Made by a program: the position numbers and the translations under genes | Assembly: GCF_036346615.1 (NCBI RefSeq) | Contig: NZ_CP107836.1 | Location: forward strand, 2,294,001 to 2,358,000 | DNA: 64,000 nt | Direction of reading: 5' to 3' | DNA from: Streptomyces sp. NBC_00523 | GTDB lineage: Bacteria; Actinomycetota; Actinomycetes; Streptomycetales; Streptomycetaceae | Part shown: positions 1-64,000 of the stretch, in pieces | How positions within the stretch are numbered: position 1 is the stretch's first letter | How the letters are laid out: each line of letters opens with the position of its first letter | Notes under the pieces: model-generated | Database searches by the model: none | Told to the model about the DNA's origin: nothing | The model's input: only the letters and a program-made list of their open reading frames with translations

Positions 1-769
1 TCTGCCCGAGGAGCCGGCCGAGCGAGGGGCCCGGGTCGGCGAAGGCGGGGGCGGCCCGGTGGGCGACCGGGTAGACCAGGACCGGCGGGAGCAGGGGGTC
101 GCGCAGTACGACGGGGGCGCCCCGGCAGAAGTAGGACGGCTGGAGGAGCAGTCCCCGTCCGTCCAGGTGGAGATCGCGGTCCACGGGGTAGTCCGCCTCC
201 AGGACGGGCGCCCGCCAGCGGATGACCGGGGGCAGCGAGGCGAGCAGTTCGTCGGTGCCGCCGTCCAGGAGGGCGCGGCCCCGGATCGCCCGGTCGGCCT
301 CGACGGCGGAGCGGATGTGCGGCCAGTACGGCTCGACGGCGGCGCGGTGGTAGTCCCGTAAGGCGGCGACGAGGCGGCCCACGGGCTCGGCGCCGCCCTC
401 GCGCAGGGGGTCGAGGCGGGCGGCCCGCCGGGCGCCGGGGTCCCCGAGGAGAGCGATCTCGGCGCTCAGGCGCTCGGGCGGAGTCGCGCGCACGGCTTCC
501 ATTCCGGCGTCGAGTCCGAGCGGTTCGGCGCTTTCCTGAGAAGGCGTCAGGAAGTCGGGAAAATATCCGCGCTGCGGGACCACCGCGGACAGCAGACGTA
601 CTTCACCGCTCAACCGTGGGCGGGTTTCGGTGCGCCATTTCCCGAAGACCGCGGAAGCCCTCCGGTCCCTCAGCCGGTGAAAGCTGAGAATGGTCTCCCA
701 CAGCGCGTCCGGCCCGGAGGCCATCCGCACCCTGGAAAGGTCCCATCCGGAGACATGGATACGCAGCAC
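1..769 (-). CDS. ArsR-family-like transcriptional regulator (partial, C-terminus beyond window)
   Basis: The minus-strand frame is open from a GTG at 767-769 to the left edge of the window, giving 256 codons. The start MLRIHVSGWDLSRVRMASGPD and the later block LQPSYFCRGAPVVL resemble the N-terminal ligand-side region of the winged-helix regulators common in Streptomyces, which carry their ArsR-type DNA-binding domain at the C-terminus. That domain would lie outside the window, so the family call rests on resemblance of the N-terminal part only. GGGAG lies just upstream of the start and a good -35/-10 pair lies 40-70 bp upstream. Codon 137 (359-361) is TTA, so translation may depend on the bldA tRNA. 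Target genes cannot be told from the window. Confidence 0.7.
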   Translation of the reverse strand, partial: MLRIHVSGWDLSRVRMASGPDALWETILSFHRLRDRRASAVFGKWRTETRPRLSGEVRLLSAVVPQRGYFPDFLTPSQESAEPLGLDAGMEAVRATPPERLSAEIALLGDPGARRAARLDPLREGGAEPVGRLVAALRDYHRAAVEPYWPHIRSAVEADRAIRGRALLDGGTDELLASLPPVIRWRAPVLEADYPVDRDLHLDGRGLLLQPSYFCRGAPVVLRDPLLPPVLVYPVAHRAAPAFADPGPSLGRLLGQ

Positions 770-809
770 CGAACTCCCACCCCTTGCACCTGCAATTTCC
801 CCCCTCGCA

Positions 810-838
810 AGAGTATGCGAATCGTAACAGCACGTCAC
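810..838 (-). promoter_or_regulatory. Candidate vegetative promoter of the ArsR-like gene
   Basis: On the minus strand GTGACG (833-838) and TACTCT (810-815) are separated by exactly 17 nt. This fits a HrdB-type -35/-10 pair and lies about 40 bp upstream of the GTG start at 769. It is inferred from sequence only. Confidence 0.5.
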
Positions 839-1014
839 CACGGGGTTTCGGCCAGAGGTGAAACGCCTCGCCGGGACCGCCCGCCGGACGAAAAGCTGTA
901 CGGCGTCGGGTGCGATTCCGGAGCCACCGGAAGAGCGAGTGAAGGCCGTGGGGGGTTTTGCTCGTTCGGCGGCGGTTGGCAAAGGTGCGGCTCCGCACTC
1001 GATGGGGGTAAGCC

Positions 1015-1052
1015 GGGTGCGGCCCGTGGATGGGGATCCACGGGCCGCACCC
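1015..1052. terminator. 17-bp perfect hairpin, terminator-like
   Basis: GGGTGCGGCCCGTGGAT (1015-1031) is followed by a GGGG loop and its exact reverse complement (1036-1052). The stem is perfect over 17 bp. No U-tract follows on either strand, which is common for Streptomyces terminators. It lies about 230 bp beyond the ppdK stop, so it may be a back-up terminator or insulator ahead of the ArsR-like gene. Confidence 0.6.
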
Positions 1053-1173
1053 CGGTCCGTTCAACTCGATTTCTTTGCGCATTAAACGAAGCAATGGATG
1101 CCGGTTGGATGGCGGTCATCTTATTTACTGGGACATGACAACGTTGTGCATCGCCCGGCCGCGTACGCCAAGA

Positions 1174-1202
1174 CGGCGGCACCCCCGCACAGGGTGCCGC
1201 CG
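1174..1202. terminator. 11-bp hairpin downstream of ppdK
   Basis: CGGCGGCACCC (1174-1184) pairs with GGGTGCCGCCG (1192-1202) across a 7-nt loop. It lies between the larger ppdK-proximal stem-loop and the 17-bp hairpin, and is probably part of a multi-hairpin termination region. Confidence 0.45.
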
Positions 1203-1210
1203 CCTCCGGA

Positions 1211-1268
1211 ATTCCGCGTCCGCCGCCGGTTCGGGTGAGGGTGGGATCACCGGCGGCGGAAGCGGAAT
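1211..1268 (-). terminator. Stem-loop terminator of ppdK
   Basis: 1211-1230 pairs with 1249-1268: twenty positions with a single mismatch and an 18-nt loop. It begins 17 bp after the ppdK stop codon, the expected place for an intrinsic terminator. There is no U-tract. Confidence 0.6.
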
Positions 1269-1285
1269 CGGTAGGGGATGACGCG

Positions 1286-3997
<2,712 letters not shown>

Positions 3998-4368
3998 GGT
4001 CTCGACTCCTCGAAGACGCGGTGGCTGCCCTGACGGCGAGGAACATACCCAGATCGAAGGTGCCTGGGTACGTCCACTTGCGCGTCGTACGGCCGTAACC
4101 ACCCGTCCGCCAGCAGATCGAAAGTCGGCCGCTCAAAAGCCATCCGGAACGGCGCGTTCAGGAGTCGTACGCAGGATGACGCAGCGCACACCGGAACCCC
4201 TGGTTCGGTGGCTGAAAGTGATCGAAGCGTCGATCGATCAAAGTATGGCTGGGTGGCACCCAGTGCCACCCTTTGAGAAGTGCAGCCCCTCATTTACCGC
4301 TCACCTGAGCACACCTCTTCTCACAGTGGCGAGAATCACTCGATGGAGGGGCCGCTCGGATGAGCGAA
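3998..4368. other. Intergenic region upstream of ppdK
   Basis: About 370 bp of non-coding sequence between ppdK and the dus terminator. It must hold the ppdK promoter, but I find no convincing -35/-10 pair. Its notable element is the 9-bp inverted repeat at 4251-4271. I see no gene. Confidence 0.55.
4251..4271. promoter_or_regulatory. Inverted repeat, candidate operator for ppdK
   Basis: GGGTGGCAC, a 3-nt spacer and GTGCCACCC form a perfect 9-3-9 inverted repeat about 250 bp upstream of the ppdK start. The short spacer and position suggest a dimeric repressor or activator site. I recognise no specific regulator for this motif. Confidence 0.35.
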
Positions 4369-4407
4369 AACGGCGAGTGGGGGCACTCAGTGCCCCCACT
4401 CGCCGTT
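4369..4407. terminator. Bidirectional intrinsic terminator after dus
   Basis: AACGGCGAGTGGGGGCACT (4369-4387) is followed by one base and its exact 19-base reverse complement (4389-4407). On the minus strand the stem is followed by TTTTCGC, and on the plus strand by CGTTTTT. It begins 8 bp after the dus stop, so it terminates dus and could also block reverse read-through. Confidence 0.88.
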
Positions 4408-4415
4408 CGTTTTTC

Positions 4416-5564
4416 TCAGCCCCCGGAGGTGTCCAGCTCCGCGTCGGCGCTGATGCCCGCGCAGTCGTACGGGTCCTTCAGCCAGCCGTCCGGGAGGGCC
4501 ACCCGGTTGTTGCCCGAGGTGCGGCCGCGGGGGCCGTCGGCGCCGTCCGGCCAGGGCTGGTCGAGGTCCAGCTCCTGGAGCTGGGAGCCCAGCTCCTCCA
4601 GCGAGGAGGTGATCGCCAGCTTCTTGCGCATCTCGGAGCCCACCGCGAAGCCCTTGAGGTACCAGGCGACGTGCTTGCGGAAGTCGATCACGCCCCGCGC
4701 CTCGTCGCCGATCCACTCCCCCAGCAGCGTCGCGTGGCGCAGCATCACGTCGGCGACGGTGCGCAGCGTGGGCGCCTGCCGGGTCTCCGTGCCCTCGAAC
4801 GCGCTGACCAGGTCGCCGAAGAGCCAGGGGCGGCCCAGGCAGCCGCGCCCCACGACCACGCCGTCGCAGCCGGTCTCGCGCATCATGCGCAGGGCGTCGT
4901 CCGCGCACCAGATGTCGCCGTTGCCGAGCACCGGGATCTCCGGGACGTGCTCCTTGAGCCGGGCGATGGCGTCCCAGTCGGCGGTGCCGCCGTAGTGCTG
5001 GGCGGTGGTCCTGCCGTGCAGGGCGACCGCCGTGACGCCCTCCTCGACGGCGATCCGGCCCGCGTCGAGGTAGGTCAGGTGGTCGTCGTCGATGCCCTTG
5101 CGCATCTTGATCGTGACGGGCAGGTCCCCGGCCCGGGAGACCGCCTCGTGCAGGATCGCGCGCAGCAGCGGCCGCTTGTACGGGAGGGCCGAGCCGCCGC
5201 CCTTGCGGGTGACCTTGGGGACCGGGCAGCCGAAGTTGAGGTCGATGTGGTCGGCGAGGTTCTCGTCCACGATCATGCTGACGGCCTTGCCGACCGTGTC
5301 CGGGTCCACTCCGTACAGCTGGATCGAGCGCGGGGTCTCGGTCGCGTCGAAGTGGATGAGCTGCATGGTCTTCTCGTTGCGCTCGACCAGGGCCCTCGTC
5401 GTGATCATCTCGCTGACGAACAGCCCCTTGCCGCCCGAGAACTCCCGGCACAGGGTGCGGAAGGGGGCGTTGGTGATGCCGGCCATGGGCGCGAGGACCA
5501 CCGGCGGCTGCACGGTGTGCGGGCCGATGCGGAGCAGCGAGGGCGAGGGGGCGAGCGTGGTCAT
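4416..5564 (-). CDS. dus: tRNA-dihydrouridine synthase (DusB-type)
   Basis: An FMN-dependent enzyme that reduces specific uridines in the tRNA D-loop to dihydrouridine. The 382 residues form a TIM barrel: flavin-binding APMAGITNAPFR at residues 25-36, and the catalytic-cysteine motif NFGCPVPKV with Cys113, followed by KGGGSAL. IKMRKG and HGRT lie further along the barrel and GNGDIW contributes to FMN phosphate binding. The C-terminal helical domain ends at the stop just before a perfect terminator. The ATG at 5564 has no Shine-Dalgarno, but GACAAT lies 6 nt upstream, so the message may be leaderless. Monocistronic. Confidence 0.93.
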   Translation of the reverse strand: MTTLAPSPSLLRIGPHTVQPPVVLAPMAGITNAPFRTLCREFSGGKGLFVSEMITTRALVERNEKTMQLIHFDATETPRSIQLYGVDPDTVGKAVSMIVDENLADHIDLNFGCPVPKVTRKGGGSALPYKRPLLRAILHEAVSRAGDLPVTIKMRKGIDDDHLTYLDAGRIAVEEGVTAVALHGRTTAQHYGGTADWDAIARLKEHVPEIPVLGNGDIWCADDALRMMRETGCDGVVVGRGCLGRPWLFGDLVSAFEGTETRQAPTLRTVADVMLRHATLLGEWIGDEARGVIDFRKHVAWYLKGFAVGSEMRKKLAITSSLEELGSQLQELDLDQPWPDGADGPRGRTSGNNRVALPDGWLKDPYDCAGISADAELDTSGG

Positions 5565-5705
5565 GGCCCCATTGTCCCGTACCCCGGCGACTGCTCCGGG
5601 GGCGGTGGCGCCCCGCCGGTCCCAGGAAAGGCTAGGGCCTTGTCGGACCCGGCCCGTAGCGTGGGGCTTCCGGCACGAGGCCGGTGAATCAAGGAGACGA
5701 AGCTC

Positions 5706-6629
5706 ATGACGACGACCTCTTCCCGCTTAATCCCCGGCTCCCCCAGCCGTCGCGGACTGCTCGCGCTGGGCGGTGCGGGTGCCGGCGCGCTGATCCTCGG
5801 CGCGGGCCCCGCGCGGGCCGCGTCCGGCTCCACGACCGCCCGGCTGCGCGAGCTGGAGCGGACGCACGGCGCCCGCGTCGGCGCCTTCGCGTACAACGTG
5901 GCCACGGGCGTCGCGGTGCGGCACCGGGCGGACGAGCGCTTCCCGATGCTGTCCACGTTCAAGACGCTCGCCGCGGCGGCCGTCCTGCGGGATCTGGACC
6001 GGGACGGCGAGGTCCTGGAGAAGGTGATCCACTACACGGAGGCGGACTGCGTCTCCGATTCCCCGGTCACCGACACCCCGGAGCACATCGCGAGCGGGCT
6101 GAGCGTCGCCCGGCTCTGCGACGCCGCGATCGGCGACAGCGACAACACCGCGGGCAATCTGCTGCTCCGCGAGCTCGGCGGCCCGCAGGCCGTCACCCGC
6201 TTCGCCCGTTCCCTGGGCGACCGCGTGACCCGGCTGGACCGCTGGGAGCCCGTGCTGAACTCCGCCGAGCCGGGCCGGGTCACGGACACCACGACCCCGT
6301 CCGCGCTGGCCCGCGACTACGCCCGGCTGGTCCTGGGGAACGCGCTGGAGCCCCGGGACCGCGAGCGGCTGACGTACTGGCTGCTCAACTGCCGGACGAG
6401 CGGTACGCGGTTCCGGGCCGGGCTGCCGCCGGAGTGGACGGTCGCCGACAAGACGGGCGGCGGCTCGTACGCCTCGTGCAACGACGTGGGCGTCGCGTGG
6501 ACTCCGGAGGGCGTGCCGGTGGTCCTGGCGGTGCTGACGACGAAGCCGGCGGGCGCCTCCGACGCGGCGGGCGACCACCCGCTGGTGCGGGACGCGGCGG
6601 AGGCCCTGGCAGCGGCGGTCGTTAGTTAG
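5706..6629 (+). CDS. Class A beta-lactamase, Tat-exported
   Basis: A serine hydrolase that opens beta-lactam rings outside the cell. The 307 residues start with a twin-arginine signal peptide (PSRRGLLALGG, Arg15-Arg16, cleaved after ARA near residue 38). All class A motifs are present: STFK (83-86) with nucleophile Ser83, SDN (145-147), EPVLN with general base Glu181, and KTGGG (249-253). AAGGAGA precedes the ATG by about 9 nt. Codon 8 (5727-5729) is TTA, placing export of the enzyme under possible bldA control. It lies 15 bp upstream of a multidrug pump on the same strand. No BlaI/BlaR or AmpR homologue lies next to it. Confidence 0.95.
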   Translation: MTTTSSRLIPGSPSRRGLLALGGAGAGALILGAGPARAASGSTTARLRELERTHGARVGAFAYNVATGVAVRHRADERFPMLSTFKTLAAAAVLRDLDRDGEVLEKVIHYTEADCVSDSPVTDTPEHIASGLSVARLCDAAIGDSDNTAGNLLLRELGGPQAVTRFARSLGDRVTRLDRWEPVLNSAEPGRVTDTTTPSALARDYARLVLGNALEPRDRERLTYWLLNCRTSGTRFRAGLPPEWTVADKTGGGSYASCNDVGVAWTPEGVPVVLAVLTTKPAGASDAAGDHPLVRDAAEALAAAVVS

Positions 6630-6632
6630 TCG

Positions 6633-6638
6633 TACTAT
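6633..6638 (+). promoter_or_regulatory. -10 element for a leaderless MFS transcript
   Basis: TACTAT lies 6 nt before the ATG at 6645, which would put the transcription start on the A of the start codon. There is no Shine-Dalgarno sequence. The pump can therefore be transcribed independently of the upstream beta-lactamase. I see no clear -35. Confidence 0.5.
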
Positions 6639-6644
6639 CGATGG

Positions 6645-8126
6645 ATGCCTGAGCTCAGCCACCGACGGCGGATGCTGGTGCTGGCGATCTGCTGCATGAG
6701 CCTGCTGATCGTCAGCCTCGACACCACCGCACTGAATGTCGCCCTGCCCGCCATGCGCCGGGAGCTGGACGCGAGCGTCGCGGGGATGCAGTGGACGATC
6801 GACGCGTACACGCTCGTCCTCGCATCCCTGCTGATGCTCGCCGGTTCCACCGCCGACCGGATCGGCCGGCGGAAGGTCTTCATGGCCGGGCTGGTCCTGT
6901 TCACCCTGGGTTCGGCGCTCTGCTCGCTGGCGCCGAACCTGGAGGCGCTCATCGCCTTCCGGATGGTGCAGGCCGTGGGCGGCTCGATGCTCAACCCGGT
7001 CGCGATGTCGATCATCACCAACACCTTCACCGACCCCCGCGAGCGCGCCCGTGCGATCGGGGTCTGGGGCGGGGTCGTCGGCATCTCGATGGCGGCCGGT
7101 CCGGTGGTCGGGGGCGGCCTGGTCGACTCGGTCGGCTGGCGGTCGATCTTCTGGGTCAACCTCCCGGTGGGCCTCGCCGCCCTGCTGCTGACCTGGCGTT
7201 ACGTCCCCGAGTCGCGCGCCCACCGGGCCCGCCGCCCGGACCCGCTGGGCCAGCTCCTGGTGATCACGCTGCTGGGCTCGCTGACGTACGCGATCATCGA
7301 GGCCCCGCAGAAGGGGTGGGCCTCCGCCGAGATCCTGCTCTTCGCCGGACTCGCGGCGGCGGCCCTGGTGGGGTTGCTGGTGCACGAGCCCCGGCGCGCC
7401 GATCCGCTGATCGATCTGCGGTTCTTCCACAGCGTTCCGTTCAGCGGTGCCACGGTCATCGCGGTCAGCGCCTTCGCCGCGCTCGGCGGCTTCCTCTTCC
7501 TCAACACGCTCTACCTCCAGGACGTCCGGGGGCTGAGCGCGCTGGACGCCGGGCTCTACACGCTGCCCATGGCGGCGGTGGTGTGCCTGCTGTCGCCGCT
7601 GTCCGGGCGGCTCGTGGCGAGTCGCGGGCCGCGCATCCCGCTGCTGATCGCGGGCGGTGCGATGGCGGTGAGCGGGCTGATGCTGGCCGCGTTCGACGCG
7701 GAGACCGGAACGGTCTCGATGTTCGCCGCGTATGTGCTGTTCGGCCTGGGCTTCGGCTCGGTGAACGCGCCCATCACCAACACCGCCGTCTCCGGCATGC
7801 CCCGCTCCCAGGCGGGCGTGGCGGCCGCCGTCGCCTCCACCAGCCGACAGATCGGGCAGACCCTCGGGGTCGCCGTGATCGGCGCGGTCCTGGCGGCGGG
7901 GTTGGCGGACCCGGGCGGCTCGGAGGGCTTCGTGGCGGCGAGCCGGCCCGGCTGGTGGATCGTCACCGGCTGCGGGCTCGCCGTCCTGCTGATCGGTGCC
8001 CTGAGCAGCGGCCGCTGGGCCCGGTCCACCGCCCGCCGGACGGCGGAGCGGCTGGCGGAACCGGCGGCGGAACCAGTGGCCGGGGGCCCGGTCGCTCAGT
8101 CCTCGGCGGCCCGCACCATTTCCTGA
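6645..8126 (+). CDS. DHA2-family MFS multidrug efflux transporter
   Basis: A 493-residue proton-driven antiporter of the EmrB/QacA type. The hydrophobicity pattern fits 14 transmembrane segments. Helix 1 carries LDTTALNVALPAM (family motif D1), and the loop 2-3 motif A appears as GSTADRIGRRKVF. Motif C appears as GPVVGGGLVDSVGWRSIFWVNLPVG. The substrate cannot be told from sequence. The start has an appropriately placed -10 hexamer but no ribosome site, suggesting a leaderless mRNA. The last 31 bp overlap the convergent XRE regulator gene. Beta-lactamase and pump together form a small resistance-like cluster, although co-regulation is inference. Confidence 0.93.
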   Translation: MPELSHRRRMLVLAICCMSLLIVSLDTTALNVALPAMRRELDASVAGMQWTIDAYTLVLASLLMLAGSTADRIGRRKVFMAGLVLFTLGSALCSLAPNLEALIAFRMVQAVGGSMLNPVAMSIITNTFTDPRERARAIGVWGGVVGISMAAGPVVGGGLVDSVGWRSIFWVNLPVGLAALLLTWRYVPESRAHRARRPDPLGQLLVITLLGSLTYAIIEAPQKGWASAEILLFAGLAAAALVGLLVHEPRRADPLIDLRFFHSVPFSGATVIAVSAFAALGGFLFLNTLYLQDVRGLSALDAGLYTLPMAAVVCLLSPLSGRLVASRGPRIPLLIAGGAMAVSGLMLAAFDAETGTVSMFAAYVLFGLGFGSVNAPITNTAVSGMPRSQAGVAAAVASTSRQIGQTLGVAVIGAVLAAGLADPGGSEGFVAASRPGWWIVTGCGLAVLLIGALSSGRWARSTARRTAERLAEPAAEPVAGGPVAQSSAARTIS

Positions 8127-8977
8127 AGGCGGGCCAGCCGCTCGTACGTCTCGTCGTCCCGGGGCGTGTAGCTGACCAGGCGCGGTCCGGCCGAGGGGCC
8201 GAGCCAGAGGTCGGTGGTCTCGACGCGCAGCATCCCGACCCAGGCGTTGCGGAAGACTTTGGACCGGCTGCCCGCCCCGACGACCTCGTGCCGGGCCCAG
8301 TTCTCGCGGAACTCCTCGGAGGCCGCCTCCAGGCGCCCCAGCAGCTCCTTCCAGGCGGGCTCCGCGAGGTGTTCCGCCATGGCCGCGCGGAACTTGGCGG
8401 TGATGTAGCGGGTCACCTCGGCGGTGTCCATGACCGAGGCCCGCCACTGCTCGTTGGTGTGGGCGAGCAGCATGACGTTGCGGTCCCCGGGCGCGACCTC
8501 CTCCAGGTCGCAGAGGAGCCGCCCGTACGTGCGGTTGTGGGCGAGGATGTCGTACCGGCTGTTCTGCACGCAGGCGGGGATCGGCTCCAGCTGCCGCAGC
8601 ATGGCCCGCAGCGCCGGGGTGACGTGCGGGCAGTCGGTGCCGGGTGCCGGGTCGATGGCCGCGGCGAGCGAGAAGAGGTGGCTGCGCTCGCTGCGGTCCA
8701 GCAGCAGGGCGCGCGCGAGGGCGTCGAGGACCTGGGGCGAGACCTGGATGTCCCGGGCCTGTTCGAGCCAGGTGTACCAGGTGACGCCGACGGCGGAGAG
8801 CTGGGCGACCTCCTCGCGGCGCAGCCCCGGGGTGCGCCGGCGGCGGCCCCGGACGAGGCCGACCTGCTCGGGGGTGATCCGCTCGCGGCGGCTGCGCAGG
8901 AAGTTCGCCAGCTCGTGCCGCCGGATGTCGGGCTCGCTCACGCCGGGGGCGGCCGGCTGCGTCAGGGGCGTCGCCAT
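8096..8977 (-). CDS. XRE-family regulator with MmyB-like ligand-binding domain
   Basis: A 293-residue transcription factor. The N-terminal helix-turn-helix spans roughly residues 20-90 (HELANFLRSRRERITPEQVG and TPGLRREEVAQLSAVGVTWY), matching the XRE class typical of Actinobacteria. The remainder, starting near HLFSLAAA, resembles the PAS-like MmyB ligand-binding domain, including NRTYGRLL, RYITAKFRAAMAEH and a Trp-rich C-terminal section. I chose the ATG at 8977 because GGAGG lies 10 nt upstream; an ATG at 8986 is too close to that site. It is divergent from an MFS pump and the shared intergenic region contains tandem palindromes, so it is probably the local repressor. The 3' end overlaps the convergent DHA2 pump gene. 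Confidence 0.9.
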   Translation of the reverse strand: MATPLTQPAAPGVSEPDIRRHELANFLRSRRERITPEQVGLVRGRRRRTPGLRREEVAQLSAVGVTWYTWLEQARDIQVSPQVLDALARALLLDRSERSHLFSLAAAIDPAPGTDCPHVTPALRAMLRQLEPIPACVQNSRYDILAHNRTYGRLLCDLEEVAPGDRNVMLLAHTNEQWRASVMDTAEVTRYITAKFRAAMAEHLAEPAWKELLGRLEAASEEFRENWARHEVVGAGSRSKVFRNAWVGMLRVETTDLWLGPSAGPRLVSYTPRDDETYERLARLQEMVRAAED

Positions 8978-9038
8978 CGTCGTCATTCCTCCAGGGTGCG
9001 GGCCCGGTACGGGCACCGGTCGGCTGGTGCCTGGTGGT

Positions 9039-9072
9039 CCTTGTACCAGGATAAGGACACTCTGGTACCAGG
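9039..9072. promoter_or_regulatory. Tandem palindromic operators in the XRE/MFS divergent promoter
   Basis: CTTGTACCAG and CTGGTACCAG, the second a perfect 10-bp palindrome, have centres at 9044.5 and 9066.5. They are 22 bp apart, about two helical turns. A looser GGTGCC site is centred near 9028.5 and a GGTAC site near 9008.5. A GATCGT hexamer at 9086-9091 precedes the MFS start by 7 nt, so the downstream palindrome would cover the -35 region. This is consistent with repression by the adjacent XRE protein, which is inference. Confidence 0.5.
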
Positions 9073-9098
9073 CTGCGGATGGGGCGATCGTCGGTGGC

Positions 9099-10571
9099 GT
9101 GAGTAAATCCTCTGTACGGACGTCAACGGCAGGCGCCACCACCTCCCCGGTGGTGCGGCACGACCATCCCACCCCGGTCCTGGGCACGCTGGGGCTGTTC
9201 ACCGTGCTGCTGGGCGCGGCCCTTCCCCTGATCGACTTCTTCATCGTCAACGTGGCCCTGCCCACCATCGACCACGACCTGGCGGCGGGCCCGGCCCTGC
9301 TGGAACTGGTCGTCGCGGGCTACGGCCTCGCCTACGCCGTGCTGCTGGTCCTCGGCGGGCGGCTCGGTGACATGGCCGGGCGGCGCCGGCTCTTCCTGGC
9401 CGGGATCGCCGCCTTCGGGATCACCTCGCTGGCCTGCGGGCTCGCCCCGACCGCCTGGACCCTGGTCGGGGCGCGGGTGGCCCAGGGCGCGGCGGCCGCG
9501 CTGATGCTGCCGCAGGTCCTCGCGACCATCCAGGCGGCCACCTCCGGCCACCGCAGGGCCCGGGCGATGAGCCTGTACGGGGCTACGGCCGGGCTCTCCA
9601 TGGTCGCGGGCCAGATCCTGGGCGGGGCGCTGGTCGCCGCCGCGCCGCTGTCCTCGGTGTTCGGCGAGAGCGCGGGCTGGCGGTCGGTGTTCCTGGTCAA
9701 CGTGCCCGTCGCGGCGCTCGGTCTGGTGCTGGCGGCGCGCGCGGTCCCGGAGACGCGGGCGGACCGGCCCGCGCCCGTCGACGTACCGGGCACGCTGCTG
9801 CTCGCGGTGTCGCTGGTGACGCTGCTGGCCCCGCTCACCGAGGGCCGGGCGGCGGGCTGGCCGCTGTGGACCTGGGTGTCCCTCGCGCTGTTCCCGTTCG
9901 CGGCGGCGGCGTTCTACCGGGTGGAGCGGCGGGCGGACCGGCGCGGGCTGATCCCGCTGGTGCCGCCGAGCCTGCTGCGCCTGGAGTCGCTGCGGCGCGG
10001 GCTCGCCCTGGTGGTGCCGTTCTCGGTGGGCTTCGGCGGCTTCATGTTCGTCATCGCGGTCGCGCTCCAGCAGGGCCTGGAGCTGGGCCCGGCGCAGTCC
10101 GGCCTGTCGATGGCCCCGATGGCGGTGGCCTTCTTCGCGGCCTCGCTGGCCGGTCCCCGGCTGGTGCGGCGGTACGGCAGCCGGGTCGTGACGGCGGGCG
10201 GGCTGATCCAGGCGGTGGGCGTGGCGGTGCTCGCGTTCACCGTGTGGCGGGGCTGGCCGGACCTGGGCATGGCGGGGCTGCTGCCCGGGATGGCGGTCGC
10301 CGGTTTCGGCCAGGGCCTCCAGCTGCCGGTCATCTTCCGCATCATCCTGTCCGACGTACCGCCGGAGCGGGCCGGGGTGGGCGGCGGGGTGATGACGACG
10401 ACCCAGCAGGCGACGCTGACCCTGGGCGTGGCGACGCTCGGCTCGCTGTTCCTGGCCCTGGTGCCGGGGTGGGGGATGCGGGACGCCCTGATCGTGACGC
10501 TGCTCGTCCAGCTGGCGGCGGTCGCCCTGACGACCGCGCTGAGCCTGCGGCTGCCGCGCACGGTGGGGTGA
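9099..10571 (+). CDS. MFS drug-efflux transporter divergent from XRE regulator
   Basis: A 490-residue DHA2-type permease. A hydrophilic N-terminus of about 25 residues precedes helix 1 (LIDFFIVNVALPTI). Motif A is GGRLGDMAGRRRLF and motif C is GQILGGALVAAAPL. About 14 hydrophobic segments are visible. I start at GTG 9099, just after the divergent operator region; the open frame runs further upstream but across the operator and into the regulator gene. No strong ribosome site is present. The arrangement with the XRE gene suggests ligand-induced expression. A strong terminator follows the stop. Confidence 0.9.
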   Translation: MSKSSVRTSTAGATTSPVVRHDHPTPVLGTLGLFTVLLGAALPLIDFFIVNVALPTIDHDLAAGPALLELVVAGYGLAYAVLLVLGGRLGDMAGRRRLFLAGIAAFGITSLACGLAPTAWTLVGARVAQGAAAALMLPQVLATIQAATSGHRRARAMSLYGATAGLSMVAGQILGGALVAAAPLSSVFGESAGWRSVFLVNVPVAALGLVLAARAVPETRADRPAPVDVPGTLLLAVSLVTLLAPLTEGRAAGWPLWTWVSLALFPFAAAAFYRVERRADRRGLIPLVPPSLLRLESLRRGLALVVPFSVGFGGFMFVIAVALQQGLELGPAQSGLSMAPMAVAFFAASLAGPRLVRRYGSRVVTAGGLIQAVGVAVLAFTVWRGWPDLGMAGLLPGMAVAGFGQGLQLPVIFRIILSDVPPERAGVGGGVMTTTQQATLTLGVATLGSLFLALVPGWGMRDALIVTLLVQLAAVALTTALSLRLPRTVG

Positions 10572-10603
10572 GGGGCGGGCTCCGGACGGGGCGGACACGG
10601 CAC

Positions 10604-10643
10604 GGCCCCGGCGGGCGGACCTGGTGGTCCGCCCGCCGGGGCC
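10604..10643. terminator. Bidirectional terminator between convergent genes
   Basis: GGCCCCGGCGGGCGGAC (10604-10620), a CTGGTG loop and the exact reverse complement (10627-10643) give a 17-bp GC stem. It sits between the stop of the MFS gene and the stop of the convergent small-protein gene. There is no U-tract. Confidence 0.75.
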
Positions 10644-10662
10644 TCGGTGTGTGCGCGGGCGG

Positions 10663-10890
10663 TCAGCTCTGCGCCGGGGCCTCCGGGGCCTCGGCCTCGG
10701 CCTCCGCGGCCTCCGGCTGCTCGGTGCCTGCGGCCCGCTCCCGCATCTTGCGGAGCAGCTCCTGCTTCTGGTCGGCGGCCGACCTGCGGTCGGCGGCCTC
10801 TCCGGCGGGGCCGGCCCCCTGCGCCCCGGTGCGGGACAGCTTCTTGCGCTGTCCGCCGACGCCGAGGAGGTTGTTGCGGCTCTTGGCCAT
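10663..10890 (-). CDS. Small basic/acidic protein of the DUF6243 type
   Basis: A 75-residue hypothetical protein starting MAKSRNNLLGVGGQRKKLSR, preceded by GGAGAA at good spacing. The N-terminal third is strongly basic, the middle is helical and charged (QKQELLRKMRERAAG), and the C-terminus is Ala/Glu/Pro-rich and likely disordered. I recall this as a small conserved Streptomyces family (DUF6243), with no known function. No signal peptide or membrane segment is visible. Monocistronic between two terminator regions. Confidence 0.75.
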   Translation of the reverse strand: MAKSRNNLLGVGGQRKKLSRTGAQGAGPAGEAADRRSAADQKQELLRKMRERAAGTEQPEAAEAEAEAPEAPAQS

Positions 10891-11127
10891 GGGGTTCTCC
10901 CAATGTGTGGTCTCGGTGAGGTCTCTCACGACCTCGGATCGATCCGGGGGGCGGCGGGTGGTCGGGCCCGCCGCGCTCTCACTCGTAGATCTGGAAGAAC
11001 GTGTACATGGGCAGGACGGTACCCATACCGGGCGCCCTCCTCACCCGGTTTTCCGCGGCCGGACGCACGAGGCCCCCGGTTCCGCGGCGGGCGCGGAAGC
11101 GGGGGTCTCGTTCAGCGGGTGCGGGCG

Positions 11128-12510
11128 TCAGCAGCCGAGCAGGCGGGAGGCGAGGTAGCCCTGGATCTGGTCCAGGGAGACGCGCTCCTGCTTCATCGTG
11201 TCGCGCTCGCGGACGGTGACCGCGTTGTCGTCCAGGGTGTCGAAGTCGACGGTGACGCAGAACGGCGTACCGATCTCGTCCTGGCGGCGGTAGCGGCGGC
11301 CGATGGCACCGGCGTCGTCGAACTCGATGTTCCAGTTCTGCCGGAGGCCGGCGGCGAGGCCCTTGGCCTTCGGCGAGAGCTGCGGGTTGCGGGAGAGCGG
11401 GAGGACCGCGACCTTGACCGGCGCCAGGCGCGGGTCGAGGCGCATCACGGCGCGCTTCTCCATGACGCCCTTGGCGTTCGGCGCCTCGTCCTCGCTGTAC
11501 GCGTCGAGGAGGAAGGCCAGCATCGCGCGGCCGACACCGGCTGCGGGCTCGATGACGAACGGGGTGTAGCGCTCGCTCTTCTCCTGGTCGAAGAAGGAGA
11601 GGTCCGTGCCCGACGCCTTGGAGTGGGCGTTGAGGTCGTAGTCGGTGCGGTTGGCGACGCCCTCCAGCTCGCCCCACTCGCTGCCGCCGAAGCGGAAGCG
11701 GTACTCGATGTCAGCGGTGCGCTTGGAGTAGTGGGAGAGCTTCTCCTGCGGGTGCTCGAACCACCGCATGTTCTCCTCGCGCATGCCGAGACCGGTGTAC
11801 CAGTTCCAGCGCTGCTCCATCCAGTACTCCTGCCACTGCTCGTCCTCGCCCGGCTTGACGAAGAACTCCATCTCCATCTGCTCGAACTCGCGCGTGCGGA
11901 AGATGAAGTTGCCCGGAGTGATCTCGTTGCGGAAGGACTTGCCCATCTGCGCGATGCCGAACGGGGGCTTCTTGCGCGCGGTGGTCAGCACCTGGGAGAA
12001 GTTGGTGAAGATGCCCTGGGCGGTCTCGGGGCGCAGGTAGGCGACCGAGCCGGAGTCCTGGGTCGGGCCGAGGTGCGTGGAGAGCAGGCCGGAGAACTGC
12101 TTGGGCTCGGTGAAGGTGCCCTTGTTGCCGCAGTTGGGGCAGTTGAGGTCGGCGAGGCCGTTGGCGGGCGCCTTGCCGTGCTTCTCCTCGTACGCCTCCT
12201 CCAGGTGGTCCGCGCGGTAGCGCTTGTGGCAGGAGGTGCACTCGGTCAGCGGGTCCGAGAACGTGGCGACGTGGCCGGACGCCACCCACACCTCGGGGGC
12301 CAGGATGACCGACGAGTCGATGCCGACGACGTCCTCGCGGGAGGTGACCATGTAGCGCCACCACTGGCGCTTCAGGTTCTCCTTGAGCTCGACGCCCAGC
12401 GGCCCGTAGTCCCAGGCGGCCTTCTGACCACCGTAGATCTCGCTGCAGGGGTAGACGAAGCCACGGCGCTTGCTCAGGCTGACGATGGTGTCGATCTTGT
12501 CGGCGGCCAC
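11128..12510 (-). CDS. glyS: Glycine--tRNA ligase, class II homodimeric
   Basis: Charges tRNA-Gly with glycine in the cytosol. At 460 residues it is the single-chain dimeric form found in actinobacteria. Class II motif 1 to 2 elements include KSFRNEITP and [14 protein letters not shown]; the C-terminal anticodon-binding domain begins near [10 protein letters not shown]. An insertion carries a CxxC pair at Cys91/Cys94 (CTSC) and another at Cys124/Cys127 (CPNC), a typical zinc-ribbon arrangement. The start is GTG at 12510 with GAAGAGAG upstream. It is divergent from the Zur-controlled zinc uptake operon, an appropriate neighbour for an apparent zinc enzyme, although a regulatory link is only inferred. 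About 230 bp of non-coding sequence follows before the next gene. Confidence 0.95.
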
Positions 12511-12616
12511 GGTGCTCTCTTCATTACGACGGAACGGGCGGGCGAAGAGCCCAGATTACCGGCGGCGCCTGCCCTTCGATCAAATCGGTACCGGTCCCGT
12601 TCGCGAACCTCGCTTG

Positions 12617-12654
12617 TTGACAATCGTTTCCACTTTTGTTGAAAATGAGTGTCA
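12617..12654 (+). promoter_or_regulatory. znuA promoter with two Zur-box-like sites
   Basis: TTGACA (12617-12622) is a consensus -35 and GAAAAT (12641-12646) a candidate -10, with an 18-nt spacer. TGACAATCGTTTCCA (12618-12632) overlaps the -35, and TGAAAATGAGTGTCA (12640-12654) overlaps the -10 and the first base of the start codon. Both resemble the 15-bp TGAnAATnATTnTCA-like operator of zinc-responsive Fur-family repressors. The zur gene lies at the end of the same cluster. Transcription would start within a base or two of the ATG, so the message is probably leaderless. Confidence 0.7.
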
Positions 12655-13607
12655 TGAACATACGCCGCCTCATACCGGCCGCCGCCGTCACCGGCGCGGT
12701 CGCGCTCGGTCTCACCGCCGTCACCGCCTGCTCGTCGTCCGACACCTCCGACCACAAGGGCGACGGCCGGCTGGACGTGGTGGCGTCCTTCTATCCGATG
12801 CAGTTCCTGGCCGAGCGCATAGGCGGCGACCACGTCTCGGTCACCAGCCTCACCAAGCCCGGCGTGGAGCCCCACGACCTGGAGCTCAGTCCCCGGCAGA
12901 CCGGCAGGCTCAGCGACGCGGACTTCATCCTCTACCTCAAGGGCCTCCAGCCCGCCGTCGACGAGGCGATCAAGCAGTCCGGCGCCTCCCACACCCTCGA
13001 CGCCGCGACGCTGACCTCGCTGGAGGACCACGGCACCGAGACCGGCGGCGAGGAGCACGGCCACGAGCACGAGGGCGACGAGGCCGGTGCCGACCCGCAC
13101 ATCTGGCTGGACCCGGTGAAGTACACCGAGGTCGCCAAGGGCGTCGGGAAGTCCCTGGAGAAGACCGACCCGGACCACGCGGCGGACTACCGCAAGAACA
13201 CCGACGCGCTGGTCAAGGAGCTGGGCGCGCTCGACACCGCGTACCGGACCGGGCTGAAGAACACCGCGACGAAGACGTTCATCACCACGCACTCCGCCTT
13301 CGGCTACCTCGCCGAGCGCTACGGGCTGACCCAGGAGGGCATCGCCGGCATCGACCCCGAGGCCGAGCCCAGCCCCGCCCGCATCAGCGCCCTGCACTCC
13401 ATCGCCGAGAAGAAGAAGGTCACCACCGTCTTCTTCGAGACGCTCGCCAGCGACAAGACCGCGAAGACCGTCGCCCGGGACACCGGACTGAAGACCGACG
13501 TCCTGGATCCGCTGGAGGGAATCACGGACAAGTCCAAGGGCGATGACTACATCGAGGTCATGAAGTCCAACCTCACCGCCCTGCGCTCGGCGCTCGGCGC
13601 GAAGTGA
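12654..13607 (+). CDS. znuA: Zinc ABC transporter substrate-binding lipoprotein
   Basis: A 317-residue cluster A-I metal-binding protein that captures Zn2+ outside the membrane and delivers it to ZnuBC. The signal peptide ends in the lipobox VTAC with Cys26. Metal ligands expected of the family are visible: His in GVEPHDLEL, His in ADPHIWLDP, His in TTHSAFGYLAERYG and a C-terminal acidic ligand. Between the first two sites is the His/Asp/Glu-rich loop EEHGHEHEGDEAGADPH, typical of ZnuA. I start at ATG 12654, overlapping the downstream Zur box. The stop overlaps the znuC start by 4 nt, implying translational coupling. Confidence 0.95.
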   Translation: MNIRRLIPAAAVTGAVALGLTAVTACSSSDTSDHKGDGRLDVVASFYPMQFLAERIGGDHVSVTSLTKPGVEPHDLELSPRQTGRLSDADFILYLKGLQPAVDEAIKQSGASHTLDAATLTSLEDHGTETGGEEHGHEHEGDEAGADPHIWLDPVKYTEVAKGVGKSLEKTDPDHAADYRKNTDALVKELGALDTAYRTGLKNTATKTFITTHSAFGYLAERYGLTQEGIAGIDPEAEPSPARISALHSIAEKKKVTTVFFETLASDKTAKTVARDTGLKTDVLDPLEGITDKSKGDDYIEVMKSNLTALRSALGAK

Positions 13608-14464
13608 GCGACGACCCCACCGCATCCGACGACCTCACCGCACCCGTCGGCCCGAACCGCGCAGCAGCACCGGAGGCGCTCATGCCCGAGCCCCAGCACC
13701 CCACCCGCGAACCCGTGATCGCCGTACGCGACGCGACCGCCACGCTGGGCGCGCGCCCCGTGCTGCGCGGCGTCGACCTGACCGTGGGCCGGGGCGAGGT
13801 CGTCGCCCTGCTCGGCGCCAACGGCTCCGGCAAGTCCACCGCCGTCCGCTCCGTCATCGGACAGGTCCCCCTGACCGGCGGCACCGTCGAGCTCTTCGGC
13901 ACCCCGCTGCGCCGCTTCCGCGACTGGGCCCGGGTCGGCTACGTACCGCAGCGCACCACCGCGGCCGGCGGCGTGCCCGCCACGATCCGCGAGGTCGTCT
14001 CCGCCGGGCGGCTCTCCCGCACCCGGCTCGGCCTCCTCCGCAAGGCCGACCGCGCCGCCGTCGACCGGGCCATCGAGCTCGTCGGCCTCACCGACCGCGC
14101 GAAGGACTCGGTGAACGCCCTCTCCGGCGGCCAGCACCAGCGCGTGCTGATCGCCCGCGCGCTCGCCGCCGAACCGGAGCTCCTGATCATGGACGAGCCG
14201 ATGGCGGGCGTGGACCTGGCCAGCCAGGAGATCCTGGCCGCCACCCTGCGCGAGCAGGTCGCCGCGGGCACCACCGTGCTCCTCGTCCTGCACGAGCTGG
14301 GCCCGCTGGAGCCCCTGATCGACCGGGCGGTCGTCCTGCGCGACGGCTGCGTGCTGCACGACGGACCGCCCCCGAAGGCCGTCGGGCAGCACGCCCTGCC
14401 CGGCCACGACCACGTACACCCCCACGCGGCTTCCGAGCCCGTCCGGACGGGACTGCTGAGCTGA
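13604..14464 (+). CDS. znuC: Zinc ABC transporter ATP-binding protein
   Basis: A 286-residue ATPase that powers zinc import. Walker A GANGSGKST is at residues 71-79, signature LSGGQHQR at 173-180, Walker B LLIMDEP at 193-199, and the switch histidine follows in LVLHE. A non-conserved N-terminal extension of about 35 residues precedes the ABC domain. The C-terminal tail has a small His-rich stretch (QHALPGHDHVHPH), plausible for a metal transporter. GTG 13604 overlaps the znuA stop in a GTGA arrangement. The znuB start follows 2 bp after the stop. Confidence 0.95.
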   Translation: MSDDPTASDDLTAPVGPNRAAAPEALMPEPQHPTREPVIAVRDATATLGARPVLRGVDLTVGRGEVVALLGANGSGKSTAVRSVIGQVPLTGGTVELFGTPLRRFRDWARVGYVPQRTTAAGGVPATIREVVSAGRLSRTRLGLLRKADRAAVDRAIELVGLTDRAKDSVNALSGGQHQRVLIARALAAEPELLIMDEPMAGVDLASQEILAATLREQVAAGTTVLLVLHELGPLEPLIDRAVVLRDGCVLHDGPPPKAVGQHALPGHDHVHPHAASEPVRTGLLS

Positions 14465-14466
14465 TC

Positions 14467-15360
14467 ATGGAATTCCTCGACCCTCCCTTCATGCAGCGGG
14501 CCCTGCTCGCCGCCGTGCTGGTCGGCGTCATCGCGCCCGCCGTCGGCATCTACCTCGTGCAGCGCCGGCAGGCCCTGATGGGCGACGGCATCGGCCACAT
14601 CGCGATGACCGGTGTCGGCCTCGGCTTCCTGCTCTCCACCAGCCCGGTCTGGATGGCCACCGCCGTCGCCGTCGTGGGCGCGGTCGTCATGGAGCTGATC
14701 CGCTGGTACGGCCGCACCCGCGGCGACATCGCGCTGGCCATGCTCTTCTACGGGGGCATGGCGGGCGGTGTCCTGCTGATCAACCTCTCCGACACCGGCT
14801 CGAACGCCAACCTGACCTCGTACCTCTTCGGCTCGCTGTCCACGGTCTCCTCCGAGGACATCACCGCGATCTCGCTGCTCGCCGCGTTCGTGCTGCTGGT
14901 GACGGTGGGGCTGCGGCGGCAGCTGTTCGCGGTCAGCCAGGACGAGGAGTTCGCCCGGGTGACCGGCCTGCCGGTGCGGATGCTGAACCTGCTCATCGCG
15001 GTCACCGCCGCCGTGACCGTCACGGTCGCCATGCGGGTCGTGGGGCTGCTGCTGGTCAGCGCCCTGATGGTGGTCCCGGTCGCCGCCGCGCAGCAGATCA
15101 CCCGGTCCTTCAAGGTGACGTTCGTGCTCGCCGTCGTCATCGGCGTCGGTGTCACTCTTTCCGGCACCATCACCTCGTACTACCAGGATGTCCCGCCCGG
15201 CGCGACGATCGTGCTGCTGGCCATCGGCGTCTTCGTCGTCCTGACGCTGCTCGCCGCCCCGCTCGCCCGCCGCCGGGCCCGGCGCGGCGAGACCGAGGCG
15301 GAGCGGTGCACCCTGGAAGTACCGGGGGCCCGCCCGGCACCGGACGACGTCCGAGTCTGA
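14467..15360 (+). CDS. znuB: Zinc ABC transporter permease
   Basis: A 297-residue ABC-3 family integral membrane subunit with roughly 8 hydrophobic segments, e.g. around ALLAAVLVGVIAPAVGIYLV and VVGLLLVSALMVVPVAAAQQ. The family loop QRRQALMGDGIGHIAMTGVG is near the N-terminus. It forms the membrane channel with znuC-encoded ATPases. It starts 2 bp after znuC. The C-terminal 30 residues are hydrophilic. The zur gene follows on the same strand after 65 bp. Confidence 0.94.
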   Translation: MEFLDPPFMQRALLAAVLVGVIAPAVGIYLVQRRQALMGDGIGHIAMTGVGLGFLLSTSPVWMATAVAVVGAVVMELIRWYGRTRGDIALAMLFYGGMAGGVLLINLSDTGSNANLTSYLFGSLSTVSSEDITAISLLAAFVLLVTVGLRRQLFAVSQDEEFARVTGLPVRMLNLLIAVTAAVTVTVAMRVVGLLLVSALMVVPVAAAQQITRSFKVTFVLAVVIGVGVTLSGTITSYYQDVPPGATIVLLAIGVFVVLTLLAAPLARRRARRGETEAERCTLEVPGARPAPDDVRV

Positions 15361-15425
15361 CTCCCCGGATGGGGCGGGCTGGCACAATGGCCCGACAGAT
15401 GTACGGGCGACACGAGGAGGCTCCT

Positions 15426-15860
15426 GTGGCGACGGCGCCGATCAGTGGTACGAACGCGGCTCCGGTACGCGGCCGCTCGACCCGGCAGCGGGCAGCCGTT
15501 GCGGCGGCGCTCGACGAGGTGGACGAGTTCCGCAGCGCCCAGGAGCTGCACGACGTCCTCAAACACCGGGGGGACTCGGTCGGCCTGACGACGGTCTACC
15601 GCACCCTCCAGTCCCTCGCGGACGCCGGTGAGGTGGACGTCCTGCGCACCACAGAGGGCGAGTCCGTCTACCGGCGCTGCTCGACCGGCGAGCACCACCA
15701 CCACCTGGTCTGCCGCATGTGCGGCAAGGCGGTCGAGGTCGAGGGCCCCGTGGTCGAGCAGTGGGCGGAGACCATCGCCAGCCAGCACGGCTTCGTCAAC
15801 GTGGCACACACGGTCGAGGTCTTCGGCACCTGCGCGGACTGCGCGAGCGGCGAGAACTAG
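15426..15860 (+). CDS. zur: Zinc-responsive Fur-family repressor
   Basis: A 144-residue repressor that binds operator DNA when zinc-loaded. The winged helix contains RSAQELHDVLK and VGLTTVYRTLQSLADAGEVD. Metal sites: HHHH (90-93), Cys85, CRMC (96-99) and CADC (136-139). The two CxxC pairs form the structural zinc site of the family. I start at GTG 15426 because GAGG lies upstream at normal spacing; the open frame runs back into znuB without a ribosome site. It closes the zinc uptake cluster, and Zur-box-like sites lie at the cluster promoter, so autoregulation by feedback is likely. A hairpin follows the stop. Confidence 0.93.
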   Translation: MATAPISGTNAAPVRGRSTRQRAAVAAALDEVDEFRSAQELHDVLKHRGDSVGLTTVYRTLQSLADAGEVDVLRTTEGESVYRRCSTGEHHHHLVCRMCGKAVEVEGPVVEQWAETIASQHGFVNVAHTVEVFGTCADCASGEN

Positions 15861-15863
15861 GAG

Positions 15864-15895
15864 AAGGGCCGGCGGGGAACCCCCTGCCGGCCCTT
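15864..15895. terminator. Terminator between zur and uppS
   Basis: AAGGGCCGGC (15864-15873) pairs with GCCGGCCCTT (15886-15895), and the loop has extra GGGG/CCCC pairing. It sits in the 39-bp gap between convergent zur and uppS and can serve both. Confidence 0.75.
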
Positions 15896-15899
15896 CCGC

Positions 15900-16718
15900 T
15901 CAGCTCCCCGAGGCCGCGACCTCCTCGGCGCCGCCGAAGCGGCGGTCGCGCTGGGCGAATTCCAGACAGGCGCGCCACAGGTCACGGCGGTCGAAGTCGG
16001 GCCACAGCACGTCCTGGAAGACCATCTCGGCGTACGCGCTCTGCCAGATCAGGTAGTTCGAGGTGCGCTGCTCGCCGCTGGGGCGCACGAACAGGTCCAC
16101 GTCCGGCATGTCCGGGTAGTAGATGTACTTCGCGAACGTCTTCTCGTTGACCTTCGACGGGTCGAGCCGCCCGGCGGCGACGTCCTGCGCGATCCGCTGC
16201 GCGGCGTCCGCGATCTCCGCCCGGCCGCCGTAGTTGACGCAGAAGTACAGCGTCATCTTGTCGTTGTCCTTGGTCTGCTCCTGGGCGACCTGGAGCTCCT
16301 GGACGACGGACTTCCACAGCTTGGGCATGCGGCCCACCCAGCGGATCCGGATGCCCAGCTCGTCCATCTCGTCACGGCGGCGGCGGATGACGTCCCGGTT
16401 GAAGTTCATCAGGAACTTCACCTCCTCCGGGGACCGCTTCCAGTTCTCCGTCGAGAAGGCGTACAGCGAGAGGTTCTTGACGCCCATCTCGATGCAGCCC
16501 TTGAGCACGTCCATGACGACGGCCTCGCCGACCTTGTGCCCCTCGGTGCGCGGCAGACCGCGCTCCTTCGCCCAGCGGCCGTTGCCGTCCATCACGATGG
16601 CGACGTGCTTGGGCACCAGCTCACCGGGGATCTTCGGGGGCACGGCACCGGACGGGTGCGGCTCCGGGGTCTTGTGGTCGCGCCGGTTACGGCCGCCGAG
16701 CATCCCGCGTACTGCCAT
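15900..16718 (-). CDS. uppS: Isoprenyl transferase (cis-prenyltransferase)
   Basis: Condenses isopentenyl diphosphate units in cis to make the polyprenyl diphosphate carrier used for cell-wall synthesis. The 272 residues contain the catalytic signature MDGNGRWA with Asp44, the substrate loop [27 protein letters not shown] and the C-terminal [20 protein letters not shown] region. A short basic N-terminal extension of about 35 residues is not conserved. It lies 21 bp downstream of recO, and the pair is probably one operon. Whether the product is C55 or shorter cannot be told here. Confidence 0.95.
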
Positions 16719-16739
16719 GAGCTTCTCAGTCTCCCTGTG

Positions 16740-17486
16740 TCACTTCTCTACGTACCGCAGTGAACGCAGCCCGCGCTCCAGATGCCAGTGCAGATACGCG
16801 GACACCAGCCCGCTCCCCTCCCTGACATGACGCGCCTCGCACGCGTCCGCCGTCTCCCAGTCGCCGGTGAGCAGCGCGCTCAGCAGGGCGACGGCCTCAG
16901 CCGAGGGTACGACGCTGCCGGGCACCCGGCAGTCGCCGCATACGATGCCGCCCGCCGCCACGGAGAAAAAACGGTTCGGTCCGGGCAGACCGCAGCGGGC
17001 GCAGTCGTCGAAGCTGGGGGCGTAGCCGTTGACCGCGAGGGAGCGCAGCAGGAAGGCGTCCAGGATCAGATGCGGCTCGTGCTCGCCCCGGGCCAGTGTG
17101 CGCAGCCCGCCCACCAGCAGCAGGTACTGCTGGACCGCCGGTTCGCCCTCGTGGTCGGTGAAGCGCTCGGCGGTCTCCAGCATCGCGGTCCCGGCGGTGT
17201 AGCGCCCGTAGTCCGTGACGATCCCGCCGCCGTACGGGGCGATCGTCTCGCTCTGGGTGCACAGCGGAAGACCGCGCCCGACCAGCTCGCTGCCCCGTGC
17301 GAAGAACTGCACGTCCACATGGGAGAACGGCTCCAGGCGGGCCCCGAACTTCGACTTGGTGCGGCGCACCCCGCGCGCGACGGCGCGCACCCGGCCGTGG
17401 CCCCGGGTCAGCAGCGTGATGATCCGGTCGGCCTCGCCCAGCTTCTGCGTGCGCAGCACCACGCCGTCGTCCCGGAACAAGCTCAT
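16740..17486 (-). CDS. recO: DNA repair protein RecO
   Basis: A 248-residue protein that acts with RecR and RecF to load RecA onto SSB-coated DNA. The N-terminal OB-fold begins MSLFRDDGVVLRTQKLGEAD. A zinc-binding module contains CARC and, about 20 residues later, CGDC. I choose ATG 17486, the start typical of Streptomyces homologues; ATG 17495 is in frame 3 codons upstream. GACAAT lies 7 nt upstream of 17486, suggesting a leaderless transcript. It is cotranscribed with uppS downstream. Confidence 0.93.
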   Translation of the reverse strand: MSLFRDDGVVLRTQKLGEADRIITLLTRGHGRVRAVARGVRRTKSKFGARLEPFSHVDVQFFARGSELVGRGLPLCTQSETIAPYGGGIVTDYGRYTAGTAMLETAERFTDHEGEPAVQQYLLLVGGLRTLARGEHEPHLILDAFLLRSLAVNGYAPSFDDCARCGLPGPNRFFSVAAGGIVCGDCRVPGSVVPSAEAVALLSALLTGDWETADACEARHVREGSGLVSAYLHWHLERGLRSLRYVEK

Positions 17487-17545
17487 GCGTCCCATTGTCC
17501 GGTACGCCACCGACACCCGGGGCACGCCCCCGTGAGGCGGCCCGG

Positions 17546-18217
17546 TCAGCCTCCCCCGGCGGGCACCACGAGCCCCGACTCGTAGGCGGCGATGACCAGC
17601 TGGGCGCGGTCGCGGGCGCCCAGCTTGCCCATGATCCGGCTGACGTGGGTCTTGGCGGTGAGCGGGCTGAGGCCCAGGCTCTCGGCGATCCCCGTGTTGT
17701 TGAGGCCGCGTGCGACCAGGGACAGGACCTGGCACTCCCGCTCGGAGAGCACGCCGAGGCCCTCGGGGCCGGGCCCGGCGGGGGCGCTCGGGGCGCTGAG
17801 CACCCGGGCGATGAGCCGGGCGGTCGGGCCGGGCGAGAGCAGGGAGTCCCCGGCCGCGACGGTCCTGATCGCGGCCAGCAGGTCGGCGGGCCGGGTGTCC
17901 TTGACCAGGAAGCCGGAGGCGCCCGCGCGCAGCGCCTCGACGATGTGGTCGTCGGTGTCGTAGGTGGTGAGGACCAGCACCTTCACCCCGGCCAGGTCCT
18001 CGTCGGCGGCGATCCGGCGGGTGGCCTCGATGCCGTCGAGCTCCGGCATCCGGATGTCCATGACGACGAGGTCGGCGCGGGCCGAGCGGGCGAGCGCGAC
18101 CGCTTCCAGGCCGGTGGCGGCCTCGCCGACCACCTCCATCTCCGGGTCGGAGCCGACGAGCATCGCGAAGGCCGCCCGGACGAGCGTCTGGTCGTCCGCG
18201 AGCAGTACCCGGATCAT
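17546..18217 (-). CDS. NarL/FixJ-family response regulator
   Basis: A 223-residue two-component regulator. The receiver domain has the acidic pocket LADDQ (Asp8, Asp9), phospho-acceptor Asp54 in VVMDIRMPELDG, the switch Thr in LVLTTYDTDD and the Lys of GFLVKD. A LuxR-type helix-turn-helix follows (LSERECQVLSLVARGLNNTG to TAKTHVSRIMGKLG). Its ATG overlaps the upstream kinase stop in an ATGA arrangement. Order of the operon: MMPL transporter, kinase, regulator, all coupled by 4-nt overlaps. The inverted repeat upstream of the operon is a plausible target. Confidence 0.94.
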   Translation of the reverse strand: MIRVLLADDQTLVRAAFAMLVGSDPEMEVVGEAATGLEAVALARSARADLVVMDIRMPELDGIEATRRIAADEDLAGVKVLVLTTYDTDDHIVEALRAGASGFLVKDTRPADLLAAIRTVAAGDSLLSPGPTARLIARVLSAPSAPAGPGPEGLGVLSERECQVLSLVARGLNNTGIAESLGLSPLTAKTHVSRIMGKLGARDRAQLVIAAYESGLVVPAGGG

Positions 18218-19587
18218 GAGGTCGTCTCCGCTTCCCGTTCCGACATGTGTGCACGCGCGTCCGTGCGTGGCTCGTCCGGCTGGTTTCCCGGGGGCGCCGG
18301 CGGGAGAGGCAGCAGGGCCGACACCTCGAAGCCGCCTCCGGGGCGCGGGCCCGCCGTGAGGGTGCCGCCCGTGGACCGGGCGCGTTCCCGCATCCCGACG
18401 ATGCCGAACCCGGACCCGGCGCCGTCCTCCACCGGACCGGTGCCGTCGTCGGTGACCGTGACCCGCAGCGCCCCGCCCGCCGGGGCGACGACGACGCGCA
18501 CCCGGACCCCGGCGCCCGCGTGGCGTACCGCGTTCGTCAGGGACTCCTGGACGATCCGGTAGGCGGCCGCCCCGATGGCCGGGGCGAGGCGTCCGGCCGG
18601 GACGCCGGTGTCGAGCTCGACCCGCGCCCCGGCCGCCTCGGCGGCCCGTACGAGGCCGGGCAGCGCGGCCAGGCCGGGCAGCGGGCCCTCGGCGTCCGCT
18701 CCCCCGCCGTCCTGCCCGGTGCCGCGCAGCACCTGGAGGGTGGTCCGGAGCTCCGCCCTGGCCTCCCGGCAGGTGTCGGCGATGTCGTCCAGCGCGGCGG
18801 CGACGGCCCGCCGGTCGAGCCGTTCCGGGTCGACGGTCAGGATGTGCGAGGCGACCGAGGTCCGCACCCCGATGACGGTGATGCTGTGCGCGAGGAGGTC
18901 GTGCAGATCGCGGGCGATCCGCAGCCGCTCCTCCGCGACCCGGCGGGCGGCCTCCTCCTCCCGGGTCCGCTCGGCGCGTTCGGCACGCTCCAGCACCGAG
19001 GCGACGTACTGGCGGTAGATGCGCACGTCGACCCCGCAGAACAGCACCGCGACGATCCACCCGGAGATCCGCAGCAGTTCGAGCCCGTCGTGGGTGCTGA
19101 GGGCGAGCACCACCGTCACCATCACGGAGGTGACGCCGATGCCGACGGCCAGGGTGCGCAGCGGGCGGCCGGTGACGGCCACCGTGTAGAGCGCGATCCA
19201 GGTCTGCGGCATCGGCGCCGTGTGGAGGTTGTCGGCGCCGTGGTAGGCCGCCAGCAGCGGCACCATGGCGAGCAGGACCAGCACCGGGGCGCGCCGCCGC
19301 CAGACGAGCGGTACGGCGCTGCCCAGGAGCAGGGCCCAGCCCGTCGCGCCCATCCTCCCGGCGCCCCCGGCGGCCAGCGCGAGGGCCGTGGAGAGCACCG
19401 CGGCGGCCACGGCGATCAGGGCGTCGTTGCGCGTCCGGTGCGGCGCCCGCATCGGGTCGCGGTTGACGACGGCCAGGATGCGGTCACGGCGGCTCGTGGC
19501 CGGGGCGGCGGGGGCGTTGGCTGGGGCGTTGGCTGGGGGCACGCCGCCATCCTCCGGTACGGGGCGGGGTGCTGTCAGCGCCGTCAC
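18214..19587 (-). CDS. Sensor histidine kinase (HisKA_3 type)
   Basis: A 457-residue membrane kinase. The N-terminus is Pro/Ala-rich and disordered, followed by about 4-5 transmembrane helices (residues about 55-190) with little extracytoplasmic sequence, so it probably senses within or near the membrane. A coiled coil rich in Glu/Arg leads to the DHp helix RIARDLHDLLAHSITVIG with phospho-acceptor His229. The HATPase domain has the N-box QESLTNAVRHA, VTDDGTG and GFGIVGMRER. The GTG at 19587 overlaps the transporter stop and the stop overlaps the regulator start, so all three proteins should be made together. Confidence 0.94.
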   Translation of the reverse strand: MTALTAPRPVPEDGGVPPANAPANAPAAPATSRRDRILAVVNRDPMRAPHRTRNDALIAVAAAVLSTALALAAGGAGRMGATGWALLLGSAVPLVWRRRAPVLVLLAMVPLLAAYHGADNLHTAPMPQTWIALYTVAVTGRPLRTLAVGIGVTSVMVTVVLALSTHDGLELLRISGWIVAVLFCGVDVRIYRQYVASVLERAERAERTREEEAARRVAEERLRIARDLHDLLAHSITVIGVRTSVASHILTVDPERLDRRAVAAALDDIADTCREARAELRTTLQVLRGTGQDGGGADAEGPLPGLAALPGLVRAAEAAGARVELDTGVPAGRLAPAIGAAAYRIVQESLTNAVRHAGAGVRVRVVVAPAGGALRVTVTDDGTGPVEDGAGSGFGIVGMRERARSTGGTLTAGPRPGGGFEVSALLPLPPAPPGNQPDEPRTDARAHMSEREAETTS

Positions 19588-21683
19588 GGGGTCCCGACGA
19601 GTTCCGGTTCGCGGGTCCCGGCGGCGGGCTCCGGGCGGCTGAGCCCGCCCGGCCACCAGATCCTGCGCTGGAGGGCCACGCTCGCCGAAGTCACCAGGTA
19701 GGTGCGGACCAGGAAGGTGTCGAGGAGGACGCCGACGGCGATCACGAAGCCCATCTCCACCAGGCCCGTCATGGGCATGTTCGTCAGCACGGCGAAGGTG
19801 GCGGCGAGCACGAGCCCGGCCGAGGCGATGACCCCGCCGGTGGTGCGCAGGGCGGTGAGCGCCGCCTCGGTGGGCTCCGCACCGCCCCGGGCCTCCTCGC
19901 GGACCCGGTGCATCAGGAAGATGCCGTAGTCGACGCCCAGGGCCACCAGGAAGACGAAGGTGAGCAGGGGCAGCCCGGGGTCGGTGCCCTTGAGGCCGAG
20001 GAGCGGTTCGAAGAGCAGTCCGCCGATGCCGAGGGCCGCGCCCCAGACCGCTACGACGGCGGCGACGAGCAGCAGGGGTGCGACGAGGCTGCGCAGGAGG
20101 GCGATCAGGATGAGGAGGACGGAGAGCAGGACGAGCGGGACGACGGTCCTCAGGTCCCGGGTACCGGCCTTCTCCAGGTCCATCTGCTGGGCGCTGGGCC
20201 CGCCGACGTGGCTGCCGGGGAGGCGATCGCGCAGGGCGAGGATGGTGGCCCGCTCGCCGGCCGACTCGGGGGCGGCCTCCGGGGTGACGGACAGCTCGGT
20301 CCAGCCGCCGCCGCTGCGGCCGCGCTCGGCGGCCGCGACGCCCTCGGTGGTACGGGCCCGAGCCAGCGCGCCGGGGGCCCCGTCGGTGGGCGTGGTCACG
20401 ATGACGGCCTGGCTGGAGCGGCCGGGGTAGGCGTCGGCGAGGGTCTTCATCGCGGTGACCGAGTCCGGCTTCGTGGTGAAGGAGTCCTCCAGCTTGAGGT
20501 GGCCGGGCAGGCTGAACACCCCGAGCGACAGCGCGCCCAGCAGCACCCCGCCAGTGACGAGGACCGCGACGGGCCTGCGCCCGGCGGAGCCGCCCATGGC
20601 CGCGAAGAGGGAACGGCGGCGGCGCGGCTCGGAGCCGTACACGGGGACGAGCGGCCAGAAGACCCGGCGGCCCAGCAGGACCAGGACGGCCGGCAGCAGC
20701 GTCAGCATGGCCAGGAGGGCGCACAGGACGCCCACGGCGGCGATCGGGCCCATGCCCCGGCTGCTGGTGAGGTCGGCCGCCAGAAGGCACAGGAGGCCCG
20801 CCGCGACGGTCCCGGAGGAAGCGAGGACGGCCGGTCCGCAGCCGCGCAGCGCCGCCGCCATGGCGTCACGGGGGCGTTCGGCGCGGGTCAGCTCCTCGCG
20901 GTAGCGGGAGACGAGCAGCAGGGCGTAGTCGGTACCGGCGCCGAAGACGAGGATGGTCGTCACGGCGGAGCTCTGGCCGGTGACGGTGACGTCGAGGCCG
21001 CGGTGGAGTCCGTAGACGACGCCCATGGACAGGGCGTCGGCGACGCCCGCGACGACGAGCGGCACCAGCCAGAGCAGCGGGCTGCGGTAGATGAGGATCA
21101 GCAGGACCGCGACGACGCCGACGGTCGTGTAGAGCAGCGGTCCGCCGAGCGAGCCGTAGACCTTCTTCGCGTCCACGTCCATCGCCCCGGGCCCGCCGAC
21201 CTCGACGCCCAGTCCCCCGCCGCCGCGCGCGGTCTCGCGGACCTCGTCCACGAACGCGGTGCGGGCCTCGTCGTCCTGGCCGGGCTCGGTCGTGGAGACG
21301 GGGTACATCAGCGTGGTGCCGTCCTCGGAGGGCACGGCGCGCGGGGGCGCGGTGAGGGTGTGGCCGCTCGCCACCTCGGCGGTCTGCCGGGCCGCGAGCG
21401 CCCGGTCGGCAGCGGTGAGGCCGCCGTCGCGGTGGTAGACGAGGACGAGGTCGGTGGACTCGCCGCCGGGCAGCGCGTCCTGGATCTTGGCGGCCTGCGT
21501 GGAGTCGGCGCTCGCCGGGAGGTAGTCGACCGCCCGGTTGACCTCCACGTCCCCGAGCTTCCCGGCGAACGGACCGGCGACGGCCATGACGGCGGCCCAG
21601 AGGGCGAGGACCGCCCAGGGCAGCAGCCGCCATCGGCTCACCGTTCGTGTGCGTGTACCGCTGTCCTGTTCCGCGGTCCTCAT
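19584..21683 (-). CDS. MMPL/RND-family membrane transporter
   Basis: A 699-residue exporter of the MMPL family. The layout is one helix, a large extracytoplasmic loop, five helices, a cytoplasmic loop, and then a repeat of the same pattern, making about 12 segments. The family motif FGAGTDYALLLVSRYREEL is in the first half, with VALGVDYGIFLMHRVREEA as its counterpart in the second. Such transporters export lipids or lipid-like compounds in actinobacteria; the substrate here is unknown. GGAAGGGGGACC lies upstream of the ATG. It is the first gene of a three-gene operon with a histidine kinase and response regulator. Confidence 0.93.
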   Translation of the reverse strand: MRTAEQDSGTRTRTVSRWRLLPWAVLALWAAVMAVAGPFAGKLGDVEVNRAVDYLPASADSTQAAKIQDALPGGESTDLVLVYHRDGGLTAADRALAARQTAEVASGHTLTAPPRAVPSEDGTTLMYPVSTTEPGQDDEARTAFVDEVRETARGGGGLGVEVGGPGAMDVDAKKVYGSLGGPLLYTTVGVVAVLLILIYRSPLLWLVPLVVAGVADALSMGVVYGLHRGLDVTVTGQSSAVTTILVFGAGTDYALLLVSRYREELTRAERPRDAMAAALRGCGPAVLASSGTVAAGLLCLLAADLTSSRGMGPIAAVGVLCALLAMLTLLPAVLVLLGRRVFWPLVPVYGSEPRRRRSLFAAMGGSAGRRPVAVLVTGGVLLGALSLGVFSLPGHLKLEDSFTTKPDSVTAMKTLADAYPGRSSQAVIVTTPTDGAPGALARARTTEGVAAAERGRSGGGWTELSVTPEAAPESAGERATILALRDRLPGSHVGGPSAQQMDLEKAGTRDLRTVVPLVLLSVLLILIALLRSLVAPLLLVAAVVAVWGAALGIGGLLFEPLLGLKGTDPGLPLLTFVFLVALGVDYGIFLMHRVREEARGGAEPTEAALTALRTTGGVIASAGLVLAATFAVLTNMPMTGLVEMGFVIAVGVLLDTFLVRTYLVTSASVALQRRIWWPGGLSRPEPAAGTREPELVGTP

Positions 21684-21803
21684 GGGAGGTCCCCCTTCCG
21701 TACGGGTGTCCGGTCGTGTCCAGACTCCCGTCGGGGCGGGGGAACTTCGTCGCGCCAGGGGCCGACTTCCCGGCTACTGCCGGGGTGGGCGCGGCGGGCC
21801 CGT

Positions 21804-21819
21804 TACTCCCTGGGGAGTA
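21804..21819. promoter_or_regulatory. Candidate operator of the MMPL-kinase-regulator operon
   Basis: TACTCCCTGGGGAGTA has 7-bp arms with a 2-bp centre, and lies 120 bp upstream of the MMPL start, in the only intergenic gap of the operon. Its size suits a NarL-type response regulator dimer. Binding is inferred. Confidence 0.45.
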
Positions 21820-21833
21820 CCGGGCGGGGGGGA

Positions 21834-22511
21834 TCAGGAGGGCGTACGCGCCGCCTCGGCGAGCAGCCGGGCGGTGTCCTCGGCGCGCAGCCTCAGCGCC
21901 CCGCCGACGGTGGTCAGCACCTCGCGCTCGGCGATGCTGTAGGCGCCGTCGGCGAGGGCGATCCGGGCGCCCTGGAGCAGAATCGATTCGCGCCCGGTGG
22001 GGGCGAGGTGCGGGGCGAGCGGTTCCAGCGCCTCGTGCAGCTCGATGGCGAGGGCCGCGCCGCACGCCTCGGCCGCCGGGTCGAACGCGGAGCCGTGGCC
22101 GATGTCGGCGGACAGCACCTCGACCACGGTGGCGAGCTGTTCGGGCGTGCAGTCCTCGAACCCGGCGCCGCGCACGGTCTCGGCGGCGCTCTCCAGGACC
22201 GTACGGGAGGTGCTGCCGCCCGCCGCGAGGACGCCGAGGGCCACGGTGTGTACGGCGTCCCTGAGCATCGCGGAGAAGCGGGTGGTGGTGGGGTGGTCGA
22301 GCGTTTCCGGGTCGAAGTGCTGGTGGCAGGCGGCGCATTCGACCACCGGGCCCGTGGTGCCGCGCCGCAGCAGGGGCACGCCCAGCACGGCGAAGCGGCG
22401 TCGGCCGGTGAGGCGGCGGTAGTTGCGGTCACCGCCGCAGCCGGGGCAGAAGAACTCCCCGTCACCGGTGGTGTCCCACAGCGTACGGATGCCGCAGATA
22501 CGCAGCTTCAT
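21834..22511 (-). CDS. Zinc-ribbon protein with TerB-like domain
   Basis: A 225-residue soluble protein. The N-terminal part has a zinc ribbon with CPGC (residues about 22-25) and CAAC about 40 residues later. The rest, from about residue 75, is an all-helical TerB-like domain (tellurite-resistance/acidic fold) with ALADGAYSIAEREVLTTVGGAL near the C-terminus. The family function is not established; TerB domains are linked with stress responses and membrane-associated complexes. I start at ATG 22511; the longer frame to 22595 lacks support. Monocistronic. No other ter gene lies nearby. Confidence 0.8.
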   Translation of the reverse strand: MKLRICGIRTLWDTTGDGEFFCPGCGGDRNYRRLTGRRRFAVLGVPLLRRGTTGPVVECAACHQHFDPETLDHPTTTRFSAMLRDAVHTVALGVLAAGGSTSRTVLESAAETVRGAGFEDCTPEQLATVVEVLSADIGHGSAFDPAAEACGAALAIELHEALEPLAPHLAPTGRESILLQGARIALADGAYSIAEREVLTTVGGALRLRAEDTARLLAEAARTPS

Positions 22512-22648
22512 GGCGCGTTGTCCCAGGGCTGACCGCACGTCGCACACCTCCGTAACACTCCGGCAACACTGCCGTGTCGACGTGATGTTAACCACATCCC
22601 CGTTGCGCCGTCAGCACCCTGCCCGTCACAACCCCCCGGAGAATGGCC

Positions 22649-22683
22649 GAACCCCGCCCCCCGGAAGCGGGTGGGCGGGGTTC
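22649..22683. terminator. leuA terminator
   Basis: GAACCCCGCCC (22649-22659) pairs with GGGCGGGGTTC (22673-22683). The 13-nt loop can form a second CCCG/CGGG pair. It begins 36 bp after the leuA stop. Confidence 0.75.
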
Positions 22684-22719
22684 GCGGACCGTACGACTCC
22701 GGGCCTTTTCGGCGCCGGG

Positions 22720-24594
<1,875 letters not shown>

Positions 24595-24642
24595 CTACAG
24601 GCCCTCGCCGCGGCAGCTAAGAAGAAGCAGCCCGAAACGCAT
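24595..24642 (-). CDS. leuL: leuA leader peptide
   Basis: A 15-codon frame upstream of leuA reads MRFGLLLLSCRGEGL and then TAG. Four consecutive leucine codons (CTG CTT CTT CTT) include the rare CTT triplet three times, and a fifth leucine precedes the stop. Ribosome stalling under leucine shortage would change folding of the following RNA. TAGTCT lies 8-9 nt upstream of the ATG on the minus strand, and there is no clear Shine-Dalgarno, so translation may begin at or near the 5' end. The same type of leader is known upstream of leuA in Streptomyces. Confidence 0.8.
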   Translation of the reverse strand: MRFGLLLLSCRGEGL

Positions 24643-24822
24643 GATGCGTCGAGACTAGCCGAGGGGCGCCCGAGACGTGGGTGCTGTTCCAGTATGCGGG
24701 ATCGGCGGCCGCCCTTACCCGTACGGGACGACCTAAACGCCCAACCGTGACCAATCACTCCATTTCATCAACCCCGATTGCAACCAGTGACATTGCACTT
24801 ACGGAGTGCCACAGTCGTGTGT

Positions 24823-25899
24823 ATGCAGCCCAGTTCACAGCAGGGGTTCCACCCCGTCTTCTGCACCATCGTCCCGCCCCACGTCCTCGACAGGCTGTCC
24901 CAGTCCGACGATCCCGCCCTCGCCGATCCGGCCCGCCGCACCCTGGAGTCCGACGCGGCCCGCCGCACCCGCCGCCAGGTGACGACCGTCGCCCGGCCCA
25001 CCACCCCCGCCGAGCCGGACGACGAGGGCGCCGCCAAGCCCCACCGCACGCTCTACGACTGCCGCCACGGCACGGACCTGCCCGGCACCAAGGTCCGCGG
25101 CGAGGGCGAGAAGCCCACGAAGGACGCCAGCGTCAACCGCGCGTACGCGGGCCTGGGCGCCACCTTCGACCTGCTGCTCACCGCCTACGGCCGTCGCTCC
25201 ATCGACGGCAACGGACTGCCGCTCATCGGGTCCGTCCACTACGACGAGAAGTACAACAACGCCTTCTTCGACGGCGAGCAGATGGTCTTCGGCGACGGGG
25301 ACGGCGAGATCTTCCTCGACTTCACCGTCGCCATCGACGTGATCGCCCACGAGCTGGCCCACGGGCTCACGCAGTACACGGCCAATCTGAGCTACTACGG
25401 CCAGTCCGGCGCGCTCAACGAGTCGGTCTCGGACGTCTTCGGCTCCCTCGTGAAGCAGTACTCGCTGGGCCAGACCGCCGACCAGGCGGACTGGCTGATC
25501 GGCGAGGGGCTGCTCGCGCCCCGGGTCCAGGGCGTGGCGCTGCGCTCGATGAAGGCGCCCGGCACGGCGTACGACGACGACGTGCTCGGCAAGGACCCGC
25601 AGCCGGCGTCCATGGACGACTACATCCACACCGGCGACGACAACGGCGGGGTCCACCTCAACTCCGGTATCCCCAACCGCGCGTTCTACCTGCTGGCGAC
25701 CGCGCTGGGCGGCAGCTCCTGGGAGCGGGCGGGCCAGCTCTGGTTCGATGTGCTCACAGGTGGTGAACTGGCGGTGGACGCGGACTTCGCGGACTTCGCC
25801 CGGCTGACCGTGGCGGCGGCGCGCAGCCGCTTCGGCGAGGGCGACGAGGTGGAGGCCGTCCTCAAGGCGTGGTCGGAGGTGGGCGTTCCGACCGATTAG
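24823..25899 (+). CDS. Protealysin-like M4 family metallopeptidase
   Basis: A 358-residue zinc protease of the thermolysin family. HELAH (176-180) supplies two zinc histidines and the general base Glu177, and the third ligand is Glu200 in ALNESVSDVFG. The catalytic His is near residue 279 in VHLNSGIPNRAF. There is no signal peptide; the short N-terminal propeptide with FCTIVPPHVLD is typical of protealysin, whose members mature autocatalytically and can act without classical secretion. ATG 24823 is chosen, but an in-frame GTG at 24817 has a better-spaced GGAG. The gene is followed after 14 bp by an emfourin-type inhibitor gene. Confidence 0.93.
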   Translation: MQPSSQQGFHPVFCTIVPPHVLDRLSQSDDPALADPARRTLESDAARRTRRQVTTVARPTTPAEPDDEGAAKPHRTLYDCRHGTDLPGTKVRGEGEKPTKDASVNRAYAGLGATFDLLLTAYGRRSIDGNGLPLIGSVHYDEKYNNAFFDGEQMVFGDGDGEIFLDFTVAIDVIAHELAHGLTQYTANLSYYGQSGALNESVSDVFGSLVKQYSLGQTADQADWLIGEGLLAPRVQGVALRSMKAPGTAYDDDVLGKDPQPASMDDYIHTGDDNGGVHLNSGIPNRAFYLLATALGGSSWERAGQLWFDVLTGGELAVDADFADFARLTVAAARSRFGEGDEVEAVLKAWSEVGVPTD

Positions 25900-25913
25900 G
25901 AAGGGACCACCGC

Positions 25914-26180
25914 ATGCGGATCCAGGTGAGCAGGACCGGCGGCTTCGCCGGCATCGCGCGCCAGGGCGAGATCGACACCTCCGGACGGGCCGACGCCGGG
26001 GAGTGGGAGACCCTGGCCGGCTCGGCGCTCGCCGACGGCGAGGCCACCGCGCCCCGGGGCGTCCCGGACGGCTTCAGCTACCGGATAACGATCGACGGCG
26101 AAACCGTGCACTGCGCGGACCCCCGCCTGACCGCGTCCCAGCGCGCCCTGATCTCACGCGTCCTGAAGGAGGGCGCGTGA
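25914..26180 (+). CDS. Emfourin-type inhibitor of protealysin-like protease
   Basis: An 88-residue protein beginning MRIQVSRTGGFAGIARQGEI, with the conserved small beta-rich core and the tail LTASQRALISRVLKEGA. The family (emfourin) comprises tight inhibitors of M4 protealysins encoded next to them, and here it lies 14 bp downstream of the protease gene. GGAAGGGA is the ribosome site. It has no signal peptide, matching a protease that is also made without one. The last 12 codons lie inside a terminator stem. The function call rests on sequence similarity plus neighbourhood. Confidence 0.85.
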   Translation: MRIQVSRTGGFAGIARQGEIDTSGRADAGEWETLAGSALADGEATAPRGVPDGFSYRITIDGETVHCADPRLTASQRALISRVLKEGA

Positions 26181-26188
26181 GATCAGGG
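26146..26188. terminator. Terminator that includes the emfourin stop codon
   Basis: CCCTGATCTCACGCG (26146-26160) pairs perfectly with CGCGTGAGATCAGGG (26174-26188). The inhibitor stop codon TGA (26178-26180) lies in the right arm. The convergent era gene ends 24 bp further on, so one hairpin can serve both. Confidence 0.75.
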
Positions 26189-26211
26189 TGACAAGAGAAG
26201 GGCGGCGCGGC

Positions 26212-27177
26212 TCAGAACCCGAGCTTGCGCAGCTGCTTCGGGTCGCGCTGCCAGTCCTTGGCGACCTTGACGTGCAGGTCGAGGAAGACGGGCGTGCCGA
26301 GCAGGGCCTCGATGTGCTTGCGGGACTTGGTGCCGACGTCCTTCAGGCGCTTGCCCTTCGGGCCGATGATGATGCCCTTCTGGCTGGGGCGCTCGATGTA
26401 GACGTTGGCGTGGATGTCCAGCAGCGGCTTGTCCGCCGGCCGGTCCTCACGCGGCAGCATCTCCTCCACGACGACCGCGATGGAGTGCGGCAGCTCGTCG
26501 CGGACGCCTTCGAGCGCGGCCTCGCGGATCAGCTCCGCGACCATCACCATCTCCGGCTCGTCCGTGAGGTCGCCCTCGGGGTAGAGCGGCGGGCTCTCGG
26601 GCAGGAGCGGGGCGATCAGGTCGGAGAGCAGGTCGACCTGCTGGTCCTTGACGGCCGAGACCGGGATGATCTCCGCCCACTCGAAGCCCAGCTCCTCGCC
26701 GAGCTGCGAGACGGCCAGCAGCTGTTCGGCGAGCTGCTTGGAGTCGACCAGGTCGGTCTTGGTGATGATCGCGATCTTGGGCGTCTTCCGGATGCCCGCG
26801 AGCTCCTTGACGATGTACTTGTCGCCGGGGCCGAGCTTCTGGTCGGCGGGCAGGCAGAAACCGATCACGTCGACCTCGGCCCAGGTGGTGCGCACGATGT
26901 CGTTCAGCCGCTCGCCCAGCAGGGTGCGCGGCTTGTGGAGCCCGGGGGTGTCGACCAGGATCAGCTGGGCGTCCGGCCGGTGCACGATGCCGCGCACGGT
27001 GTGCCGGGTCGTCTGCGGCCGGTTGGAGGTGATGGCCACCTTCCGCCCGACCAGAGCGTTCGTCAGGGTGGACTTGCCCGCGTTGGGGCGGCCCACGAAG
27101 CAGGCGAAGCCGGCCCGGTGGGGGGCGGGATTCTCGGCCTGCCGCGCGGCGGCTTCAGGGTTAGGTCGAACGCTCAT
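26212..27177 (-). CDS. era: GTPase Era
   Basis: A 321-residue essential GTPase that binds the 3' end of 16S rRNA in 30S assembly. G1 is GRPNAGKST, G2 is in the QTTRHTVRG loop, G3 is DTPG, G4 is TKTD and G5 is VSA. The C-terminal KH domain has the ERPSQKGIIIGPKGKRLKDVG signature. The ATG at 27177 is preceded by GACAAT 7 nt upstream without a Shine-Dalgarno. It is the last gene of the phoH-ybeY-corC cluster typical of actinobacteria. Confidence 0.95.
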   Translation of the reverse strand: MSVRPNPEAAARQAENPAPHRAGFACFVGRPNAGKSTLTNALVGRKVAITSNRPQTTRHTVRGIVHRPDAQLILVDTPGLHKPRTLLGERLNDIVRTTWAEVDVIGFCLPADQKLGPGDKYIVKELAGIRKTPKIAIITKTDLVDSKQLAEQLLAVSQLGEELGFEWAEIIPVSAVKDQQVDLLSDLIAPLLPESPPLYPEGDLTDEPEMVMVAELIREAALEGVRDELPHSIAVVVEEMLPREDRPADKPLLDIHANVYIERPSQKGIIIGPKGKRLKDVGTKSRKHIEALLGTPVFLDLHVKVAKDWQRDPKQLRKLGF

Positions 27178-27278
27178 GGCGCCCATTGTCCCCGATCCCG
27201 GGGGCTGCGGGGCACCGAGGCGCCCGCCACGGCCTCCGGGCCCGGTCCGGACGGCCCCGGGCCCGCTCCGTACGGGGG

Positions 27279-27641
27279 TCAGCCGGCGGTGACGCTGAGC
27301 CGCAGCTGTCCGTCCGGCCCGGCGAGCAGTACCGGCGTGCCGGCCCCGCCCAGGTCCCGTACGGCGGCCCGGTCCTCGTCGGAGGGGGCGTCCGCCTCGG
27401 AGACGATCGCGGCGGCCTCCAGGGACTTCGCCCCGCTGGCCACCGCCATCGCGACGGCCGTCCGCAGCGCGCTGAGCTTCAGCGACTCCAGCTCCACGGT
27501 CCCGGCCACATAGGTGCGCCCGGTCTCGTCCCGGACGGCCGCGCCCTCGGGGACGCCGTTGCGGGCGCGGGCGCTGCGCGCCAGGGTGACGATCTTGCGG
27601 TCCTCGGCGCCGAGGTCGGTGGTGCCGGTGCTCTCAGTCAT
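27279..27641 (-). CDS. Cytidine deaminase-like small protein, catalytic motifs not visible
   Basis: A 120-residue protein in the position between corC/mmcQ and era where actinobacterial genomes often carry a gene annotated as cytidine deaminase. The central VAMAVASGAKSLEAAAIVSE resembles the deaminase-fold segment around the first helix. However, neither the zinc-binding HAE/CAE nor a PCxxC motif is present, and there are no cysteines at all. It is therefore probably a catalytically inactive relative or a fold-level match only. The ATG at 27641 is used. Gaps of 60-100 bp separate it from its neighbours. Confidence 0.65.
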   Translation of the reverse strand: MTESTGTTDLGAEDRKIVTLARSARARNGVPEGAAVRDETGRTYVAGTVELESLKLSALRTAVAMAVASGAKSLEAAAIVSEADAPSDEDRAAVRDLGGAGTPVLLAGPDGQLRLSVTAG

Positions 27642-27701
27642 GTGCCGAGCATACGAAGCCCGGCGCTGGGCCGGGCACGCGGGAGCCCGGCCCGGTGCGC
27701 C

Positions 27702-28055
27702 TCAGGGCCGGTCGAGCCGCAGCCGCTCCGCCTTCGGCAGCCCGGCCACCACCAGGTCGTAGCTGTCCTCGATGAGCTCGCGCAGCTTCGCGTCGGGCAG
27801 TCCGGCGACGGTGACGGTGTTCCAGTGGCGCTTGTTCATGTGCCAGCCGGGGACCACCGCCTCGTACTCCTCGCGCAGCCGCACCGCCTCGTCGGGGTCG
27901 CACTTGAGGTTCACCGTGAGCGGCCGGCCGTCCAGCGCGCTGAGGGCGAACATCTTGCCGAGCACCTTGAAGACGGACGCCTCGGGCCCGAACGGGAACT
28001 CCTCGGCACTCGCGTTGAAGCTCAGGCAGAAGGCCCTCAGCTGCTGCGGGGTCAT
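27702..28055 (-). CDS. MmcQ/YjbR family protein
   Basis: A 117-residue protein of the MmcQ/YjbR family, which has a CyaY-like fold and is described as DNA-binding-like. Diagnostic parts are FPFGPEASVFKVLGKMFAL, PLTVNLKCDPDEA and the C-terminal GWHMNKRHWNTVTV with SYDLVVAGLPK. The biological role is not defined. The ATG at 28055 overlaps the upstream corC-like stop by 4 nt, so it is translated together with that gene. Confidence 0.85.
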   Translation of the reverse strand: MTPQQLRAFCLSFNASAEEFPFGPEASVFKVLGKMFALSALDGRPLTVNLKCDPDEAVRLREEYEAVVPGWHMNKRHWNTVTVAGLPDAKLRELIEDSYDLVVAGLPKAERLRLDRP

Positions 28056-29347
28056 TCCGGCGTCTCCTCCTCCTCGGGAGCCACCGGCTCCACCAGCACC
28101 GTGACGATCTTGTTGCGCCGGCCCGCCGGGGACTCCGCGGTCAACCGCAGCCGCCGCCCGTCGGGCAGTCCGACCTCCGAGGACGCGCCGGCGATCGGGA
28201 CCCGTCCCAGCGCCTTCGCGAGGAGCCCGCCGACCGTCTCCACGTCCTCGTCGTCGTACTCGTCGAGGCCGAACAGCTCGCCGAGGTCGCCGATGTCGAG
28301 CCGGGCGGTGACCCGGAAGCAGCCGTTCTCCAGCTCCTGGACGGGCGGCAGCTCGCGGTCGTACTCGTCGGTGATCTCGCCGACGATCTCTTCCAGGATG
28401 TCCTCGATGGTGACGATGCCCGCCGTGCCGCCGTACTCGTCGATGACGACGGCGACGTGGCTGCGTTCCTGCTGCATCTCGCGCAGCAGGTCGCCGGCGT
28501 TCTTCGTGTCGGGCACGAAGGACGCCGGGCGCATCGCGGTGGAGACCGGGTCGGCCTCCGATTCCCGGTTGATGTGCGTCTTGCGGACCAGGTCCTTGAG
28601 GTAGACGATCCCGACGATGTCGTCCTCGTTCTCGCCGGTGACCGGGATCCGGGAGAAGCCGGAGCGCAGGGCGAGGGTGAGCGCCTGACGGATCGTCTTG
28701 TAGCGCTCGATGCAGACGAGGTCGGTGCGCGGGACCATCACCTCGCGCACGAGTGTGTCGCCGAGCTCGAAGACGGAGTGCACCATGCGGCGCTCCTCGT
28801 CCTCGATCAGCGACTCCTGCTCGGCGAGGTCCACCATGGCCCGCAACTCGGCCTCGCTGGCGAACGGGCCCTTGCGGAATCCCTTGCCGGGGGTCAGCGC
28901 GTTGCCGAGGAGGATCAGCAGCTGCGGGATCGGTCCCATGATCCGGGCCAGCGGCAGCAGCACGTACGCCGAAGCGGTCGCCGTGTTCAGCGGGTGCTGG
29001 CGGCCGATGGTGCGCGGGGAGACGCCGATCGCGACGTAGGAGACGAGGACCATCACGCCGATGGCGACGGCCAGCGCCTCCCAGGTCTCCGGGAACTCCT
29101 TCAGGCAGGCGTACGTGACGAGCACCCCGGCGGCCATCTCGCAGGCGACCCGCACCAGCAGGGCGACGTTGAGATAGCGCGTCGGGTCGGCCGCGACCTG
29201 TTCCAGCTTGGCGCTGCCGCGGCGGCCCGAGCGGACCGCCTCGGCGGCCCGGAAGCTCGACGTACGGGCGATGCCCGCCTCGGCGCAGGCGGCCAGCCAG
29301 CCGACGACGACCAGCAGGACGACGCCGGAGATCAGGGGCAGGCTCAC
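28052..29347 (-). CDS. CorC/HlyC-type membrane protein with CNNM and CBS domains
   Basis: A 431-residue protein. The N-terminal CNNM (DUF21) membrane domain has about 4 hydrophobic segments within residues 1-150. It is followed by a CBS pair ([14 protein letters not shown] to [30 protein letters not shown]), and the C-terminal CorC_HlyC domain contains [12 protein letters not shown] and [13 protein letters not shown]. Members are implicated in magnesium and cobalt homeostasis; the older name is hemolysin-like. The start is GTG 29347, overlapping the ybeY stop by 4 nt. It belongs to the phoH-ybeY operon. Confidence 0.93.
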
Positions 29348-29841
29348 GAGACGGTCGGGGCGGGGGACGGCCCGGTCAGCCCGCGCTCACCGCGCCAGCC
29401 GTCCACGATGGCCGCCTGGAGGCCGAACATCTCGGCCTTCTCGTCCGGCTCCTCGTGGTCGTAGCCCAGCAGGTGCAGCACCCCGTGGACGGTGAGCAGC
29501 TGGAGCTCCTCGTCCATGGAGTGCTGGGTCTCGGCCTCCTCGCCCTGCCGCTTGGCGACCTCGGGGCAGAGCACGATGTCACCGAGGAGCCCCTGCGGGG
29601 GCTCCTCGTCGTCCTTGGCCGGCGGACGCAGCTCGTCCATCGGGAAGGACATGACATCGGTCGGGCCCGGGAGGTCCATCCACTGAATGTGCAGCTGCTC
29701 CATGGCCGCGGCGTCCACCACGATCACCGAGAGCTCGGAGAGCGGGTGGATCCGCATGCGCGCGAGCGCGTAGCGGGCGATGTCGAGGATCGCCTGCTCG
29801 TCGACCTCGGTTCCGGACTCGTTGTTGACGTCGATCGACAT
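29344..29841 (-). CDS. ybeY: rRNA maturation RNase YbeY
   Basis: A 165-residue metal-dependent endoribonuclease required for 16S rRNA 3' maturation and ribosome quality control. The zinc site is [16 protein letters not shown], with three histidines; the conserved Arg-like region and [10 protein letters not shown] lie upstream. The ATG is at 29841. It follows phoH by 9 bp and overlaps the corC-like gene by 4 bp, matching the conserved actinobacterial order phoH-ybeY-corC-era. Confidence 0.95.
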
Positions 29842-29850
29842 GGTGCGCTG

Positions 29851-30903
29851 CTACTGCTTCCCGTTGTGACGGCCGCGGCCCCGATGGCCCCCACCGTCCT
29901 GCTCGCCCTTGCTGCTGTCGTACTTCTCGTACGCGTCGACAATACGGCCGACCAGCTTGTGCCGGACGACATCCTGGGAGGTGAGGCGGGAGAAGTGCAC
30001 GTCGTCGATGCCCTCCAGGATGTCCTGCACCTGGCGCAGACCGCTCTTGGTCCCCGTCGGCAGGTCGACCTGGGTGATGTCACCGGTGACGACGATCTTG
30101 GAATCGAAGCCGAGCCGGGTCAGGAACATCTTCATCTGCTCGGCGCTGGTGTTCTGCGCCTCGTCCAGGATGATGAAGGCGTCGTTCAGGGTCCGGCCCC
30201 TCATGTACGCCAAGGGCGCGACCTCGATCGTGCCCGCCGCCATCAGGCGCGGGATCGAGTCGGGGTCGAGCATGTCGTGCAGGGCGTCGTAGAGCGGGCG
30301 CAGATACGGGTCGATCTTGTCGAACAGCGTGCCGGGGAGGAAGCCCAGGCGCTCGCCCGCCTCGACCGCCGGACGGGTCAGGATGATCCGGCTGACCTGC
30401 TTGGACTGGAGGGCCTGGACCGCCTTGGCCATGGCCAGATAGGTCTTGCCGGTACCGGCGGGGCCGATGCCGAAGACGATCGTGTGCTTGTCGATCGCGT
30501 CGACGTACCGCTTCTGGTTGAGCGTCTTGGGGCGGATCGTGCGGCCGCGGCTGGAGAGGATGTTCTGCGTCAGCACCTCGGCCGGGGTCTCCGTGCCGTC
30601 CGCCTGGCCGTTGTCGGTGGCCTTGAGCATCGCGATCGACCGTTCCACGGCGTCCTCCGTCATCGGCTGCCCGGTGCGGAGCACCAGCACCATCTCGTCG
30701 AACAGGCGCTGGATCAGGGCGATGTCCGCCGCATCGCCCGTCGCGCTTATGTCATTTCCCCGGACGTGGATGTCGGCCGCCGGGAACGCCGCTTCGATCA
30801 CGCGCAGCAGCGAGTCGCCCGCTCCCAGGAGCATCACCATCGGGTGAGCGGCCGGGATGCTGATGTGGGCACGCGCCTGCGGCTGTGTGGGTGACTGAGT
30901 CAT
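29851..30903 (-). CDS. phoH: PhoH family ATPase
   Basis: A 350-residue P-loop protein of the PhoH family, related to helicase-like ATPases, often linked with RNA metabolism alongside YbeY. An N-terminal KH-like portion is followed by Walker A GIGPAGTGKTYLAMA and Walker B FIILDEAQNTSAEQMKMFL, then VVTGDITQVDLP. The C-terminal tail is rich in Gly, His and Arg. I start at ATG 30903, with GAGGG 8 nt upstream; an AGGAGG further upstream abuts an in-frame ATG at 30927 too closely. It is the first gene of the phoH-ybeY-corC group. Confidence 0.93.
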   Translation of the reverse strand: MTQSPTQPQARAHISIPAAHPMVMLLGAGDSLLRVIEAAFPAADIHVRGNDISATGDAADIALIQRLFDEMVLVLRTGQPMTEDAVERSIAMLKATDNGQADGTETPAEVLTQNILSSRGRTIRPKTLNQKRYVDAIDKHTIVFGIGPAGTGKTYLAMAKAVQALQSKQVSRIILTRPAVEAGERLGFLPGTLFDKIDPYLRPLYDALHDMLDPDSIPRLMAAGTIEVAPLAYMRGRTLNDAFIILDEAQNTSAEQMKMFLTRLGFDSKIVVTGDITQVDLPTGTKSGLRQVQDILEGIDDVHFSRLTSQDVVRHKLVGRIVDAYEKYDSSKGEQDGGGHRGRGRHNGKQ

Positions 30904-31024
30904 GGGCCGGCCCTCGGGCCTGCGCATACCTCCTGTTGCAGGGTTCTCGCTGCTCGAAAACCTCGTGTGCCTCAAGCCTACGACTCCGTACTGACAACAC
31001 CAGAGGTTTTACGGGGCAGTGGGG

Positions 31025-32131
31025 TCAGGCGCGGAAACCGATCGTCGGCACGGCCCGGCGCAGCGGCCAGGGCCGGGCGGCGGCCGGCAGCAGGTCGTCC
31101 AGGAAGGCGTAGCGCCTGAGCGCGGCCGGGTCCTGCCCCGCGCAGGTGCGCACCTGCTGCCACCAGGCGGCGATCTCCGCCCAGCCGGGGGCCGAGAGCG
31201 AGCCGCCGAACTCCTGGACGGAGAGGGCCGCGGTGAGCCCGGCGAAGGCGAGGCGGTCGGCGAGGGGCCAGCCGGCCAGGGTCCCGGTGACGAAGCCGGC
31301 CACGAAGACGTCGCCGGCGCCGGTCGGGTCCAGCGCCTCGACCTCGATGGCCGGGACCTCGGCGGCGGTACCGGTGGCGGCGTCGACCGCGTAGGCGCCC
31401 TCGGAGCCCAGGGTGACGACGGCGAGCGGTACGCGCTCGGCGAGGGCGTGCGCGGCGGACCGGGGGCAGTCGGTGCGGGTGTAGCGCATCGCCTCCTCGG
31501 CGTTGGGCAGGAAGGCGTGGCAGTGCTCCAGGCCGCTGAGGGCGTCCAGGTCCCAGCGCCCGGTCTCGTCCCAGCCGACGTCCCCGAAGATCAGGGCCCC
31601 CCGGCGGGCGGCCTCGGCGACCCAGGGTTCGGTGCGGCCGGGTACCAGTGAGGTGACGGCGGCCCGGGCCCTGGGCGGGCAGCGGGGGAAGGCGGGGGCC
31701 TCGGGCGAGGCGGTGGTGGGGAGCGCCGGGGCCTCGTGGCCATGCGAGACCATCGTCCGCTCGCCCTCGTACGCCATGGAGACGGTCACCGGGGAGTGCC
31801 AGCCGCGGACCGTGTGCGAGCGGGAGAGGTCGATGCCCTCGCCCTGTTCGAGCGCGTCCCAGCAGTACTCGCCGTAGTGGTCGTCCCCGAACGCGGCGGC
31901 CAGGGAGGTGTGGAGACCGAGGCGGGCCAGCGCGGTGGCCATGTTGGCGACGCCGCCCGGGCTGGAGCCCATGCCGCGCGCCCAGGACTCGGTGCCCCGC
32001 ACGGGGGCGCTGTCCAGGCCGGTGAAGATGATGTCCAGGAAGACCGTGCCGGTGAGGAAGACGTCGCAGTCGGGGTCCTGCGGGGCGCGCAGCCCGTCCA
32101 GCGGGTCGATCTGCGGAATGTCAGCGCTCAC
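31025..32131 (-). CDS. PfkB-family carbohydrate kinase
   Basis: A 368-residue sugar or nucleoside kinase of the ribokinase superfamily. The N-terminal substrate-side region includes GTVFLDIIFTGL and GGVANMATALARLG. The C-terminal anion-hole and catalytic motif is DPTGAGDVFVAGFV with the Asp base. About 25 residues precede the conserved core. Substrate specificity cannot be assigned. It is monocistronic and divergent from an MFS gene, with about 350 bp between them. Confidence 0.9.
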   Translation of the reverse strand: MSADIPQIDPLDGLRAPQDPDCDVFLTGTVFLDIIFTGLDSAPVRGTESWARGMGSSPGGVANMATALARLGLHTSLAAAFGDDHYGEYCWDALEQGEGIDLSRSHTVRGWHSPVTVSMAYEGERTMVSHGHEAPALPTTASPEAPAFPRCPPRARAAVTSLVPGRTEPWVAEAARRGALIFGDVGWDETGRWDLDALSGLEHCHAFLPNAEEAMRYTRTDCPRSAAHALAERVPLAVVTLGSEGAYAVDAATGTAAEVPAIEVEALDPTGAGDVFVAGFVTGTLAGWPLADRLAFAGLTAALSVQEFGGSLSAPGWAEIAAWWQQVRTCAGQDPAALRRYAFLDDLLPAAARPWPLRRAVPTIGFRA

Positions 32132-32478
32132 CTTGCACTCCCCGGTCGTGGCGGTTGCGGCCAGTGTGCCCGAAACGCGGCGCTGATGGACGAGTGCGCG
32201 CCGCGCGTGTGTTCACGGGCGCTGACCTGCATAAACATGCGCGGCTACCCATCCACGAACTGCATAAACACAAAAGTGGCCCAGATCACAGAACACCGGC
32301 TTTCGGTGGGCCGGGAGCACTTGATACAAATTGGCCCGCGAGCACCGTTGGAGACGTACCCGACGGAAGCGCCGATTTCCCTGATTTCTCGTACTTCTCC
32401 TATTTCCCCCTCTGCTTCACCCTCTGCCTTACCCCCCTCTGCCTTCTGCCGTATCCCGGCATGTCTTCAGGAACGCCC
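32132..32478. other. Divergent promoter region with repeats and a pyrimidine tract
   Basis: This 347-bp gap lies between the PfkB kinase and MFS starts and is less GC-rich than its surroundings. CTGCATAAACA occurs twice as a direct repeat (32227-32237 and 32260-32270), 33 bp apart, and the first copy contains GCAT-AAAC-ATGC. GTGGCCCAGATCAC (32276-32289) resembles a CRP-family site with one deviation. TTGATACAAATTGG is at 32321-32334. From about 32377 to 32456 the plus strand is mostly pyrimidine. No gene is seen. Confidence 0.5.
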
Positions 32479-33831
32479 ATGTCCTCGCGCCCTCGCGCCG
32501 CGTGGCCCCTGGTCGCCGTGTTCACCGCCGGTTACCTCGCCGCCTATCTCCTCCCCACCATCGTGGGACGGCTCTCCGTCTATCTGGGCCTGAGCACGGC
32601 TCAGGCCGGGCTCGTCGGCAGCGCGCTGCTGCTGAGCTCGGCCTCCGCCGGCTTCTCCCTGGCGGGACGCGTGGAGACGTACGGGCCGTGCAGACCTGCG
32701 CGTGTGGGGCTGGTCCTGTGCGTGGTGGGGTACGGCTGTGCGGCGCTGGCCGGCACCGTGCCGCTGGTGGTCGCGGGCGCGGTGGTCGGCGGCTTCGGCT
32801 CCGGTACGGCGACCGCCGTCGCGGCGGCGGGCATCGCCGCCCAGAGCGACCCGCACCGCACCTCGTCCCTGGGCCTGTTGAGCGTCTCGGCGACCGCGGG
32901 CGCCCTGTATCTGACGGTCCCGCACCTGGGCGGCGGCCACCGGCTGCCGTTCGCCTCGATCGCCCTGGTCGCGCTCCTGGTCTGGCCGGCCACCTCCCGG
33001 CTCGGCGGCTCGGCCGCGGCCGGTCCGGCCGTCCCCGCGCAGGGCCGGCTGCCGCACCGCCGCTCCGGACTGGTGCTCGCGGGCGGCATGCTGATCTGGT
33101 CGATGGCGCAGAACGCGCTGTGGGGCGTCAGCAGCCGGATCGGCGTGGACCAGGTCGGGCTGTCCGAGGTGACGATCGGCGCCGTCTTCGCCGCCGCGCT
33201 CGGCGCCGGGCTGCTCGGCGTGATGGGCGCCGGGGTGCTGGGCTCGAAGCTGGGGCGCGCCGTCCCGATCGGGGTGGGCACCGCCGTCATCGCGGGGAGC
33301 ATCGTGCTCAGCTCGTCCGCCGGGAGCCTCGGCTCCTTCGCGACGGGCGAGATCCTGTGGAACACCGTCTACCCGGTGGTGCTGTCCTACCTGATCGGTC
33401 TGGCCGCGTCGCTCGACGTACGCGGCCGCTGGGCGGTCCTCGCGGGGTCCGCCTCGTCCGTGGGCGTCGCCTGCGGGCCGGTGCTCGGCAGTGTGCTGTC
33501 GGAGGAGGCCGGCTACCCGGGCATGGGCCTGGTGCTGGGCGCGACGACCCTGCTGATAGCGCTCCCGGTGACCGCGGTGGCCCTGCACATCGGCGGCCGT
33601 CCGCTGGTGCCCGGTTCGGTACGCCGCCGGGGCGGCGCGCCCGCGGCCCTGCTCGCCGTCACCACGGGTGCGGTGCCCGGCGCGGTGCCCAAGCTGGGCG
33701 CGCCCGAGCAGGCCGTCACGGAGATCAGCATCCCGGCCCTGTCCCGCAGGCGCCTCGGCAGGAACGCGTTCCGGACGGCCGGCCCGGAGGGCGGTCAGTC
33801 GAACGCGTACGCCTCGACCTCGGACAGGTAG
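32479..33831 (+). CDS. MFS transporter
   Basis: A 450-residue permease with about 12 hydrophobic segments. The start MSSRPRAAWPLVAVFTAGYL has AGGAA upstream; an earlier in-frame ATG at 32461 has none. Visible helices include AGLVGSALLLSSASAGFSLA, VPLVVAGAVVGGFGSGTATA and GLVLGATTLLIALPVTAVAL. No classical motif A is evident, and the substrate is unknown. A hydrophilic tail of about 80 residues follows the last helix. The last 37 bp overlap the convergent deaminase gene, so the two transcripts are antisense at their 3' ends. Confidence 0.85.
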   Translation: MSSRPRAAWPLVAVFTAGYLAAYLLPTIVGRLSVYLGLSTAQAGLVGSALLLSSASAGFSLAGRVETYGPCRPARVGLVLCVVGYGCAALAGTVPLVVAGAVVGGFGSGTATAVAAAGIAAQSDPHRTSSLGLLSVSATAGALYLTVPHLGGGHRLPFASIALVALLVWPATSRLGGSAAAGPAVPAQGRLPHRRSGLVLAGGMLIWSMAQNALWGVSSRIGVDQVGLSEVTIGAVFAAALGAGLLGVMGAGVLGSKLGRAVPIGVGTAVIAGSIVLSSSAGSLGSFATGEILWNTVYPVVLSYLIGLAASLDVRGRWAVLAGSASSVGVACGPVLGSVLSEEAGYPGMGLVLGATTLLIALPVTAVALHIGGRPLVPGSVRRRGGAPAALLAVTTGAVPGAVPKLGAPEQAVTEISIPALSRRRLGRNAFRTAGPEGGQSNAYASTSDR

Positions 33832-34787
33832 CGCGCCCTGCGCTCCTCGTCGTGGTCGAGGAAGGCCGCCTCGAAGGAGTTGCGGGCCAGCGTGCGCAGC
33901 TGCTCGCGGTCCAGGCCGAGCGCCTCGTGGACGGCGTGGAAGGTGTCTCCGACGTACCCGCCGAAGTAGGCGGGGTCGTCGGAGTTCACCGTGCAGAGCA
34001 GCCCGGCCTCCAGCATCGCGGGCAGCGGGTGCTGCTCCAGGGTGTCGACCGCGCGCAGCCGTACGTTGGACAGCGGGCAGAGCGTGAGCGGGACGCGCTC
34101 CGCGACGAGCCGCTTCACCAGGTCCGGGTCCTCCATGCAGCGCAGTCCGTGGTCGATGCGCTCCACGCCCAGGACGTCGAGTGCCTCGCGGATGTACGCG
34201 GGCGGTCCCTCCTCGCCCGCGTGGGCGACCTTGCGCAGGCCGAGCTCCCCGGCCCGTTCGTACACCTCGCGGAACTTCACGGGCGGGTGGCCGACCTCGG
34301 CGGAGTCCAGGCCGACGGCGCTGATCCGGTGCAGGTGCGGCCGGGCCGCCTCCAGGGTCTCCAGGGCCGATTCGGCGGACTGGTCGCGCAGGAAGCACAT
34401 GATCAGCTGGGTGGAGATGCCGTGCTTCTCCTCGCTGCGCTCCAGCGCCCGGCCCAGGCCCTCCACGACGGTGCCGAGGGGCACGCCGCGCGCGGTGTGG
34501 GCCTGCGGGTCGAAGAAGATCTCGGCGTGGCGGACGCCCTGGGCGGCGGCGCGGGCGAGGTAGGCGTCGGCGAGTTCGGCGAAGTCGTCCTCGGTCCGCA
34601 GCACGGCCATCAGGGCGTAGTAGAGGTCCAGGAAGCTCTGGAGGTCCTCGAAGAGGTACGCGGTGCGCAGGGCTTCGGTGTCCGCGTACGGCAGGGTCAC
34701 GCCGTTGCGCGCGGCGAGCGCGAAGGCCAGTTCCGGTTCGAGGGTTCCCTCGATGTGGAGGTGGAGTTCTGCTTTGGGGAGGTGCAC
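33795..34787 (-). CDS. Adenosine deaminase family enzyme (possibly adenine deaminase)
   Basis: A 330-residue zinc amidohydrolase that deaminates adenosine or adenine. The zinc site starts with KAELHLHIEGT, then HAGEE supplies His and the catalytic Glu, RIDHGLRCMED another His, and NSDDPAYFGG the Asp ligands. The motif GLDSAEVGHPPVKF, where classical adenosine deaminases have a GFDLAGDE-like sequence, is more like the adenine deaminase subgroup, so the preferred substrate is uncertain. The start is GTG 34787, with a weak ribosome site. It has a 37-bp convergent overlap with the MFS gene. Confidence 0.88.
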   Translation of the reverse strand: MHLPKAELHLHIEGTLEPELAFALAARNGVTLPYADTEALRTAYLFEDLQSFLDLYYALMAVLRTEDDFAELADAYLARAAAQGVRHAEIFFDPQAHTARGVPLGTVVEGLGRALERSEEKHGISTQLIMCFLRDQSAESALETLEAARPHLHRISAVGLDSAEVGHPPVKFREVYERAGELGLRKVAHAGEEGPPAYIREALDVLGVERIDHGLRCMEDPDLVKRLVAERVPLTLCPLSNVRLRAVDTLEQHPLPAMLEAGLLCTVNSDDPAYFGGYVGDTFHAVHEALGLDREQLRTLARNSFEAAFLDHDEERRARYLSEVEAYAFD

Positions 34788-34815
34788 GGTGATCTCAATC
34801 GTTTCTGGGGTGGTG

Positions 34816-35724
34816 CTACGCGTGCCGGCTGGGAACCGGTACGCGCATGAGGTCCTGGGCGACGGTGAGCTCGCCCTCGTAACCGGCCGCTCGGGCCTCG
34901 GCCTCGAACGCCTCCGGTTCCGGATAGCGCTGGGAGAAGTGCGTCAGGACGAGGTGCCGTACGTCCGAATCGCGGGCGACCCGGGCCGCCTGGGCGGCGG
35001 TCAAGTGGCCGTGGTCGGCGGCCAGCTGCCGGTCCGCGTCGAGGAACGTCGACTCGATGACCAGCAGGTCGCAGCCCTGGGCGAGGGCGTACACCCCGTC
35101 GCAGAGCCTGGTGTCCATGATGAACGCGAATCGCTGTCCGCGCCTGTGCTCGGACACGTCGGCGAGCGTGATCCCGCCGAGGGTGCCCTCGCGCTGGAGG
35201 CGCCCGACGTCCGGCCCCCCGATGCCGTGCTCGGCGAGCTTCGCGGGTAGCATCCGCCGCCCGTCGGGCTCGATGAGCCGGTAGCCGTACGACTCGACGG
35301 GGTGCGAGAGCCGGTGGCTGTCAAGCGTGTACGCGGCGGTGGTGGCCAGCGGTCCGTCGGCGGCGACGGGGGCCTCGGTCAGCTGCACGGTCTCGCGGTA
35401 GGCGGTGGCGTACCGCAGCCGGTCGAAGAAGCGCTGCCCGCTCACCGGGTAGTGGGCGGTCACCGGGTGCGGGACCTGGTCGAGGTTGATCCGCTGGATC
35501 ACCCCGGCCAGGCCGAGCGAGTGGTCGCCGTGGAAGTGCGTGACGCAGATCCGGTTGATGTCGTGCGCGGCGACCCCGGCCCGCAGCATCTGGCGCTGGG
35601 TGCCCTCGCCGGGGTCGAAGAGGATGCCCTCGCCGTCCCAGCGCAGCAGATAGCCGTTGTGGTTCCGGTGCCGTGTCGGGACCTGGCTGGCGGTCCCGAG
35701 CACGACGAGTTCACGGGCGGACAT
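34816..35724 (-). CDS. rnz: Ribonuclease Z
   Basis: A 302-residue metallo-beta-lactamase-fold endonuclease that trims tRNA 3' ends. The zinc motif is [13 protein letters not shown], with further ligands in [14 protein letters not shown] and [11 protein letters not shown]. The start [21 protein letters not shown] matches the family N-terminus. The ATG at 35724 overlaps the HIT gene stop in a TAATG arrangement, so the two are translationally coupled; an ATG at 35739 is an alternative. It is followed by the deaminase gene after 28 bp, probably one transcript. Confidence 0.93.
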
Positions 35725-36083
35725 TATCCGGGCGGCCATTCCAGACCCCGGCCGCCCAGGACGTGCGCGTGGGCGTGGAACACGGTCTGGCCGGCGCCGG
35801 CGCCGGTGTTGAACACGACCCGGTAACCGGTCGCGTCGATCTTGTCGTCGGCGGCGACGTTGCCCGCCTCGCACAGCACGTCGGCGAGCACCTGCGGTTC
35901 GGCGGCGCCGAGGGATGCGGCGTCCGGGTAGTGCAGGCGCGGGATGACGAGTACGTGCGTGGGCGCCTGGGGGTTGATGTCGCGGAACGCGACGGTGGTG
36001 TCGGTCTCGCGGACGATGGTGGCCGGGATCTCCCCCGAGACGATCTTGCAGAACAGGCAGTCGGGCTGCGGTTCTCCTGCCAT
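35724..36083 (-). CDS. HIT domain nucleotide-binding protein
   Basis: A 119-residue histidine triad hydrolase or transferase of the HINT type. The N-terminus [13 protein letters not shown] is the usual family opening with its CxxC, and the catalytic triad is in [14 protein letters not shown]. Members hydrolyse adenosine phosphoramidates. GGAGCG precedes the ATG. Coupling to rnz by the overlapping TAATG implies joint expression. Length is typical. Confidence 0.95.
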
Positions 36084-36130
36084 TCGCTTACGCGCTCCTT
36101 GGTCTGGGTGATCCGTTGCGGCCAGCCTAT

Positions 36131-36255
36131 CGGGGGCTCTGCCCCCGTACCCCCGCTCCTCAATCGCCGGAGGGGCTTGATTCTGGCCGCGCGGCCACTT
36201 CCAGCCTCGCCGGCGTTTGAGGCGCGGGGTCCGGGGCGGAGCCCCGGGTTCGGGA
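36131..36255. repeat. Streptomyces-type intergenic repeat with inverted CCGGCGNTTGAGG cores
   Basis: CCGGCGATTGAGG on the minus strand (36158-36170) and CCGGCGTTTGAGG on the plus strand (36210-36222) face each other. The block also holds small GC hairpins: CGGGGGC tct GCCCCCG near 36131-36147, and CCGGGGC gga GCCCCGG at 36231-36247. Similar cores recur at 57 kb in this window. It lies between the HIT gene and the tricorn-like gene, where the hairpins may also terminate the latter. Confidence 0.65.
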
Positions 36256-36314
36256 AGGGGCGGGGTGGGGAACTGGCCCGCCGCAGGCGCACCCGCCCCC
36301 CCACCCCGCCGAGG

Positions 36315-39300
36315 TCACTCCGCGAGACCCGGCAGCTCCGGTGCCACCTTCGCCGGCTCCCGCTCCAGCGACTCCAGCCCGATCCGGATCGCCTCGTCCA
36401 GCTGAGGGTCACGCCCCTCCGCGTGGTCCCGGGGCGTCATCACGACCTCCACGTCCGGGTCCACGCCGTGGTTCTCGACGCCCCACCCGTACCCCTCCAG
36501 CCAGAACGCGTACTTCGGCTGCGTGACCAGTGTCCCGTCGACCAGCCGGTACCGGCTGTCGATGCCGACCACGCCGCCCCAGGTGCGCACCCCGACCACG
36601 GGCCCGATCTTCAGCGCCTTGATCGCCGCGTTCACGATGTCGCCGTCCGACCCGGAGAACTCGTTCGCGACGGCGACCACCGGCCCGCGCGGCGCGTCGC
36701 CCGGGTAGCTCGCGGGGCGCATGCCGCGCGGCAGGTCCCAGCCGACGATGCGGCGGGCGAGCTTCTCGACCACGAGCTGCGAGGTGTGGCCGCCCCGGTT
36801 CTCCCGGACGTCCACGACCAGCCCCTCGCGCGCCATCTCGGTGCGCAGGTCGCGGTGGATCTGGGCCCAGCCGCCGCCGACCATGTCCGGGACGTGCAGG
36901 TAGCCGAGGCGCCCCCCGGACCGCTCGTGCACGTACGCCCTCCGGTCGGCGACCCACGCGTGGTAGCGCAGGGCCTCCTCGTCGCCGACGGGCACGACGA
37001 CGACGTGGCGCCGGTCGCCCCCGTCGGCCGGGGAGACCGTCAGCTCGACGGGCTTGCCGGCCGAGCCGGTGAGCAGCGGCGCGGGCCCGGTCAGCGGATC
37101 GACCGGGTGTCCGTCGACGGCCACGATCGCGTCCCCGGCCCGGACCGCGACGCCCGGCGCGGCGAGCGGCGAGCGGGCGGCCGGGTCCGAGGTCTCGGAG
37201 GGCAGCACGCGGTCGATGCGCCAGCTGCCGTCCTCCGCCCTGGAGAGGTCCGCCCCGAGCAGCCCCTGCCGGGCCGCGTCGTCGCGCCACCCGCCGGGCG
37301 GGGTGACGTAGGCGTGCGAGGTGCCCAGCTCGCCCTGGACCTCCCAGAGCAGGTCCATGAGGTCGTCGTGGGTCGCGACGCGCTCCAGGACCGGGCGGTA
37401 GCGGTCGAGGACCCCGGCCCAGTCGACGCCGCCCATGTCGGGGCGCCAGAAGTTGTCCCGCATGACACGCCCGGCCTCGTCGTACATCTGGCGCCACTCG
37501 GCGGCCGGGTCGAGGGTGCGGCGGACGCGGGAGAGGTCGACGGTCACGGCGTCGTCGTGGTCGTCGTCGCCCGCGGGCACCCGGGTGTCGGAGGGGACCA
37601 CGGACAGCTTGCCGTGGTGGACGATCGCCAGCCGCTTCCCGTCACCGCTGACCGCGAAACGGCTGACGTCCGAGGACAGCTCCTCGCAGCGCAGCTTCTC
37701 CAGGTCGTAGCGCTCCAGGACGGTGTCCGGACGGCGGGCGTCCGGACCGGCCCCGCTGGTGCCGAGGACCCCGGTGAGCGGGTGGCGCAGCCAGAGCAGC
37801 CCGTCCCGCGCGGTGCGGAGCGAGGAGTAGACGGCGGCCTCGACGGGAAGGGGCACGATCCGGTCGGCGAGGCCGTCCAGGTCGATGCGGGTGATGGGGA
37901 GCGCGGTGGGGTTGTCCTCGCCGTCGCCGCCCTTCTCCTTCTCCGTGGGCCGTCCGTGCAGCTGCGGTCCGAACGGGGAGGGCGTGGTCGCCGCGAGGGT
38001 GAGCAGGTGCGGCCGGCAGGAGCCGATGAACGCCATGTCGAAGACGTGGGCGTCGTAGATCGGGTCGAAGGCGCGCTCGGAGAGGAAGGCCAGGTGCTTT
38101 CCGTCGGCGGTGAAGGCGGGTGCGAAGTCCCGGAACCGCAGGGGCGTCGCCTCGGAGACCGACAGGTCGGCGATGTGGGCCAGCTTGAGCTGGCTGAGCG
38201 GCTCGGGGCCGGGGTGCGACCAGGCGAGCCAGGCGGAGTCGGGCGACCAGGCGAGGCCGGAGGCGTCGCCGTTCTCGCTGCGGTCCACCTCGTGGATCTC
38301 GCCGCTCTCCCGTTCGACGATCAGGACGCGCCCGTCGTGCGCGGCGACCGCGAACCGGCTGCCGTCGGGGGCGGGGGCGAGGTCCAGGACGCGGCCCAGC
38401 CGGCCGGCCGCGAGGCGGCGGGGCGTGGCGCCGGGGGCGGTGCCGGCGGCGGGGGCGATCTCCAGCGCGTCGTCACCCTCGGCGTCGGTGACCCAGACGA
38501 CGTGCTGGTCGCCGTCGGCCTGGAAGGTGCGCGGCAGCCTGGCCCGTACGCCGGGCTCGGCGGCGAGCGCGCGGGCCGGGCCCTCACGGTGGGTGACCCA
38601 GTGCACGGCGCCCCGCGACAGGACGGCGCTGCCCCGGCCGGTGCGGTCGGGCGAGGCGCTGGTCAGGTGGCTGTCGGCGTGCAGCGGGTAGGGCTGGAGG
38701 TCGGCGCGCTGGCCGCCGAGCCGGAGCTCGACGCGGCGGGGCTCGCCGCTCTCCAGGCCGTCCAGGAGCCAGAGTTCACCGGCGGAGGCGTAGGCGACCC
38801 GGGTGCCGTCGGTGGTGGCCTGCCGGGCGTAGAAGCCGTCGACGGGGGTGTGCCGCCGCAGGTCGGTGCCGTCGGGCAGCGAGGAGTAGAGGGCGCCGGT
38901 GCCCTCGTGGTCGGAGAGGAACGCGATGCGCTCCCCCACCCACATCGGGCACTCGATGTTGCCGTCCAGGTCCTCGTGGATCCGGGCGAACTCCAGCGGA
39001 TCGTCCTCCGCCGCGATCCAGAGCTTCCCGGCCGTGCCGCCCCGGTAGCGCTTCCAGCTGGCGGCCTCGCGGCCCATGGTGGCCGAGAGCAGCAGGACGC
39101 GTCCGCCCGGCCCGTACGCGAGGGAGCCGACGGGGCCGTACGGGAGGGTCCGCGCGGGACCGCCGTCGACCGGGACGGCCCGGGCCCAGCTGCGGCGCAG
39201 CGAGACCTGGCCCTGGGTGCTGGTGACCAGTACGTCGCCTTCGGGGGTCCAGCCGCGCACGGTGGTGCGGGCGTCGCCCCAGTGGGTGAGCCGCCGGGAG

Positions 39301-39533
39301 GGCCCGCCGTCGGCGGGGGCGAGGTGCACCTCGGGCGCGCCGTCGCGGGTGGACGTCCAGGCGACGAGGGTGCCGTCGGGAGATATGCGCGGCTGGGTGA
39401 CGGGACGGTTGTCTGCGCTGACCCGCCACGCCCGGCCGCCGTCGAGTGGGGCGAGCCAGACGTCGTCCTCGGCGGTGAAGGCGATCAAGTCACCCTGGAC
39501 ATGGGGGTACCGGAGGTAGGAAGGCTGTGTCAC
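36315..39533 (-). CDS. Tricorn-type S41 family protease
   Basis: A 1072-residue protein resembling the archaeal tricorn core protease, which degrades oligopeptides. The first 600 residues form WD40/TolB-like beta-propeller repeats (e.g. SPDGTLVAWTS, SPDSAWLAWSH, FTADGKHLAFLS). A helical linker (AEWRQMYDEAGRVMRDNFW) is followed by a C1-type region with GTSHAYVTPP, which provides the catalytic His, then a PDZ-like module (VRAGDAIVAVDGHPV). The S41 region has VVDVRENRGGHTSQ and ANEFSGSDGD with the nucleophilic Ser, and a final Glu in WGVENHG. It has no signal peptide and is presumably cytosolic. Monocistronic. Length is close to tricorn. Confidence 0.92.
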   Translation of the reverse strand: MTQPSYLRYPHVQGDLIAFTAEDDVWLAPLDGGRAWRVSADNRPVTQPRISPDGTLVAWTSTRDGAPEVHLAPADGGPSRRLTHWGDARTTVRGWTPEGDVLVTSTQGQVSLRRSWARAVPVDGGPARTLPYGPVGSLAYGPGGRVLLLSATMGREAASWKRYRGGTAGKLWIAAEDDPLEFARIHEDLDGNIECPMWVGERIAFLSDHEGTGALYSSLPDGTDLRRHTPVDGFYARQATTDGTRVAYASAGELWLLDGLESGEPRRVELRLGGQRADLQPYPLHADSHLTSASPDRTGRGSAVLSRGAVHWVTHREGPARALAAEPGVRARLPRTFQADGDQHVVWVTDAEGDDALEIAPAAGTAPGATPRRLAAGRLGRVLDLAPAPDGSRFAVAAHDGRVLIVERESGEIHEVDRSENGDASGLAWSPDSAWLAWSHPGPEPLSQLKLAHIADLSVSEATPLRFRDFAPAFTADGKHLAFLSERAFDPIYDAHVFDMAFIGSCRPHLLTLAATTPSPFGPQLHGRPTEKEKGGDGEDNPTALPITRIDLDGLADRIVPLPVEAAVYSSLRTARDGLLWLRHPLTGVLGTSGAGPDARRPDTVLERYDLEKLRCEELSSDVSRFAVSGDGKRLAIVHHGKLSVVPSDTRVPAGDDDHDDAVTVDLSRVRRTLDPAAEWRQMYDEAGRVMRDNFWRPDMGGVDWAGVLDRYRPVLERVATHDDLMDLLWEVQGELGTSHAYVTPPGGWRDDAARQGLLGADLSRAEDGSWRIDRVLPSETSDPAARSPLAAPGVAVRAGDAIVAVDGHPVDPLTGPAPLLTGSAGKPVELTVSPADGGDRRHVVVVPVGDEEALRYHAWVADRRAYVHERSGGRLGYLHVPDMVGGGWAQIHRDLRTEMAREGLVVDVRENRGGHTSQLVVEKLARRIVGWDLPRGMRPASYPGDAPRGPVVAVANEFSGSDGDIVNAAIKALKIGPVVGVRTWGGVVGIDSRYRLVDGTLVTQPKYAFWLEGYGWGVENHGVDPDVEVVMTPRDHAEGRDPQLDEAIRIGLESLEREPAKVAPELPGLAE

Positions 39534-39656
39534 ACGATCACCCTAGGCCGCGGGTATGCCTGGTGGCACGGGGTTGGCCGGAGTACGTCGCACGCCGCCG
39601 CCCGTGCCGCGGGTACACGCGGACCGGGTCATCGGCCAACCGCCGCGGTCACACCG

Positions 39657-40184
39657 CTACTTGCCGGGGTACGCGGTGACCGTCACCGTCACGGTGGCCG
39701 TCGGGCCGCTGCCCGGGCCCGGGGCTCCGGCGGGCGGGGCGGTCGTGGCCGGGGCGGTGCAGTCGCCGAGCAGGGTGGCCCGGAAGACGGCGCGCCCACC
39801 GGTCTTCGCGGTCATGTCGCCGCGTACGCACCGGCCTTCGACCGCGTAGGTCACCTGCCCGTCCAGCGCGATGTCCCCGCCGGACTTCGTCTTGCCGTCG
39901 CAGTGGACCTCGGCCGCCCGGCGGGTGGCGGAGGGCGCCGCGGAGCGGGCCTCACCCCCGTCGACCGAGGCGGTGCAGGTCAGCCAGCGCACCTGGACGC
40001 CTTCGTGCTCCAGGGCGCGGGTGGCGGTCCGGTCCGTGGTGAAGGCGACGGACGCGGTGTTCAACGCGCCGGTGGCGTCGCCCGGTTCACAGGCGGTGAG
40101 CCCGGCGACGGCGGCCGCGGCGAGGCAGAGCGCGGCCGGAAAACGACGGGCCGCACGACGGCCCCCTGCCCTTGATGTCCCCAT
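39657..40184 (-). CDS. Putative secreted lipoprotein
   Basis: A 175-residue protein with a basic N-terminus (GGRRAARR), a hydrophobic core and the lipobox LTAC with Cys32, so it is probably anchored outside the membrane. The mature part has three further pairs of cysteine-rich strands (LTCTASVDGG, VHCDGKTKSGG, GRCVRGDMTAK, GDCTAP), suggesting disulfides. The C-terminus ends in a Pro/Gly/Ala-rich stretch and a Thr/Val-rich strand. I do not recognise a family; it could be related to DUF4333-like lipoproteins. I start at ATG 40184. It lies 72 bp downstream of rsmE. Confidence 0.75.
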   Translation of the reverse strand: MGTSRAGGRRAARRFPAALCLAAAAVAGLTACEPGDATGALNTASVAFTTDRTATRALEHEGVQVRWLTCTASVDGGEARSAAPSATRRAAEVHCDGKTKSGGDIALDGQVTYAVEGRCVRGDMTAKTGGRAVFRATLLGDCTAPATTAPPAGAPGPGSGPTATVTVTVTAYPGK

Positions 40185-40256
40185 ACGGGCAGCTTCCCAC
40201 CCCGTCCGAGGGCACGGTAGACCGCTTCCGGGCACAACCACTCCATCGGGGACGGC

Positions 40257-41003
40257 TTACGACCAGCGCCCCGTGCGCCCCAGGAGCAGCGCCGTCGCCG
40301 CGGTGCCCGCCGTCGAGGTGCGCAGGACCGAGGGGCCGAGGCGGCAGGTGTGGGCGCCCGCGGCGGCGAACGCGGTCAGCTCGTCCGGCGACACACCGCC
40401 CTCGGGGCCGACGACCAGCACGATCTCGCCCTCGTCGGGCAGGGCGACGGTGGCCAGCGCTTCGCTCGGGTGGTCGCGGTCCTCGTGCAGGACGGCCGCG
40501 AAGTCCGCCCCGGCGAGGAGGCCCGCGACCTGCTTGGTGGTGGCCAGGTCCGCCACGTCCGGGAAGAGCACCCGGCGCGACTGCTTTCCGGCCTCCCGGG
40601 CCGTGGCGCGCCATTTGGCCAGGGACTTGAGGCCGCGGTCGCCCTTCCACTGGGTGATGCAGCGCGCCGCCTGCCAGGGGACGACCGCGTCGACACCGGT
40701 CTCCGTCATCGTCTCCACGGCGACCTCGCCCCGGTCCCCCTTGGGCAGAGCCTGGACGACGGTGATCCGCAGCGCGGGGCGCGGCTCCTCGTGGACCGGG
40801 GCCAGGTCGCCGACGACCAGCCGGTCCTTGCCCTCGGCGGCGCGCACGACGCCCTGGGCCCACCGGCCGCGGCCGTCCGTGAGGACGACCTCCTCGCCGG
40901 TGCGCAGGCGCTTCACGGAGACGGCGTGGCGTCCCTCGGGTCCGTCGAGGACGAACTCGGGTGCGTCCGGCAGGTGTCCGACGACGAAGACGGGTGCCGT
41001 CAC
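40257..41003 (-). CDS. rsmE: 16S rRNA (uracil(1498)-N(3))-methyltransferase
   Basis: A 248-residue SPOUT methyltransferase that modifies U1498 in the decoding region. An N-terminal PUA-like domain of about 70 residues precedes the knotted catalytic domain, whose SAM loop shows LVVGPEGGVSPDE and LGPSVLRTSTAG. The GTG at 41003 overlaps the stop of the upstream nitronate monooxygenase gene by 4 nt (GTGA), so the two are coupled. Length and motifs are typical. Confidence 0.95.
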   Translation of the reverse strand: MTAPVFVVGHLPDAPEFVLDGPEGRHAVSVKRLRTGEEVVLTDGRGRWAQGVVRAAEGKDRLVVGDLAPVHEEPRPALRITVVQALPKGDRGEVAVETMTETGVDAVVPWQAARCITQWKGDRGLKSLAKWRATAREAGKQSRRVLFPDVADLATTKQVAGLLAGADFAAVLHEDRDHPSEALATVALPDEGEIVLVVGPEGGVSPDELTAFAAAGAHTCRLGPSVLRTSTAGTAATALLLGRTGRWS

Positions 41004-42073
41004 TGTGCGCTCCTTGTGCTCACTGCCGTCCGTGCGGCGTCCAGTTCCTCGGCGAGCAGCCGGACCAGCCGTCCGGCGGGCAGCTCGCGGGCCATGCGGT
41101 GGCCCTGCCCGGCCCACAGCGCCATGCCCTGGGCGTCCCCGACGCGGGCGGCGGCCTTGCGCAGCACGGAGGTCATGTGGTGGACCTGGGGGTAGGCGGC
41201 GGGGGCGTACGGGCCGTGCTCGCGCACGAAGCGGTTGACCAGGCCGCGTGCCGGGCGCCCGGAGAAGGCCCTGGTCAGGGTGGTCCGGACGAACAGCGGG
41301 TTGGTCAGGGCCTGTTTGTGCAGGACGTGGGCGCCGGACTCCGGGCAGGCCAGGAAGGCGGTGCCGAGCTGGGCGGCGTCGGCGCCCGCCGCGAGGACGG
41401 CGGCGATCTGGGCGCCGCGCATCAGGCCGCCCGCGGCGACGACCGGTATCTGCACGGTCTCGCGGACCTGGGCGACCAGGCTCAGCAGCCCGGTGCCGCC
41501 GTCCTCGGTCGCCGGGTCGTCGTGGAACGTGGAGCGGTGGCCGCCCGCCTCGGTGCCCTGGGCGCAGACGGCGTCGGCCCCGGCCCACTCGGCGGCCTGG
41601 GCCTCCTCCGGCGAGGTGACCGTGACGACGGTGTACGTACCGGCGGCCGCGAACGCGTCGAGCGTGTCGCGCGAGGGGCAGCCGAAGGTGAAGGAGACGA
41701 CCGGGACCGGGGCTTCGAGGAGGACGGCGAGCTTGTCCTCGTAACCGTCGTCGCCGGGGACGTCCGGGTCGCCGAGCCCGGTCTCGTAACGGCCCACCTC
41801 GTCCGCGAGCCGGTGGCGGTAGTCCTCCAGCGCGGCGGGGTCCGCCGGTTCGCACTGCGGCATGAAGAGGTTGACGCCGAAGGGCTGCCCGGTCAGGGCG
41901 CGCACCTGCTGGATCTCGTCGCGCAGGGCGTCCGCCGTCTTGTATCCGGCGGCCAGGAAGCCCAGCGCACCGGCCTCGGAGACGGCGGCGGCGAGCTGCG
42001 GGCAGGACGGACCGCCGGCCATGGGGGCCTGCACGAGGGGATACCGGCAGAGAGCGGTCAGCGCGGAGGGCAT
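41000..42073 (-). CDS. Nitronate monooxygenase family protein
   Basis: A 357-residue FMN-dependent TIM-barrel enzyme of the NMO/2-nitropropane dioxygenase family. It starts PLVQAPMAGGPSCPQLAAAV and has GFLAAGYKTA, the catalytic-His-like QGTEAGGHRS, and the FMN phosphate site VVAAGGLMRG with GADAAQLGTAFL. Members oxidise alkyl nitronates or act as related flavin oxidoreductases. CACGAT lies 6 nt upstream of the ATG, so the mRNA may be leaderless. It is coupled to rsmE downstream. Confidence 0.92.
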   Translation of the reverse strand: MPSALTALCRYPLVQAPMAGGPSCPQLAAAVSEAGALGFLAAGYKTADALRDEIQQVRALTGQPFGVNLFMPQCEPADPAALEDYRHRLADEVGRYETGLGDPDVPGDDGYEDKLAVLLEAPVPVVSFTFGCPSRDTLDAFAAAGTYTVVTVTSPEEAQAAEWAGADAVCAQGTEAGGHRSTFHDDPATEDGGTGLLSLVAQVRETVQIPVVAAGGLMRGAQIAAVLAAGADAAQLGTAFLACPESGAHVLHKQALTNPLFVRTTLTRAFSGRPARGLVNRFVREHGPYAPAAYPQVHHMTSVLRKAAARVGDAQGMALWAGQGHRMARELPAGRLVRLLAEELDAARTAVSTRSAQ

Positions 42074-42143
42074 GACCGCATCGTGTCATGTCCTTCCTGT
42101 CCCGTGATGCCCGCCCCACGGCAGCGTTTTGGCCGGTCGCGGT

Positions 42144-42182
42144 GCGACGGTACGGGCCCGGAGGCCGGGCCCGTACCGTCGC
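42144..42182. terminator. 18-bp perfect hairpin terminator after dnaJ
   Basis: GCGACGGTACGGGCCCGG (42144-42161), an AGG loop and its exact reverse complement (42165-42182). It starts 11 bp after the dnaJ stop. There is no U-tract. Confidence 0.8.
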
Positions 42183-42193
42183 GCCGCAAGCCG

Positions 42194-43330
42194 TCAGCGG
42201 CCGTTGAAGGCGTCCTTCAGGCGGGAGAACAGGCCCTGCTGGCCCGGCTGGAACTGACCGGTGGGCCGCTCCTCGCCACGCAGCTTGGACAGTTCGCGCA
42301 GCAGGCGTTCCTGCTCGGGGTCGAGCTTGACCGGAGTGGTCACCTCGACGTGCACGATCAGGTCGCCGCGTCCGCCGCCCCGCAGGTGGGTGATGCCGCG
42401 CCCGTGCAGCGGGACCGACTGGCCGGACTGGGTGCCCGGCCGGATGTCGACCTCCTCCAGGCCGTCCAGCGTCTCCAGCGGCACCTTGGTGCCGAGGGCC
42501 GCCGCCGTCATGGGGATGGTGACCGTGCAGTGCAGGTCGTCGCCGCGGCGCTGGAACACCGCGTGCGGCAGCTCGTGGATCTCGACGTAGAGGTCTCCGG
42601 CGGGGCCGCCGCCGGGGCCGACCTCGCCCTCGCCCGCGAGCTGGATGCGGGTGCCGTTGTCGACACCGGCGGGGATCTTCACGGTCAGCGTGCGCCGCGA
42701 GCGGATGCGGCCGTCACCGGCGCACTCCGGGCACGGGGTCGGCACGACCGTACCGAAGCCCTGGCACTGGGGGCAGGGGCGGGAGGTCATGACCTGGCCG
42801 AGGAAGGACCGGGTGACCTGGGAGACCTCACCGCGGCCGCGGCACATGTCGCAGGTCTGCGCCGAGGTGCCCGGGGCCGCGCCCTCGCCGCTGCACGTGG
42901 TGCAGACGACGGCGGTGTCGACCTGGATGTCCTTGGTGGTGCCGAAGGCCGCCTCGGCGAGGTCGATCTCCAGCCGGATCATGGCGTCCTGGCCGCGCCG
43001 GGTGCGCGAGCGGGGCCCGCGCTGCGACGACGTGCCGAAGAACGCGTCCATGATGTCGGAGAAGTTGCCGAAGCCGCCCTGGCCGAAGCCGCCCGCACCG
43101 GCGCCGCCGGACTGCGAGAGCGGGTCTCCGCCGAGGTCGTAGACCTGCTTCTTCTGCGCGTCCGACAGGACCTCGTAAGCGGCGTTGATCTCCTTGAACC
43201 GCTCCTGGGTCTTCGGATCGGGGTTGACGTCCGGGTGCAGCTCGCGGGCGAGCCTCCGGAATGCCTTCTTGATCTCGTCCTGGGAAGCGTCGCGGCGCAC
43301 GCCGAGTACGGCGTAGTAGTCCGTGGCCAC
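42194..43330 (-). CDS. dnaJ: Molecular chaperone DnaJ (Hsp40)
   Basis: A 378-residue DnaK co-chaperone. The J domain carries HPD at residues 32-34. A Gly/Phe-rich region (GAGGFGQGGFGNF) follows, then four zinc-finger repeats of the CxxCxGxG type (CTTCSGEG, CDMCRGRG, CPQCQGFG, CPECAGDG), then the C-terminal substrate-binding domains. The start is GTG 43330, immediately after the hrcA stop with no gap. It is probably the second dnaJ of the genome, the HrcA-linked one, and heat-inducible through the CIRCE site upstream of hrcA. Confidence 0.96.
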   Translation of the reverse strand: MATDYYAVLGVRRDASQDEIKKAFRRLARELHPDVNPDPKTQERFKEINAAYEVLSDAQKKQVYDLGGDPLSQSGGAGAGGFGQGGFGNFSDIMDAFFGTSSQRGPRSRTRRGQDAMIRLEIDLAEAAFGTTKDIQVDTAVVCTTCSGEGAAPGTSAQTCDMCRGRGEVSQVTRSFLGQVMTSRPCPQCQGFGTVVPTPCPECAGDGRIRSRRTLTVKIPAGVDNGTRIQLAGEGEVGPGGGPAGDLYVEIHELPHAVFQRRGDDLHCTVTIPMTAAALGTKVPLETLDGLEEVDIRPGTQSGQSVPLHGRGITHLRGGGRGDLIVHVEVTTPVKLDPEQERLLRELSKLRGEERPTGQFQPGQQGLFSRLKDAFNGR

Positions 43331-44347
43331 TTACGACTCCGCCAGGATCTGTCCGACGTAACGTGCCACTGCGCGTACCGCTCCCATCGTTCCGGGGTAG
43401 TCCATGCGGGTCGGTCCGACCACGCCGAGTTTGGCGACTGCCTCGTCGCCCGAACCGTAGCCGACCGCGACGACGGACGTGGAGTTGAGGCCCTCGTGGG
43501 CGTTCTCGTGCCCGATGCGTACGGTCATGCCCGAGTCCTTGGCCTCGCCGAGCAGCTTCAGCAGCACGACCTGTTCCTCCAGTGCTTCGAGCACCGGCCG
43601 GATCATCACAGGGAAGTCGTGTCCGAAGCGGGTGAGGTTGGAGGTGCCGCCGATCATCAGCCGCTCCTCCGTCTCCTCGACAAGCGTTTCGAGCAGGATC
43701 GAGAGGACGGTGGACACGGTTCCCCGGTCCTCGCTCTCGAAGGATTCCGGCAGGTCCTGCACCAGCTGCGGGACGTCGGCGAACCGGCGCCCCACCACCC
43801 GGCTGTTGAGCCGGGCCCGCAGATCGGCGAGCGAGGTCTCGCCGAACGGCGCCGGGCAGTCCACCAGCCGCTGTTCGACCCGTCCGGTGTCCGTGATCAG
43901 CACGAGCATCAGCCGCGCCGGGGCCAGGGACAGCAGCTCCACGTGCCGCACCGTCGAACGGGTCAGCGAGGGGTACTGCACGACGGCGACCTGCCGGGTC
44001 AGCTGCGCGAGCAGCCGTACGGTGCGGCCCACGACGTCGTCCAGGTCGACCGCGCCGTCGAGGAAGTTCTGAATGGCGCGGCGCTCGGGCGAGGAGAGGG
44101 GCTTGACGCCCGCCAGCTTGTCCACGAAGAGCCGGTAGCCCTTGTCCGTCGGGATGCGCCCGGCGCTGGTGTGGGGCTGGGCGATGAAGCCCTCCTCCTC
44201 CAGCACCGCCATGTCGTTGCGGACGGTCGCCGGGGAGACCCCCAGCTTGTGCCGCTCCGTGAGCGCCTTGGAGCCGACGGGCTCCTCGGTCCCGACGTAG
44301 TCCTGGACGATCGCGCGCAGCACTTCGAGTCTGCGTTCGCTGAGCAT
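43331..44347 (-). CDS. hrcA: Heat-inducible transcription repressor HrcA
   Basis: A 338-residue repressor that binds CIRCE elements and depends on GroEL for activity. The N-terminal winged helix ([20 protein letters not shown] and [20 protein letters not shown]) precedes the GAF-like and insertion domains. I start at ATG 44347, with GGAGGTG 8 nt upstream. A perfect CIRCE inverted repeat lies 59 bp upstream, so it is autoregulated. dnaJ follows with no intergenic base. Confidence 0.96.
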
Positions 44348-44405
44348 CGCGCGCACACCTCCAGCTGTCCACGTCGGTGTTCCCGGGCCGTTCCCGGGAT
44401 TCCTC

Positions 44406-44432
44406 CTGGCACTCGGTGCGTACGAGTGCCAG
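44406..44432. promoter_or_regulatory. CIRCE element (HrcA operator)
   Basis: CTGGCACTC, a 9-nt spacer and GAGTGCCAG form a perfect 9-9-9 inverted repeat. The core GCACTC-N9-GAGTGC is that of the CIRCE consensus. It lies 59 bp upstream of the hrcA start. TACACT (minus strand, just upstream near 44447-44452) is a possible -10 of the promoter. Confidence 0.9.
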
Positions 44433-44532
44433 CGATCCCCGGCCAGTGTACGGCGACGGGGTGGTGCCCTAGCAAGGGCGACCGGCCACGCTACCTCGCT
44501 GCCGCGCAGGTCGCTGCCGATAGCGTCGCCGT

Positions 44533-45255
44533 ATGGATGCCTCTTGGGAAGACTTCGGATGGGAGCGGCTGGGTCACGGAACGGGCCGCCGGCGCCTTCC
44601 GGTCTGGGACGCGACGGCCCTGCTGGTGGCCGGTCCGGACGGGGTGCTGCTCTGTGACACCGGTGCGTCACTGCGCGAGGGCGTGGAACTGCGCACCCAG
44701 GCCGAGGCGCTGCTCGGCCGGAGGGTGACGCACATCGCACTCAGTCACCCCCACTTCGACCATGTGCTGGGCACGGCCGCGTTCGCCGGGGCCCGGGTGT
44801 ACGGCTCCGAGGGCACGGCGGAACTGCTGCGTCACGGGGCCGGTGAGCTGTACGCGGACGCGGTGGCCCAAGGCCTGCCCGAGGCGGACGCGGCCGAGTC
44901 CGCCGATGTGCTGGTGGCCCCGCGCCACGAGGTGCGCGGGGAGCTGACGGTGGACCTGGGCGGCGGCCGGGAGGTGGTCCTGGTGAACGTGGGCGCGGCG
45001 CACAGCGGCCACGACCTGGCAGTGCTGGTCCCGGGCTCCCCCGCGCTGGTGTTCTGCGGGGACCTGGTCGAGGAGTCGGGCGAGCCCCAGGCCGGTCCGG
45101 ACGCCAGCCCCGCGCGCTGGCCGGCCGCGCTGGACCGGCTGCTGGAGCTGGGCGGGGACGGCGCGTTGTACGTACCGGGGCACGGGGCGGTGGTGGACGC
45201 GGCGTTCGTCCGGGCCCAGCGGGCCGCACTGGCTGGGCGGTTCGGCGTGTCGTAG
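44533..45255 (+). CDS. MBL-fold metallo-hydrolase
   Basis: A 240-residue protein of the metallo-beta-lactamase superfamily. The zinc motif is HPHFDHVLG. Further ligands are the His of [10 protein letters not shown], the Asp of [10 protein letters not shown] and the His of YVPGHGAVV. It has no signal peptide. Substrate is unknown; it could be a glyoxalase-II-like or quorum-quenching-like hydrolase. TAGCGT lies exactly 6 nt before the ATG and there is no ribosome site, so the mRNA is likely leaderless. A DUF3097 gene follows after 25 bp with its own -10-like hexamer. Confidence 0.87.
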
Positions 45256-45280
45256 GTCGTCCCCCGCTTATCGTCGTGCG

Positions 45281-46099
45281 ATGCGCAGCTACCAGCCCGA
45301 TCTGACCCCGCCGTGGAAGAAGTCCGCCCCCGCCCCGGAGGTGCCCGCCGAGACCGATCTGGTCGTGGAGGAGGCGGTCACCGGTTTCTGCGGCGCGGTG
45401 ATCCGGTGCGAGAAGACCGCCGAGGGGCCGACGGTGACCCTGGAGGACCGGTTCGGCAAGCACCGGGTCTTCCCGATGGCGCCGCGCGGCTTCCTTCTGG
45501 AGGGCCGGGTCGTCACGCTGGTGCGCCCGTCGGCCGGGGGGCCGGCGCGGCCCACGCGTACGGCCTCCGGTTCGGTGGCGGTGCCCGGGGCTCGGGCGAG
45601 GGTGGCGCGGGCCGGGCGGATCTATGTGGAGGGGCGGCACGACGCGGAGCTGGTCGAGCGGGTCTGGGGCGACGACCTGCGCATCGAGGGCGTGGTCGTG
45701 GAGTACCTGGAGGGCATCGACGACCTGCCCTCGATCGTGCGGGAGTTCGCGCCCGCGCCGGACGCCCGCCTCGGCGTGCTGGTCGACCATCTGGTGCCCG
45801 GCTCCAAGGAGTCCAGGATCGCGGCCCAGGTGTCGGACGGCAACGTGCTGGTGGTGGGGCACCCGTACATCGACGTGTGGGAGGCCGTGAAGCCCTCGTC
45901 GGTGGGGATCGCGGCGTGGCCGGTGGTGCCGCGCGGGCAGGACTGGAAAACGGGCGTGTGCCGGGCTCTGGGCTGGCCGGAGAACACCGGGGCGGCCTGG
46001 CAGCGCATCCTGTCCTCGGTCCGCTCCTACCGGGACCTACAGCCCGAACTCCTGGGCCGCGTCGAGGAATTGATTGATTTCGTCACCCTTCCGGACTGA
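45281..46099 (+). CDS. DUF3097 family protein with TOPRIM-like motifs
   Basis: A 272-residue actinobacterial protein of unknown function. After an N-terminal beta-rich region of about 100 residues, the centre has IYVEGRHDAELVERVWG, a good match to the TOPRIM glutamate motif, and then LGVLVDHLVPGSKESRIAA, which follows the RNase M5 TDPDFPGxxIR pattern except for Leu in place of the second Asp. VVGHPYIDVWEAVKP is a third conserved block. A nucleic-acid enzyme or a degenerate relative is possible, but this is inference. TATCGT lies 6 nt before the ATG (leaderless type). It is next to hrcA-dnaJ and a metallo-hydrolase. Confidence 0.85.
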   Translation: MRSYQPDLTPPWKKSAPAPEVPAETDLVVEEAVTGFCGAVIRCEKTAEGPTVTLEDRFGKHRVFPMAPRGFLLEGRVVTLVRPSAGGPARPTRTASGSVAVPGARARVARAGRIYVEGRHDAELVERVWGDDLRIEGVVVEYLEGIDDLPSIVREFAPAPDARLGVLVDHLVPGSKESRIAAQVSDGNVLVVGHPYIDVWEAVKPSSVGIAAWPVVPRGQDWKTGVCRALGWPENTGAAWQRILSSVRSYRDLQPELLGRVEELIDFVTLPD

Positions 46100-46216
46100 T
46101 GTCCGGCCGGCCTTCCCCTCGATCCGGCACCAATCCGGATGAATAGCTGCGCCTCGCACACATCATCGGTTATTGAGTGGGGCCAGGCTCTTTTCGCGAG
46201 GGAAGGCACGGGGGCG

Positions 46217-49090
46217 ATGGCACGCGAGGTCTGGCGGGACACGGCGGAGAACGAGGCGGCCTCCGCCGTCTTCCATTTCGTGCAGCAGCTCATCGACGGC
46301 TACCGCCACAACCGGCCCGTGATGCCGCTGGTGGTCCTCCAGGCCGCCGACGCCGACGTACCGCCCGAGGTGGACGCCCGGGTCGAGCAGATCGTGCGCC
46401 AGGTCCACCGGGCCAACCAGCCGCGCCGCGTCCCCCTGCGCCTGCTCGACGGGCACGGCGACTCCCCGTACGACGCGGCGCTCGACATGGTCCGCACGCT
46501 GACCGAGAAGCCGTGGGAGACCCGGGGCGGTTCGCAGTACAAGCCGTTCGCGTTCCCCCGTTCCCGGCTGCTCGGCGCCATCGAGCAGGCCACCGAGGCC
46601 GTGCTGCGGGACCCGGACCCGGGCTGCACCCGGGACCAGCGCGACGAGCGGATCCTGGAGGAGCTGAGCGCGCTGCGCTGGCGGGCCGGGCGGCGCGGCC
46701 GGGGCACCTGGTGGACCGCGCTGCGCGAGTCGGTGCGGCCGGAGACCTTCGTGGGGGCCGTGGTCATCGCGGTCCTGGGCGTGCTGCTCGGCGAGATCGG
46801 CTGGCTGCCGACCATGCTGGTGGCCGTGGGCGCGGTCCTCGGGCTCGCGGTGATCCGGCTGATGACGACGTCGGCGCCGCCGCTGCTGTGGCTGCGCCGG
46901 GCCAGCCGGTGGTTCGCCACCACCTCGTCGCTGGCCGCCGCCAGTACCGGCTATCCGTCGGACGGCTGGTCCCGTCTCTCGCCCAGCGGTTCGTGGCGGG
47001 TGATCCGGGCACGGGCGGCGGTGGTCGCGGGGCGGGTGGCCGACGCGGCGGCGGGCGACGAGCGGTCCCGCCAGTTCCACCTGGAGCTGAGGGTCCAGGC
47101 GCTGCTGGAGGACCTGCGCAACAACTACCGGCCGCACGCGCCGGACTGGCGGCGCGGCAAGCGGACCGTGCCGCCGGTGGTCTTCCTGCCGAGGGCCGTC
47201 CAGAGCAACGGCGGCGTGCAGCTGATCAACGCCCTCAACAACGTCCGCTCCCGGCGCAGCGAGGTCGATCCGCTGCTGCTCCTGGCCTCGCTGCCGGCGG
47301 CCGAGATCCTGCGGCACACCCCGCCGCTGCCGCCCGACCCGCCGCCCGTGCACACGGGTGCGGCGCGGGCCCGGTACGAGGACTGGGTCGGCCATCTCAG
47401 CGTGGGGCAGGCGCCCTCGGGCACGGCCACGCCCGCCTGGGTGCTGCGGCTGCCGCTGTCGACGGACCAGCTGACCCATGAGCACGCGCACGCGCAGCTC
47501 TCCACGCAGCGGGTGCGCAGGACGTGGGTGTGGTGGGTGATGTCGCGGACGACGCTCGCCGGTCTGATGGCCGGCGCGCTGCTGGGCACGATGCTGCTGA
47601 GCAACCACCTGGCGAACCGTTACTGCCACGGTCCGCTCACGGATGTCGACACGGACTCGGTTCGGCTGGCCCGGCCGGGCGGCGGCGACAAGGAGTGCAT
47701 CGGCGTGGCGACGTCCACCCGGGTGCGCTTCGCGGAGGGCAACGGCCTGGAGCTGGACGGGGCCGGGGCCGGGGTCGCCTTCGACCGGATCGAGCGGGCG
47801 GTGGCCGAGGAGAACGCCTCGATCGAGCCGGGCGACAAGTACGTCACGCTGATCTACGCGGGTCCGTTCACCGCCCCGACCGCGGAGCCCACCCGCAAGG
47901 CCCTGGAGGAGCTGACCGGCGTCTACCTCTACCAGCACCACACCAACACGCTGGGCTTCTCCGTGAAGCTTCGGGTGCTGACCGCCAACGGCGGGCAGGA
48001 CATGCTCCAGCAGATACCCGCGGTGCGGAAGATCATCGAGGTGGCCGAAAGAGATGCGTCGGTCGTCGGCGTGGTCGGGCTCGGCCGGGACACCACCGAC
48101 AGCCCGGAGGCCACCGCGCTCCTTCAGCAGGCGGGCCTGCCCGTGGTGGACACCACCAACTCCGGGGGTTATCTGGCGACGGACTACTCCAACTACTTCG
48201 GCCTGGCGGCCACCGACCAGGAGCAGGCGGACGCCCTCGGCCTCGTCGCGAAGCAGGTGGCGGCGGGGGCGCCGGGCACGCACAAGCCCCGGGCCCTGGT
48301 CCTGTCGCGCAAGCTCGTCAACAACGACAAGGACCGCTACACGGTGGAGCAGCGCAAGGTGGGCAGCGCGATGCTCGCCAAGTCGGGCTTCGCGCTGTCG
48401 GAGCCGGTGGAGTACGACCTCGGCCGCCGCAGCAGCGCCGATCTGGACCGCCCCGTGCAGCAGATCTGCGCGGCGGACCCGGCGCCGGACGCGCTGTACT
48501 TCGCGGGCCGGGTCGAGGACGTCTCCAACCTGATGAGCCGCCTCGCTCGCAGCTGTTCGCGCCGCCCCATCACCGTCTTCACGGGCGACGACCTGACCAA
48601 GACCCGGCTCGACGCGAGCACGGACACCACGAAGAACGTCACGCTCTACCACACGGCCCTCGCCCCGATGGGCCGCGGCCGCGCGGACGGCTTCTACGAG
48701 GAGTCGCACCGGGCCCTGGCCAAACTGCTGCCCGAGGGCGGGACGCTTCCCCGCCTCCCGGTGTCGAAACCGTACGAGGACCCGCTCTTCGCGAGCGGCC
48801 AGTCGGTGATGTCGTACAGCGCCACGGCCGCGCTGTACGACGCGGCGAGCCACGGCGACGCGGTGAACAGCGCGGCGGAGACCTGGGCGAACCTGTACGC
48901 GGTGAACCTGCGGACGATGCCCACGGGGACGATCACCTTCCGCGGCTTCATCCCGTACGAGGCGCAGGCGGGCCACGGTCTGGACGTCGTGCAGATCACC
49001 TACCCGGACGGCCGGAGCCACGCCCGGGTCATCTGCGGCCGGGCGGCGGGGAAGGTGGCGCTGGAGCCGCCGGAGTGCCCGCTGAAGTGA
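46217..49090 (+). CDS. Large membrane protein with extracytoplasmic periplasmic-binding-protein domain
   Basis: A 957-residue protein I cannot assign to a named family. Residues 1-175 are a soluble region without a Walker A motif. A hydrophobic pair spans about 178-215, and a second soluble region (about 216-436) contains QLINALNNVRSRRSEVDPLLLLAS. A third transmembrane helix is at about 437-462. The outer part (463-957) resembles the type I periplasmic-binding fold of LivJ-like proteins, e.g. KYVTLIYAGPF, VVGVVGLGRDTTDSPEATALL, GLPVVDTTNSGG and ALYFAGRVEDV. This suggests a receptor that binds a small molecule outside and signals inside. I start at ATG 46217 because GGAAGG lies upstream; an ATG at 46139 is possible. 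No ABC transporter genes are adjacent. Confidence 0.82.
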   Translation: MAREVWRDTAENEAASAVFHFVQQLIDGYRHNRPVMPLVVLQAADADVPPEVDARVEQIVRQVHRANQPRRVPLRLLDGHGDSPYDAALDMVRTLTEKPWETRGGSQYKPFAFPRSRLLGAIEQATEAVLRDPDPGCTRDQRDERILEELSALRWRAGRRGRGTWWTALRESVRPETFVGAVVIAVLGVLLGEIGWLPTMLVAVGAVLGLAVIRLMTTSAPPLLWLRRASRWFATTSSLAAASTGYPSDGWSRLSPSGSWRVIRARAAVVAGRVADAAAGDERSRQFHLELRVQALLEDLRNNYRPHAPDWRRGKRTVPPVVFLPRAVQSNGGVQLINALNNVRSRRSEVDPLLLLASLPAAEILRHTPPLPPDPPPVHTGAARARYEDWVGHLSVGQAPSGTATPAWVLRLPLSTDQLTHEHAHAQLSTQRVRRTWVWWVMSRTTLAGLMAGALLGTMLLSNHLANRYCHGPLTDVDTDSVRLARPGGGDKECIGVATSTRVRFAEGNGLELDGAGAGVAFDRIERAVAEENASIEPGDKYVTLIYAGPFTAPTAEPTRKALEELTGVYLYQHHTNTLGFSVKLRVLTANGGQDMLQQIPAVRKIIEVAERDASVVGVVGLGRDTTDSPEATALLQQAGLPVVDTTNSGGYLATDYSNYFGLAATDQEQADALGLVAKQVAAGAPGTHKPRALVLSRKLVNNDKDRYTVEQRKVGSAMLAKSGFALSEPVEYDLGRRSSADLDRPVQQICAADPAPDALYFAGRVEDVSNLMSRLARSCSRRPITVFTGDDLTKTRLDASTDTTKNVTLYHTALAPMGRGRADGFYEESHRALAKLLPEGGTLPRLPVSKPYEDPLFASGQSVMSYSATAALYDAASHGDAVNSAAETWANLYAVNLRTMPTGTITFRGFIPYEAQAGHGLDVVQITYPDGRSHARVICGRAAGKVALEPPECPLK

Positions 49091-49108
49091 GCGGGGGCCG
49101 ACGCCCGC

Positions 49109-50341
49109 TCAGTCGACCAGGTCGCGTACCACCGCGTCGGCCAGCAGCCGCCCGCGCAGCGTCAGCACGGCCCGTCCGTCGGCGAACGGTCCCGGTTCCA
49201 GGAGGCCGTCGTCCACCGCCCGGCGGGCCGCCGCGAGGCCGGCCGGGGCGAGCAGGGAGAGCGGGCAGCCGTCCACGAGCCGCAGTTCCAGCAGGATGCG
49301 CTCGACGCGGCGGTCCTCGGCGGACAGGATCTCGCGCCCGGCCCCCGGCGAGCGCCCCTCGGCGAGCGCCTGCGCGTACGCCCCCGGGTGCTTCACGTTC
49401 CACCAGCGCACGCCCCCTACGTGGCTGTGCGCCCCCGGTCCGGCGCCCCACCAGTCGGCGCCCCGCCAGTACAGCTCGTTGTGCAGGCAGCGGCCCTCGG
49501 GCGTGCGGGCCCAGTTCGACACCTCGTACCAGGAGTAGCCGGCGGCGGCCATCGCCTCGTCCGCCATGAGGTAGCGGTCGGCGTGCGCGTCGTCGTCGGT
49601 CATCGGGATCTCGCCGCGCTTGATGCGGCGGGCGAGGCCGGTGCCCTCCTCCACGATCAGCGCGTACGCGGAGACGTGGTCGGGCCCGGCGCCGATCGCC
49701 GCGTCCAGGGACGCGCGCCAGTCGTCGTCGGACTCGCCGGGGGTGCCGTAGATCAGGTCCAGGTTGATGTGCTCGAAGCCGGCCGCCCGCGCCTCGGCCA
49801 CGCAGGCCTCGGGCCGGCCCGGGGTGTGGGTGCGGTCGAGGATCTTCAGGACGTGCTGCCGGGCGCTCTGCATGCCGAAGGAGATCCGGTTGAAGCCGCC
49901 CGCGCGCAGCTCCGCCAGGTAGGCCGGGCCCACGGACTCCGGATTGGCCTCGGTGGTGATCTCGGCGTCGTCGGCGAGCCCGAACTCGTCGCGGACCGCC
50001 GCCAGCATCCGGACCAGGTCGGCCGCGGCGAGCAGGGTCGGGGTGCCGCCGCCGACGAAGACCGTGCGGACCGGGCGGGGGTCGTCGCCGAGGACCTTGC
50101 GGGCCTGGCGGACCTCGCCGATCAGGTGGGACGCGTAGTTGTCGCGGGAGGCCAGCGCACCGCCGGAGCCGCGCAGCTCGGTCGCCGTGTAGGTGTTGAA
50201 GTCGCAGTAGCCGCAGCGGGTCGCGCAGTACGGCACGTGCAGGTAGAAGCCGAGCGGGCGGCCGGCTGCGCCTTCCAGGGCATGGCGGGGCAGCGCCCCG
50301 TCGTCGGGCACGGGTTCACCATCGGGCAGTACGGAAGGCAT
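49109..50341 (-). CDS. hemW: Radical SAM heme chaperone HemW
   Basis: A 410-residue protein that delivers heme; long misannotated as oxygen-independent coproporphyrinogen oxidase. The radical SAM cluster motif is HVPYCATRCGYCDFN (CxxxCxxC). GGGTPTLL, the TTEANPESV segment and GMQSARQHVLKILDRTHTP are typical of the family, as is the HemN C-terminal domain. The ATG at 50341 is preceded by GACAAT 7 nt upstream, suggesting a leaderless mRNA. An ATG at 50350 is also in frame. Its stop is 18 bp from the convergent receptor-like gene. Confidence 0.93.
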   Translation of the reverse strand: MPSVLPDGEPVPDDGALPRHALEGAAGRPLGFYLHVPYCATRCGYCDFNTYTATELRGSGGALASRDNYASHLIGEVRQARKVLGDDPRPVRTVFVGGGTPTLLAAADLVRMLAAVRDEFGLADDAEITTEANPESVGPAYLAELRAGGFNRISFGMQSARQHVLKILDRTHTPGRPEACVAEARAAGFEHINLDLIYGTPGESDDDWRASLDAAIGAGPDHVSAYALIVEEGTGLARRIKRGEIPMTDDDAHADRYLMADEAMAAAGYSWYEVSNWARTPEGRCLHNELYWRGADWWGAGPGAHSHVGGVRWWNVKHPGAYAQALAEGRSPGAGREILSAEDRRVERILLELRLVDGCPLSLLAPAGLAAARRAVDDGLLEPGPFADGRAVLTLRGRLLADAVVRDLVD

Positions 50342-50395
50342 ACCGCCCATTGTCGCGCGCCGCCCGGCAAACGGACGCCATGCCCCGGACCGGCG

Positions 50396-52303
50396 CTACT
50401 CGGCCTGGAGCACCAGCAGCGCCAGGTCGTCGTCCGGCGGCCGCTCGGCGAAGTCGTGCACGGCGTGCTTGATGCGCTCCGCGATCTCCTCCGCACTCAG
50501 CCCCGCGCACCCCGACAGCGCCTGCGCCAGCCCGTCCCCGTCGTCGAACATCAGGCCGCCCGAGCGCCGCTCCGTGACCCCGTCGGTGACGCAGAGCAGG
50601 CTGTCGCCGGGCGCCAGGTCGAAGCTCTGGGTCTCGTAGACGGCGTCGTCCATCAGCCCGAGCAGCAGCTGCGGCTCGGCGGCGGGGCGCACGGTGCCGT
50701 CCGGGCGCAGCAGCAGCGGCAGCGGGTGCCCGGCACTGGCCAGGGTGCAGCGGGCGCCGCCACCGGGCAGCGGCACCAGCTCCCCGTACAGCAGGGACAG
50801 GAAGCGGGACTGCCCGCCGTTGTCCGCGGAGTGCTGGCCCCCGGCGGCGGCGACCATGAGCGCGGCGGCCTCGGCGGCCTCCATGGCGTCGTCCAGGAGC
50901 AGCCGGTTGAGCCGGACCAGGACCTCGTCGGCCTGGAAGCCCTCGCGGGCCAGCAGCCGCAGCCAGGGGCGCGCCAGGCCGGTGACGACGGCGGCCTCGG
51001 GGCCGCTGCCCTGGACGTCGCCGAGGACGAAGCACCAGCGGTCGCCGGGGCAGGGGAAGATGTCGTAGAAGTCACCGCCCACGACGCCGTCGTCGCTCGG
51101 TTCGTAGACGAGGGAGCTGGCCACCCCCGGTATTTGGGCGACCTTGCTGGGCAGCAGCCCGCGCTGGAGGATGCGGCTGATGGTGGCCTGCCGGGTGTAG
51201 GCGCGGGCGGCGCCCACGGCGAGGCCGACGCGGCGCACGAAGTCCTCGATGAGGGCCGTCAGCTCGTCGGGCAGCCGGTCGGTGGACTCGCGGCCCAGGA
51301 GTACGGCTCCGAGGGTGCGGCCGCCCGAGGTGATCCGGTAGGCGAAGGCGACGCCCTCCTGCTCGTCCGGCGGCTCGCCGTCCTCCGCGCTGCCGGGCCA
51401 CGGCATGGTGACGGCGCCGGTGCCGACGCGCTCGGGGAGCCGGAGCGGGTCGCCCTCCAGCAGGGCGCGCAGCGTCCCGATGTGCTCCTCGTCCACGTGC
51501 CAGACCTTGGCGAGGCGGGGGACGGCCGCGGGGCCGCCGCTCTCGGGCTCCAGCCAGATCGCGCACCAGTCGGCGAGGCGGGGGACGAGTAACTGCCCGG
51601 CGAGGGCCGCCACGATGTCCTCGTCCAGCTGCCCGGCCAGCAGGTCGGACGCCTCGGCGAGGAAGGACAGCGCGCCGCGCCCGGCCCAGTCCCCGTCGTC
51701 GCGGCCGGTGCGCCGGGCGGAGGGGGCGAGCAGCTCGGCGGCGCGCAGGCCGCGGTCGAGCCCGGTCTCGCCGCGCCCCTCGGGGAACGGGTTCCAGTCG
51801 TCCACGGGGAGCCGGGCCCAGACGGTCTTCGTGCCGGTGCGGTAGGTGATGCCCCAGCGCTCGGCGAGGGCGGCGACGATGTCCAGCCCGCGCCCGTAGT
51901 CGGCGGGCTCGCCCACGCCCTCGGAGCTGTGCGCATGGTCGCCGCGGACCGTGCGGCCGGGGTGGTGGTCGGAGACCTCCAGGACCAGGGCGGACTGCTC
52001 GTCCTCGGTGGCCTCCTCCAGCCGGAAGAGGAGTTCGACCGCGGTGCCCGCGTGGACGACGGCGTTGGTCACCAGCTCGCTGACGATCATCGCGGCGTCA
52101 TCGGACAGCCGCTCGCTGAACCCGACCGCGGCGGGCAGCCCCAGCCCGGTCCACTCGTCCAGCGCGGCAGTGACGAACCTCCGGGCCGCCGCGGGCGCGA
52201 GGAGGTTGCCGGGCAGGCTGGTCCGGGCGACCGGCTGTGAGCCTGTGGCGGCGGTGGTTCCGGGACGCTGCACGATGTCCCGCTGCAAGGGAATGGACCC
52301 CAC
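50396..52303 (-). CDS. HATPase-GAF-SpoIIE protein phosphatase
   Basis: A 635-residue signalling protein. An N-terminal HATPase_c anti-sigma-like domain (about 30-170) has DDAAMIVSELVTNAVVHAGT and DYGRGLDIVAALAERWG. A GAF-like region follows (about 200-370). The C-terminal SpoIIE/PP2C domain (about 385-635) shows GGDFYDIFP, VLGDVQGSGPEAA, CVTDGVTERR and the terminal DDDLALLVLQ. Such proteins act in partner-switching control of sigma factors. The start is GTG 52303. Codon 238 (51590-51592) is TTA, so expression may need the bldA tRNA. No anti-sigma antagonist gene lies beside it. Confidence 0.92.
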   Translation of the reverse strand: MGSIPLQRDIVQRPGTTAATGSQPVARTSLPGNLLAPAAARRFVTAALDEWTGLGLPAAVGFSERLSDDAAMIVSELVTNAVVHAGTAVELLFRLEEATEDEQSALVLEVSDHHPGRTVRGDHAHSSEGVGEPADYGRGLDIVAALAERWGITYRTGTKTVWARLPVDDWNPFPEGRGETGLDRGLRAAELLAPSARRTGRDDGDWAGRGALSFLAEASDLLAGQLDEDIVAALAGQLLVPRLADWCAIWLEPESGGPAAVPRLAKVWHVDEEHIGTLRALLEGDPLRLPERVGTGAVTMPWPGSAEDGEPPDEQEGVAFAYRITSGGRTLGAVLLGRESTDRLPDELTALIEDFVRRVGLAVGAARAYTRQATISRILQRGLLPSKVAQIPGVASSLVYEPSDDGVVGGDFYDIFPCPGDRWCFVLGDVQGSGPEAAVVTGLARPWLRLLAREGFQADEVLVRLNRLLLDDAMEAAEAAALMVAAAGGQHSADNGGQSRFLSLLYGELVPLPGGGARCTLASAGHPLPLLLRPDGTVRPAAEPQLLLGLMDDAVYETQSFDLAPGDSLLCVTDGVTERRSGGLMFDDGDGLAQALSGCAGLSAEEIAERIKHAVHDFAERPPDDDLALLVLQAE

Positions 52304-52446
52304 AGGGCGGCTCCTGACCTGTTCTCGCTCTGCCTGTTTCTCCGTGGTGCGCCGCTGACGACACGGACAGAGTGACAGATCGGCCCTTCACATACGCGCC
52401 GAGTTACCGAAGTGGGTGGTCAAGACGTTGCGGTGAGAACACGCCG

Positions 52447-52474
52447 GCCCCCCGCGCCGGTGTGCGCGGGGGGC
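52447..52474. terminator. Terminator downstream of the acyl-CoA ligase gene
   Basis: GCCCCCCGCGC (52447-52457) pairs with GCGCGGGGGGC (52464-52474) across a 6-nt loop. On the plus strand TTT follows. It lies 36 bp beyond the stop of the minus-strand ligase gene and upstream of the SpoIIE gene. The rest of the 206-bp gap has no feature I can name. Confidence 0.7.
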
Positions 52475-52509
52475 TTTCGGGGGGCGTACGGAGGTGCCGC
52501 GGGCGCCCG

Positions 52510-54399
<1,890 letters not shown>

Positions 54400-54558
54400 G
54401 ACATCCTCCGGGCCTGCGGCGATGGTGCTTGCTGCTGTCTGCGTCTACGTGCTGCGATCCCGCTTGCTTAACTGGCGAGTAACTAAGAAGTCGTGATCAG
54501 GGTAGAGCGCCCGCGCGCCCCGCGTAAGGGGCAATCGGACGCCGCTTGATAACGAACG

Positions 54559-54594
54559 GGCCCCCGCACCGCAGCGTGCTGCGATACGGGGGCC
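54559..54594. terminator. lepA terminator
   Basis: GGCCCCCG (54559-54566) pairs with CGGGGGCC (54587-54594), and an inner GCAGC/GCTGC stem gives a tall bulged hairpin. It lies 22 bp after the lepA stop, in the gap before the ligase gene. Confidence 0.7.
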
Positions 54595-54615
54595 GCCTGT
54601 CCTGTCCTGCCCGGA

Positions 54616-56490
54616 CTACTTCTTGGCCTTGCCCTCACCGGCGGACTCGTCGGTCGACAGCACGGAGATGAACGCGTCCTGCGGCACCTCCACGTTGCCG
54701 ACCATCTTCATCCGCTTCTTGCCTTCCTTCTGCTTCTCCAGCAGCTTGCGCTTACGGGAGATGTCGCCGCCGTAGCACTTGGCGAGGACGTCCTTGCGGA
54801 TGGCGCGGACGGTCTCACGGGCGATGACCCGGGAGCCGATGGCCGCCTGGATCGGCACCTCGAAGTTCTGCCGGGGGATGAGCTTCTGCAGCTTGGCGAC
54901 GAGGCGTACACCGTACGCGTACGCCTTGTCCTTGTGCGTGACCGCGGAGAACGCGTCGACCTTGTCGCCGTGCAGCAGGATGTCGACCTTGACGAGCTGG
55001 GCCGACTGCTCGCCGGTGGGCTCGTAGTCGAGGGAGGCGTAACCCCGGGTCTTGGACTTCAGCTGGTCGAAGAAGTCGAAGACGATCTCCGCGAGCGGCA
55101 GCGTGTAGCGGATCTCGACGCGGTCCTCGGAGAGGTAGTCCATACCGAGGAGGGTGCCGCGGCGCTGCTGGCACAGCTCCATGATCGCGCCGATGAACTC
55201 GCTGGGCGCCAGGACCGTGGCCCGGACGACCGGCTCGTGCACCTTGTCGATCTTGCCCTCGGGGAATTCACTCGGGTTGGTGACGACGTGCTCGCTGCCG
55301 TCCTCCATCTCGACCCGGTAGACCACGTTGGGCGCGGTGGCGATGAGGTCGAGGCCGAACTCGCGCTCCAGCCGCTCGCGGACCACGTCCAGGTGGAGCA
55401 GGCCGAGGAAGCCGACGCGGAAGCCGAAGCCGAGCGCCGCGGAGGTCTCCGGCTCGTACACCAGGGCGGCGTCGTTGAGCTGGAGCTTGTCCAGGGCCTC
55501 GCGCAGGTCCGGGTAGTCCGAGCCGTCCAGCGGGTAGAGCCCGGAGAACACCATCGGCTTGGGGTCCTTGTAGCCGCCCAGGGCCTCGGTCGCGCCGTTG
55601 TTCAGCGAGGTGATCGTGTCACCGACCTTGGACTGCCGGACGTCCTTCACGCCGGTGATGATGTAGCCGACCTCGCCGACGCCGATGCCGTCGGAGGGCG
55701 TCATCTCCGGCGAGGAGACACCGATCTCCAGCAGCTCGTGGGTGGCGCCGGTCGACATCATCCGGATCCGCTCGCGCTTGTTGAGCGAGCCGTCCACGAC
55801 ACGGACGTACGTGACGACGCCCCGGTACGAGTCGTAGACCGAGTCGAAGATCATCGCGCGGGCGGGCGCGTCGGCGTTCCCGACGGGTGCCGGGACGTCC
55901 CGGACGACGCGGTCGAGCAGCGCGTCCACGCCCATGCCGGTCTTCGCGGAGACCTTGAGCACGTCCTCCGGCTGGCAGCCGATGAGGTGGGCCAGCTCCT
56001 CGGAGAACTTCTCGGGCTGGGCGGCCGGAAGGTCGATCTTGTTGAGCACCGGGACGATGGTGAGGTCGTTCTCCATCGCCAGGTAGAGGTTGGCCAGGGT
56101 CTGGGCCTCGATGCCCTGCGCGGCGTCGACCAGCAGGATCGTGCCCTCGCAGGCGGCCAGCGACCGGGAGACCTCGTACGTGAAGTCGACGTGGCCCGGC
56201 GTGTCGATCATGTTGAGGACATGGGTGCTGCCCTGGCCCTCACCGGTGGTCGGCGCCCAGGGCAGGCGGACCGCCTGGGACTTGATGGTGATGCCGCGCT
56301 CGCGCTCGATGTCCATCCGGTCGAGGTACTGAGCGCGCATCTGCCGCTGGTCGACCACCCCGGTGAGCTGGAGCATCCGGTCGGCAAGGGTCGACTTGCC
56401 GTGGTCGATGTGCGCGATGATGCAGAAATTGCGGATCAGCGCCGGGTCGGTACGGCTCGGCTCGGGCACGTGGAGAGGAGTCGCGGGCAC
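54616..56490 (-). CDS. lepA: Elongation factor 4 (LepA)
   Basis: A 624-residue translational GTPase linked to 30S biogenesis and elongation quality control. GTP-binding motifs are [17 protein letters not shown] and NKIDLP. Domains II and III and the EF4-specific C-terminal domain are present ([23 protein letters not shown]). The start is GTG 56490, with a poor ribosome site; homologues begin about here. It is divergent from rpsT, an arrangement common in bacteria. Confidence 0.96.
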
Positions 56491-56599
56491 GCAGGGTCCT
56501 GATTCTTGAGACGCCGGACGCCGTGTCTCGGGTCGGTTCGGGTCGGGGCGGATCTGTACGTAGCCTCCATCGTCCCACGCCTGCGGGGCGGCGACCGGT

Positions 56600-56629
56600 T
56601 TGGGCCGGTCGGACCGCTCCTGCTACCGT
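56600..56629 (+). promoter_or_regulatory. rpsT promoter
   Basis: TTGGGC (56600-56605) and TACCGT (56624-56629) are separated by 18 nt. The leader to the rpsT start would be about 70 nt. It fits a HrdB-dependent ribosomal protein promoter. Confidence 0.5.
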
Positions 56630-56704
56630 GGACAGCTGTGCCATGTGGCTCTCGGGCCGCATGGACACACATCGAAGATCCAACGAACCTGAAAAGGCTC
56701 TTTC

Positions 56705-56971
56705 GTGGCGAACATCAAGTCCCAGATCAAGCGGAACAAGACGAACGAGAAGGCGCGCCTGCGCAACAAGGCCGTCAAGTCGTCGCTCAAGACCGCGATT
56801 CGCAAGGCCCGCGAGGCCGTCGCCGCCGGCGACGTCGAGAAGGCCACCGTCGCCGTGCGCGCCGCGTCCCGTCAGCTGGACAAGGCCGTCTCGAAGGGTG
56901 TCATCCACAAGAACGCCGCCGCCAACAAGAAGTCGGCGCTGGCCTCCAAGGCTGCCACCCTCCAGGGCTGA
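56705..56971 (+). CDS. rpsT: 30S ribosomal protein bS20
   Basis: An 88-residue, strongly basic, all-helical protein that binds 16S rRNA early in 30S assembly. The start [21 protein letters not shown] is diagnostic. The GTG at 56705 has AAAAGG upstream. It is divergent from lepA and has a long leader, where S20 autoregulation is known in other bacteria. Its Lys/Arg content and codon use are typical of a highly expressed gene. Confidence 0.97.
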
Positions 56972-57092
56972 GCGATCTGATCCCACCGCCGGAACGGATC
57001 AAGCGGGCCCTCTACCCCGCTCCTGCCCGGCCCCCGCGCCGCACACCGAACCTGCGTTCGCCACGCGGGTGCGACGCACCCATCTGAACCCG

Positions 57093-57127
57093 AGGCCCCG
57101 CCACCCTTTCCCCAGGGAGCGGGGCCT
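57093..57127. terminator. Stem-loop downstream of rpsT
   Basis: AGGCCCCGC (57093-57101) pairs with GCGGGGCCT (57119-57127) and is followed by TTCGGC. It lies 121 bp after the rpsT stop. Confidence 0.55.
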
Positions 57128-57195
57128 TCGGCGTGGGCTTTCAGCCCTGCACGCAGGCAGGCAAACCCGGCCCAGGCCGACAAAACCCAGCCCGT

Positions 57196-57308
57196 CCGGC
57201 GCTTGAGGACGCCCGAACCCGCACGCCCACGGCCCGCGCGGCAAACCGAGCCGGTCCGGCGCTTGAGGACGCCCGAACGGCAAGTTCAAGCCCGTCCGGC
57301 GCTTGAGG
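57196..57308. repeat. Three direct copies of the CCGGCGCTTGAGGAC element
   Basis: Cores start at 57196, 57256 and 57296 and are each followed by AC. The first two copies also share GCCCGAAC afterwards. All three share (C/G)GTCCGGCGCTTGAGGAC. The same family occurs in inverted form at 36.2 kb. Confidence 0.7.
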
Positions 57309-57342
57309 ACAACCGCGGCGCGCGGCCCCCACCGCACCGCAA

Positions 57343-58338
57343 CTACCGCGGGCTACGCCCGCCCCGCGCGGCCCCCGCCACGGCCACCACCGCCTTCTCC
57401 AACGCGTACTCGGGGTCGTCCCCGCCCCCCTTCACCCCCGCGTCCGCCTCCGCGACCGCCCGCAGCGCCACGGCGACCCCGTCCGGCGTCCACCCCCGCA
57501 TCTGCTGCCGCACCCGGTCGATCTTCCACGGCGGCATGCCCAGCTCACGCGCGAGGTCCGCCGGCCGCCCCCCGCGTGCTGAGGAGAGCTTGCCGATCGC
57601 CCTGACACCCTGCGCCAGCGCGCTGGTGATCAGAACGGGAGCCACGCCCGTGGACAGCGACCAGCGCAGCGCCTCCAGGGCCTCCGCCGCCCGGCCCTCG
57701 ACCGCCCGGTCGGCGACCGTGAAGCTGGACGCCTCGGCCCGCCCCGTGTAGTAGCGCCCGACGACCGCCTCGTCGATCGTGCCCTCGATGTCCGCGACGA
57801 GCTGCGACACCGCGCTCGCCAGCTCCCGCAGGTCGCTCCCGATGGAGTCGACCAGCGCCTGGCACGCCTCGGGCGTCGCGGACCGCCCCAGCGCACGGAA
57901 CTCACCCCGCACGAAGGACAGCCGCTCGGCCGGCTTCGTCGTCTTCGGGCACGCCACCTCGCGGGCCCCCGCCTTGCGGGCCGCGTCGAGCAGGCCCTTG
58001 CCCTTGGCGCCGCCCGCGTGGAGCAGGACGAGGGTGATCTCCTCGACCGGGTCGTCCAGATACTTCTTGACGTCCTTGATCGTGTCCGCGCTCAGATCCT
58101 GCGCGTTGCGCACGACCACGACCTTGCGCTCGGCGAACAGCGACGGACTGGTCAGCTCGGCCAGCGTGCCCGGCTGAAGCTGGTCGGGGGTGAGGTCCCG
58201 GACGTCCGTGTCGGCGTCGGCGGCCCGCGCGGCCGCCACCACCTGCCGCACGGCGCGGTCGAGGAGCAGGTCCTCCTGCCCCACGGCGAGCGTGAGCGGG
58301 GCGAGCGGGTCGTCGGTGGAATTCCTTCTGGTGGCCAT
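57343..58338 (-). CDS. holA: DNA polymerase III subunit delta
   Basis: A 331-residue clamp-loader subunit that opens the beta clamp. Despite low conservation, the family pattern is visible: LAVGQEDLLLDRAVRQVV at the N-terminus, SLFAERKVVVVRNAQ, EITLVLLHAGGAKGKG, and the C-terminal collar helices (LREL, LITSALAQGVRAIGKL). I start at ATG 58338 (MATRRNSTDDP). It ends beside the direct repeats, convergent with rpsT. Confidence 0.92.
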   Translation of the reverse strand: MATRRNSTDDPLAPLTLAVGQEDLLLDRAVRQVVAAARAADADTDVRDLTPDQLQPGTLAELTSPSLFAERKVVVVRNAQDLSADTIKDVKKYLDDPVEEITLVLLHAGGAKGKGLLDAARKAGAREVACPKTTKPAERLSFVRGEFRALGRSATPEACQALVDSIGSDLRELASAVSQLVADIEGTIDEAVVGRYYTGRAEASSFTVADRAVEGRAAEALEALRWSLSTGVAPVLITSALAQGVRAIGKLSSARGGRPADLARELGMPPWKIDRVRQQMRGWTPDGVAVALRAVAEADAGVKGGGDDPEYALEKAVVAVAGAARGGRSPR

Positions 58339-58421
58339 CGCCGTCCAGCATCCCACGGGCCACTGACAGCCCGGTTCCGGCCGGGTCCGCCGCACCCTCC
58401 CCCGTATCCGAGAATGAGCAC

Positions 58422-58667
58422 GTGAGCGATGAGAGACACGTGCTGGTGCTGCCCGACCGCGACGCCGCCGAGGACGCGGCGGAGGAGCTCGCCGACCGCT
58501 TCGGCGTCACCGACGAACCGCAGCTCGTACGGGACGCGCTGGCCGGCGAGGACGACGCCGAGGACGCCCAGTGGCTGGTCGTCGTGGAGGACCCGGACCA
58601 CCGTCTCGACCCGGCGGCGCTCGACGCGTTCGCCGCGGAGCACGAGGGGTGGCTGGAGGCGCCGTAG
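58422..58667 (+). CDS. Small acidic protein of unknown function
   Basis: An 81-residue, strongly acidic protein (rich in Asp, Glu and Ala) starting MSDERHVLVLPDRDAAEDAAEELADRFG. A predicted beta-alpha-beta arrangement is suggested by HVLVLPD and WLVVVEDPDH. I do not recognise the family, but the acidic sequence with good third-position bias and the position between holA and yceI suggest a real gene. GTG 58422 has GAGAAT 6 nt upstream as a weak -10-like hexamer and no ribosome site. No signal peptide is visible. Confidence 0.65.
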   Translation: MSDERHVLVLPDRDAAEDAAEELADRFGVTDEPQLVRDALAGEDDAEDAQWLVVVEDPDHRLDPAALDAFAAEHEGWLEAP

Positions 58668-58705
58668 GACCGGCGCCCCCGGGGCCGGCCCCACGGGGCG
58701 GGGAC

Positions 58706-59590
58706 TCAGCCCTTCGGGACGATCTGGACGTCCATCTCGATGGAGATGCTGGGGCCGACGACCGCGATACCGCGCGCCAGCATCGTCTGCCAGGTGAGCG
58801 TGAAGTCCTCGCGGTGCAGCTGCGTGGTGGCGCGGCAGGCGGCCCGGGACTCGCCCTCCATACCATTGCCCAGCCCGAGGTACTGGGTGTCGAGGGTCAC
58901 CGTACGGCTCACCCCGTGCAGCGTGAGCGCACCGCTCACACCCCAGCGGGTCCCGCCCCGGTGCACGAAGCGGTCGCTGTAGAACTCCAGCGTCGGGTAG
59001 CGGCCGACGTCCAGGAAGTCGCTGGAGCGCAGGTGGTCGTCGCGCATCTGCACGTTCGTGTCGATCGACGCGGCGTCGATGACCACGTGCATCGCCGAGT
59101 CCTCCATGCGGTCGCCGATCCGCACCGCCCCCGCGAAGGTGTTGAACCGGCCGTGGATGCGGGCCATCCCGATGTGCCGGGCGGTGAAACCGATCTGGGA
59201 GTGCATCGGTTCGATCTCCCAGTCGCCCGGCTCCGGCAGCTGCGGCGGCGCGGCGACCTGGAGCGTCACATCGCCGAGGCTCGCATGGCCGCCCTCGGTG
59301 ACCGTCGCCGAACCGTGGAAGGGGGTGAACCCCTCCGCCGTGACGGCCAGCCGGTACTCCCCCGCCGGAACCGTGGCCATGACACTGCCGTACGGGTCGG
59401 TCTCGCCGCCGACCACCTTGCGCCCCGCCCGGTCCGTCAGCACGAACTCCGCCTGTGTCACGGGCTCGTTGACCGGGTCGAGCACCCGGCAGCTGAGGAC
59501 ACCCGCCGAGTCCGGCACCACCAGTCCGGCCAGGGCGCCACCCCGAGCGGCACCCGTCGCACCTTTGTTTCCGAACCAACGGCCGAACAT
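58706..59590 (-). CDS. YceI family protein with N-terminal carboxypeptidase-regulatory-like domain
   Basis: A 294-residue protein. The first 30 residues are variable. Then comes a beta-sandwich like a carboxypeptidase regulatory domain (LSCRVLDPVNEPVTQAEFVL, GEYRLAVTAEGFTPF). The C-terminal lipocalin-like YceI domain (about 125-294) has WEIEPMHSQIGFTARHIGMA, INTNV-type segments and FYSDRFVHRGG. YceI proteins bind isoprenoid chains. There is no obvious signal peptide, unlike E. coli YceI. I choose ATG 59590 with GGGAG 9 nt upstream; GTG 59596 is an alternative. The arrangement of the two domains is seen in several actinobacteria, as far as I recall. Confidence 0.85.
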   Translation of the reverse strand: MFGRWFGNKGATGAARGGALAGLVVPDSAGVLSCRVLDPVNEPVTQAEFVLTDRAGRKVVGGETDPYGSVMATVPAGEYRLAVTAEGFTPFHGSATVTEGGHASLGDVTLQVAAPPQLPEPGDWEIEPMHSQIGFTARHIGMARIHGRFNTFAGAVRIGDRMEDSAMHVVIDAASIDTNVQMRDDHLRSSDFLDVGRYPTLEFYSDRFVHRGGTRWGVSGALTLHGVSRTVTLDTQYLGLGNGMEGESRAACRATTQLHREDFTLTWQTMLARGIAVVGPSISIEMDVQIVPKG

Positions 59591-59736
59591 CTCCACACAC
59601 TCCCGGGCACTCGCTCACCTCGGGCCGGAGGGCAGACGTCGTTGTCGGAGCAGCGGCCCGCCGACGAGCATTGATTCGACCACCATTGAGGCGTTCGAGG
59701 CAAACAGAGCGGGTCGCGGCGGCTTGGGCGCAGGTG

Positions 59737-60546
59737 TTACCGAAGGTCCGATTTTCCGGGCAGCCGGTCCAGGCGCAGTCCGAAGTGGTCCCGATAGGCC
59801 GCCAGCACCTCGTCGTCGCTGCCCAGCGGGGTCTCGTGCCGCTCGCCGCCCACCGTCGTGAGGAGCCTGCGGCCGCTGAGGGTGATCCGGCCCTCGTCCG
59901 TGCTGCGCGAGCAGACCGGGGCCCGGGTGAAGTGGGAGTCGGGCGAGGTGCGGTGGTACCAGGCGCCGGCCCGGAAGTCGGCCAGCTCCCTGGGCCGCCG
60001 CTCCAGCCGGAGCTGGGGCTTGCCGTCGCGGAGGACGTCGAGGTCCCCGGACCCCTCGCCGCCCGCCTCGGCCGGGGCGATCCGGAAGACACCGGCCGGG
60101 TCCTCCTGGTCGGCGCGGTCGTCGAACGCGAGCGGGTGCCTGGCGTGGTCGCCGAAGCCGACGTCGGCGAGCCACGGCCCGGTGCCGTCCTCCGTCCCGA
60201 CCCGCAGCGCCAGATGGTCGTACGGGATGCCGAGCCGTCCCCCGTCGCCGTGGACCCGGGCCTGGAGAAGAGTGACGCGGAAACCGAGCGCCCGCAGCAG
60301 GACGGCGAACGCGCCGTTGAGTTCGTAGCAGAAGCCGCCGCGCTCGCGGGCCACGATCTTGTCCAGGAGCGGTCCGTCCTCCAGCACGATGTCCTCGCCG
60401 AGGTGGATGGAAAGGTTCTCGAAGGGCACGGCGACGAGGTGGCGCAGTTGCAGTTCACGCAGCGCCGAGGCGTCGGGACGGGCGGGCCTGACCGCGCCGA
60501 TGCGGTCCAGGTAGGCGTCGATGGTCTGCGGCAGCTGCGGGTCCAT
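59737..60546 (-). CDS. Arylamine N-acetyltransferase
   Basis: A 269-residue NAT enzyme that transfers acetyl from acetyl-CoA to arylamines or hydrazines. The catalytic triad is visible: Cys in RGGFCYELNG, His in PYDHLALRV and Asp in LADVGFGDH. The N-terminal PFENLSIHLGE is also conserved. I start at ATG 60546 (MDPQLPQTIDAYLDRIG). Monocistronic, with about 100 bp to the next gene. The physiological substrate is unknown. Confidence 0.93.
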   Translation of the reverse strand: MDPQLPQTIDAYLDRIGAVRPARPDASALRELQLRHLVAVPFENLSIHLGEDIVLEDGPLLDKIVARERGGFCYELNGAFAVLLRALGFRVTLLQARVHGDGGRLGIPYDHLALRVGTEDGTGPWLADVGFGDHARHPLAFDDRADQEDPAGVFRIAPAEAGGEGSGDLDVLRDGKPQLRLERRPRELADFRAGAWYHRTSPDSHFTRAPVCSRSTDEGRITLSGRRLLTTVGGERHETPLGSDDEVLAAYRDHFGLRLDRLPGKSDLR

Positions 60547-60647
60547 GGAGCCAGTCTGTGCCGCCGCCCCGGCCGCGCGCCATGCGCCACTGGTCCTAGG
60601 TCCGACGACGGTGTTACGTGGCCGGGGCACCGGTTAGCGTGCGCGGC

Positions 60648-61103
60648 ATGGCCTTCTCGGAACCGGCGCGCAGCTGTGAACAGCGCAAGCAGGACGTACT
60701 CGAACGCCTGGAGAAGGACACGGACGCCTGGGTGTCGACGGCTTCCGCCGACGGGGCGCCGACCCTGGTGCCGCTGTGGTTCGTGTGGGACGGGGAGACC
60801 TTGCTGATGGCGACCCGGCGCACCAATCCGACGGCGGTCAACCTGACGCCGGACGGCCGGGCCCACATCGCCCTGGGCCACACCCGCGACGTGGTCATGA
60901 TCGAGGCGACGGGCGAGGTGGTGGAGGGCACCGACCTTCCGTCGGCGTCGGGCGACGCGTTCGCCGCGAAGTTCTCCTGGGACCTGCGGGGGCGGCCCGC
61001 CTGGGTGTACCTCCGCTTCACCCCGTACGCGGTCCGGGCCTGGCGGGAGTCCAACGAGCAGCCCGGCCGCGACCTGATGACGGACGGACACTGGCTGGTC
61101 TGA
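60648..61103 (+). CDS. PPOX-class (pyridoxamine 5'-phosphate oxidase-like) flavin/F420 protein
   Basis: A 151-residue split-barrel protein. It starts MAFSEPARSCEQRKQDVLER and the core reads WVSTASADGAPTLVPLWFVWDGETLLMATRR, the typical family N-terminal half. RDVVMIEATGEVVEG and the aromatic C-terminus WVYLRFTPYAVRAWRES complete the barrel. Members use FMN or F420 and act as reductases on varied substrates. TAGCGT lies 7 nt before the ATG, which suggests a leaderless message. It is divergent from the NAT gene. It is followed by a 9-bp tandem repeat. Confidence 0.87.
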   Translation: MAFSEPARSCEQRKQDVLERLEKDTDAWVSTASADGAPTLVPLWFVWDGETLLMATRRTNPTAVNLTPDGRAHIALGHTRDVVMIEATGEVVEGTDLPSASGDAFAAKFSWDLRGRPAWVYLRFTPYAVRAWRESNEQPGRDLMTDGHWLV

Positions 61104-61125
61104 GGCCGGGGCCCCGGGGGCCATC

Positions 61126-61206
61126 GTGGGTCCCGTGGGTCCCGTGGGTCCCGTGGGTCCCGTGGCTGTCGTGGCTGCCGTGGCTGCCGTGGGTCCCATG
61201 GCTGCC
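61126..61206. repeat. 9-bp tandem repeat array (nine units)
   Basis: Nine units run end to end: GTGGGTCCC x4, GTGGCTGTC, GTGGCTGCC x2, GTGGGTCCC, then ATGGCTGCC. The array lies in the 152-bp gap between the PPOX gene and the comEC stop. Frames through it would encode Val-Gly-Pro-type repeats but lack a supported start. Confidence 0.85.
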
Positions 61207-61255
61207 ACCCGGTCCGGGGCCAGGCGCGCCGCCCGCCGCCTCGCGTCGTATCCCG

Positions 61256-64000
61256 TCATGACCGCCCCACCGCCCGCAGCCCGCTTCCCGCGCCGGTCAC
61301 CGCGATCGCCCCGTCCCGGTCGGTGCGCAGCACCACCGCCCCCTCCGCCGCGAGCGCGTCGACGGTCCGGGGCGCCGGGTGCCCGTACGGGTTGTCCCGG
61401 CCCACGCTCACCAGCGCGAACCTGGGCCGGACGGCCCGCAGCAGGGCGCTGTCCTGATGCGCGGAACCGTGGTGGGCCACCTTGAGCACGTCCACCCGGG
61501 GCAGCTCCGGATGGCTCAGCAGCAGCGCCTGCTGGGCGGGCGGTTCCAGATCGCCGGGCAGCAGCAGGGTGAGCCCGCCGGCCCGCACGAACAGGGTGAC
61601 GCTGGCGTCGTTCGGGTCCTGCGGAACGCCGTACGGGACGGGACGGGCAGCCGGGACCGCGCCCGCCGACACCCCACCCGCCTCGCCCGGAGGCCACAGC
61701 ACCTGCCAGTCCAGCTTGCCGATTCGCCGCCGTTCGCCGGGGGCGGCCCGCAGGACGGGCACACCGGCCCCCGCCGCCGTTCTCCGGACGAACGCGGCCT
61801 GCTCCGGCGGCTCGTCCAGGCTCGTCGTCTGGATCGCGCCCACCGCCCTGCCGCGCAGCACCCCGGGGAGCCCTCGCACATGGTCGGCGTGGAAGTGGGT
61901 GAGCAGGAGCAACGGGACGCGGCTGACGCCCAGTTCGCGCAGGCATCGGTCGGCGAGCCGGGGATCGGGACCGGCGTCCACGACCACGCCGGAGCCGGGC
62001 CCGGCCGCGAGCACCAGGGCGTCGCCCTGTCCGACGTCGCACATGGCGAACGCCCAGCCGGGCGGCGGCCACCCGGTCAGCACCCGCGTCAGCGGCGCCG
62101 GCCGGAGCACCGCGAGGACCAGCAGAAGCGCGGCGGCCGAGCAGACCCAGGGCCGCCGCCCGGCCCAGCGCGCGGCCGGTACCAGGACCAGGATCACGGC
62201 GGCCAGCAGCGCGGCCCCTGACAGGCCGTCGGGCCAGTCGGTCTCCGCTCCGGGGAACGCCGCTCCGGTCCTGGCCACCGCGGCGATCCACGCGGTCGGC
62301 CACCCCGCCACCCTGGCGAGCAGCCCGGCCGCCGGCATCGCCGCCGGTGCCACGGTCAGCGCGGCGAACCCGAGGACCGTGGCGGGTGCCACGGCGAACT
62401 CCGCCAGCAGATTGCACGGGACCGCCACCAGACTCACCCGGGAGGCGAGCAGCACCACCACGGGCGAGCACACCGCCTGCGCAGCAGCCGCGGCGGCCAG
62501 CGCCTCCGCCAGCCGGGGCGGCACCCGGCGCCTGCGCAGCGCGTCGGCCCAGCGCGGGGCGAGGGTCAGCAGGGCGCCGGTGGCCAGCACCGACAGCACG
62601 AAGCCGTAACTGCGCGCCAGCCACGGGTCGTAGAGCACCAGCAGCAGCACGGCGGCGCACAGCGCGGGGATCAGTGTGCGGCGGCGCCCCGTTCCGATGG
62701 CGAGGAGCGTGATCAGCCCGCACGCGGCGGCCCGCAGCACACTCGGTTCGGGCCGGCAGACCAGGACGAAGGCGAGCGTGAGCCCACCGCCGAGCAGTGC
62801 GGTCATCCGCAGGGAGATCCCGAGCCTGGGCGCCAGTCCCCCGCGTTCGACGCGTAGCGCCCGGCCGGGCGGCCCGATGAGCAGAACGAGAAGAATGCCC
62901 AGGTTTGACCCGGATACGGCCATCAAGTGCGTGAGGTCGGTCGCACGGAACGCGTCATGCAGTTCGGGGGTGACCCGTGACGTGTCGCCGACGACCAGGC
63001 CCGGCAGCAACGCCCGCGCGTCGGGGCCCAGTCCGTCGGTGGCCTCGCGCAGCCCGGCGCGCAGCCGGCCCGCCGTGCGCGGGAGGAGACTGGGCGGCCC
63101 GGTCACCCTGGGCGGGGCCTTGCCGTCCGGCCGCAGCACGGCGGCGAGCCGTTCGCCCTTGTGCAGCGGGGGCGCCAGCCGCCCGGTGATCCGCAGGCTG
63201 GTGGAGGGCAGCAGCCGCTGCCAGGCCGCCGCCGCGCCGCCCGGCGGGACGATGACCAGGACCGGCGTCCGCAGCCGTACGGCGGTGCCGTCGGACCTCG
63301 TCAGCCGGGTGACCTCCGCGTCCAGGAGGAGGGAGACGGGCGTGCTGTGGTCGCCGCGCACCCGGGGGAACGTGCGCCGGGCATCGGAGGTGAGGGTGAT
63401 GTCCGCCTGGACGCGCGCGTACTGCCGGGCCAGTCCGGGCACGGGGCCCCGGCGCGCATCGGCACCGTGCAGTGCGGCGGACGCCGCCCCGGCCGCCGCG
63501 CAGAGCAGCACCGCCGCGACAGCGGTCCCCCGCAACCGCCGGCGCGCCCGCCGGTCACCGGACGCGGTGGCGGCCTCAGCCGCACCCCGCGCCCGAACGC
63601 CGCCGACCTCACCCTGCGCCCCGGCACCACCGACTTCGCCGCCGACGCCCCTCGCCCTGACGCGACCCCCCTCACCGCCCACACCCCGCGCTCCGGCATC
63701 ACGAACTTCCCCGCCCCCGCACCGCGCCCCGACGCCGTCACCCTCACCGCCTCCAGCTCGCGCCCCGGCGCCACCGACCTCACCCTGCGGCCCGACATCA
63801 CCGCCCACACCCCGCACCCCGGCACCCCCGCCGTCACCCCCCGCACGACACCGCCGCAGCCCCACCGCGAGCAGCACCATCGCCGTCCCCAGGCACAGCA
63901 CCACACCCATCGCCGCCCAGCGCCCCGGAGCGCCCACCGCGAGTCCGGCGCCCGCCCAGGCCGCCGCTGCCGGGGCGAGGAGCCGGAGGTCGGCCGGGCC
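61256..64000 (-). CDS. comEC: ComEC/Rec2-family competence protein (partial, N-terminus beyond window)
   Basis: Runs off the right edge in frame; 914 residues are visible to the stop. ComEC forms the inner-membrane DNA channel in competent bacteria. The N-terminal OB-like region, the competence domain with HLMAVSGSNLGILL and about 8-10 membrane segments, and a C-terminal metallo-beta-lactamase domain (LLLLTHFHADHVRG, VLKVAHHGSAHQDS) are present. A Gly/Arg/Val-rich low-complexity stretch of about 95 residues (63560-63847) separates two hydrophobic segments. The visible beginning (LRLLAPAAAAWAGAGLAVG) matches the usual start of the family. The role in Streptomyces is unclear. Confidence 0.92.
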   Translation of the reverse strand, partial: GPADLRLLAPAAAAWAGAGLAVGAPGRWAAMGVVLCLGTAMVLLAVGLRRCRAGGDGGGAGVRGVGGDVGPQGEVGGAGARAGGGEGDGVGARCGGGEVRDAGARGVGGEGGRVRARGVGGEVGGAGAQGEVGGVRARGAAEAATASGDRRARRRLRGTAVAAVLLCAAAGAASAALHGADARRGPVPGLARQYARVQADITLTSDARRTFPRVRGDHSTPVSLLLDAEVTRLTRSDGTAVRLRTPVLVIVPPGGAAAAWQRLLPSTSLRITGRLAPPLHKGERLAAVLRPDGKAPPRVTGPPSLLPRTAGRLRAGLREATDGLGPDARALLPGLVVGDTSRVTPELHDAFRATDLTHLMAVSGSNLGILLVLLIGPPGRALRVERGGLAPRLGISLRMTALLGGGLTLAFVLVCRPEPSVLRAAACGLITLLAIGTGRRRTLIPALCAAVLLLVLYDPWLARSYGFVLSVLATGALLTLAPRWADALRRRRVPPRLAEALAAAAAAQAVCSPVVVLLASRVSLVAVPCNLLAEFAVAPATVLGFAALTVAPAAMPAAGLLARVAGWPTAWIAAVARTGAAFPGAETDWPDGLSGAALLAAVILVLVPAARWAGRRPWVCSAAALLLVLAVLRPAPLTRVLTGWPPPGWAFAMCDVGQGDALVLAAGPGSGVVVDAGPDPRLADRCLRELGVSRVPLLLLTHFHADHVRGLPGVLRGRAVGAIQTTSLDEPPEQAAFVRRTAAGAGVPVLRAAPGERRRIGKLDWQVLWPPGEAGGVSAGAVPAARPVPYGVPQDPNDASVTLFVRAGGLTLLLPGDLEPPAQQALLLSHPELPRVDVLKVAHHGSAHQDSALLRAVRPRFALVSVGRDNPYGHPAPRTVDALAAEGAVVLRTDRDGAIAVTGAGSGLRAVGRS

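Follow-up and report, generated by a model that had tools for sequence, protein, structure and literature searches.

A candidate single-protein receptor in Streptomyces sp. NBC_00523 that joins a LivJ-like outer domain to a degenerate NTPase-like inner domain

RESULTS

The gene and its conservation

The window analyzed in this study is a stretch of 64,000 nucleotides from Streptomyces sp. NBC_00523. The gene of interest is a single open reading frame with homologues, lies directly after a DUF3097 gene, and is preceded by a putative ribosome-binding site recognized from the sequence.

46198..46206, + strand: ribosome-binding-site-like stretch GAGGGAAGG, 10 bases 5' of the ATG at 46217
46217..49090 (stop counted in), + strand: candidate receptor gene, 957 aa

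A longer alternative start exists at 46139; only the equivalent of the start at 46217 is present in the homologues L003 and L007. The gene has a copy number of one in its own genome, and seven relatives are at 80 to 98% identity. The inner and outer parts of the protein were both matched in at least 32 of 200 Streptomycetaceae genomes (own genome counted), with G122, G084, and G017 matching in pieces. Our genome and genus survey counts are lower bounds, because only part of the candidates was scored per search: 2 to 5 per genome in the distribution searches (200 to 394 genomes) and 35 of up to 89 in the genus survey.

Comparison with five close relatives gave dN/dS values of 0.28 to 0.41 for the whole gene and 0.17 to 0.31 for residues 217 to 436. 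In four of the five comparisons the second inner half had a lower dN/dS than the outer domain, and in four of five the first inner half had a higher one; by this measure, constraint stronger than that on the outer domain applies to residues 217 to 436 only and not to the whole inner domain. The 957-aa frame is a real gene under purifying selection and not a chance frame.

Set A1 comprises 29 of the full-length proteins that were collected as being of the same type as the window protein; it excludes near-duplicates, second copies of the gene itself, and L008 and L026, which are frameshifted. Set A6 has 18 rows. Direct searches with the 957-aa protein gave one Pfam match, DUF4131 at 0.14, which was not useful, and nothing useful in NCBIfam, PDB sequences, or phage records. 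Two catenin matches (E values of 0.48 and 0.58) were taken as chance. Three plasmid-collection records matched, the best of which, from Streptomyces fungicidicus, is labeled "ABC transporter substrate-binding protein."

Membrane topology

Hydropathy averaged over the 29 proteins has three peaks above 1.2, which we read as transmembrane helices.

46733..46789, + strand: predicted transmembrane helix 1 (residues 173-191)
46808..46864, + strand: predicted transmembrane helix 2 (residues 198-216), forming a hairpin with helix 1
47537..47593, + strand: predicted transmembrane helix 3 (residues 441-459)

With the sequence of the window protein alone and a stricter threshold of 1.6, the hairpin is marked and helix 3 is not. 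Cysteine columns, counted if filled in at least 20 of the 29 proteins, are found at 470, 494, 751, 780, and 940 (29/29) and at 954 (27/29), and all six fall in the outer part. Hydropathy and cysteine placement agree with an N-terminus inside and a C-terminus outside, so that the predicted order from the N-terminus is an inner part, the two-helix hairpin, a second inner part, the third helix, and the outer domain. This is the layout that the earlier note had proposed. The protein lacks the N-terminal signal peptide expected of an ABC solute-binding protein, its first hydrophobic segment beginning at residue 173.

The outer domain

47624..49087, + strand: predicted extracytoplasmic type I periplasmic-binding (Venus flytrap) domain with six conserved cysteines (residues 470-957)

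A profile of 28 ectodomains matched LivJ (PDB 4gnr) at 6.3e-14 over profile positions 71 to 440 of 466 (approximately 370 positions), and it also matched other HAAT binding proteins as well as mGluR5 (1.7e-6); the homology to solved type I periplasmic-binding members extends over both lobes. The window protein alone has no Peripla_BP_6 or ANF_receptor match in Pfam, and 2 of the 29 window-type proteins do (best, 3.4e-7); three ectodomain relatives, L053, L100, and L157, score above the cut-offs that Pfam sets for ANF_receptor or Peripla_BP_6. A Foldseek search with a weak ectodomain model (mean pLDDT of 41.8), which we treat as support only, returned 208 PDB matches at an E value of ≤0.001, most with low TM-scores of approximately 0.2 to 0.3 by query length. 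By title, nearly all of the best 50 of these 208 matches are solute-binding proteins or mGluRs, the exceptions among the 50 being the transcription factor SghR and one entry titled "bacteria protein." Judged by profile homology, the outer half is a LivJ/mGluR-like type I periplasmic-binding domain with predicted ligand binding, and the suggestion that such a domain sits on a membrane anchor is borne out. In a quick ectodomain tree, which omits L026 and 24 near-copies (127 rows reduced to 103), the window type forms a single clade with an SH-aLRT value of 100.

The inner domain

46217..46732, + strand: first half of a predicted degenerate P-loop NTPase domain, cytoplasmic, with an FPRSRL motif (residues 1-172)
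46322..46366, + strand: place of Walker A, MPLVVLQAADADVPP, without GxxxxGK[ST] (residues 36-50)
46865..47536, + strand: second half of the NTPase-like domain, cytoplasmic (residues 217-440)
47171..47197, + strand: Walker-B-like strand PPVVFLPRA, with Pro325 in place of the Asp (residues 319-327)
47246..47272, + strand: RSRRSEVDP motif before a sensor-1-like strand (residues 344-352)

The inner parts were compared by hhalign using three profiles: the window-type inner profile (C1), fused intermediates (C2, with L050 omitted), and NTPases encoded by separate genes (C3). C1 aligned with C2 at a P value of 3.1e-20 over 337 columns, and C2 aligned with C3 at 2.9e-20 over 277 columns, covering the Walker A and B regions. 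The direct C1-C3 alignment (P value of 1.8e-5; probability of 78%) stops at the Walker B half, and the homology of the Walker A half therefore rests on the two-step chain. None of 100 column shuffles per pair reached the observed scores, and 29 control families scored at most 23.0 against C1 and C2, compared with 156.6, 153.0, and 47.9 for the three alignments; one control, the LepA-like P-loop family, did not match C1 or C2. An hmmsearch with the separate-NTPase model did not reach the C1 and C2 proteins.

An intact Walker A motif, GxxxxGK[ST], was found in 32 of 45 separate NTPases but in none of the 16 fused intermediates and none of the 29 window-type proteins, that of the window included; the earlier note was correct that a P-loop is lacking. 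The hhhhD pattern of Walker B is likewise absent, VVFLPRA standing where a separate NTPase has VVLVDNV within its strand PVVLVDNV. Seven of the nine residues at 344 to 352 are invariant (R344, R346, R347, S348, E349, D351, and P352). Of eight separate NTPases scanned with Pfam, three matched AAA_16 (best, 3.6e-6) and one matched NACHT (0.0021), always under the curated cut-offs, whereas three matched no family, and PDB searches with separate NTPases gave generic P-loop proteins (best, 7.2e-4).

AlphaFold2 models were built from 7 or 8 close sequences (mean pLDDT values of 34.8 and 41.8), and that of residues 1 to 462, at 34.8, was unusable. Because these models are poor, the inner fold is judged from sequence profiles, which indicate a P-loop NTPase core of AAA_16/STAND-like type. 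On these alignments, the two inner parts are the halves of one degenerate AAA_16/STAND-like P-loop NTPase domain interrupted by the transmembrane hairpin, and not the two independent modules, possibly of orphan fold, that had been proposed. Resemblance of the N-terminal regions to a STAND ATPase, which the earlier note had set down as evidence against its receptor reading, is in part present, as this AAA_16/STAND-like homology.

Genomic neighborhood

By Pfam, the upstream neighbors are an RNA methyltransferase, NMO, DnaJ, HrcA, a metallo-beta-lactamase fold, and DUF3097, and the downstream neighbors are a radical SAM protein, a SpoIIE phosphatase with HATPase, an AMP-binding protein, and LepA. 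None of these ten neighbors is an ABC gene, in keeping with the original observation that no ABC permease or ATPase lies nearby. The survey of homologues' neighbors that had been suggested, covering 30 loci, revealed no fixed partner recurring beside the window-type gene in different places. The HrcA-DnaJ-DUF3097 row holds the gene in 11 of the 30 loci, and another common row is found in four (L057, L185, L187, and L190). Beyond the HrcA-DnaJ-DUF3097 row, the families seen in most loci were SpoIIE-type phosphatase (12/30, of which L175 and L180 are outside the row), cluster 14 (8/30), and the MFS-like cluster 17 (5/30), both clusters having been named by eye. These are large families, and none is plausible as a fixed partner.

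Relatives with the same ectodomain

In the Streptomyces survey, a separate NTPase gene lies upstream of the ectodomain gene in at least 33 of 53 cases. An arrangement was called split if a same-strand separate-NTPase frame ended between 50 bases after and 900 bases before the ectodomain start, and fused C2 if the hmmsearch score exceeded 25; ectodomain matches of <330 residues were omitted. Five of the 53 were classed as other: L156, L161, L163, L164, and L117, the last of which lies at a contig edge. L095 has no row, nor has L094, which was fetched on a chance N-terminal match. In other actinobacteria, fusions join the ectodomain family to TIR, DUF4062, kinase, or caspase modules, the last with EACC1. 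At L151, EACC1 and caspase occur with an ectodomain that matches the same profile as that of the window, and the L093 ectodomain relative adjoins EAD1/EAD2 and VMAP-C genes. The "HTH-like" label of L041 was given by eye; Pfam gives ANF_receptor alone.

When 150 of 234 candidates in the own genome were scored for a separate-family NTPase, short matches alone were obtained (best, 6.3e-5 over model positions 32 to 67; longest, positions 42 to 133 at 0.004); therefore, pairing in trans with an NTPase of the same family looks unlikely here.

DISCUSSION

We favor, with a probability of approximately 0.6, the reading that the window protein is a ligand-gated, single-protein transmembrane receptor that signals through a pseudo-NTPase; the single-protein receptor of the earlier note is probably right in this respect. 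A small extracellular ligand, either amino-acid-like or another metabolite, would close the outer clam, and helix 3, together with the hairpin, would relay the movement. The pseudo-NTPase, itself without nucleotide hydrolysis, may then alter its shape or pairing, which would switch a cytoplasmic partner on or off. Since the outer domain in relatives couples to a separate NTPase, TIR, caspase, DUF4062, or kinase, the output is probably signaling or cell-fate control rather than uptake; the context supports no particular output, because neighboring genes do not recur across places.

One alternative is a conflict or immune receptor, in which an extracellular attack cue (a toxin, a phage-induced lysis product, or a kin signal) would trigger a protective or suicidal response. 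The fusions of ectodomain relatives to TIR, to DUF4062, and to caspase beside EACC1 point in this direction, as do the EAD1/EAD2 and VMAP-C genes beside the L093 relative and the caspase/transmembrane/periplasmic-binding arrangement described in PMC7159879. However, Pfam recognizes no effector domain in the window protein, no effector neighbor recurs, the PADLOC anti-phage defense models hold no family that matches the protein, and 11 of 30 loci are the HrcA-DnaJ-DUF3097 row and not a visible defense island; we regard this explanation as possible but unlikely.

It is improbable that the protein is a membrane-tethered solute-binding protein for uptake, whose outer domain would supply a distant ABC permease with a nutrient while the inner part served as a mere anchor or regulator. 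Such a role would be in line with the LivJ/HAAT-type homology and with the label of the S. fungicidicus plasmid record, but it sits poorly with the lack of an ABC gene among the ten neighbors, the lack of a recurring adjacent family across different places, hydrophobic segments that begin only at residue 173, the fusion of the ectodomain family elsewhere to TIR, DUF4062, caspase, and kinase, and the lower dN/dS of the second inner half than of the outer domain in four of five comparisons (the first half being higher in four of five). Finally, an inner domain that is an active switch still binding nucleotide by an unusual loop, and not a pseudo-NTPase, would suit the strong conservation of the second half and the invariant R344, R346, R347, and D351, but GxxxxGK[ST] is missing in 29 of 29 proteins and Pro325 stands where Walker B has its Asp, which makes such a switch very doubtful.

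Returning to the pseudo-NTPase receptor, we lean somewhat toward placing it in an actinobacterial superfamily of modular receptors built on one glutamate-receptor-like ectodomain, which would act with a STAND-like NTPase in trans or with a pseudo-NTPase, TIR, DUF4062, caspase, or kinase in cis. The window clade would then be a branch in which the fused NTPase has lost catalysis, with signaling via an inactive NTPase that its own hairpin embeds in the membrane. Proteins automatically labeled "ABC transporter substrate-binding protein" or "hypothetical protein" would become a receptor family with testable parts, and, with varied modules on one ectodomain, the coupling of Venus flytrap domains outside the cell to NTPase, TIR, caspase, and kinase outputs inside it becomes directly testable in laboratory Streptomyces. 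The fused clade may also offer a natural example of a signaling NTPase that has lost its catalytic motifs and retained selection.

The homology to LivJ/HAAT proteins (PDB 4gnr and 4nqr) and to the ligand-binding regions of mGluR and ionotropic glutamate receptors is detectable by profile, over approximately 370 positions for 4gnr. Unlike LivJ/HAAT proteins, the window ectodomain is tethered at its N-terminal side to a membrane helix and a cytoplasmic domain, is preceded by a conserved Cys...E-C-x-G element, and has no ABC genes alongside. The inner domain is homologous to the N-terminal part of the AAA_16/STAND-like NTPases upstream of short receptors (L043, L046, L051 to L054, L056, L110, and others); unlike these, it retains neither Walker A nor the Walker B Asp, contains a transmembrane hairpin, and is fused to the ectodomain. 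The separate NTPases have a C-terminal part of >300 residues, for which the window protein has no room, as judged by length and not by alignment.

Searches of open-licence papers showed no account of this receptor family, and to that extent the class may be undescribed, as had been suggested; however, fusions of transmembrane helices to a periplasmic-binding domain are already known from a caspase system. Kaur et al. 2020 (PMC7159879) report transmembrane helices with a downstream extracellular periplasmic-binding domain in the two-gene EACC1/caspase "System 4," and L151 has the same ectodomain family. The window protein resembles System 4 in having an extracellular periplasmic-binding domain behind a transmembrane helix; it differs in lacking a 5' EACC1 gene and any caspase or cyclase match in Pfam and in having a degenerate NTPase domain as its inner part. 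A likeness in working principle is to GlnH-GlnX-PknG of actinobacteria, for which PMC6069109 (see also PMC9769921) proposes that a solute-binding protein outside the cell signals, by way of a membrane protein, to an effector in the cytoplasm; that system is made up of three separate proteins and has a kinase as its output, whereas the window receptor would be one protein.

Probable receptor gene and its relatives

We consider it fairly probable (roughly 0.6) that the protein P0001 is a receptor that signals through a pseudo-NTPase. Its gene has the following frame:

46217-49090, + strand, probable receptor gene, stop-free frame of 957 residues

The window corresponds to G000:C1:2294001-2358000 in its own genome, where a search with the protein found the receptor gene to be single copy. 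A start at 46217 is favored over one at 46139 because no equivalent of the 46139 start is present in two relatives (loci L003 and L007) and a ribosome-site-like stretch lies just before 46217. The genome collection contained seven close relatives (80-98% identity), all labeled Streptomyces. P0001 had matches at E <= 0.001 in at least 68 of 200 Streptomycetaceae genomes; by our reading of the match table, both the inner and the outer parts were matched in at least 32 of the 200. Comparisons with five close relatives showed that the gene is under selection, with dN/dS values of 0.28-0.41 for the whole gene, 0.29-0.47 for residues 1-175, 0.17-0.31 for residues 217-436, and 0.25-0.43 for residues 463-957; the second inner half had a lower value than the outer domain in four of the five comparisons, and the first inner half had a higher value in four of the five. 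Two receptor genes of the same type as that of P0001 (window type; L008 and L026) are broken across two frames, by either a frameshift or a sequencing error.

A shared row of genes, named by Pfam from the window's genes (RNA methyltransferase, NMO, DnaJ, HrcA, MBL-fold, DUF3097, receptor, and radical SAM), was present at 11/30 window-type loci (the window, L002-L008, L174, L176, and L189). The remaining 19 occupy other places, four of them sharing a second row, and no neighbor family recurred across the differing places of the 30 loci.

Membrane topology and outer domain

In an alignment of 29 window-type relatives (A1), mean hydropathy exceeded 1.2 only at residues 173-191, 198-216, and 441-459, and all six conserved cysteine columns lay beyond residue 469. 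These features bear out the three-transmembrane (TM) layout with an outer C-terminal domain proposed in the earlier note, and they fit a predicted inner N terminus and a hairpin that returns inside. With the P0001 sequence alone and a hydropathy threshold of 1.6, the hairpin alone passed.

A Pfam search with P0001 by itself gave no significant match, and Peripla_BP_6 was matched at E <= 0.01 in only 2 of 29 window-type proteins; curated Pfam cutoffs were passed by the distant relatives L053 (ANF_receptor), L100, and L157. A profile of 28 ectodomains (A7; 8 window type and 20 more distant) was searched against the PDB and matched LivJ 4gnr (6.3e-14), HAAT binding proteins (2.7e-12 and 8.9e-12), mGluR5 (1.7e-6), and GluA2 (2.2e-4). 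Homology of the ectodomain to type I periplasmic-binding (PBP) proteins is therefore well supported at the profile level, and the LivJ-like outer domain of the earlier note stands. Foldseek returned 208 PDB matches at E <= 0.001, with LivJ-type proteins and mGluRs at the top of the list; this result counts only as support, because the ectodomain model was weak (mean pLDDT, 41.8) and the TM-scores were low. Residues 621-649, in the 4gnr alignment, are presumably equivalent to loops that touch the ligand in LivJ, and R624, N648, and S649 are invariant in 29/29 window-type proteins. A second, weak ectodomain-profile match in the same genome (G000:C1:1773995-1774774; 4.7e-9; frame of 451 aa) is probably a conventional binding protein for branched-chain amino acids.

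NTPase ancestry of the inner domain

In many distant relatives, a short ectodomain protein (~500 residues, one helix) is encoded directly downstream of a separate ~660-740-residue protein, most of which carry a Walker A motif; further distant relatives are fused as in P0001 but are more divergent. Profiles were built from the window-type inner part (C1; 18 sequences, A6), the inner part of the fused intermediates (C2; 16 sequences), and the first 340 residues of the separate NTPases (C3; 10 sequences). With hhalign, C1-C2 gave a P value of 3.1e-20 over 337 columns, and C2-C3 gave 2.9e-20 over 277 columns, in which both Walker regions (A and B) were in register; C1-C3 gave 1.8e-5 (2.6e-5 in an earlier run) over 63 columns, in the Walker B/sensor-1 region only. 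None of 100 column shuffles per pair attained the real score (top shuffle, 20.6), and C1 and C2 against 29 other neighbor families scored at most 23.0, compared with real scores of 156.6, 153.0, and 47.9.

On this chain of profile matches, with its shuffles and control families, the residues before helix 3 are read as a single domain of NTPase origin in which a membrane hairpin separates the Walker A and Walker B halves, and not as the two separate modules first proposed. The matches were far above the controls, and a LepA-like P-loop family among the 29 matched neither C1 nor C2; an ordinary hmmsearch with the C3 model reached neither C1 nor C2 proteins. By profile comparison, the link is therefore to the C3-type NTPase family specifically, its Walker A half being joined through the intermediates.

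The motif GxxxxGK[ST] occurred in 0/29 window-type proteins, in agreement with the reported lack of a P-loop motif, in 0/16 fused intermediates, and in 32/45 separate NTPases. The inner domain of P0001 no longer carries the catalytic motifs of its NTPase ancestors. Loss of Walker A is not limited to fusions, because the other 13 of these 45 receptor-linked NTPases have it partly gone (GSGGS, GSGAS, GMGKG, GMGRT, and similar; L044, L045, L115, L131, L135, L136, L143-L147, L154, and L160).

It can be envisioned that a ligand would bind the outer domain, that movement would be transmitted via helix 3, and that the pseudo-NTPase would control a partner. No C3-family partner NTPase was evident among the 150 of 234 candidates scored in the own genome.

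Ectodomain family and conflict systems

A profile survey found one or more such ectodomains in at least 39 of 46 genomes of the genus, with 53 matches at 2.9e-135 to 2.8e-54; the match that followed (5.7e-18, partial model coverage) was as expected of ordinary binding proteins. For 33 of the 53 (52 loci and the window), a separate NTPase gene lies upstream of the ectodomain. Fusions with C2 account for 9, fusions with C1 for 5 (including the window), and a caspase fusion for 1; the last 5 are other or unassigned. In a class sample, matches at E <= 1e-15 occurred in 8/60 genomes, the own genome included.

Other proteins with the same PBP ectodomain family

L104:4687-6885, - strand, TIR fusion (TIR_2, 2.2e-34) with one TM helix
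L105:4502-6967, + strand, N-terminal DUF4062 (1.1e-11), then TM and ectodomain
L109:3651-6278, + strand, N-terminal DUF4062 (2e-12), then TM and ectodomain
L151:3482-6202, + strand, caspase (9.4e-11) fusion, with an EACC1 gene (8.3e-22) upstream
L169:3187-5946, - strand, Ser/Thr protein kinase (8.5e-53) fusion
L093:3095-8577, + strand, fused pseudo-NTPase receptor adjoining an EAD2+EAD1 protein and an EAD2+VMAP-C protein

When 103 rows were placed in a quick ectodomain tree, the 19 window-type rows formed one clade (SH-aLRT, 100), the TIR and kinase fusions fell among otherwise fused C2 or unlabeled rows, and the caspase fusion fell among split rows, in which the NTPase gene is separate. Labels changed 12 times, versus a shuffled mean of 52.3; the deepest split had a support of 44, and three end branches were long.

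The L104 protein is a candidate single-protein TIR receptor. The TM+PBP arrangement is already known from the EACC1-caspase system, where Kaur et al. describe it as an alternative C-terminal part (PMC7159879); for NTPase-coupled or pseudo-NTPase receptors, we found no account in the open-licence literature searched. L151 looks like an instance of the Kaur et al. conflict system bearing the present ectodomain family, and the neighbors of L093 tie the receptor family to described conflict-system components.
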